A stretch of 32,859 nucleotides of DNA from a virus. Both the position numbers and the translations under genes were made by a program. Under the pieces are notes generated by a model. It was given only the letters and a program-made list of their open reading frames with translations, did not search any database and was not told the origin of the DNA. Location of the stretch: positions 1-32,859 of the IMG/VR virus record IMGVR_UViG_3300031857_000796. The stretch is one strand, 5' to 3'. Below, one piece after another: positions 1 through 32,859 of this stretch (positions within the stretch are counted from its first letter, which is position 1; each line of letters starts with the position of its first letter).

Positions 1-23
1 AAAAAATGATGAATAATTAGCCC

Positions 24-74
24 TGTGTAATAAGATTTGCATTTATTAAGCCTTATTCAGACTCTTATTACACA
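24..74. repeat. AT-rich 12-bp inverted repeat in the left non-coding region
   Basis: Bases 24-35 (TGTGTAATAAGA) are perfectly complementary to 63-74, with a 27-nt spacer. Neither side is followed directly by a T-tract, so this is not a standard intrinsic terminator. It could be a protein-binding palindrome or an mRNA 3' structure of a gene left of the window. I see no coding sequence in 1-370 apart from the short leader frame at 371. Confidence 0.5.
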
Positions 75-263
75 AGACAAGGGGGGACTATCCCAACCAC
101 TCAAACTGTATCGGGGTTTCAATTTGGAGTAGCCTCCCCTCCCATCTACACAATAATTTCTTGATTTACAATGAGTTAGGGGGGGGATGGTAAAGAAACA
201 TCTTTACGAAAATAAAAAATTAGTCAAGGTGGAGCTTGACAAAAAAATTTTTTTTGAAATAAA

Positions 264-296
264 TTTGGAAATGTCAAATAAAGGGTTGTAACTTTG
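264..296 (+). promoter_or_regulatory. Bacteroidota-type promoter P1 (late packaging operon)
   Basis: TTTG at 264-267 is followed after 21 nt by TAACTTTG at 289-296, an exact match to the Bacteroidota -7 consensus TAnnTTTG with a -33 TTTG. It lies about 125 nt upstream of the first gene, and no other promoter is apparent before 7680, so it probably drives genes 420-7607. Transcription would begin inside the G-rich run that starts at 296. Confidence 0.7.
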
Positions 297-318
297 GGGA
301 GGTTGGGTGGGGAGGTGG
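296..318 (+). other. G-rich tract with G-quadruplex potential at the P1 start site
   Basis: Between 296 and 318 there are six G-runs (4, 2, 3, 4, 2 and 2 G) separated by one or two bases. This allows a two-quartet G-quadruplex in the nontemplate strand or the nascent RNA. It overlaps the end of the -7 box and the expected initiation site of P1. Other G-runs occur at 81-86 and 179-186, so the whole leader is G-punctuated in otherwise AT-rich DNA. Function is unknown. Confidence 0.5.
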
Positions 319-370
319 AATATGATATATATGGAGAAAAGTTGTTCATAATATAGCATTGAGGTGAAAA

Positions 371-412
371 ATGGTCTTTAATAAGTTTGGAATATATTAT
401 ATCTTTGTTTAA
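371..412 (+). other. Possible 13-codon leader ORF
   Basis: An ATG at 371 sits 4 nt after GAGGTG, one of the clearest Shine-Dalgarno-like sequences in the window. It opens a 13-codon frame (MVFNKFGIYYIFV) that ends at TAA 410-412, 7 nt before the ATG of the next gene, which has no ribosome site of its own. It could act by translational coupling, or it could be the remnant of a longer start broken by a frameshift. No homology is claimed. Confidence 0.3.
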
Positions 413-419
413 ACTAAAT

Positions 420-773
420 ATGGAATCTGGTATTATATTGGTACAGAAGTTAAAGAAAAAGGAGAACAATGTGTTTTCCTTAGCTGAGAGGTATTACACT
501 ATTCTGTCTGCTATTAATGATTTAAAGCTTACAGAAAGGGAAATACAGCTCATAGCCTTTACAGCTATTAAAGGAAACATCTCCTATGCCAATATTAGAG
601 AAGAGTTTTGTAAGAAACATAACACCTCTTCAGCTACGATTAATAACATTATTTCTAAGCTTAAGAAGGTGAATGTGTTGATAAAGGATGGAACAAAGGT
701 GAAGGTGAATCCTGTTATTATTCTAGACTTCAACAAGAACATTTCTCTAGAAATAAAACTGACGCATGGATAA
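420..773 (+). CDS. Winged-helix-like DNA-binding protein, conserved in crAss-like phages
   Basis: The product is 117 residues from ATG 420. A TTG at 387 would add 11 residues but has no better ribosome site. The segment LTEREIQLIAFTAIKGNISYA, followed by a Ser/Thr-rich recognition-like helix (NTSSATINNIISKLKK) and a short beta-wing (VLIKDGTKVKVNP), reads as a winged helix-turn-helix. It is first in the late operon behind P1 and overlaps the HU/IHF-like gene by 8 nt, so the two are probably translationally coupled. A role in late transcription or packaging-site binding is inferred from position only. I recall similar proteins at this place in crAss-like genomes but could not verify this by search. 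Confidence 0.7.
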   Translation: MESGIILVQKLKKKENNVFSLAERYYTILSAINDLKLTEREIQLIAFTAIKGNISYANIREEFCKKHNTSSATINNIISKLKKVNVLIKDGTKVKVNPVIILDFNKNISLEIKLTHG

Positions 774-1182
774 GCCCCTATCACTTTCTGTAAAAGACTA
801 CATAATTAGGAAGATGGCTGTAAAGCTTCTTAAGAGTGAGAAGGCTATTGAGAGTGTTATTAACCATCAGTTTACGTCAACCAATAATGCTCTTTTAACA
901 AATAACAGTGTAGAGATTAGTGGGTTTGGAAAGTTCTTTTTTAATACAAAGAAGGCTCATAAGAAGCTCGATAAAATGTTCGCCCAAAAGGCAGCCCTTC
1001 AAAGACAGCTGGACAATCCAGACGTGTCTGAGAAAAGGAAAGAGACAGCCAAGGCTAAATTGTCTTCTTTAGAAATAGCCATTGAAATATTAAAACCAAA
1101 GATAGATGTTAGACTTGAGCAAGATTTACGAGGGGTGGAGGAACAATTTGATTCCCCCAGCTCATTTGAAAACGTTGATTGA
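766..1182 (+). CDS. HU/IHF-like DNA-bending protein
   Basis: The product is 138 residues. An N-terminal helical region is followed by VEISGFGKFFFNTKKAHKK (about 49-67), matching the HU/IHF beta-strand signature G-F-G-x-F that starts the DNA-embracing arm. The usual proline-tipped arm is not evident. The C-terminal half (68-138) is instead a charged, probably coiled-coil stretch with many Lys/Glu/Arg, unlike 90-residue bacterial HU. IHF-subunit-like genes are a known feature of crAss-like genomes. It likely binds phage DNA during transcription, replication or packaging. Its last 77 nt overlap the next gene, and its stop is TGA inside that overlap. Confidence 0.65.
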   Translation: MDKPLSLSVKDYIIRKMAVKLLKSEKAIESVINHQFTSTNNALLTNNSVEISGFGKFFFNTKKAHKKLDKMFAQKAALQRQLDNPDVSEKRKETAKAKLSSLEIAIEILKPKIDVRLEQDLRGVEEQFDSPSSFENVD

Positions 1183-1411
1183 TTCTACATATCAAGAAAG
1201 AATGGCAATATGCCTCACCTGTGAGCACCATTCTGATAATGCTAAAAAGAATGGGTATACGTCTGTAAGACCAGATGCCCATTGTACAAATTGTGGATGT
1301 ACGCTAGCTGCAAAGACAAAATGCCTTTCCTGTGAATGTCCTTTACAAAAATGGACAGCTGTTGTAAAGACACAGGAGGAAGAGAACAAACTTAAAAACG
1401 ATTTAAAATAA
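1106..1411 (+). CDS. Small zinc-ribbon-like protein
   Basis: The product is 101 residues. The N-terminus LSKIYEGWRNNLIPP is an amphipathic helix. Putative metal ligands follow: C36-x2-C39 with H41/H42, then C60-x2-C63-x-C65 and C73-x2-C76-x-C78. This arrangement suggests two treble-clef or zinc-ribbon sites. The ATG at 1106 lies inside the preceding gene, giving a 77-nt overlap, but the conserved-looking IYEGW segment is encoded there, which favours this start over a later one. It belongs to the string of small genes upstream of terminase. The molecular role is unknown; RNA, DNA or terminase binding are all possible. Confidence 0.75.
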   Translation: MLDLSKIYEGWRNNLIPPAHLKTLIDSTYQERMAICLTCEHHSDNAKKNGYTSVRPDAHCTNCGCTLAAKTKCLSCECPLQKWTAVVKTQEEENKLKNDLK

Positions 1412-1417
1412 CGCCTT

Positions 1418-1657
1418 ATGAAAGCAAGATTTGTAAAGCTGCCCCTTCATTCCTTCATTCAACAGCTTGTTGACCTCTATGAAATGGGAGTGGATTATGT
1501 AGATCTTGTTGGAGAATCAGATGTTATGCAAGACTACCTAGAAATACATTTCACTAACGAATATATGGCTCCAGGAGCAGAAGATCCTTTTGGAGAAGAG
1601 GGTGGTGATGATGATGAGTCACCTCTTTCAGACGAAAACTTAAACCAAATAATATGA
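1418..1657 (+). CDS. Small acidic protein of unknown function
   Basis: The product is 79 residues. It starts MKARFVKLPLHSFIQQLVDLYEMGVDYVDL, which reads as strand-helix-strand, and ends in a very acidic tail (GEEGGDDDESPLSDE, about 58-73). The start is 6 nt after the previous stop. Its own stop TGA overlaps the next ATG as ATGA, so translation of the next gene is probably coupled. The acidic tail could mimic nucleic acid or bind a basic partner, but this is speculation. It is unlikely to be a chance frame because it is tightly packed in the operon with no strand change. Confidence 0.65.
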   Translation: MKARFVKLPLHSFIQQLVDLYEMGVDYVDLVGESDVMQDYLEIHFTNEYMAPGAEDPFGEEGGDDDESPLSDENLNQII

Positions 1658-1842
1658 ACTTTCAAACTACACAAGATGCCTTTATGGCTATGGAAAGACT
1701 AGCTGCATTATGTGCAACGCCTGGTATTGCTGAAGACACACAAAAGATTGCTAATGCTCACATTCAACAAATTCTAAATTCAGTGGTGAAAGATGCTGTT
1801 ACAACAATGTCTGCTAAAGCATCAGGGCTAGTGGTGGTATAA
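1654..1842 (+). CDS. Small helical protein of unknown function
   Basis: The product is 62 residues, almost entirely predicted helix (DAFMAMERLAALCATPGIAEDTQKIANAHIQQIL...), with no membrane segment or recognisable motif. The start codon overlaps the preceding TGA (ATGA at 1654). Together with the compact spacing to the next gene (10 nt), this supports it being real. It might be an accessory or regulatory factor of the packaging machinery, judged only by position. Confidence 0.55.
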   Translation: MNFQTTQDAFMAMERLAALCATPGIAEDTQKIANAHIQQILNSVVKDAVTTMSAKASGLVVV

Positions 1843-1852
1843 AACTAAAAAG

Positions 1853-2140
1853 ATGACAAAGAAACCAAAGCATTACAACCAAGTGTTAAAGGTGCTACAA
1901 GAACTACAACATGGCTATCCTACATATAATATAGGTAGGCACATTGCAACAGCCCTAGCTGATTATGGAGACTTCTGGGGAATCTCAGACAAAGAGATGC
2001 TGTTTGCTCTCAAGAAGTATAAGTCCCAGCTTGAAATGGATGTTCCTCATTCAGACGATAAGGAAATAGATGACATTATAAAACAAGCTATGGACCTTGA
2101 TAACATTCTAAAAGAGGAAGATAATGGCGACAACTATTAA
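1853..2140 (+). CDS. Hypothetical protein upstream of the terminase genes
   Basis: The product is 95 residues and mainly helical. The N-terminal half is NQVLKVLQELQHGYPTYNIGRHIATALADYG, and the C-terminus is acidic. No catalytic motif is visible. Its end overlaps the next ATG by 17 nt (2124-2140). Conserved-looking aromatic and Gly positions (HGYPTYNIGRH, DFWGISDKEM) suggest a folded domain. Function is unknown; its place two genes before TerL makes a packaging-related role reasonable. Confidence 0.65.
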   Translation: MTKKPKHYNQVLKVLQELQHGYPTYNIGRHIATALADYGDFWGISDKEMLFALKKYKSQLEMDVPHSDDKEIDDIIKQAMDLDNILKEEDNGDNY

Positions 2141-2459
2141 GAAAACTACATACATAAACGCTGAACTCTCGTGGGCTGAAGAACAACTTAAATCCTGGAA
2201 AGCTTATGTAGATGCTAATCCCTTGCACGAACTAAAAGACAGGATTGAATGGAAGCCCACAGCTAAAGGAGGAATGATGCCTATGGTGATTGCTTCTATA
2301 GAGGCTCAGGGAAAGTTTATTCAAGAAACCATGAAAAATTACTTAGCTTTGGTGGAAGTGGTGGATAAACTTCGTAGTGCTGAAGAAGCAAAGGTGGAAG
2401 TGAGAGGGAAAGGAGAGCTCAGCTCAATGGCTGAAGACTTCCTTAAAAGCAGAAAATAA
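2124..2459 (+). CDS. Candidate small terminase subunit or packaging accessory protein
   Basis: The product is 111 residues and all helical: SWAEEQLKSWKAYVDANPLHELKDRI, then a GGMMP break, then a long helix covering about 50-90. It is immediately upstream of TerL with a TAATG stop/start overlap at 2457-2461. That is the usual position of the small terminase subunit, and the size and helical content fit. However, no helix-turn-helix DNA-binding domain is obvious, so this is a positional inference. It may instead be another packaging accessory factor. Confidence 0.55.
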   Translation: MATTIKKTTYINAELSWAEEQLKSWKAYVDANPLHELKDRIEWKPTAKGGMMPMVIASIEAQGKFIQETMKNYLALVEVVDKLRSAEEAKVEVRGKGELSSMAEDFLKSRK

Positions 2460-4471
2460 TGGAAATACAGAGTATAGATTATAAAGATTGGTACCTTAAC
2501 CAGAAAAGGATTCCTGATAAGGATTCTGTCGAGTATAAACAATTCTTTAATTTCCATAAAGAGCTTTGTTTAAATGGAGCTATGATGGGGGGTGTTTACA
2601 TCAACCCCTTTTTATATTGGCACCTTAACTTCTGGAACACAGAGGTGGATGTTATGGATGAACGTGGTAGGATTTCCCAGAAATATGCCAACCCTCTGCT
2701 TAGAGATAATGAGTGGGTGATAACAAATGAGATAGATAAGGCTCAACAAGAGAAGAAAGGACTGGTAATATTAGGAATCAGACGTTTGGCTAAGTCTGTT
2801 ATAGAGAGCTCTTACATAGGATGGGGAGCTACATTTGATGAGAACTCACAAAACATTATTGCTGGCTTGAACGCTCCAGATATAAAACTTATTACAGATA
2901 AGATTGATAAAGGACTCAACTTCCTTCCAGAAGCTTGGAGGTGGCAAAGGATAGAAGACAATTGGAAGAACCAAGTTTCATTAGGAATTAAAACCAAAGG
3001 AGGAGAACGTATACCATTTTCACAAATCCTCATTCGTAACCTTGATGAAGGTAATAATGAAGAAGCGATTGCTGGTACCAAACCACGCAAGCTCATTATT
3101 GACGAGATTGGTAAAGGTAACTTTCTTAGAGGATTCCAGGCTGCAGTTCCTGGTTTCACCACTCCCTACGGATGGGGATGTTCTCCAATTCTTACAGGCA
3201 CTGGGGGTGATATGAAGAAATTCATGGATGCTAAGAGTCTGATGTTTGATGTGAACAATTTCAACTTTCTTACATATAATAATGAGAAAGATGAAAAGCG
3301 TGTTCATGGACTTTTCATTTCCTATAAATATAGGATGGAGGCTAAAGAACAATCCACATTGGGGGACTACCTCAGTATTCCTGCTCTTAAAGAGATTCCA
3401 ATGCTGGTGAGCAACGAAGAGAAAGCTCTTGAAATTACTAACAATAACCTAGAAAGATTAAAGAAAGCAGGAGATAGAATAGCCTATCTTAAAGAAAAGA
3501 TGTACTATCCTATAGAAGTGGATGACATCTTTCTTAATGAGGATACAAACATATTTGATATTGAGGCTGCTAAGCGTCAGAAGTTTAGGCTTATGCAACA
3601 GGAGAAAACAGGTGTTCCTGTTATTCTGTTTAATGATGGAGATAAGATTGCACATGAGTTTACAGACAAACAACCCATCACAAACTTTCCTCTTAAGAAC
3701 TCAGACTTAAAAGATGCTCCTGTTGTAATATATGAGTTTCCCATCGAAAACCCTCCTTATGGATTGTATGTTGCAGGAGTGGATCCTTACAGACAGGGTA
3801 AATCAGCATATAGCTCCTCATTGGGAGCAGTTTATGTTTATAAACGAATGCATGATATTACAGGTGAGAAATATCAGGACATGTTTGTAGCAAGCTATGT
3901 AGCACGTCCTGATAAGAAGGAAACCTGGGAAGAACAAGCACGTCTACTTATTAAGTATTACAATGCTCGCACCCTTTGTGAAAATGATGATATATCGTTT
4001 ATTGAATACATGAAATCAAAAGGAGATGCACACTATTTGGAAAAGCAACCACAGTGGCTTATGGAGGTGGTACCAAACACCACAGTTAAACGTGAATATG
4101 GAGTACATAGATCTTCACAAAAAATCATCGATTACCTTCACAATTGCTTAAAGAAGTATTTGGAAGAGGTGATTTATAAAGAAACTGATGAACATGGTAA
4201 TGTTACAAAAGAAGTGACAGGGGTGAGTAAGATGTTTGATCCTGTTCTCTTAGAAGAAATAATACAATACAATGATCAGGGAAACTTTGACCGTATTGTA
4301 GCAGCAGAACTAGCTATAGCTCAAGCTATGAAGATGGATCCTATATTAGGAAAGGTGGGAGGATCTGGTGATGCAAGAGTGGCAGCTTTGTTCTCAAAGA
4401 AACCAAAATCCACCCTTTTCTCAGAATCTAGAGGATTATTTAATCAAAGAAAAAGTAAATTATTTATATAA
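2459..4471 (+). CDS. terL: Terminase large subunit (ATPase-nuclease)
   Basis: The product is 670 residues and pumps DNA into the prohead through the portal, powered by ATP, and cuts it. The N-terminal ATPase has a deviant Walker A GIRRLAKS (106-113, Lys112), Walker B KLIIDE (211-216, Asp215/Glu216) and coupling motif LTGTGGD (245-251). The C-terminal RNase H-like nuclease has a first catalytic strand GLYVAGVDPYRQG (Asp442) and an acidic cluster ENDD (508-511). The length fits crAss-like TerL. It starts by TAATG overlap with the previous gene and ends by TAATG overlap with portal, so the products are likely made coordinately. Confidence 0.95.
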   Translation: MEIQSIDYKDWYLNQKRIPDKDSVEYKQFFNFHKELCLNGAMMGGVYINPFLYWHLNFWNTEVDVMDERGRISQKYANPLLRDNEWVITNEIDKAQQEKKGLVILGIRRLAKSVIESSYIGWGATFDENSQNIIAGLNAPDIKLITDKIDKGLNFLPEAWRWQRIEDNWKNQVSLGIKTKGGERIPFSQILIRNLDEGNNEEAIAGTKPRKLIIDEIGKGNFLRGFQAAVPGFTTPYGWGCSPILTGTGGDMKKFMDAKSLMFDVNNFNFLTYNNEKDEKRVHGLFISYKYRMEAKEQSTLGDYLSIPALKEIPMLVSNEEKALEITNNNLERLKKAGDRIAYLKEKMYYPIEVDDIFLNEDTNIFDIEAAKRQKFRLMQQEKTGVPVILFNDGDKIAHEFTDKQPITNFPLKNSDLKDAPVVIYEFPIENPPYGLYVAGVDPYRQGKSAYSSSLGAVYVYKRMHDITGEKYQDMFVASYVARPDKKETWEEQARLLIKYYNARTLCENDDISFIEYMKSKGDAHYLEKQPQWLMEVVPNTTVKREYGVHRSSQKIIDYLHNCLKKYLEEVIYKETDEHGNVTKEVTGVSKMFDPVLLEEIIQYNDQGNFDRIVAAELAIAQAMKMDPILGKVGGSGDARVAALFSKKPKSTLFSESRGLFNQRKSKLFI

Positions 4472-7080
4472 TGGCTATTATTAGGTATACCAAAGATGCA
4501 ACGATACGCTATGCTTATCTTAATATATTTCCCGATCAGTTCAAAACTGAAAAGGAAAAGAAGGATGAAAGTTGGATAAAGAACACGATGGACTATTTTG
4601 CAAACAAAGCTTATGCTGAGTTTGTAAAAAACCGTGATACATTTGTAAGAAATTATGACCTTGTTAAAGGGATTCTCACTCCTGAGGACTTCTATCAAGA
4701 ACCTGAGGTGAGAAGTTTTACAGACACTCTTACAGCAAATTTAGAGCTTCCAAAATACGTTAAGCACTATTCTATTGTAACTTCTCCTATAAACACATTG
4801 ATAGGTGAAATATCAAAACGACCAGATACATATAGAGTGAAGGCTTTTGATGATGATAGTAAGTCTGAAGAACTAGAATATAAAACAGGCATCCTTCAAG
4901 AATTTATTACAAGTTCTGCTAGAAAGAAAATAATGGAGAAGCTAGCAATGGAGGGATATACAGATGAAGAAGGAGAGAATCAAGTTTCTGAAGAGCAAAT
5001 AGAGCAACTCACTGCTGACAAGATAAAGGATGAATTGGATGCTTATACATCTGTTGCTGAGAAGTGGGCAAACCACATTCTCACTTGTCAAAAGATGGAA
5101 TTCAATCTTAAAGAAAAAAGTGAAGATGCTTTTAGAGATCTTCTTGTTTCTGCAAGAGAATTCTACCATATATATGAGGACAATTCTAAACTTGGATTTA
5201 ATATAGAGGTAGCTAATCCCAAGAACACTTGGTTCCTCACCACCCCTGATAGAAAATATATTTCAGACACCACTGGTAGAGCACAAGGTGCTTATGCTGC
5301 TGGTACAGTGCAGGTGATGGAGCTTTCTGAGATAATTGAAACTTTCCCTGACATTACAAAAGAAGAGATAGACCATTTAAGATCTTCTCTCCAAGATTAT
5401 GGATTGATAAACGTAAGAGAATCAAACTTAGGAAATCCTAACGTATCTCCTGGTATTGATTCTGTAACATACGATACTTTTGACCCCCTTGTATTACAAA
5501 CAAGAATGATCATTGAAAGTGAGATGAAGGAGAATAATGATGGCCTTAAAGATTTCCTTGGTCTCACTTCCAATGTGTCATCATTTGGATACAAGTATGT
5601 TGTAGTGAGGGCTTATTGGCTTTCTAAAAAGAAAATAGGAAAGCTTATATACACAGATGAGATGGGTAATGAGCAGTCTACATTAGTGGATGAAACTTAC
5701 AAATCTGGATCAATGCCTACACAACAGTCTTTAGAATGGGGATGGATAAATCAGTGGTATCAGGGTGTGAAGATTGGACCTGACATCTATCATATTAAGC
5801 CTTTTAAACTTCTTAACTATTGTCCTATTATAGGAACCACTTTTGAGATTAAGAACACAGAAGCTCGTTCTCTTGTAGATTTGATGAAACCTTTTCAGGT
5901 GTTGTACAATGTATGTATGAACCAGCTTTACAAGCTTCTTGAGAAAGAAGTGGGTAAGGTGTATCTAACATCTATTAGACACGTTCCTGTTCCTAAAGAT
6001 GGTGATGCACAGGATGCATTAGATGTTTGGGAAATGGAAGCTAGGAATAGAGGTGTGGTATTTATTGATGATTCTCCAGAGAACCTCAAATCTCCCTCAT
6101 CATTCAACCAGTTTAGAGATATAGACCTCACACGTACACAAGAGATACAATCTCGTTACCAACTTGCTATGCAATTAAAAACTGAGTGTTGGGAACTAGT
6201 TGGTATTTCTAGACAAAGATTGGGATCTGTTACAGCTTCAGAATCTGCAACAGGTACAAATGCAGCATTGCAACAGTCTTATTCTCAAACAGAACCTTTG
6301 TTTGTAGCACATGAATATGTAATGGGTCAGCTCTACCAAGCAATTATAGATGCTGCTTTATATGTAGAAAGTCAAAAACCACAATCAACGCTTTCTTACA
6401 TTACATCTGAGGGAGAATCAGCGTTTGTTCAAGTGAATGGTACAGATCTCAGATTCCGTGATCTGAAAGTGTTCCCAACTAACAGACCTGAGGATAATCA
6501 AATGTTCCAAGAAATCAGACAACTTGCACAACCGCTTATGCAGAACGGAGGATCTCTATACGATGTAATTGAGCTCTATTCTACTAAGTCTGTAAGAGAA
6601 ATGAAGAAAACCTTCAAAACTCTTAAAGAAAGACAAGAACAAATGCAAGATCAGCAAATGCAACAGCAACAACAGCAAATGGAACAACAGCAACAAATTG
6701 CTCAAGCCCAATTGCAACAAGCTCAATTACAGCATGAACAAACTGTTGCTAATGACAACTATCAAAAACAACTTGATAGGCTTTCTAAAGAGAAGATTGC
6801 AATTATTCAAGCTACAGGATTTGGTAATGTTGAGTCTGAAGATGTTAATGCAAATGCTATTCCTGATGTATTGGAAATGAGTAAGTTGGCAGATGCTAGA
6901 GCAAAAGCTGATAAAGATTATAGCGTTAAGCTTGCTGATATAAACGCTAAGAACAAACAGTCTTCTGATAAGATGGCTCTTGAGAGAGAAAAGCTTCAAG
7001 TGGCTAGAGAGAACCAAGCTAATGATCTTGCTATAGCTAAGGAGAATGCTAAGAACAGGGCTAATAAAAAATCTAAATAA
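4471..7080 (+). CDS. Portal protein
   Basis: The product is 869 residues, probably a ring at the capsid vertex through which DNA passes and to which TerL and the neck rings attach. It directly follows TerL and is the size of crAss-like portals, which are much larger than the usual 450-600 residues. Early segments (FVKNRDTFVRNYDLVKGILTPEDF) and the central region (about 440-620, ending in GISRQRLGSVTASESATGTNAALQQS) match the portal wing/stem style. From about 715 to 765 there is a Gln-rich helix with Q-runs, then a long charged coiled coil to the end, probably a barrel or an internal extension. Confidence 0.9.
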   Translation: MAIIRYTKDATIRYAYLNIFPDQFKTEKEKKDESWIKNTMDYFANKAYAEFVKNRDTFVRNYDLVKGILTPEDFYQEPEVRSFTDTLTANLELPKYVKHYSIVTSPINTLIGEISKRPDTYRVKAFDDDSKSEELEYKTGILQEFITSSARKKIMEKLAMEGYTDEEGENQVSEEQIEQLTADKIKDELDAYTSVAEKWANHILTCQKMEFNLKEKSEDAFRDLLVSAREFYHIYEDNSKLGFNIEVANPKNTWFLTTPDRKYISDTTGRAQGAYAAGTVQVMELSEIIETFPDITKEEIDHLRSSLQDYGLINVRESNLGNPNVSPGIDSVTYDTFDPLVLQTRMIIESEMKENNDGLKDFLGLTSNVSSFGYKYVVVRAYWLSKKKIGKLIYTDEMGNEQSTLVDETYKSGSMPTQQSLEWGWINQWYQGVKIGPDIYHIKPFKLLNYCPIIGTTFEIKNTEARSLVDLMKPFQVLYNVCMNQLYKLLEKEVGKVYLTSIRHVPVPKDGDAQDALDVWEMEARNRGVVFIDDSPENLKSPSSFNQFRDIDLTRTQEIQSRYQLAMQLKTECWELVGISRQRLGSVTASESATGTNAALQQSYSQTEPLFVAHEYVMGQLYQAIIDAALYVESQKPQSTLSYITSEGESAFVQVNGTDLRFRDLKVFPTNRPEDNQMFQEIRQLAQPLMQNGGSLYDVIELYSTKSVREMKKTFKTLKERQEQMQDQQMQQQQQQMEQQQQIAQAQLQQAQLQHEQTVANDNYQKQLDRLSKEKIAIIQATGFGNVESEDVNANAIPDVLEMSKLADARAKADKDYSVKLADINAKNKQSSDKMALEREKLQVARENQANDLAIAKENAKNRANKKSK

Positions 7081-7607
7081 TGTTAGATAGTAATATTCTA
7101 ATAAGTACAATTGAGTGGATAGGGGAAAAGTGGAACAACTACCTTTCCCCAGTGTCTGTATTAAGATGCTATGAAAGTGGTGTCTTATTAAGACTAGGTA
7201 AATATAAAAAGAATTTAAAGGAAGGTCTTAACTTTAAAATACCACTAATTGACGAAATACATACATGTATAAGAACAATAGACACTTTTCCTTTACACCC
7301 TATAGATATTACAACAATAGATGGTAAACAAGTGAGTGTTGAACCAATTGTAATGTTTGAAATCACTGATCCTAAGAAGTATCTGATTGATACAAACGAA
7401 GCTGGTGGAAATATAATGGATATTTCACGTGGAACGACTGCAGACTATTTAACAGATTGTACGTGGGAAGAAATTAAAGAAAAGAAAACTCTGACAGCTA
7501 TAAAAAACTCCATCAAGAAAGAATGTGAACCTATGGGAATTCTTGTTCACAAGGTATATTTTGCTAGAGTGGTGACAACAAAAGTGTATACAGTGTTCAA
7601 AGAATAA
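7080..7607 (+). CDS. SPFH/band-7 (stomatin-prohibitin-like) domain protein
   Basis: The product is 175 residues. Residues about 25-130 carry the band-7 pattern: CYESGVLLRLGKYKKNLKEGLNFKIPLIDEIHTC, then a strand with VSVEPIVMFEITDPKKYL. In cells this family forms oligomeric membrane-associated scaffolds. Here the usual C-terminal coiled coil is absent and no clear transmembrane helix precedes the domain, so it is a minimal form. It is coupled to portal by TAATG and is last in the packaging transcript. A structural or host-membrane-associated role in head assembly is possible but unproven. The domain call is fairly secure; the function is not. Confidence 0.75.
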   Translation: MLDSNILISTIEWIGEKWNNYLSPVSVLRCYESGVLLRLGKYKKNLKEGLNFKIPLIDEIHTCIRTIDTFPLHPIDITTIDGKQVSVEPIVMFEITDPKKYLIDTNEAGGNIMDISRGTTADYLTDCTWEEIKEKKTLTAIKNSIKKECEPMGILVHKVYFARVVTTKVYTVFKE

Positions 7608-7679
7608 ACGTTTTTAGTTAGAGTAAAAAATATTAATGCTATATTATCCGCAAAAATCAACTATAACATACGTTTCTTC

Positions 7680-7710
7680 TTTGCTGTTAAACAATAGTGA
7701 TTTAGCTTTA
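7680..7710 (+). promoter_or_regulatory. Bacteroidota-type promoter P2 (capsid operon)
   Basis: TTTG at 7680-7683, a 19-nt spacer, then TAGCTTTA at 7703-7710, one mismatch from TTTG-N19-TAnnTTTG. It lies in the 132-nt gap between the SPFH gene and the scaffold candidate and would give a short leader of about 25 nt before ATG 7740. It probably gives the capsid genes their own strong late expression. Confidence 0.65.
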
Positions 7711-7739
7711 CATTGAAAACCAGATAAATACAACTACAT

Positions 7740-9002
7740 ATGGCCGAAAATTTGGAAACCCCCTCATTTGGGAACTTTAGTATTGAGAATACTATGGAGA
7801 TGGGAGCTGGTAATGCAGAACTTCTTAATGATCTGTTAGCTCCTGAAACTTCTACAAGTAGTCCTGATGATATTCAGGATATAAAGAACGATCCTCCACA
7901 AACAGCATCATCTTCCAAAAAAGAATCTTCTGAAGAAAAGAAACCTGCTCCTGAAAAAGAGGAGGATAAGTCTTTAGAAAAGTTTCTTCTTTCTGATGGT
8001 GAAGAAGAGGAAGAAGAAGAGGAAGAAGTTGCTGCTCCTGTTTCAAAAACTAAAAGTAAAACTCCTGTAAAGGAAGAAGCTCCTTCTGAAAATCAAGAAG
8101 AAGATGGTGAGCAAGAAGTGACACAATTTAGTGCTCTTGCTAAAGACCTTTTAAAACTTGGTGTGTTTTCTTCAGATGAAGATGATGAAGAAGAAATCCA
8201 AACTCCTGAGCAATTCCTTGAGAAGTTTCAAAAGGAAAAACAAAAGGGTGCTATTGAAGTGGTAAACAACTTCATTGGACAGTTTGGTGAAGACTACCAA
8301 AAAGCATTTGATGCAATTTTTGTAAAAGGTGTTGATCCAAAAGAATATTTCGGTGCATACAACAATATTGTAAGCTTTGCTGATATGGACCTTTCAGAAG
8401 AGTCCAATCAAGTGAGAGTGATAAAACAAGCTCTTGCAGATCAAGGTTTTGAAGATGATGATGTTGAAACTGAGGTTGAACGTCTTAAGAACTATGGTGA
8501 TTTAGAAACAGTGGCTACAAAACACCACAAGGTGTTGGTTAAAAAAGAAGCTGCTAAATTACAACAGCTTGAACAGAAGTCTCAACAAGAACTTCAACAA
8601 AGACAAGCTATAAAGCAAGAATATATTAGTAACGTACAATCTGTTCTTCAAGAGAAGCTTAAAACAAAAGAGTTTGATGGTATTCCCATCAACCCCAAAC
8701 TAGCTAACGAACTACAAGATTTCTTATTAGTGGATAGATATAGAACAAATTCTGGAGAAACAATTACAGAATTTGACAAAGCTATTCTGGAGTTGAAGAG
8801 ACCTGAGAACCATGAAAAAAAGGTGAAGGTTGGACTCTTACTCAAAATCCTAGAAAAAGATCCCACTCTATCCACAATTCAAAAAACAGGAATAAGTAAG
8901 AAGTCTGATCAATTATTTGGTGAGGTGGCAAGACAAGTGACTAAATCTAAGTCGTCATCATCCTCTTCCTCCCCATCAAAAAGTAATTCATGGTTTTTAT
9001 AA
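7740..9002 (+). CDS. Acidic coiled-coil protein, likely capsid scaffold
   Basis: The product is 420 residues. The N-terminal 160 residues are low-complexity and very acidic, including eight consecutive Glu at 88-95 and DEDDEEE near 145-151. Residues about 160-390 are helical and charged with Gln-rich coiled coils. The end is a Ser-run followed by WFL. Composition and position directly before the major capsid gene are typical of scaffolding proteins, which fill the prohead and are removed before packaging. No protease triad is visible. A permanent core protein is the alternative. It is the first gene after promoter P2. Confidence 0.7.
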   Translation: MAENLETPSFGNFSIENTMEMGAGNAELLNDLLAPETSTSSPDDIQDIKNDPPQTASSSKKESSEEKKPAPEKEEDKSLEKFLLSDGEEEEEEEEEVAAPVSKTKSKTPVKEEAPSENQEEDGEQEVTQFSALAKDLLKLGVFSSDEDDEEEIQTPEQFLEKFQKEKQKGAIEVVNNFIGQFGEDYQKAFDAIFVKGVDPKEYFGAYNNIVSFADMDLSEESNQVRVIKQALADQGFEDDDVETEVERLKNYGDLETVATKHHKVLVKKEAAKLQQLEQKSQQELQQRQAIKQEYISNVQSVLQEKLKTKEFDGIPINPKLANELQDFLLVDRYRTNSGETITEFDKAILELKRPENHEKKVKVGLLLKILEKDPTLSTIQKTGISKKSDQLFGEVARQVTKSKSSSSSSSPSKSNSWFL

Positions 9003-9028
9003 TTTAACAAAAATAAAAAGGTAACAAA

Positions 9029-10582
9029 ATGGCAATCCAAACAATTCCAGGTTTAACTGGGTTTACGTATGCTCGTGTTGCTTCTATGGATAAGCGTGCT
9101 GTAGGAAAGCTTACAGATGCTAACCACTTAGAAAGCTTCCACAGCACAGAACCTGCTGATTATGATAAGAAAATCATCAGCTTGTACACACAGTCTAGCT
9201 TATATAGCAATGACTTTTTAGACATGATTAACAAAAGCACTCCTTATTACATTGATAATAATAGTGATGCTTGGAAATGGCAAGTGGCTGTTCCTTACAA
9301 ATTCCCTAGAATCATTGACATCCCTACATCAACAAGCGAGCTTCTGAAGCCTGGTATTGATGGTCAAGAGTTTTCTCTTGTTTTGGACACTAATGAGTTC
9401 TCTAAGAACGCTATTGTTTCTGTAGGCACTCGTCAATATGGTCCTCGTTTTTACGTTATCAAAGATCCAGTTCCTTGGAACATGGGTTGGTTGTACACTT
9501 TTACTCTTGTAACTGACAATCCAACAGTTGATTTCGTAAGCTCTACCTTCTTACAAGTGGGTATTGAACTAGAATTGGTTGATGCTGCAATTGGTGAATT
9601 TGATCAAGATTTGTTAGGTCTTCCTCGTTTGGGTGAGCAAATCACTATGTTTGAATCTCTTGGTTCTGCATATGGTTTTGAACATAAAATCACTGAGTGG
9701 GCTGATGACAAAATGATGCGTGATGCTTCTGGTAAGCCTCTTGACATCTTAGTATATGCTCCTCAACGTAGGAATCAGCTTCCTTTAACACGTAATGATG
9801 TTAAATGGGAACCTTTCATTGAGTTCTGGATGCGTAAGTCTATGCTTGAGTTGAAAGTTAAGCGTATGATTTGGAGCAAGCCTGGTACAGTGAAAACAAA
9901 TGGTTCTAAGCAAGAATTGAAGCGTACTTCTGCTGGTGTATATCACAGAATGCGTAACAATGGTAACTTGGTACAATATAACCGTGGTGAGTTCTCTGCT
10001 AACTTGATTCGTTCTGTATTTGGAGATCTGTTCTACCGCAGGGTGGATGTTAAAGATCGTAGAGTTAAAATGTACACTAACGAAGCTGGTTTTGATGTAT
10101 TCCAACAAGCTCTGAAAGCTGACGCTTTAAACAGTGGTCTTACTTTCATGGCTGATAGCGGAAACCGTTACTTACAAGGAGAAGGTCAACACATCACTTA
10201 TAACTTTGCTTTCGATGCAATGGTTACTCGTGAAACTGGTCGTGTTGAACTGATTCACTTGAAAGAACTTGATCTGCCTCAATCTAACCTGGAATTTGGT
10301 CAGAATAAGAAGTCTACTCCTGTATTTATGGTGTTTGACGTATCTCCTATGTCTGATGGTTCTTTGGTTAACAACATTCGTGAAGTTCGTATGAAGGGTG
10401 CTCCTTCTATGACTTGGGGATATATTGATGGAACTCGTCACCACTTAGGATTTGCAAAATCTCAAGGTATGAGCTCTGCTAACAAATTCCCTGGATACGA
10501 AATCTGGATGAAAGACCGTTGTGATGTATTCATTGAAGATCTGTCTCGTACAGTGTTGATTGAAGAAATCCCACAATTCTAA
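9029..10582 (+). CDS. Major capsid protein, crAss-like (HK97 fold expected)
   Basis: The product is 517 residues and forms the icosahedral shell. It follows the scaffold candidate, and its length and sequence style (FPRIIDIPTSTSELLKPGIDGQ, RQYGPRFYVIKDPVPWNMGW, FEHKITEWADDK, GYIDGTRHH near the end) match capsid proteins of crAss-like phages as I remember them. AAAAGG at 9016-9021 gives a clear Shine-Dalgarno 7 nt before the ATG, unusual among these genes. Arginine is mostly CGT and Asn/Phe mostly AAC/TTC, whereas neighbouring genes favour AGA; this fits very high expression. It is followed by the structured spacer at 10590-10746. Confidence 0.9.
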   Translation: MAIQTIPGLTGFTYARVASMDKRAVGKLTDANHLESFHSTEPADYDKKIISLYTQSSLYSNDFLDMINKSTPYYIDNNSDAWKWQVAVPYKFPRIIDIPTSTSELLKPGIDGQEFSLVLDTNEFSKNAIVSVGTRQYGPRFYVIKDPVPWNMGWLYTFTLVTDNPTVDFVSSTFLQVGIELELVDAAIGEFDQDLLGLPRLGEQITMFESLGSAYGFEHKITEWADDKMMRDASGKPLDILVYAPQRRNQLPLTRNDVKWEPFIEFWMRKSMLELKVKRMIWSKPGTVKTNGSKQELKRTSAGVYHRMRNNGNLVQYNRGEFSANLIRSVFGDLFYRRVDVKDRRVKMYTNEAGFDVFQQALKADALNSGLTFMADSGNRYLQGEGQHITYNFAFDAMVTRETGRVELIHLKELDLPQSNLEFGQNKKSTPVFMVFDVSPMSDGSLVNNIREVRMKGAPSMTWGYIDGTRHHLGFAKSQGMSSANKFPGYEIWMKDRCDVFIEDLSRTVLIEEIPQF

Positions 10583-10589
10583 CAACCGT

Positions 10590-10746
10590 ACTAAGGTTGC
10601 TTCCCGTAAGATTAGCACCTTAGTCTTATATCCTACCGAGAAGAGAATGCTCCCCACTTCAATGTGGGGGAGCTCTTCTCAAAAATACAGAGGTGATGAA
10701 ATAGGGTGTTTCCTATTTGCTGTGGGGTTCGTTCCTCGCATCTCTG
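10590..10746 (+). other. Structured intergenic RNA region downstream of the capsid gene
   Basis: The 193-nt gap (10583-10775) contains successive stems. ACTAAGGT 10590-10597 pairs with ACCTTAGT 10617-10624. GAGAAGA 10638-10644 plus GCTCCCCAC 10649-10657 pair with GTGGGGGAGC 10664-10673 plus TCTTCTC 10674-10680. AAATAGG 10699-10705 pairs with CCTATTT 10712-10718, nested in a possible outer stem CAGAG 10688-10692 / CTCTG 10742-10746. The large central hairpin lacks a following T-tract, so it is not a normal terminator. A 3'-end stabiliser, processing site or attenuator tuning capsid excess is more likely. Confidence 0.55.
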
Positions 10747-10775
10747 CTAAATTAAAACCGCAAAACAACTACATC

Positions 10776-11744
10776 ATGGGCAAGATTGGAAAAATTTCCA
10801 CTATTAAGAAAGAGTATAATAACTCTCAACTTCAGACAATGCAAGGTGGTCTTGCAAACAAAGGTTTAACAAGGGTTCCTGGTACAGGGGTTTTTAAATA
10901 TCCTTACAAAGAACTTGATGGAACTTATAGAACAGGACTTGATCCACATGCATCTTATATCCGTAGAATTTCTGATCCTACAGAAAGAGAACTGGAAACC
11001 GAACGTGTAGCAGCTCTTAGAGAAAAACTTGAAGGTGCTCTTGGAGGTCTTGATCTTGGTCCTCGTTCTAAATTCTGGAACTATGGACTTTCCACCTCTA
11101 CAGAAGATACATTACATGTACAAGCTGTTAAACTTCTTGATGGTGATAATTTCTTTGATTTGAATGTTCCTCTTCAAGAATTAGCTTTCTCTTGGTTGCG
11201 TGTTCATCCTACAATTGCTAGTTCTTATCAGGCTTGGGAGCGTGGTGAATTTGCTGCTGACACACAATTTTATGTTGTAGATGATGAGATTGAGAATGCA
11301 GTGGTGTTCAAAAAGAAACAACTTATCAATAAAGCAATTGTTAAGTTTGATTCAATGACTCCTGAAAGAAAAAGAAAGGTTGCTCGTTTGTTAGGACTTC
11401 CTGTAACAGATGATACAAAAGAAGAAGTGGTTTATAACTTAGTAGATAATGTCTTAAAGCAAACTGAATTTAAAAACGGAAAATACCAAGGACTCAATCC
11501 TGTGGAAGTTTTCACCAGATTTGCTGATATGAAAGACAACTTGCTCCATATTAAAGATTTAGTTAAACAAGCTCTTACACATTCTATATACAGACTTAAG
11601 CCTAATGGTAAGGTGTATGAAGGAGAATTTGAAGTGGCAAAAGATGAAGATGATTTAGTGAAGTTCTTGGCAGATGATGATAACCAAGATGAACTGATCA
11701 CTCTTGAACAAAAATTAAAAACTAAGAAACTTGCATCTGTATGA
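10776..11744 (+). CDS. Virion structural protein of unknown function, downstream of capsid gene
   Basis: The product is 322 residues from ATG 10776. The frame stays open 72 codons further upstream, but that part runs through the hairpin-rich spacer and into the capsid gene, so the later ATG (MGKIGKISTIKKEYNN) is preferred. The middle (FWNYGLSTSTEDTLHVQAVKLL, SWLRVHPTIASSYQAWERGEF) is mixed alpha/beta, and the C-terminus is helical and acidic. Mixed CGT/AGA arginine codons suggest fairly high expression. Its ATGA overlap with the next gene implies coupled translation. Position suggests a minor head or head-completion protein; I do not recognise a named family. Confidence 0.7.
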   Translation: MGKIGKISTIKKEYNNSQLQTMQGGLANKGLTRVPGTGVFKYPYKELDGTYRTGLDPHASYIRRISDPTERELETERVAALREKLEGALGGLDLGPRSKFWNYGLSTSTEDTLHVQAVKLLDGDNFFDLNVPLQELAFSWLRVHPTIASSYQAWERGEFAADTQFYVVDDEIENAVVFKKKQLINKAIVKFDSMTPERKRKVARLLGLPVTDDTKEEVVYNLVDNVLKQTEFKNGKYQGLNPVEVFTRFADMKDNLLHIKDLVKQALTHSIYRLKPNGKVYEGEFEVAKDEDDLVKFLADDDNQDELITLEQKLKTKKLASV

Positions 11745-12472
11745 TACCTGTAGATAGTTTATTATATAAGATTGACCAAAGGCTAAATAAACTATCTACT
11801 AACGATCACCAACAGATTCAATTAGAAGATAAGATTTTAGCTCTTAACGAAGCTCAGATAAAGCTCATCAAACAAAAGGTTGATGGTTTTTCTACAGTTA
11901 GTGGTTTAGGACTGGATTCCTTTAAGAAGAGATATGAAGATCTTCAGAGTTTGGTGATAACGTACAATAACCAACCTCTTAATCTAAAAGTTAAGAACAA
12001 AGAACTTAATCAGTGGTTTGCAAGACTAAACGACCTATCTCCTAAATACATGTTCTATATTGATAGTTATGTATTAGCAGATAAAGGAAGATGTAAAGAT
12101 AGACAGATTTGGATTAATAGAGATTTGGCAAAACATGGTGATTTACAGTTTATTCTGAACAACACACATTACAAGCCTTCTTTCGAATATCAGGAAACGT
12201 TTAACTTTTTATCATCTGATGAGGTAAGTATATTTACAGATGGTACATTCACTCCTAAAAAAATCTACATATCTTACATGCGCTATCCAGTGTATATAGA
12301 TAAAGAAGGATATATCAAGTTTGATGGTACACCTTCTGTAGACCAAGATTGCGAACTAGAAACATACTTAGAAGACGAACTTTTAGATTTAACAGTTCAA
12401 AATCTAGCTATGTATACAGAAAATCAATCTGCTGTTCAAAACTCAGCATACAGAATTCAAACAAACGAGTAA
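11741..12472 (+). CDS. Probable virion structural protein (head/neck)
   Basis: The product is 243 residues. The N-terminal third is helical (LLYKIDQRLNKLSTNDHQQIQLEDKILALNEAQIKLIKQKV). A beta-rich part follows (PKYMFYIDSYVLADKGRCKDRQIWINRDLAKHGDLQFILN), then an acidic helical C-terminus (ELETYLEDELLDLTVQNLAMYTENQ). The strand pattern KKIYISYMRYPVYIDKEGYI recalls head-tail connector and ring proteins of this phage group. It is coupled by ATGA to the preceding gene and lies in the capsid operon. I cannot assign it to a specific ring. Confidence 0.65.
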   Translation: MIPVDSLLYKIDQRLNKLSTNDHQQIQLEDKILALNEAQIKLIKQKVDGFSTVSGLGLDSFKKRYEDLQSLVITYNNQPLNLKVKNKELNQWFARLNDLSPKYMFYIDSYVLADKGRCKDRQIWINRDLAKHGDLQFILNNTHYKPSFEYQETFNFLSSDEVSIFTDGTFTPKKIYISYMRYPVYIDKEGYIKFDGTPSVDQDCELETYLEDELLDLTVQNLAMYTENQSAVQNSAYRIQTNE

Positions 12473-12501
12473 GTTTTTTCACAATTTAAATATAAAACAA
12501 A

Positions 12502-13623
12502 ATGGCTGATTTTTCATTAACTACCCTCTTCGTAGTGCCAGTGAGTCAAACCTCATTTCCAACTGGTAGCCCTACGCAAGACCTTACAGCTGGCCAAGTT
12601 GGTATTTTCACTAACAACTATGTCGCTACTCTCACTCCTGGTTCTTCTCCCTATTTTTACATTGCTCAAGGTAGAGTGAACACTTATTTGCAAGGCTCTA
12701 AACGTTCAGACAAAATTTCTGGATGTGCTCAAGGCGGTGCTTGTAAGTCTAACGTTACTGAGTGGTATAAAGTGAAGGGATGTGGAACTGCTACAACTCA
12801 AATCACTGATGTAACTGATTTCAATGTAAAATGTGGTGATGTTGTCACTTTGACTCTTCGTGCACATTCTTCTTACATTGACACTCTGTATTTCAATGGT
12901 TTCACTCGTAGTGTAACTGTTCAAGCTCCTTGTTGCGATTGTGGTGGAGATCCTTGTGACACTGTTGATGTTGATGCTTTGATTGATCAATTCATCGAAA
13001 AACTTGAGCAACAAGGTCCTGGTATCAACCCTGACAACATTAGCTTCAACACTTTCTACACTTTTGAAAATGTTGGTGGTACAATTCTCCGTATTACAGG
13101 TAAGGCTCTTACTAAATACGGTCAACCTTGTGACGTTGCAGCATTTCCTTTTGAATATGACAGAATGTACTTCCGTACTTTTGTTTATTCTGGTCCTGCA
13201 ACCACTGCTGACTTTATTGTTGCTGACAATTGTAACATTGTAGCTGAAGCAACTGTTATTCAAACTTCAAACTATCCTACAGGTACTTCTGAAGAAATTA
13301 CACAACTTGAAAAGAACTACTATTCTTATCAAGCTGGTTATCTGAAGCATCTCTACAGAATGGTTGGATATAACGGTAACTTTGAAAGCTGGGTGAGTGC
13401 TGGTACAGTGTATGACACATATTACATTAAGTTTAACGCTTACGATAGATCTGCTTACCAATGGGGAGATTATATCGAGCAAGACTCAATGGTGATCATT
13501 GCTGTTCCTGAAGGAACTGCTTCAACAAATCTTTACAATGCATTAGAAGATGCTCTTGGAGAGATTGAGTTTGACAACACATGTATCACTACAACTACTT
13601 CTACTACTGTAACTCCTCCATAA
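12502..13623 (+). CDS. Abundant virion protein with Cys clusters and Thr-rich tail (auxiliary capsid or head-fibre candidate)
   Basis: The product is 373 residues, beta-rich with little charge. Cys clusters lie near 75-81 and 144-152 (CCDCGGDPC). A helix VDVDALIDQFIEKLEQQ (155-171) divides two beta regions. The C-terminus is a Thr-run tail TTTTSTTVTPP (363-373), the same low-complexity type as the fibre linkers. Arginine is about half CGT, and Asn, Phe and Tyr favour C-ending codons, as in the capsid gene. This suggests a high-copy protein such as an auxiliary capsid or head-decorating protein. It is the last gene before the strong terminator. Confidence 0.65.
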   Translation: MADFSLTTLFVVPVSQTSFPTGSPTQDLTAGQVGIFTNNYVATLTPGSSPYFYIAQGRVNTYLQGSKRSDKISGCAQGGACKSNVTEWYKVKGCGTATTQITDVTDFNVKCGDVVTLTLRAHSSYIDTLYFNGFTRSVTVQAPCCDCGGDPCDTVDVDALIDQFIEKLEQQGPGINPDNISFNTFYTFENVGGTILRITGKALTKYGQPCDVAAFPFEYDRMYFRTFVYSGPATTADFIVADNCNIVAEATVIQTSNYPTGTSEEITQLEKNYYSYQAGYLKHLYRMVGYNGNFESWVSAGTVYDTYYIKFNAYDRSAYQWGDYIEQDSMVIIAVPEGTASTNLYNALEDALGEIEFDNTCITTTTSTTVTPP

Positions 13624-13656
13624 TAGATAGAAGAAGAAAATAAGATCATAATAACC

Positions 13657-13709
13657 TGTGCCAGAGGGTGAGAGGATTAAATCTCAAAATCCTCTGGCAC
13701 AATTTTTTT
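13657..13709 (+). terminator. Strong intrinsic terminator after the capsid operon
   Basis: TGTGCCAGAGG at 13657-13667 pairs perfectly with CCTCTGGCACA at 13691-13701, with an additional inner TGAGA/TCTCA stem (13669-13673/13682-13686), followed by seven T at 13703-13709. This is the clearest terminator in the window. The next start codon is only 7 nt beyond the T-tract. Confidence 0.92.
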
Positions 13710-13716
13710 AAACAAC

Positions 13717-14280
13717 ATGGCAGATTTAAAATTAGATATAGCAGTGATTCCCACCTATAGTTCTAAAACTTTAGGAATTGCTGACACTTCTACATATCCT
13801 TCTCCTTCATCTATTTCTGCTCCTTCAATTGAATTTAATGTTCCTTCCTTTGGAAAGGTGGTGTTACCGTTTAACCCAAACAGTTTCAATTTGTTTAATT
13901 CTACATCTTTAGGAATTACACAAGTGGGTGATACAGAACTTCCTCTTCCAGATGGTGTATATTATATAAAATACAGTATTACACCTGCATACAAGAATTT
14001 TGTTGAGAAAACAATAATGCGTGTAGATGCTCTTCAAGAGAAGTTTGATAATGCATTTATGAAGCTTGACATGATGGAGTGTGATAGGGCTATTAGAACA
14101 CAACAGAAAGTGCAATTAAACAGCATCTATTTCTTTATACAAGGAGCAATATCTGCTGCAAACAATTGTGCTGTAGATGAATCTAATAAGTTGTACAACC
14201 AAGCTAATAGAATGCTAGACAACTTTATTAGAAATGGATGTCAGTGTTCTGGCACAAACTATGTAACCAACTTTTACTAA
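13717..14280 (+). CDS. Structural protein with beta N-terminus and helical C-terminus
   Basis: The product is 187 residues. Residues 1-90 are Ser/Pro-rich and probably beta (TSTYPSPSSISAPSIEFNVPSFGKVVLPF, then LPDGVYYIKYSIT). Residues 95-187 are a helical bundle with several Cys (AYKNFVEKTIMRVDALQEKFDNAFMKLDMMECD). The family is familiar from the fibre region of crAss-like genomes as an unassigned virion protein. Its ATG is 7 nt past the terminator T-tract and no promoter is visible in between, so expression probably depends on read-through. It may anchor fibres to the particle. Confidence 0.6.
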   Translation: MADLKLDIAVIPTYSSKTLGIADTSTYPSPSSISAPSIEFNVPSFGKVVLPFNPNSFNLFNSTSLGITQVGDTELPLPDGVYYIKYSITPAYKNFVEKTIMRVDALQEKFDNAFMKLDMMECDRAIRTQQKVQLNSIYFFIQGAISAANNCAVDESNKLYNQANRMLDNFIRNGCQCSGTNYVTNFY

Positions 14281-14301
14281 TTAAACCAAAAAACAAATTC
14301 T

Positions 14302-14451
14302 ATGAAGTGTACTAAATGTGGAGCTAACTTTGGCTGTGGATGTCAATTGATTAATGGGCTGTGTGCAGCTTGTCATGCTGCTGCTCAAAAAGGAACAAAA
14401 CGATTTAGAAATGCTATCACCAAGGCTTATCAACTGTGTAAACTGTTCTGA
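14302..14451 (+). CDS. 49-residue zinc-ribbon-like microprotein
   Basis: ATG 14302 to TGA 14449-14451 encodes MKCTKCGANFGCGCQL followed by INGLCAACHAAAQKG and a basic helical end. Cys at 3, 6, 12, 14, 21 and 24 plus His25 give one compact zinc-ribbon or knuckle. It follows the previous gene by 21 nt, shares its strand, and overlaps the next gene by 41 nt. It is short, but the Cys pattern and the operon position make it credible. Its role is unknown; similar tiny Cys-rich proteins occur at this place in related phages as far as I recall. Confidence 0.65.
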   Translation: MKCTKCGANFGCGCQLINGLCAACHAAAQKGTKRFRNAITKAYQLCKLF

Positions 14452-14680
14452 CATTTGTGTTGTAATCTCAGAAATAGATTGCAAAATAGCACAGATGGCA
14501 AAGGATCTTTATAACAACACTATTTATTCTTTAAACAGAAACATAAATGGAGAGGTTATAAACGATCTTTTAAACTATAAAAGAATATTACAATATAGGA
14601 TATGTAATATAGATTATGGTGGAAGGAACTTTTCAGATGAACAAATCATCAGTAGAATCAAATTATTAATACATAAATAA
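14411..14680 (+). CDS. Small helical protein of unknown function
   Basis: The product is 89 residues from ATG 14411. An earlier in-frame ATG at 14354 would overlap the zinc-ribbon gene by almost 100 nt and adds no plausible sequence. The start overlaps the preceding gene by 41 nt. Content: short Cys-bearing head (LINCVNCSDICVV), then two helices (EIDCKIAQMAKDLYNNTIYSLNRNINGEVINDLLNYKRILQYRI) and a final helix. It may form a complex with the Cys-rich microprotein encoded just before it. No known domain is recognised. Confidence 0.6.
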   Translation: MLSPRLINCVNCSDICVVISEIDCKIAQMAKDLYNNTIYSLNRNINGEVINDLLNYKRILQYRICNIDYGGRNFSDEQIISRIKLLIHK

Positions 14681-14689
14681 AAACATAAA

Positions 14690-15832
14690 ATGAGTTGCTC
14701 AAATTGCTACAATGGGTGTCCTCAGATAATTTCTGATCAGTGTGTTAAATATACAGGAATAGACATTCCTGTTCTTGGTATAAAGAACGGAGATAGTCTT
14801 TCTTATGTAGAACAAGCTATTATTACATTCCTCACTTCTACATTAGATGGGACAGGAATAAAGCCAAATATTGACCAAGCCATTATTTGTCAAATAGTTA
14901 GTAAGAATCTACCTACATGTGGAGATTTGACAGTGGTGGATTTCTTAAAAGCTCTCACACAAGCAGTTTGTGAATTAAAGACTCTTGTTGATGGAACTAT
15001 TGCAGACATTGATGATATAAATGCTTTTATAGCTTCTTTAGAAGCTGCTTATGATTTATATACATGCCCAACTAATATTTGTCCAACTGGTACTTGTATA
15101 ACTGGTGTTGATCCTGATTCAGGAACACACGCTATTTTACAAGCTGTAATTGACAGACTTTGTGCATTTATTATAGATGTAGATGCTACGTATGTAAAAC
15201 TTACAGATCTTGATGCATTAATTGCTGCGTATTTAGCTGGAACAACAGCAGCAACTAAGTATTATACAAGAATGGTTCCTTACATGGCAGTTCCATTTTT
15301 TCCAACACCAGCTATTTTATCAAACTTTAGTGGGTCTGGTGTAGGATCTGGAGAGTGGGAAAAAATATATTTTTGTAATGGGTCTAATGGTACTCCTGAT
15401 TTGCGTGGTAGAGTGCCTGTTGGTTTAACAAATGGAAACATGGGAGGAGGCACTCTTCCTGGAGCAGTTAATCCTTCAACAAGCCCATTAAATCCCACTT
15501 ATTTATTATCAGGATTTGTTGGAGCTAATGGCACTACACTAATCACTGCTCAAATTCCATCTCATACACACATAGCAAATACTGCTGGCTCTACAGTGAC
15601 AATAAATCCAGCTACTCACGATCACACACTTGGGTATTTTAATAAAGGAGGTGGAAATGGTTCTAATGTTTTTGGAACAGAATTCACTTCAAGTGGAACA
15701 AAAACTACAAGTAGTGTAACTTTAACAGCAACTGCTAATATAGTTGTTGTTAATGCAAACACAGGTGGTAATGAAGCACATTCTAATGTTCAACCTGGTA
15801 TTGGATGTTATTATATAATTTATCTTCCATAA
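14690..15832 (+). CDS. Tail-fibre protein with collar-type C-terminal domain
   Basis: The product is 380 residues. The N-terminus (1-50) is Cys-rich with KYTGIDIPVLGIKNGDSLSYVEQAI, a module shared with neighbouring fibre genes. A helical middle (51-185) follows. Residues about 195-380 look like a phage tail-collar domain: WEKIYFCNGSNGTPDLRGRVPVG (223-245), the metal-type motif IPSHTH (289-294), HDH near 310-312, and the terminal CYYIIYLP. In relatives such domains trimerise at fibre tips and contact host receptors. It probably recognises surface glycan of a Bacteroidota host. A collar or whisker role is the alternative. Confidence 0.75.
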   Translation: MSCSNCYNGCPQIISDQCVKYTGIDIPVLGIKNGDSLSYVEQAIITFLTSTLDGTGIKPNIDQAIICQIVSKNLPTCGDLTVVDFLKALTQAVCELKTLVDGTIADIDDINAFIASLEAAYDLYTCPTNICPTGTCITGVDPDSGTHAILQAVIDRLCAFIIDVDATYVKLTDLDALIAAYLAGTTAATKYYTRMVPYMAVPFFPTPAILSNFSGSGVGSGEWEKIYFCNGSNGTPDLRGRVPVGLTNGNMGGGTLPGAVNPSTSPLNPTYLLSGFVGANGTTLITAQIPSHTHIANTAGSTVTINPATHDHTLGYFNKGGGNGSNVFGTEFTSSGTKTTSSVTLTATANIVVVNANTGGNEAHSNVQPGIGCYYIIYLP

Positions 15833-15850
15833 TATATAAACTTAATATAA

Positions 15851-16564
15851 ATGTCTTGTTATCCTAACAATTCCTGCAATAGAAATGTGTTAAAAAGCTG
15901 TAGTAACACAGATGTTGTTGTGTATACAGGAGAAAATCTTACATGCACAGGTGTAGAATATGGAGATAGTTTAACAGTAGTTCTTCAAAAACTAGATGAG
16001 AAATATTGTGAAATTCTCAGTATTATAGAAAATTGTAACACTACCACTACAACATCTTCTACAACATCATCACATACAACTTTAATTCCTAGTAGATGTA
16101 CAAGTCCTTTTGCAAACATTTTAGACATTCTTGAACCATTTGTACCTTCTCCTTCAACCACAACTTCCACCACCACAGTAGCACCAACCACTACCACCAC
16201 AACCACCCCTATTCCTAATTTAATAAGACTCACTCCTGCAAATTCAGATGGATTCTTTGGTTTAATTATGGAAAGACTTTCTGGGGTGAATCCTGATAAT
16301 CTTGTTTTTTCAATGCAAATTGACGCATATACAGCATCAAATTGTACAGGAGGTAGTAATAGTTATTCATTTAATCCATCTTTAGATGCAGGAGAATCTT
16401 TTGATTTTGATGGGTTGCAGTCAGAAGATCCAACAAGACAAAGTGCAAAAATAGTAAGTCTCACTGTAACAGGAGGAAATATAATTACAACCTCTCCTCA
16501 AAGTATAACTGTTAATGGAACAGTTTATGTTATAGAAGGATTTAATGTATGTACAGTTATTTAA
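15851..16564 (+). CDS. Modular fibre/adhesin protein with Thr-rich linkers
   Basis: The product is 237 residues. The N-terminal module (1-55) has VVYTGENLTCTGVEYGDSLTVVLQKLDEKYCEIL, resembling the start of the flanking fibre proteins. Two Thr-rich linkers follow (about 58-77 and 98-119), separated by a short Cys-containing segment. A beta-rich C-terminal domain (121-237) ends in SITVNGTVYVIEGFNVCTVI. This layout (anchor, flexible linker, terminal beta domain) suggests a small surface-exposed receptor-binding protein or fibre tip. There is no signal peptide. The exact partner is unknown. Confidence 0.65.
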   Translation: MSCYPNNSCNRNVLKSCSNTDVVVYTGENLTCTGVEYGDSLTVVLQKLDEKYCEILSIIENCNTTTTTSSTTSSHTTLIPSRCTSPFANILDILEPFVPSPSTTTSTTTVAPTTTTTTTPIPNLIRLTPANSDGFFGLIMERLSGVNPDNLVFSMQIDAYTASNCTGGSNSYSFNPSLDAGESFDFDGLQSEDPTRQSAKIVSLTVTGGNIITTSPQSITVNGTVYVIEGFNVCTVI

Positions 16565-16588
16565 TAAACGATTAGTAAAAATAAAAAC

Positions 16589-17212
16589 ATGAGCATTCCT
16601 AGTGTAGATCAATTAGCACAAATTTTAGATAGGGGAGATATTTCTCCTTTATGTTCCTGTTGTCCTTGTGGAAACTTGTATGCATTTGCTTCTGTAGAAA
16701 CATTTTTAAAACTTGGCGAAGCTTTAGGATGGACTGGACCTGATGTTCAAAGTTGCCCATCTTGGTATTCAGATTGTTGTACAGAAAATTGTTTAGATAA
16801 ACTTGGAGAACTTTATGGGTCTGCTTTAACAGACGTAATCCTAGATAAAGGAATAGTTGAATATTCTTTATTAGGAACAAAGTCTACACTTTGTGATATA
16901 TACGATTATTTAAAAAATAATAATGTTCCTATACAAGATGCAATTGCTTTTGTTGGTACAATTTTAGATAATGGTGTTGTTTTTTATTGTAATGTTAGCA
17001 ATCCTGATATAGAAGGAGATCAACAAGTACTTGCATCGGTAGAAACTTATCTTGCATACGCAGAAGCTATGGGTATTACTTGTAATGATCCATCAAATTG
17101 TGCATGTTTACCTACAGAAAAATGTTGCCTTTCTGTAAAAGGCAGTGTAGAAACTTATTTAATATTTGCCGAAGCTTTTGGATTAACTGGACCAGTTCCT
17201 ATTCCTGATTAA
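16589..17212 (+). CDS. Cys-rich repeat protein of the fibre cassette
   Basis: The product is 207 residues with 15 Cys. A repeat SVET(F/Y)L-x3-(G/A)EA-x-G-x-T occurs three times (about 35-49, 150-164 and 186-200), each followed by a Cys- or Pro-bearing turn. Between repeats 1 and 2 lies a helical region (67-135). No signal peptide, linker or enzyme motif is visible. The spacing (24 nt after the previous gene, 20 nt before the next) places it in the fibre operon. The Cys may bind metal or, outside the cell, form disulfides. I do not recognise the family, and it may be lineage-specific. Confidence 0.6.
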   Translation: MSIPSVDQLAQILDRGDISPLCSCCPCGNLYAFASVETFLKLGEALGWTGPDVQSCPSWYSDCCTENCLDKLGELYGSALTDVILDKGIVEYSLLGTKSTLCDIYDYLKNNNVPIQDAIAFVGTILDNGVVFYCNVSNPDIEGDQQVLASVETYLAYAEAMGITCNDPSNCACLPTEKCCLSVKGSVETYLIFAEAFGLTGPVPIPD

Positions 17213-17232
17213 CTTAAAACTAAAAATTAAAA

Positions 17233-18111
17233 ATGTCTTGTCATTCAGATAGAATAGTTCGTGTAACATATCCAAAGAACTGTACTCCAGAAGTGGATGA
17301 TTCTCAACAACTTCTGTATAACGGTCCTGCTTTAGCATGTATTGATGTACAGACAAATCAAACATTGAATGATGCTATAAAGGAAATAGATGCTCTTATC
17401 TGTCAAACATTGAATCAATTAAGTACCACCACAACCACATCTTCTTCAACAACACAATCACCTTCTACCACCACTACTTCTAGCAGTAGCACTTCTACAT
17501 CAACATCTACCAGCAGTACATCAACTTCTACTAGTACCAGTACAAGCACATCTACTAGTACAAGTACCTCTTCAACTAGCACATCAACTTCCACTAGTAC
17601 GTCTACATCTACAAGCACTTCTACTAGTACATCAACATCTACCAGTACTAGTTCATCTACCAGCACTAGCACTTCAACATCAACAACTACTAGTACAACT
17701 ACTTGTGCACCTGTTACAATTAGGATACAAACTGAATATAACGGAAGTACTAATGAAATTACATTTAATTTGCTTGATGACATAACCAGTAGTCCTATAA
17801 ATGCACCTTCATCTTTTACTGTAAACCTTGCAAGTTTTCTACTTTATGAAACAGAAACTGATTGTAATAATTCAATATCAAGTTGCACTTCTGCCATTAC
17901 TAGTTCATTTACTTTCCCAGCAGGGCAACAAACATATACACAATCATCAACAGCTTGTTCTCCTTGCTCAAACTATCCATATTCAAGAAGAGGGTCTATA
18001 ACAATTAACGGTACAGAATTATTTAATACTGACACTTTAATTATAAACTCTTGTTTTACTATTGAAGCAGATATTCCAACAAATTGTGAAGTAACATTAT
18101 GTCCTGAATAA
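17233..18111 (+). CDS. Mucin-like Ser/Thr-repeat fibre protein
   Basis: The product is 292 residues. Residues 1-63 form an anchor module (LLYNGPALACIDVQTNQTLNDAIKEIDALICQTL) similar to the two other fibre N-termini. Residues about 65-157 are almost pure Ser/Thr, an extended, probably flexible stalk. Residues 158-292 are a beta-rich domain with Cys pairs (DCNNSISSC, CSPCS) and an end SITINGTELFNTDTLIINSCF resembling that of the 15851 protein. It is likely a surface-exposed fibre or adhesin. Heavy Ser/Thr invites O-glycosylation, which Bacteroidota carry out, but that is only a possibility for a cytoplasmic phage protein. Confidence 0.65.
   Translation: MSCHSDRIVRVTYPKNCTPEVDDSQQLLYNGPALACIDVQTNQTLNDAIKEIDALICQTLNQLSTTTTTSSSTTQSPSTTTTSSSSTSTSTSTSSTSTSTSTSTSTSTSTSTSSTSTSTSTSTSTSTSTSTSTSTSTSTSSSTSTSTSTSTTTSTTTCAPVTIRIQTEYNGSTNEITFNLLDDITSSPINAPSSFTVNLASFLLYETETDCNNSISSCTSAITSSFTFPAGQQTYTQSSTACSPCSNYPYSRRGSITINGTELFNTDTLIINSCFTIEADIPTNCEVTLCPE
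17425..17703 (+). repeat. In-frame degenerate Ser/Thr-codon repeat (6-bp period)
   Basis: About 280 bp of alternating Thr (ACN) and Ser (AGY or TCN) codons, with many ACTAGT palindromes. Third positions and the Ser codon class vary freely, so the DNA is not an exact microsatellite. The protein-level pattern appears to be what is kept. Confidence 0.85.
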
Positions 18112-18115
18112 ATTA

Positions 18116-18132
18116 TAAAAACTCCTGTTTTG
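18116..18132 (+). repeat. Short direct repeat, left copy, flanking the 18171 gene
   Basis: TAAAAACTCCTGTTTTG directly after the 17233 gene resembles TTAAAACTTCCTGTTTTG at 18724-18741, which follows the 18171 gene. The near-identical 17-18 bp copies bracket that single gene. Confidence 0.45.
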
Positions 18133-18170
18133 ATTAAGGACCAATAACTTATCATTAAAATCAAACAAAT

Positions 18171-18719
18171 ATGACAGTATTAATTCAACTTACAACCGCA
18201 GGAACTGATACAGGACCTTTCAATCTGTATTCAGATTTAGATAGTTTTGGTGTTCCTTTTGAAGTGGGTGTATCAAAAGTGGATCTTTTAGCAGGGTATT
18301 TGTCCTTATTAGTTCCTGATTTTACCACTACAATAAGAGTGTGTTCTACATCCTTGTATTGTGCAAATTGCATAGATATTACAGTAGAACCTCTACCAAC
18401 CACTACTACCACATCAAGCTCATCTACCTCTACTAGCACTACAACAAGCACTACTACATCTATAACTTATTATACATTTAGTCTTGTTTTTGATCCTTGT
18501 TCATCAGCCACTCCAACTTTCACTGCATATTCAAGTTCATCTTCTTTAGGAGTTGGAGTTTCTATTTGGCAAGATACAGCATTAACTGTGCCTTATAACT
18601 GCTCTGCAGGTGGTCCAGGAAACTTCTGTTTTATAGGTCTTGCTAGTAACCCATTAGGAGGTTATTGGAGATTACCAGATGGTTCAAATGTAATTGATGA
18701 CACTGGATCTTGTAGTTAA
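18171..18719 (+). CDS. Two-domain fibre module protein joined by a Thr/Ser linker
   Basis: The product is 182 residues. The N-terminal beta domain (1-72: TGPFNLYSDLDSFGVPFEVGVSKVDLLAGY, then IRVCSTSLYCANC) resembles the start of the 29421 protein. A Thr/Ser linker covers about 77-99. The C-terminal domain (100-182: GVSIWQDTALTVPYNC, GGYWRLPDGSNVIDDTGSC) resembles a segment of the muzzle insert near 28235-28370. It therefore looks like a free-standing pair of modules that elsewhere sit inside larger proteins. Near-identical short direct repeats flank the gene. Probable surface role; no catalytic signature. Confidence 0.6.
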   Translation: MTVLIQLTTAGTDTGPFNLYSDLDSFGVPFEVGVSKVDLLAGYLSLLVPDFTTTIRVCSTSLYCANCIDITVEPLPTTTTTSSSSTSTSTTTSTTTSITYYTFSLVFDPCSSATPTFTAYSSSSSLGVGVSIWQDTALTVPYNCSAGGPGNFCFIGLASNPLGGYWRLPDGSNVIDDTGSCS

Positions 18720-18723
18720 TATA

Positions 18724-18741
18724 TTAAAACTTCCTGTTTTG
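18724..18741 (+). repeat. Short direct repeat, right copy, flanking the 18171 gene
   Basis: TTAAAACTTCCTGTTTTG follows the 18171 gene and matches 18116-18132 apart from one inserted T and one base change. Its TCCTGT also pairs with ACAGGA at 18750-18755 to form a 6-bp hairpin, so it may be an RNA 3'-end element rather than a recombination site. Confidence 0.45.
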
Positions 18742-18763
18742 TTGGTTTTACAGGATATGTTCT

Positions 18764-18792
18764 CCCCTGGTGTATCCACATCGGGGGTTTTT
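18764..18792 (+). terminator. Weak intrinsic terminator-like hairpin
   Basis: CCCC 18764-18767 and TGG 18768-18770 can pair with CCA 18776-18778 and GGGG 18783-18786 across a bulge, followed by TTTTT at 18788-18792. It sits after the fibre cassette and before promoter P3. It is less perfect than the 13657 terminator. Confidence 0.5.
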
Positions 18793-18834
18793 AATTAAGT
18801 TGGTTATTTACAATAACTAGCTCAGTTAAAATAA

Positions 18835-18866
18835 TTTGGTAATTATTAAATAAGTGTCTACCTTTA
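18835..18866 (+). promoter_or_regulatory. Bacteroidota-type promoter P3 (neck/tail operon)
   Basis: TTTG at 18835-18838, a 20-nt spacer, then TACCTTTA at 18859-18866. It has the same TAnnTTTA variant as P2 and gives a leader of about 20 nt before ATG 18893. It probably drives the genes from 18893 to the window end. Confidence 0.65.
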
Positions 18867-18892
18867 CTCTAATTTTTAACTAAAATTGCTTT

Positions 18893-20128
18893 ATGCAGGA
18901 AAACAACCATCTCTTACATCAGCTTGAACAAATGCTTCGTTGGAAAAAAAGTAAGAAAGTTTATGCTGAAAAACTCGGTGTTTCAGAATTTATAGTGGAT
19001 GATCTTCTAAAAGAACTTAAAAACAGAGAACAGGTGGGAAATGATGCTGAAGCAGGGAACTACATAAGTGCTCTTGAAGAACTTGTTGTAAAGGTTAATA
19101 ATGAAAAAGGAACATTAGAATCTACAATTGAGACAAGCTTTGAACCAAAAGATGATATTGAACTAGCTAAGATTCATAAGATAAACTTAGAAAAATATAA
19201 AATATCCAACTATTGGACTAAACAAAAGTCTAACGGTAAGTTCACATCTTCTGTATTTGCCACTCTTAGAAAACCAGCTGATTATACACCAGAGGACTTT
19301 TCTAAGTTCTTAGAGAGTTATGTTCCAAAAGAGGTGTTAGTTAGAAAGATTGATTGTGGAAATATTAATCTTGAAGGTGTAGATATTGAGGTTTCTATAT
19401 CTGACTTTCATTTAGCAAAGAAAACATTAGAAGGAGAAACTATAGAAGATAAGAAAGAGCAATATATGAACGTTCTTACAGATCTTGTAGAGAAGGTGAG
19501 AAACTCTTTTGAGATAAACAAGATAGCTTTTCCAATTTCTAATGACTTTTTCCATACAGATAACTACCAGAATCAAACCACCAATGGTACTCCTCAAGAT
19601 GTCCTAGTGGGATATGATAATGAATATGAGGAAGGGTTTGATTTGTTAGTGCAAGCTATTTCCTATCTACAAGAAGTGAGTGATAAAGTTGAAGTGATTC
19701 TTGTTCAAGGGAATCATGATCGCACTAAGTCATTCTACTTAGCCCATGCTTTAGAAGTGTTCTTCAAGGACAATTATAAAGTGTTCTTTCAAAGAAACCA
19801 TTCCACTACAAAATACACTGTATTAGGAAACACCTTTATAGGATATCATCATGGTAACTGTAAAATAGATGATCTTCCTTTAGTTTTTGCTACAGGAAAA
19901 AATGCTTTAACTTTTGGAGCAGCTGAGTATAGAGAAATACATACAGGCGATAAGCACCACTATATGGCAAAAGAAATAAAGGGTGTTAGGATTCAACAAA
20001 TGCCTTCTCTTTCAGGAACAGATAGATGGCACGCTGATAACAATTATGTAAATAATATTAGAGCAGGACTTGTTCTTATATACCATCCTGACTTTGGTAA
20101 GGTTGGAGAATTTGAAAGTCGAATATAA
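18893..20128 (+). CDS. Metallophosphoesterase (calcineurin-like) with N-terminal HTH-like segment
   Basis: The product is 411 residues. The N-terminus (12-45: RWKKSKKVYAEKLGVSEFIVDDLLKEL) reads as a helix-turn-helix. The C-terminal half has the calcineurin-like signature in order: DFH (171-173), ND (217-218), GNHD (273-276), a His pair YHHGN (318-322) and GDKHH (352-356). These would bind two metal ions to hydrolyse phosphoesters. Such genes are common in crAss-like phages. The substrate is unknown; a nuclease like Mre11/SbcD or a nucleotide phosphatase are options. The HTH suggests nucleic-acid binding. It is first in the operon behind P3, ahead of neck genes. Confidence 0.85.
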   Translation: MQENNHLLHQLEQMLRWKKSKKVYAEKLGVSEFIVDDLLKELKNREQVGNDAEAGNYISALEELVVKVNNEKGTLESTIETSFEPKDDIELAKIHKINLEKYKISNYWTKQKSNGKFTSSVFATLRKPADYTPEDFSKFLESYVPKEVLVRKIDCGNINLEGVDIEVSISDFHLAKKTLEGETIEDKKEQYMNVLTDLVEKVRNSFEINKIAFPISNDFFHTDNYQNQTTNGTPQDVLVGYDNEYEEGFDLLVQAISYLQEVSDKVEVILVQGNHDRTKSFYLAHALEVFFKDNYKVFFQRNHSTTKYTVLGNTFIGYHHGNCKIDDLPLVFATGKNALTFGAAEYREIHTGDKHHYMAKEIKGVRIQQMPSLSGTDRWHADNNYVNNIRAGLVLIYHPDFGKVGEFESRI

Positions 20129-20133
20129 GTAAT

Positions 20134-20859
20134 ATGGCAACATTAAGAAAATTGGTCTCAGATGTACGTGGAATGCATAAGTTGCTTTCCACAGACTCTC
20201 TTATAACAGATAGAGTGATTGCTTCTGAGATTAGAAACAATGCTTTGTTGTTGATAAAAAGAGAAACTAATCTTAGAAAGCTCTGGGCAACATCAACAAT
20301 CTTCACCACCATCCCTTGTTTAGAGATGGTGGAAGTTCCTATTTCTGAATGTTGCGATTATGTAGATCCTTGTAGTGTGGCAAGAAGTAAATATAAGCTC
20401 CCAAGAATTGCTGAAGGAAACTACCAATATGTAATACAGGGTGTTTATTCCATAAACGCTATGGGAGGCACAGGTAAGAAATTAAAAGAAATCACAATCA
20501 ACAGATATACAAATCTATTAAAACTTCCTATAATAAAGAAAGAAGACTATTATTGGATAATTAATGACTATCTATACATCAGCAATCCGCTTTTACAAGG
20601 GATAAGAATAGCAGCATTGTTTGAGGATGAGATTCCTAATGAGATTATGTATTCAGATTGTGCATGTAATAACAATGTATCTACAGAGGATCTTTGTAAA
20701 AACCCTCTAGACAAACAGTTTGCACTTCCTGGTTATTTAGAGAAACAGGTGTTAGAACTTGCTTCTCAAAAGCTGTTAGGAACTTATTTCCAAATAAAAA
20801 CTGATATGACAGATGATGGTGTAGATGGTCAAGCACCAAATGCCCCAGCAGGAAAATGA
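20134..20859 (+). CDS. Neck ring / head-tail connector protein, crAss-like
   Basis: The product is 241 residues. The segment MHKLLSTDSLITDRVIASEIRNNALLLIKRETNLRKLWAT (about 14-53) and the strands PRIAEGNYQYVIQGVYSINAMGGTGKKLKEITINRYTNLLKLP resemble a strongly conserved crAss-like virion protein that I associate with the rings below the portal. Several Cys (CCDYVDPC, CACNNN) lie in loops. The C-terminus is Gly/Pro/Ala-rich and extended. It begins 5 nt after the phosphoesterase and overlaps the next gene by ATGA. The specific ring number cannot be assigned from sequence alone. Confidence 0.7.
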   Translation: MATLRKLVSDVRGMHKLLSTDSLITDRVIASEIRNNALLLIKRETNLRKLWATSTIFTTIPCLEMVEVPISECCDYVDPCSVARSKYKLPRIAEGNYQYVIQGVYSINAMGGTGKKLKEITINRYTNLLKLPIIKKEDYYWIINDYLYISNPLLQGIRIAALFEDEIPNEIMYSDCACNNNVSTEDLCKNPLDKQFALPGYLEKQVLELASQKLLGTYFQIKTDMTDDGVDGQAPNAPAGK

Positions 20860-21332
20860 GAACGAAATTAGATTGGCGTAGCTCAAGCAAAGAAAACTAC
20901 AATGATTTCTGCAGTAAGAATCCCTCAGTGAAGCTTACATTTGATGAGTGGAAAAACATCATCTACATATTTTTAGAGTCTTATAAAGAGTATATTCTTG
21001 AAACAGGTGAAAGAGCAAAACTCCCTTTTGGGTTTGGTGAGTTTTCTATAAACAAGAAGAAAAGAAGAAAGGTTAAAGGAATTGATGGTAAGGAGTTTGT
21101 AAACCTCCCAATAGACTGGCAAAAGACAAAAGAAAAAGGAAAGAGGATATATAATTTTAACTACCACACTGAGGGACATTTCTTTGGATGGATTTGGTTC
21201 AAATCAACAGCTAGATTTAGAAATGTAGACCTTTGGTATTTCAAACCTTCAAGAAGCACATCTAGGCTTCTTTCGCATTATCTAAAAGTGTCTGATAAAT
21301 ATCAACACATTTATAACACCTGGAAAACTTAA
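20856..21332 (+). CDS. Second HU/IHF-like protein (divergent)
   Basis: The product is 158 residues. A helix FDEWKNIIYIFLESYKEYILETGERAKLP leads into FGFGEFSINKKKRRK (58-72), the HU/IHF-type G-F-G-x-F strand with a basic arm. An insertion (DGKEFVNLPIDWQKTKEKGKRIYNFNYHTEGHFFGWIWFKSTARF) and a basic C-terminal tail follow. It is much longer than bacterial HU. The fold call is by motif and the crAss-like tradition of two IHF-type genes; it may instead be a structural protein. It is coupled by ATGA to the ring gene, so it is made with neck components. Confidence 0.55.
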   Translation: MRTKLDWRSSSKENYNDFCSKNPSVKLTFDEWKNIIYIFLESYKEYILETGERAKLPFGFGEFSINKKKRRKVKGIDGKEFVNLPIDWQKTKEKGKRIYNFNYHTEGHFFGWIWFKSTARFRNVDLWYFKPSRSTSRLLSHYLKVSDKYQHIYNTWKT

Positions 21333-21337
21333 AAGAT

Positions 21338-21985
21338 ATGAATAAAAAATTTGAATACAAGTTTGGTGATAAATTTGGAGATTTGACATTTTTGGAAGAA
21401 GATTTTCATGAAAAAGAAGTTACAGGGTTTCAGAAATATAGAAAGGCATTAGTTCAGTGTTTCTGTGGAAGAAAGTTTATAACTAGAATTAGTGGTTTAA
21501 AAAATGGAAACACAACATCTTGTGGATGTAAAAGAAAAGATGGATTATTGAAAAGAATAACTAGGCATAATATGAGTGCATCTTCAGAATATGCTTCTTG
21601 GGAAGCAATGAAAGCAAGATGTCTTAATCCTAAAAATAAGTTTTATAGTAATTACGGAGGAAGAGGAATAAAAGTTTGTGAAAGATGGTTAGATTTCAAA
21701 AACTTTATAAATGATATGGGAAACAAACCATCAAAAGACTATTCTATAGATAGAATAGACGTTAATGGTAATTATTGTCCAGAAAATTGTAAATGGTCAG
21801 ATAGATACACTCAAGATAGAAATAGAAGAACGAATGTAAAGTTTGTAATAAATGGTGAAAGTAAGATATTAATGGATATATCAAAAGAGTATAATTTACA
21901 CCAACAAACCATACGAGATAGAATTTCTAAAGGTATGACAATTGAAGAGGCTGTTTCTAAATCCTATAAATACACAAAAAAATGA
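21338..21985 (+). CDS. Free-standing HNH endonuclease, probable homing type
   Basis: The product is 215 residues. A zinc-knuckle-like start (C41-x-C43, C62-x-C64) is followed by YASWEAMKARCLNPKNKFYSNYGGRGIKVCERW (85-117). The HNH core YSIDRIDVNGNYCPENCKW (135-153) is typical of phage homing endonucleases. A C-terminal NUMOD-like helix-turn-helix (ISKEYNLHQQTIRDRISKGMTIEEAV, 181-206) would read DNA. The gene is visibly richer in A/T at third positions than its neighbours. It sits between two tail-connector genes, 5 nt after one and ATGA-overlapping the next, so it spreads without disrupting them. No intron boundary is evident. Confidence 0.85.
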   Translation: MNKKFEYKFGDKFGDLTFLEEDFHEKEVTGFQKYRKALVQCFCGRKFITRISGLKNGNTTSCGCKRKDGLLKRITRHNMSASSEYASWEAMKARCLNPKNKFYSNYGGRGIKVCERWLDFKNFINDMGNKPSKDYSIDRIDVNGNYCPENCKWSDRYTQDRNRRTNVKFVINGESKILMDISKEYNLHQQTIRDRISKGMTIEEAVSKSYKYTKK

Positions 21986-22905
21986 GTTATTATTATAAAT
22001 ACAACTTCATAAGTCCAGAACCAGTATATGCTACTGTTATGGAGGAACTTAAGTCGTATATGGATACAGGGGCGGTTGACAATTTGTTGTTTCCCACTTA
22101 TCTTGATAAGTGTTTAAGAAAGTTGGGAAGAGCTACGTATGTTATTTCTGAACAGCTGCTTAATATAGAAGATTTTCAAGCTAGGCTTCCAGATAACTTC
22201 TTTGCTGTTAGAGAAGCTTGGTTGTGTACAACAGTGAATGGTTATCCCTATCAGACAGCCAATTCTTTTTATTCTCAAGCTGCTTCTGAAACAACAATAC
22301 AGGTGAGTCCTGTTATATCAAACGGTGTTCCTTGTACAAACCTTGAATGTACAACAGGATGTCCTGAGTGTATGCCTGAGCTTATTCAAGCTGTATACAA
22401 GACTAATAACCAGGTGAACATAGCCTACACAAAACAATATCTGCTCAAACCAGGAAACATATCTGTAAGAGCTGATTGTTCTTTAGATTGTGCAAACTTT
22501 GGATCTTCTCAAGCAGATAGTTTTGACATTAGAGATAATAAGTTTGTCACTAATTTTAGATGTGGCAATGTTTATTTAGTGTTCTATGCTACAGAATACG
22601 ATAATAACGGTAATCAGATGATTCCTGACAATTATCGTATTAGAGAGTATATTGAAGCGTTTATTAAATATAAGGTGTTTGAAACACTTACAAATCAAAC
22701 AAATGATGAAACTTTCAATCAACTTCAGACAAAATTAGCTTATTACAAACAATTAGCTGATGAGGCCTTTATAATGGCTGATATTGAGATTAAGAAACAA
22801 GATGTATATGCTAAACAAAGAAGAATCAAAAATGATTTGAACAGGTTTAACATGTATGAACTTCCTAATAGAATAAGTAGATATGGCTGGAGAAGAAACA
22901 ATTAA
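21982..22905 (+). CDS. Tail connector / tubular protein (P22 gp4-like position)
   Basis: The product is 307 residues. Helical segments (EPVYATVMEELKSYMDTGAVDNLLFPTYLDKCLRKLG) flank a beta-rich middle with Cys clusters (CTNLECTTGCPEC near 113-125). The long C-terminal helix is charged (NQLQTKLAYYKQLADEAFIMADIEIKKQD). The order ring protein, HU-like, connector, large muzzle protein fits crAss-like neck modules, where this gene is compared with P22 gp4 or T7 gp11-like proteins. It overlaps the muzzle start by 23 nt. The connector assignment is by position and overall pattern. Confidence 0.7.
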   Translation: MSYYYKYNFISPEPVYATVMEELKSYMDTGAVDNLLFPTYLDKCLRKLGRATYVISEQLLNIEDFQARLPDNFFAVREAWLCTTVNGYPYQTANSFYSQAASETTIQVSPVISNGVPCTNLECTTGCPECMPELIQAVYKTNNQVNIAYTKQYLLKPGNISVRADCSLDCANFGSSQADSFDIRDNKFVTNFRCGNVYLVFYATEYDNNGNQMIPDNYRIREYIEAFIKYKVFETLTNQTNDETFNQLQTKLAYYKQLADEAFIMADIEIKKQDVYAKQRRIKNDLNRFNMYELPNRISRYGWRRNN

Positions 22906-25900
22906 GAAGATAAAAGACTTAGTTAGTCCTGATTCAAGTGCTATAAACATGAATAATAATGTTGCACAGACAGGATTGAACATGGACCAATCTGTTAATC
23001 AGGTTGGAAAAGGTTCTCTTACGTATGCATTGAATGCTGCTGTAGAGAACTTTGATGCTAATTCTGTTAACTACCAGAATGAACCTGGTAATGAGTTTTG
23101 CGTAGAGTTTCCTTCAGGGTTCTCTTTAATAGGTCATCATTTAATAGCTGAACAAAACAAACATATATTCTTTTTGACAAACTCTGATACAGGAGATTCT
23201 CACATAGGATATATGGATAATAACGATTGTGTCTATAAGATTTATGTAAATGCAAAGTGTTTAAATTTTAACATTAAGAATCCTATTCATAAGATAGTGC
23301 ATAAGATTACAAACTGCACTACAGAAATTTATTGGACAGATGGTATCAATCCTAGAAGATACTTAAATCTAACAGACATTCCTTACACTCTTCAATCAGG
23401 ATCTCCTTTCTGCGATCCTAGATTTAGTGATGAGGTGGATTGTAATCAATTAAAGTTACAGCCTAACTTTAAAATCCCTCTTCTTTCCATAACAGATGTT
23501 ATAAATGGAGGAAATTTAATATCAGGAACCTATCAGTTTGCTATACAATATTCAGATGCCACTGGTAATCCTTACACTTCATATTATTCTATCACTAACC
23601 CAACACCTATTGCTGATACACAAATAAACACGCCTAACTTTGATTATGCGGTGGGCAAGTCTATTAGAGTGAGAGTGACAGATCTTGATGAAACTGGACA
23701 ATTTCAGTATTTTAATTTAGCTGTAATAAAAACAGTGAACGATATTCCTTCTGTAGAATTAGCAGGAACATATTTTATAGACGAGCTTACAAAAGAAATA
23801 GTATACACTGGTCAGAATGTTACACAGATAAGATTGACAATCAATGACATATTTGAAAAATATCCTTATTATGAGATAGCTCAAGATTTGACAGTGGTAC
23901 AAGATGTTCTTGTTTGGGACAATCTTACATCTATTGATAGAATCAATTATCAAGAAATAGCTAGTGAAATAAATCTTCAATGGCAAACATATAAGATTCC
24001 AGCAGATGAAAATTATGCTGATGAGCTAAATGCTACAAATCTTAGGGGGTATTTAAGGGATGAGGTGTATGCGTTTGAAATTGTTTTTCTTCTTAAGAAT
24101 GGTAAACAAACAGATGGATTTCACATTCCTGGAAGGGTGAAAAATTCATTTGAAATATCTGTTCCAGATGTTTCTACAACAAATCCTGATTTTATAGGAG
24201 AACCTGATTACATAGATCCTACAACAGGAATTGGATATAGTGAATATTGGAAAATATACAACACTGCTACAGACTTAGGAGTTGCAACAGGAGATAAGAT
24301 AGGAAATGCCACTCCTCATAGATATGGCGATTTTGCATATTGGGAATCTGAAGAAACATATCCTTGTAACATAGATGTTTGGGGAAATTTAGCAAATGAA
24401 CCAATAAGACACCATAAGTTTCCAGATGTTCTTGTAAGTCCTATATTTGAAAGTGCTACACCAACTATTACAGCTAATAAATATGTTGTACAAATGCAAA
24501 CAGCTGATGCTGTTTTTCCTATTGGTGTTAAAGTGGATGTTGCACAAATTCAAAATTTAATACTTACATCAAATCTTACAGATGAACAAAAAGCTGACAT
24601 AGCTGGATTTAAAATAGTGAGAGGTGATAGAAGCACGAATAAATCCATTATAGGAAAGGGTATATTAAGAAATGTTGGTTCTTATCAAAGACAAGAACAA
24701 ACATTTTTCTTTCCCAACTATCCTTACAATGAACTTGAAGCTGATGTATTTCTTTCTAAAAACAATAATGCATTTGCAAAAGAAGCTGAGCCATGGTTGG
24801 TCACTTGTATAACTGGAGATTCTTCAGGAAAATGTGATATAGAATATATAGATGTAGACACTGGAAAAAGAACTGTTAAAAAAATAGATGCTGGTAAAAC
24901 AGAAGAGTTTTGTGCTGTTGGAAGACCAAAATATCTTTCTGGAAAAGCTGATATAGGTCCTGGAAACTATGATGTTTATAAAGTTACAGCAGATGGTTGT
25001 GCTGGAATGCGTTATATGTGGAATGATCCTTTTTCTACAAATAATTCTACATTTACATACTACAATCCTTGGTTGGATGGTTGGAGTAAAGCTGGACCAA
25101 GAACAAAAGATGATTGGGCAACTCTTCTAATAGGATCTACTTCTGGAAGTATAGGTGTTGATGGAGGATGTCCTTTTTCATTTTGTCCTCTTCCTTGTTT
25201 AATAGGTGGTGGTATTGGAGGATTATTTGGAGGTTCAGGAAATTGTTTATGTCCAGTGCAATGTTGTAGTAAAACAGAAATTACATTACAACCAAGTGTT
25301 TTGCAAGATGAAGGTCAAATAATCACTGACAGTGGAAAAAGAAAAGTTGGTAGAAGAAGTAAACGTAGTTGTTCTGGAAAAGAAAGCATATCTTCTATTG
25401 GATCCACTACAGAAGCAGCTTTGAGAATGGTGTTTAATTCTCCAGAAACTTCTTTTGGAAATCCTTTCTTAGGAAATGTAATTAAGCTTGAAAATGTAAT
25501 GTTTGGTGGTGGAAAGGGACATTTTGTTCAAGTGAACAATAATGCAAACTACAAACTTCTTAGTAAAGAGGCTCAAGTGGATGCATTAAATAGTTCTAGA
25601 GAAATAGCAAATATAGGAGGATTTAGTGCAGCATCAATGTTTGCAGCATATCAATCTTATTTAACCATCTATGTTAATGGTATTACAAGAAAGAATTATG
25701 CATATTCTTACAATTCTATAGCCAGTTATGATTATTTTTCAAACATTCCCAATGGAATTGGTATAAAGCAAAGACCACTTGATATTGTTCAATATTTGAT
25801 TCCTGGTGTATTAAATGTTGGGGATACAAACAATATAAACAATTACCAAAGAGAATCTTCTTTATATTTAAAAACTACAGATGATTTAATAAACACCACT

Positions 25901-28900
25901 GTATTCTATAAAGAATATAGAATTTGTAATAACAATCCTATATCCACTCCAACAAAACCAGAAGATGATTTTACATTTAATTATATTGATACAGATTATA
26001 AAAATCAATCTGTAACAATAACTCCAGGAAATTGTACAACTCCACCTATACAATCTGTAATAGTTCCTGTAAAAGTTTCTGGAAATACAAACTTTACATT
26101 ACAAGTGGTAAATTCAGGATCTGTATTTAAAACAGGTATAGCCACCCCACCTCTACCCTATCCAAATCAAACAAACACTTTAATTAATTCTACTACAGGA
26201 CTTCCAAACATATCTGACAAATCAAGAATTATTATTTCTGAGGTGGGAGCTTGTAATGCTCCTGGAAAAGAGCAAGACATTAATGTAGTTTCTTATTACG
26301 GATCTTTGAAGAATATAAACATTAGTCAATGGGGACAGATATATTCTTACATTACAATAGATACAGGATTTCAAAAAAATGTTGACTATACAATAATTCC
26401 TAGTCCTGTAACAATTTTTGGAGGAGATACATTTATAAGTAGATTTACATTCAAAACAAAGCTTCCATTTTTTATAGATAATCGTGTGGGTGCTCCTGAT
26501 GATAGTGATATATTCTATGATGAAATAGGTAATGTTGCCTATCCAAAATACTGGCACTCTTCAAGATCTATTACAGAAAGTTATAACAATGGGACACCAT
26601 TGTTAACAAACATAATATCTTATAAGGCAACTAGTTTCGATTGCCCTAACGATCCCTCACTAATACCTCCTCCTACACAACCTAACACACCAGGAACATA
26701 TAGAACATTCTATGATGGATATTTCTATTTGTTTGCATATGGAATTCCTAATTTTTATTGTGAAAGTTCTTACAATACAGATTTAAGACAAGCATTTAAT
26801 CCTAGAGAAGGTGATTTCTGGCCTCACGTAAGTACAGGTATTCCTGATGATTGGGTGCAAGAGAGCTTTGTTTCTATAGCTAACGATAATACATATTATT
26901 ACAATAGAACCTTTAGTAAGCAGAATCAGGAGAACTTTTTCTCCCATCTTCCTCCAGATTGGAAAGAAAAACTCTGTTTTACAAACTATCCTTTTAGAGC
27001 CATATATTCAGATCCTCAAGACATAAATGCTGATAATAGGGTGAATAACTGGTTGCTCTATCGTTCTGTATCATTTTTTGATTTTCCTCAGAACTACGGA
27101 AAACTTACATCTTTGGATGGTATTCAGAATAGAGCTGTATTAGCAAGGTTTGAAAATAAGTCTTTGCTTTACAACACTCTACTCACTGTTGAAACAAGTA
27201 ACCCACAAGCTGCTTATTTAGGAAACAGTACATTGTTTAAATCTTCTCCTCCTATTGATTTTGCAGAAACAGATCTTGGATATGTAGGAAGTCAGAATAA
27301 GTTCTTATTAAAGATTCCTCAAGGACAAGTTACAGTGGATGCTAAAAGAGGACAGGTGTTCCTTATTTCAGGAAACCAAGCTACAGATTTGTCAGCATTT
27401 GGATCTGGTATGAATAGGTTCTTTACAGACCATCTAGCATTTGAGATTTTAAGATTTTTCCCTGATTTAGAGCAAGTTATAAATAACGAGAGGATAATTA
27501 TTCCTGGTGTAAATACAGACAATCATTTTAATGGAATAGGAATCCATGGTGTATATGACAGTAAATATGATAGATTAATACTTACAAAATTAGACTATGT
27601 TCCTTTAAATAGTGATGTTAAATATGATTATAGTACAAAAGACTTTTATATAGAAGAAACTATTGGAGGAACGGTAATTAGAACAATTGTTTATCTTTCA
27701 GAAAAAGAATATTTCTGTAATAAGTCTTGGACAATTTCTTTCAACTTTAACACCAAGACATGGATAAGCTTTCATAGTTATCTTCCTAACTTCTATATGG
27801 GAGAAAACAATTTCTTCTATTCGGGAATAAATGGATGTTGTGATGGACTTGATGTTAGTTTAAGTGGATTTGGTGCAATATCTACAAGTAGTCTTGCAGA
27901 AGTTGTTCCAAGAACCACCACCACTACATCCACTCTTTATGTTCCCCCACCACCACCATCTTATGATTGTGATTTGGTAGGAACAGCATATTCTATAGAT
28001 TGTTCTTTAGATGGTACAGCAACTGATGTAACACCAACTACAACAACCACTACAACATGTGATTTTGGAACTAATTCATATATATTTATAAATGGATTTG
28101 TTATAGATTCAATCACTGTAGATTCAACAACATCTTTAGAAAGTGCTTGTAATGGTGCTAATTATTTCAACACTTCTATTAATTTAAACTGTTCTTTTTC
28201 TTTTTTAGAAATAAGCGTATTTGCAGACAGCCTGTCTTTAGGACAAATTGTTTATTCGTCTCCTTGCACACCTCTCACTGATGGTTGGTATTTTACATCT
28301 AATTATCAAGGTGATGGATTAATATATCATATTATGGATGGAGAAATAGTTGAAATAACTTCTTGTATATGCACTGTTACAGAAACCACTACACTTGCTC
28401 TTGACAATATTGTTGAATGTTGTTCTTATTTAACTGTTTCTGGAAATAGAATTGTATTCAATTATAATGGATTATTCTATATTTTAAATATTCCTGGATA
28501 CATATCTTCTATTGGAACAGCATTTAGAGAAAATTATTTTTGGGCAATTAATACACAGATTAATGAATGGAGTTTAACACAAAATCCTTTCTCAGCAACA
28601 TTCAATAGAAACATTGCTTTTCCTGTAGGATTTACAACATCTGCAGGAATTGTATCAATAAACAATACAACGTTGATTGCTGTGAATAGCACACCTTCTC
28701 CTCAGAAGGTTGTAGAGCTTGATATTACCACTCTTACAGCATCTTTAACAAATAAGTTTGATTTACAAACAGATAGAATAGCAATTGGTAATTTCTTGTA
28801 TACAGTAGATGGTAAGTTGATATTAATTAACCAAGACACTATTACATCTGATTACTACTTATCTCAATATGACTATTCTACAGGAACTCTTGAAGTGGAT

Positions 28901-29410
28901 TTTAATATGGGATCTTTTGCAGCAGTTGGAATGTATTATTGTGAGTGTGTAATATATCTATTTGATGCAAATTCTCAAATAAATATATTAGTGGATGTTT
29001 CTCCAGATCCTGCAGGATTTGCTCTATCTACACTATTCTCAGGTGATAATTCTGGGCTACTTGATGGAATTTCTCAATATATGGGATGTGTAGTTAAATC
29101 TCTAACAGGAAATCCATTGTTAACAACAACAACAAGTACCACTTTACAAACATATTGTTATACAGTAGAACTTAGCGGAGAGGGTAACTTCTACTGGTTG
29201 GATGGTTCTGGAAACACTCAATCTATTTCAAATACAGATTTTCAAACTATTACAATATGTGCTCAGTATAATTCCTTCTCTTCTGATGGAACATTAATAT
29301 TCACATTATGTTCAGATTATTTACCATGTACCACTGAAGGAGATTGTCCCACTACAACAACAACTAGCAGTACATCTTCAACAACAACCTCTACAACAAC
29401 AACACCCTAA
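22883..29410 (+). CDS. Giant muzzle / tail stabilization protein with inserted Thr-linked modules
   Basis: The product is 2175 residues. Residues 1-1660 are beta-rich and match the crAss-like stabilization (P22 gp10-like) or muzzle protein in size and style, for example KGSLTYALNAAVENFDANSVNYQNEPGNEFC near the start and TISFNFNTKTWISFHSYLPNFYMGENNFF at about 1617-1645. From about 1676 on, Thr-rich linkers alternate with modules: one ending in GWYFTSNYQGDGLIYHIMDGEIVEITSC (about 1805-1832), a propeller-like stretch (about 1843-2075), a short Cys-bearing domain (about 2090-2150) and a terminal Thr tail. The true C-terminal part seems to be in the next gene. It probably closes the tail and contacts the host. 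Confidence 0.8.
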   Translation: MAGEETIKKIKDLVSPDSSAINMNNNVAQTGLNMDQSVNQVGKGSLTYALNAAVENFDANSVNYQNEPGNEFCVEFPSGFSLIGHHLIAEQNKHIFFLTNSDTGDSHIGYMDNNDCVYKIYVNAKCLNFNIKNPIHKIVHKITNCTTEIYWTDGINPRRYLNLTDIPYTLQSGSPFCDPRFSDEVDCNQLKLQPNFKIPLLSITDVINGGNLISGTYQFAIQYSDATGNPYTSYYSITNPTPIADTQINTPNFDYAVGKSIRVRVTDLDETGQFQYFNLAVIKTVNDIPSVELAGTYFIDELTKEIVYTGQNVTQIRLTINDIFEKYPYYEIAQDLTVVQDVLVWDNLTSIDRINYQEIASEINLQWQTYKIPADENYADELNATNLRGYLRDEVYAFEIVFLLKNGKQTDGFHIPGRVKNSFEISVPDVSTTNPDFIGEPDYIDPTTGIGYSEYWKIYNTATDLGVATGDKIGNATPHRYGDFAYWESEETYPCNIDVWGNLANEPIRHHKFPDVLVSPIFESATPTITANKYVVQMQTADAVFPIGVKVDVAQIQNLILTSNLTDEQKADIAGFKIVRGDRSTNKSIIGKGILRNVGSYQRQEQTFFFPNYPYNELEADVFLSKNNNAFAKEAEPWLVTCITGDSSGKCDIEYIDVDTGKRTVKKIDAGKTEEFCAVGRPKYLSGKADIGPGNYDVYKVTADGCAGMRYMWNDPFSTNNSTFTYYNPWLDGWSKAGPRTKDDWATLLIGSTSGSIGVDGGCPFSFCPLPCLIGGGIGGLFGGSGNCLCPVQCCSKTEITLQPSVLQDEGQIITDSGKRKVGRRSKRSCSGKESISSIGSTTEAALRMVFNSPETSFGNPFLGNVIKLENVMFGGGKGHFVQVNNNANYKLLSKEAQVDALNSSREIANIGGFSAASMFAAYQSYLTIYVNGITRKNYAYSYNSIASYDYFSNIPNGIGIKQRPLDIVQYLIPGVLNVGDTNNINNYQRESSLYLKTTDDLINTTVFYKEYRICNNNPISTPTKPEDDFTFNYIDTDYKNQSVTITPGNCTTPPIQSVIVPVKVSGNTNFTLQVVNSGSVFKTGIATPPLPYPNQTNTLINSTTGLPNISDKSRIIISEVGACNAPGKEQDINVVSYYGSLKNINISQWGQIYSYITIDTGFQKNVDYTIIPSPVTIFGGDTFISRFTFKTKLPFFIDNRVGAPDDSDIFYDEIGNVAYPKYWHSSRSITESYNNGTPLLTNIISYKATSFDCPNDPSLIPPPTQPNTPGTYRTFYDGYFYLFAYGIPNFYCESSYNTDLRQAFNPREGDFWPHVSTGIPDDWVQESFVSIANDNTYYYNRTFSKQNQENFFSHLPPDWKEKLCFTNYPFRAIYSDPQDINADNRVNNWLLYRSVSFFDFPQNYGKLTSLDGIQNRAVLARFENKSLLYNTLLTVETSNPQAAYLGNSTLFKSSPPIDFAETDLGYVGSQNKFLLKIPQGQVTVDAKRGQVFLISGNQATDLSAFGSGMNRFFTDHLAFEILRFFPDLEQVINNERIIIPGVNTDNHFNGIGIHGVYDSKYDRLILTKLDYVPLNSDVKYDYSTKDFYIEETIGGTVIRTIVYLSEKEYFCNKSWTISFNFNTKTWISFHSYLPNFYMGENNFFYSGINGCCDGLDVSLSGFGAISTSSLAEVVPRTTTTTSTLYVPPPPPSYDCDLVGTAYSIDCSLDGTATDVTPTTTTTTTCDFGTNSYIFINGFVIDSITVDSTTSLESACNGANYFNTSINLNCSFSFLEISVFADSLSLGQIVYSSPCTPLTDGWYFTSNYQGDGLIYHIMDGEIVEITSCICTVTETTTLALDNIVECCSYLTVSGNRIVFNYNGLFYILNIPGYISSIGTAFRENYFWAINTQINEWSLTQNPFSATFNRNIAFPVGFTTSAGIVSINNTTLIAVNSTPSPQKVVELDITTLTASLTNKFDLQTDRIAIGNFLYTVDGKLILINQDTITSDYYLSQYDYSTGTLEVDFNMGSFAAVGMYYCECVIYLFDANSQINILVDVSPDPAGFALSTLFSGDNSGLLDGISQYMGCVVKSLTGNPLLTTTTSTTLQTYCYTVELSGEGNFYWLDGSGNTQSISNTDFQTITICAQYNSFSSDGTLIFTLCSDYLPCTTEGDCPTTTTTSSTSSTTTSTTTTP

Positions 29411-29420
29411 AGAAACGTAA

Positions 29421-30290
29421 ATGACTAAAGTTGTTTATATAAAGTTAACAAGATCTGCACCTAATTCAGGACCCTTTATTATTTATGATAATTTTGGGAA
29501 CGTGTTAGCTATAAATGTTTCTAAGCAGGAATTAATTAATGGGGTGGCTTACACTGTAGATGATGATGTTAACCGTTTACTAATAGAATCAAAAGGAAGA
29601 TGTAAGTTTAGAAAGTCTATTCCTGTTGATGATAATATTAGTATTATTGAATTTGCAAATTCAAATTATACACAAACTGTAACAGGTTGTGTTTGGAGGC
29701 ATCTTAAGAACCCCCAAATATACAACACTTATTATGGTGTGACAGAACCCTACATTATTGAATATCCTTTTGCCTATCAATATTACGATGAGATATTACA
29801 GAATGTAAAAGATTATACAAAGGTGTATCAATACCTTCCAGACCAATTTGGGGTGTTTGATGATAATAGGAAGATACAATTAGATGATGCATGGTTTAAC
29901 AAAGCTGTTCTATATAATGATCAACAGTCTTCAGGAACATTGGAATTAGTGGCTAAACCAATGAACAACTTAAAGGAATACATGAAGTATCCTATGTATA
30001 ATGCTGAAAGTAAAACAATTACGTATACAAAGAGTGATAATTTCTACCAGTATAACACATTCTGGTCTTTAGTGAAGAACAAGAAAGAATTGCTCTTCAC
30101 CAAGAGTTGTGAATCTCTCTCTATAGATAAGATAGTGAATCAATCAAACATGGACTATGGAAAGAGATCATATAGAAAAGAACCTTTAAGAGCTAAGGAT
30201 TTGAAGGTGAGACACATATTGGATAATCGTTCTGATATACACCTTGTCTCCCAATTCATTGTTACACCTAGTCAAATATCTTTCAAATAA
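29421..30290 (+). CDS. Muzzle protein C-terminal part as a separate gene
   Basis: The product is 289 residues. Residues 1-62 (SGPFIIYDNFGNVLAINVSKQELINGV) are a beta domain like the N-terminus of the 18171 fibre protein. Residues 90-289 (VWRHLKNPQIYNTYYGVTEPYIIEYPFAYQYYDEILQNVKDYTKVYQYLP, ending SIDKIVNQSNMDYGKRSYRKEPLRAKDLKVRHILDNRSDIHLVSQFIV) read like the natural C-terminus of a muzzle protein. The start is 10 nt after the previous stop. TAA directly precedes the ATG in this frame, excluding simple frameshift fusion; reinitiation is likely. It probably assembles with the large protein. Confidence 0.7.
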   Translation: MTKVVYIKLTRSAPNSGPFIIYDNFGNVLAINVSKQELINGVAYTVDDDVNRLLIESKGRCKFRKSIPVDDNISIIEFANSNYTQTVTGCVWRHLKNPQIYNTYYGVTEPYIIEYPFAYQYYDEILQNVKDYTKVYQYLPDQFGVFDDNRKIQLDDAWFNKAVLYNDQQSSGTLELVAKPMNNLKEYMKYPMYNAESKTITYTKSDNFYQYNTFWSLVKNKKELLFTKSCESLSIDKIVNQSNMDYGKRSYRKEPLRAKDLKVRHILDNRSDIHLVSQFIVTPSQISFK

Positions 30291-31768
30291 TGGCAAAGTG
30301 GTTAGATAAATACGAAAATGGTGGTGAATACTTAGGCACTACAAATGTAGGTAGAAACTATTCTCCTGCATGGGGTGGACAGTTTCAGATGGGTGGGAAC
30401 ATCCAACCTCCTATGGCAGGAGCTAATCAAACTCTTCCAATGTATCAAATGGGTGGATATGTCTATCCTACAACATTTGTTCCTCAGGCACAGAAAGGTA
30501 AAAAACAGTCATTGCAATTTTTACCAACAATGGAAGAGTTTCAACCAAGTTTATCTGCTACTCCTAGAGTTAATTTAATTGGAATTCCAGGAAATCAACT
30601 TATAGCAATACCTAATGTAAATTTTGAAGCTCGCCCTACAGAAACTTTATCGTTAAATGCTAGTGTCAATGCTCCAATGATGATCTCAAGAAGAGGGGTA
30701 CAAGGACTTGGTGAAAATAGTGCATTTAATTATAATATTGGAGCAGGTTATCAATTGGGAGAAAACGACTACCTTGGACTAAATTATGGTAACAACCAAG
30801 GTACAAACGTTACATATAGACACACTTTAGGTAATAGAAAGAAAAAGAAAGCTGAGGCAGGAGCTTCTATTCCTGGTTCTGTAGGATTCACATATGCACG
30901 TACAGGAAGCACACCTTCTGAAGGTCCTTATGCAAAGAAAACTCTTCCTAGTGCTCAAACAGGATATTCTTCTAAACCGTTTGAAATGGTGTGGAAAGAA
31001 AATGCACCTTCTAAAAAATCAACTAATAATGTAGAAAGATATGAACCTTCAAACGCTGTAAAAAATGCAAAATCCACATTAGCTGTTGCATCTCTTGCTG
31101 GATCATCAAATCCTGTTACACAATACCTTGCCCAAATTGCAGGCGGTACAGGTGATCTGTATACTTCAGCAAGATATGCTATGGATAAAAATTGGGGAAA
31201 GGCTGGTGAAGATTTTGTACAAGGAGCACTTGGATTTATTCCTTATAGCAAAGCAATTCAAGGAATGAAAGGAGATTACTTTACGAAAGGGGCACAATTT
31301 TTTAACAAATGGTTAAAAAGAGCACATGCTGCTAGTGATGTAAAAACTCTTTCAGAATCTCCTAAAAATACAAAACTTCCTAGGCATGAAAATGGTGGTT
31401 CAATGTCCTTCTATCAACATGGACTAGATTGGACCCCTAGGAATATTAGTAAGAATGGATCTGTTGTAAAAGATAACATGGGATATTGGAATCCTGACAA
31501 TTGGGGAAAGGTGGTGGAAATAGATTCTCCAAATATAACAATGCAGGGGGTTAACCAAGATCTAATAGGAATCTCTGATGAAGGAGATGTTCAATATATG
31601 GAACCAGGAAAGGATTACAAGTTCAAGGGTAAGAAGGTGAAAGAATATCCTGTAGCCAAAAATGGTGTTAACCAACAAGATGAAAAAACTGCACAACATT
31701 TAGATCAATTACTTAATTTTACAAACTATAACAAACCAACCAAAGGTGGATGGTTAGATAAATATTAA
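30290..31768 (+). CDS. Gly-rich virion cargo-type protein with WLDKY termini
   Basis: The product is 492 residues, coupled by TAATG. It begins with WLDKYENGG (4-12), contains MGG repeats, and ends in GGWLDKY (486-492), so the same peptide marks both ends. Residues 117-182 alternate polar and hydrophobic residues in four strands, resembling outer-membrane beta-hairpins, then a KKKK turn. The segment about 420-470 (VVEIDSPNITMQGVNQDLIGISDEGDVQYMEPGKDYKFKGKKVKEYP) is a compact beta domain that I recall from Bacteroidota phage proteins. Position after the muzzle genes fits internal proteins ejected with the DNA. No lysozyme motif is evident. Confidence 0.65.
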   Translation: MAKWLDKYENGGEYLGTTNVGRNYSPAWGGQFQMGGNIQPPMAGANQTLPMYQMGGYVYPTTFVPQAQKGKKQSLQFLPTMEEFQPSLSATPRVNLIGIPGNQLIAIPNVNFEARPTETLSLNASVNAPMMISRRGVQGLGENSAFNYNIGAGYQLGENDYLGLNYGNNQGTNVTYRHTLGNRKKKKAEAGASIPGSVGFTYARTGSTPSEGPYAKKTLPSAQTGYSSKPFEMVWKENAPSKKSTNNVERYEPSNAVKNAKSTLAVASLAGSSNPVTQYLAQIAGGTGDLYTSARYAMDKNWGKAGEDFVQGALGFIPYSKAIQGMKGDYFTKGAQFFNKWLKRAHAASDVKTLSESPKNTKLPRHENGGSMSFYQHGLDWTPRNISKNGSVVKDNMGYWNPDNWGKVVEIDSPNITMQGVNQDLIGISDEGDVQYMEPGKDYKFKGKKVKEYPVAKNGVNQQDEKTAQHLDQLLNFTNYNKPTKGGWLDKY

Positions 31769-31772
31769 TAAT

Positions 31773-32859
31773 ATGAAAGCAAAGTTTCTCAAAATCGCTG
31801 GTGTTAAATCTGAAAAGGAATTCTACAAGAAATATCCTACAGAGGCTGCATTCTTCAAAGCTCATCCTGAAGCTAAGAAACAGATTAAGAAAGCTGAGGT
31901 GGGATCGTATATTGGTGGTGAACAAGATGCTATTCCACAATATCAGTCCTATCAAGACTATGCTGATCTTGTTCCTTTGAGTATTACAGGACAAACACAA
32001 GAGCAAATAATAGCTGAGCAAGAGAAACAAGCTGCTGCTCAACAAGGTGGTGGTGGAGGAATGATGAATGCTTTACAAGGATTAATAGGAAGCCTTGGTA
32101 ATATTGGAGGTGAAGATGGAGGAGTTCAGTATTCCCCTAAATCTGAATTCTTATCTGGAACTGCTCCAAAGATAAACTTCAAACCTTCTGCATTAAAACT
32201 AGAAAAAGGCAAAAAGGTTAAGAAAGCACAAGGAGGTGCTGCAGGAATATTATCAGGAGCAGGAGGACAAAAACCAGACATTATGGGAGGCATTATGCAA
32301 GGACTTCCTGCAATAGGTGGCATTATTTCAGGAATCCAATCAATTGGTGCAATGAAGAAGCAACGCAAGGAATTAGAAACCTCTGCAAAAATAAGCGATT
32401 TAGCATTACAGGCTTCTCAAACACAACCAGAAAGAACAGCTAGAAGATATGTTCGTCCAGAAGATGCTGTTGTAAGCCCTAATGAAAGATTTATTCCTGG
32501 AGGTACAGGAACAGAAATCCTTGCTGAATATGGTGCTTCTATTGGTGGTAATCCTACAGAGATACAAAACATGTACAATCCTGGAGATTTATATTCTGAT
32601 CTTGGATATGAGCCTCTATCTGACAGTGATATTATAAAACAATATAGATCAGGAGGGCTTGTTCCTCAAGCAAAAGGTGGTTTTGACTTTACAAATTTTA
32701 TGTCAGGAGGTGGTGGACAAGCTATATCATCATTAATGGGAGCAGGATTCTCTCAACTTGGTGGTGGTGCTTCTGCAGGTTCTCAAATAGGAGGTGGTCT
32801 TGGACAAGGACTAAGTATGATTCCTGGAGTGGGTCCTGCTTTAGCACCAGCTATTCAAG
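31773..32859 (+). CDS. Gly/Ala-rich cargo-type protein, 3' end outside window
   Basis: Open from ATG 31773 to the window edge (362 codons, no stop). The start MKAKFLKIAGVKSEKEFYKKYPTEAAFFKAHPEAKK is a basic helical module. It is followed by a Gly-rich region with hydrophobic GG-spaced helices (MMNALQGLIGSLGNIGG; GGIMQGLPAIGGIISGIQSIGAM; FMSGGGGQAISSLMGAGF), which look able to insert in or line a membrane. RPEDAVVSPNERFIPGGTGTEILAEYG separates them. Together with the preceding gene it is a candidate ejection or cargo protein that helps DNA pass the envelope. It continues past 32859. Confidence 0.65.
   Translation, partial: MKAKFLKIAGVKSEKEFYKKYPTEAAFFKAHPEAKKQIKKAEVGSYIGGEQDAIPQYQSYQDYADLVPLSITGQTQEQIIAEQEKQAAAQQGGGGGMMNALQGLIGSLGNIGGEDGGVQYSPKSEFLSGTAPKINFKPSALKLEKGKKVKKAQGGAAGILSGAGGQKPDIMGGIMQGLPAIGGIISGIQSIGAMKKQRKELETSAKISDLALQASQTQPERTARRYVRPEDAVVSPNERFIPGGTGTEILAEYGASIGGNPTEIQNMYNPGDLYSDLGYEPLSDSDIIKQYRSGGLVPQAKGGFDFTNFMSGGGGQAISSLMGAGFSQLGGGASAGSQIGGGLGQGLSMIPGVGPALAPAIQ

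Follow-up and report, generated by a model that had tools for sequence, protein, structure and literature searches.

The muzzle, the gate protein of the tail tip, has been described as highly conserved among crassviruses. Its structurally described representative is gp44 of PhicrAss001 (PDB 7qok, 7qol, 8ckb; Pfam PF25731), a single chain in which insertions and length variation have been reported for the crass and IG2 regions and in which, by the published domain limits, the residues past 1021 come after IG2; disulfides have also been reported in the tail and portal vertex of this phage (PMC10172136). Four further one-chain muzzles, those of Leptolyngbya phage Lbo-JY46 (1654 aa), csAssE-Sib (2257 aa), Cellulophaga phi17:2 (2289 aa) and Flavobacterium Fpv3 (1961 aa), present the same order of parts and share 22-35% identity with the N-terminal chain considered here. 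Unlike the phages just named, uncultured crAss-like phages of one large group encode the tail-tip gate protein as two, and sometimes three, chains. No description of split, threonine-linked or freshwater muzzles was found in the open-licence literature of PubMed Central.

The DNA analysed, referred to below as the window, comes from IMG/VR, where it forms a record of 32,859 bases, and carries the block of structural genes of a crAss-like phage, among them those for the terminase, the portal, the crass major capsid protein (Crass_capsid) and ring proteins 1 and 2. An HNH endonuclease gene (21338-21985; PHROG 374, E 2.3e-59) adjoins the ring protein genes, a DNA repair exonuclease-like gene (18893-20128; PHROG 704) lies within the structural block, and the protein encoded at 17233-18111, which is without a family match, contains a run of about 80 aa of alternating Ser and Thr. 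The gene product P0001, referred to as the N chain, matches the Pfam model crAss_MUZ PF25731 (E 2.8e-36; 125.5 bits against a cut-off of 27) as well as PHROG 37948 and 15100, and it occupies the same position beside ring protein 1 as gp44 does. Its N-terminal part is homologous to gp44 by both Pfam and profile comparison, and by this homology the body of the chain would comprise the gate, the IG domains, the crass domain and most of the propeller. The following gene product, P0002 or the C chain, matches columns 1589-1781 of the 1783 of PHROG 15100 with its residues 90-287, that is, the C-terminus of the family. A sequence search of the PDB with P0001 or P0002 alone gave no match. The positions of these features are collected in Table 1.

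Table 1. Features of the split muzzle locus and neighbouring genes in the window (5' to 3').
Feature	Position	Strand	Remarks
P0006, separate small protein: GPF domain, Thr linker and one module	18171..18719	+	GPF profile E 1.7e-8
Tail ring protein 1	21982..22905	+	Pfam PF24228, E 2.2e-13; directly before the muzzle
N chain (P0001), whole ORF	22883-29410	+	2175 aa
N chain, muzzle body, residues 1-1651	22883..27835	+	Pfam PF25731; PHROG 37948/15100; profile match to gp44 (7qok)
Loop 1, residues 1592-1602	27656..27688	+	unbroken in the window; second insertion or break site in relatives
Cys1652-Cys1653, immediately past FFYSGING	27836..27841	+	Cys1652 is the covarying partner
N chain, free C-terminal tail	27836..29407	+	524 aa
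N-chain tail modules	28058-28372; module of about 200 aa from 28415; short Cys module 29153-29347	+	
Break	29408..29420	+	TAA 29408-29410, A-rich 10-nt gap, in-frame TAA abutting the next ATG
C chain (P0002), whole ORF	29421-30290	+	289 aa
C chain, GPF domain, residues 1-88	29421..29684	+	106/106 split loci, 0/50 others
C chain, Cys90, two residues ahead of W in WRH	29688..29690	+	covaries with Cys1652
C chain, muzzle C-terminal part	29688..30287	+	C-terminus of PHROG 15100; L186 model against gp44 1022-1371

Comparison with the one-chain muzzles has revealed where the ancestral polypeptide was interrupted. In tblastn searches, the matches of P0001, which reach residue 1649, and those of P0002, which start at residue 90, fall on one ORF of Lbo-JY46, 18 nt apart (83444/83425), and on one ORF of csAssE-Sib, 21 nt apart (71804/71826), and the same junction is recovered in an alignment of the four one-chain proteins. 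At this site, referred to as loop 2, Lbo-JY46, csAssE-Sib, phi17:2 and Fpv3 have an unbroken chain with 3-8 residues, unlike the window, where about 612 residues intervene. The original prediction, which held that the muzzle C-terminus lies in the next gene and that one ancestral chain has become two with a Thr-linked array between them, is thus upheld, with the C-terminus comprising residues 90-289 of P0002, the two ORFs running as predicted and contiguous homologues covering both parts with neither gap nor insert. Its limits have needed correction: the muzzle-like sequence ends at residue 1651 with FFYSGING rather than near 1660, the first linker begins at 1678, and of the array of roughly 600 residues only a 524-aa tail is made up of modules, the 88 aa before Cys90 being a separate folded domain. 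The second gene is not a separate entity in all relatives, as its muzzle part follows the preceding blade within a single chain in 50 loci of the one-chain or loop 1-only type, the closest one-chain relative L186 among them, and the segment at residues 1676-2175 is not a conserved part of muzzle proteins.

The two genes are not rejoinable by a single indel, because P0001 ends in a TAA at 29408 and a further TAA in the P0002 frame occupies 29418-29420. A sequencing or assembly error has been ruled out by these two in-frame stops together with the occurrence of the same break, with two genes, in 178 distinct loci. An alternative genetic code has also been rejected, as the N chain stops at TAA (140) or TGA (4) in 144 loci and the other genes of the window can be read in the usual way.

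Related loci were gathered from IMG/VR with five queries. The first set comprised 156 distinct loci, and a second set of 72 further distinct loci of the window's clade brought the split loci to 178 (106 + 72). A search with the Lbo-JY46 C-terminus as a single query found nothing in IMG/VR, while alignment queries succeeded. The first set contains 40 loci encoding one chain, 96 broken at loop 2, 10 broken only at loop 1 and 10 broken at both sites, the last encoding three chains. Loop 2 is short in the 40 one-chain loci, at 1-16 aa, whereas the 106 split ones have 119 aa or more at this site; the 72 further loci are all broken there (at least 138 aa). The sole intermediate, L091, is broken at loop 1 and carries an unbroken insert of 80 aa at loop 2. 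Both chains are present in every first-set locus with enough flanking sequence, the exceptions being loci at contig edges and the window's own sub-locus. On a maximum-likelihood tree built from the blocks around the site, the loop 2 break constitutes one change, with no reversion seen, and a single origin fits this tree. The split clade (70 rows, support 99) stands beside the unbroken locus L186, and identity between the C part of L186 and the split C chains amounts to 56-63%. No relative of P0002 turned up in a scan of bacterial and archaeal genomes, and the genomes scanned therefore provide no link to a host.

The position of the break within the fold has been approached through a fused stand-in, an AlphaFold model of the last 494 aa of L186. 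Foldseek ranks gp44 first for this model (2e-11), and VIA-align places it on gp44 1022-1371 with a Z of 13.0 over 317 residues, above other podovirus nozzle proteins. Matches to the propeller span L186 40-310, and the break maps to 297-302, in a turn between two strands. The model thus tentatively locates the break at the hairpin turn of the last propeller blade, just ahead of the C-terminal part, a detail kept tentative because residues 282-319, the junction included, fall below pLDDT 50. On this mapping, the muzzle part of the C chain would correspond to the last propeller strand and the gp44 C-terminal region to 1371, which probably joins the ring/tail barrel. Since the published insertions lie in the crass and IG2 regions, loop 2 is a different site, nearer the tail barrel; the array does sit in a loop, as had been predicted, although this appears to be the hairpin turn near the tail-barrel end and not the distal crass domain. 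When predicted alone, the muzzle part of P0002 reaches a pLDDT of 26-63, against 77-93 for most of the same part in the fused L186, in two runs based on alignments of unequal depth and diversity.

In the first set, each of the 106 split C chains opens with a domain of about 88 aa, the GPF domain (MTKVxxIKLTxxGxxxGPFxIxDxxGNV...), which a profile search found to be absent throughout the fetched stretch in the 50 other loci. Its mean identity in the clade is 44% and it is predicted well alone, with a pLDDT of about 82-92. The domain also heads small Thr-linked proteins, in which it is followed by a Thr linker and modules where the C chain has the muzzle C-terminus; P0006 of the window, whose N-terminal domain is the same as that of the C chain, belongs to this type, and a GPF-bearing gene lies between the two chains in 21 of the 106 loci. 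GPF is a conserved start domain and not another module of the array. Its nearest folds are small beta-sandwiches, headed by T9SS C-terminal domains (Z 5.8 over 65 residues), a likeness which is weak because such a Z falls within the range of common arrangements. Pfam and NCBIfam sorting-domain models gave no match to it even at E 10, no family was found for it in the sequence libraries searched, and a Foldseek search with P0002 returned no match under 0.001. A role as a T9SS signal domain was rejected, the top structural rows having Z values under 8 without sequence support. It may be that a GPF-type gene recombined into loop 2, whereby GPF and its start codon would have become the head of the muzzle C-terminus.

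The residues next to the break show a concordant pattern. Right after FFYSGxN the N chain has either CC or a single C, and in the C chain the position two residues ahead of the W in WRH is either a C or another residue. Of the 178 distinct loci, 126 have both the first N-chain cysteine and the C-chain cysteine and 52 have neither, with no mismatch, the last 72 of these loci having been fetched after the pattern had been seen. This pair ranks at the top of 12,882 pairs of N and C columns (corrected mutual information 0.453; next 0.28; SD 0.039), and its states have changed about three times on the tree, always jointly. Cys1653 is kept in 70 of 70 loci checked. Among 42 loci fused at loop 2, a junction cysteine occurs only in L091, within its own insert. 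Cys1652 and Cys90 map to positions 298 and 302 of L186, on either side of a three-residue hairpin turn. Taken with the covariation, this suggests that the pair probably bridges the chains by a disulfide in most of the clade; such a bridge would not be essential, because 52 loci have neither cysteine. Pairwise distances in the N part correlate at 0.44 with those in the C part and at 0.40 with those in GPF, an uninformative comparison.

Beyond the junction, the constant feature of the clade is the break and the variable feature is the array. N-chain tails vary in length between 28 and 648 aa, and 70 loci display 41 architectures; in the window the order is Thr/Ser linkers, two short DCxLxGTA motifs, the modules and a Thr end, and the stretch 28001-29407 has no Pfam or PHROG match. 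Pairs of loci with cores about 90% identical often have no tail sequence in common, while some loci near 71% core identity have tails in common over more than 80% of their length. The tails contain 23% Thr, 4.6% Cys, 0.8% Lys and 0.7% Arg, as compared to 4.0% Lys and 3.2% Arg in the body, and low Lys/Arg with high Thr/Cys was observed in the arrays of all split loci, window 27836-29407 included. The two shortest tails (L017 and L030; 28-31 aa) have no modules and are still broken. A stop inside the inserted array had been foreseen, and the break itself is confirmed, whereas an array that came first and was broken later is not demonstrated, because these two loci are broken without modules and all 178 loci of the clade are split. 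A Fib_succ_major domain (PF09603), absent from the window, ends the broken first chain in L041, L079, L081 and L191 and occurs as a separate gene in L107, and DUF285 and DUF11 are found at a chain end in L091. Proteins with the Fib_succ_major domain are known as targets of diversity-generating retroelements. In L107, the region between the chains (5226-8719) encodes a GPF protein, a 126-aa ORF and a 787-aa protein with fn3-like and Fib_succ_major domains.

A second site, loop 1, lies about 50 residues upstream of loop 2, and the chain is broken there in 20 of the 156 distinct loci. These breaks amount to eight changes on the tree, and thus have arisen or been lost repeatedly. Three unbroken relatives of the loop 1-only group (L089, L123 and L099) carry an in-frame vWA-like domain at this loop (Pfam VWA and VWA_4; E values of 8e-6 to 0.01, none reaching the cut-off and some only just short of it), and the broken loci of the group have Cys-rich ends on both sides, so that a break arising within an insert is a plausible order of events. 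The vWA-like domains (L089:7110-8117, L123:7858-8841, L099:8086-8841), with Cys-rich flanks in L089 and L123, would be adhesion-type domains within a tail gate. Near locus position 8600, L092, L094, L108, L113 and L114 have a loop 1 break with at least 9 cysteines in the upstream tail and nine on the downstream head; these chains are perhaps also joined by disulfides. Among the described phages, phi17:2 (L084) and Fpv3 (L085) have an in-frame loop 1 insert of more than 300 aa with a DTTSM or DRSGS motif, which is only a motif resembling the DxTGS type of vWA-like domains.

Taking these observations together, a two-chain muzzle assembled in trans and carrying an exchangeable display array is the preferred reading, with a probability of roughly 75%. 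The N chain would provide the gate, the IG domains, the crass domain and the propeller as far as the penultimate strand of its last blade; it would then exit the fold at the hairpin turn and run on as a flexible, Thr-linked array whose C-terminus is free. The C chain would begin with its own GPF domain and supply the other strand of the hairpin and the C-terminal region (to 1371 in gp44). Both would rebuild the ancestral fold, giving the same hexameric gate, with the cysteine pair bridging the chains at the broken turn in most of the clade, and at the free terminus arrays could lengthen, shorten or be swapped while staying clear of the gate fold. As noted, gp44 is one chain with its insertions in crass and IG2, while the window appears to combine an insertion and a break in the last propeller blade. 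Assembly in trans has indirect support, in that the C part is conserved (75% mean identity in the clade, against 79-80% for the neighbouring N blocks), is kept in every case, gives a poor model alone and a mostly good one when fused, and varies in step with the N chain next to the break.

Most of these properties make it improbable that the C chain has left the muzzle to become a separate virion protein, with the N chain having a substitute C-terminus: its separate gene with its own start domain would suit such a departure, yet its C part remains conserved within the clade and towards the fused L186, is retained throughout and changes with the N chain at the junction. Joining of the chains in translation, by frameshifting or stop read-through, so that some single-chain muzzle is still made, is more doubtful still and can be given very little weight. 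The chains are adjacent, and some relatives, a minority, have a C frame that stays open over tens of codons ahead of the ATG; nonetheless, a stop abuts this ATG in the window and in 22 of 70 loci, at most two open codons precede it in 41 of 70, the N-chain stop is TAA in 140 of 144 split loci (near-duplicates counted), and the GPF start is always an ATG with an A-rich upstream sequence like that of other window genes. Because in most loci the C frame is blocked immediately ahead of its ATG, recoding was rejected as the main explanation. The disulfide faces a stronger competitor, namely that the cysteine concordance results from shared descent or from exchange of the array as a cassette. With only about three joint changes on the tree, and with both codons flanking the array, this account is a serious one, although it falls somewhat short of even odds: both cysteines are absent in one-chain relatives, none of the 178 loci has one cysteine only, and the mapped positions flank the turn where a cross-strand pair would sit.

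As regards the array, its modules are probably recognition modules, and host recognition through receptor or glycan binding at the surface is suggested because lectin-type, vWA-like and other surface folds occupy the same sites in relatives. A tail with no binding role, a neutral or spacer extension accumulating at a free terminus, would accord with the shrinkage of tails in L017 and L030, the low charge of the arrays and the lack of family matches among the window's modules. Such a tail is unlikely, considering that Cys-rich modules which look folded reappear in distant loci whereas close loci differ, that lectin-type Fib_succ_major and DUF285 domains occupy the same kinds of chain ends, and that one-chain relatives have vWA-like domains in loop 1. 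A broader proposal, held tentatively and at slightly under even odds, is that the breaks at loops 1 and 2, which lie on either side of the last propeller blade, are a repeated way to gates of two or three separately translated chains, with disulfide-stitched hairpins and free ends that mount interchangeable host-recognition arrays alongside separate GPF adhesins.

With a whole clade having a two- or three-product muzzle, an essential gated tail machine would tolerate a cut within its propeller, and this cut would serve to carry fast-changing sequence. The array would be a direct place to seek host-range determinants in environmental crAss-like phages, and the clade would be a naturally occurring case in which to test if a split beta-propeller can be held together by a disulfide where it is broken.
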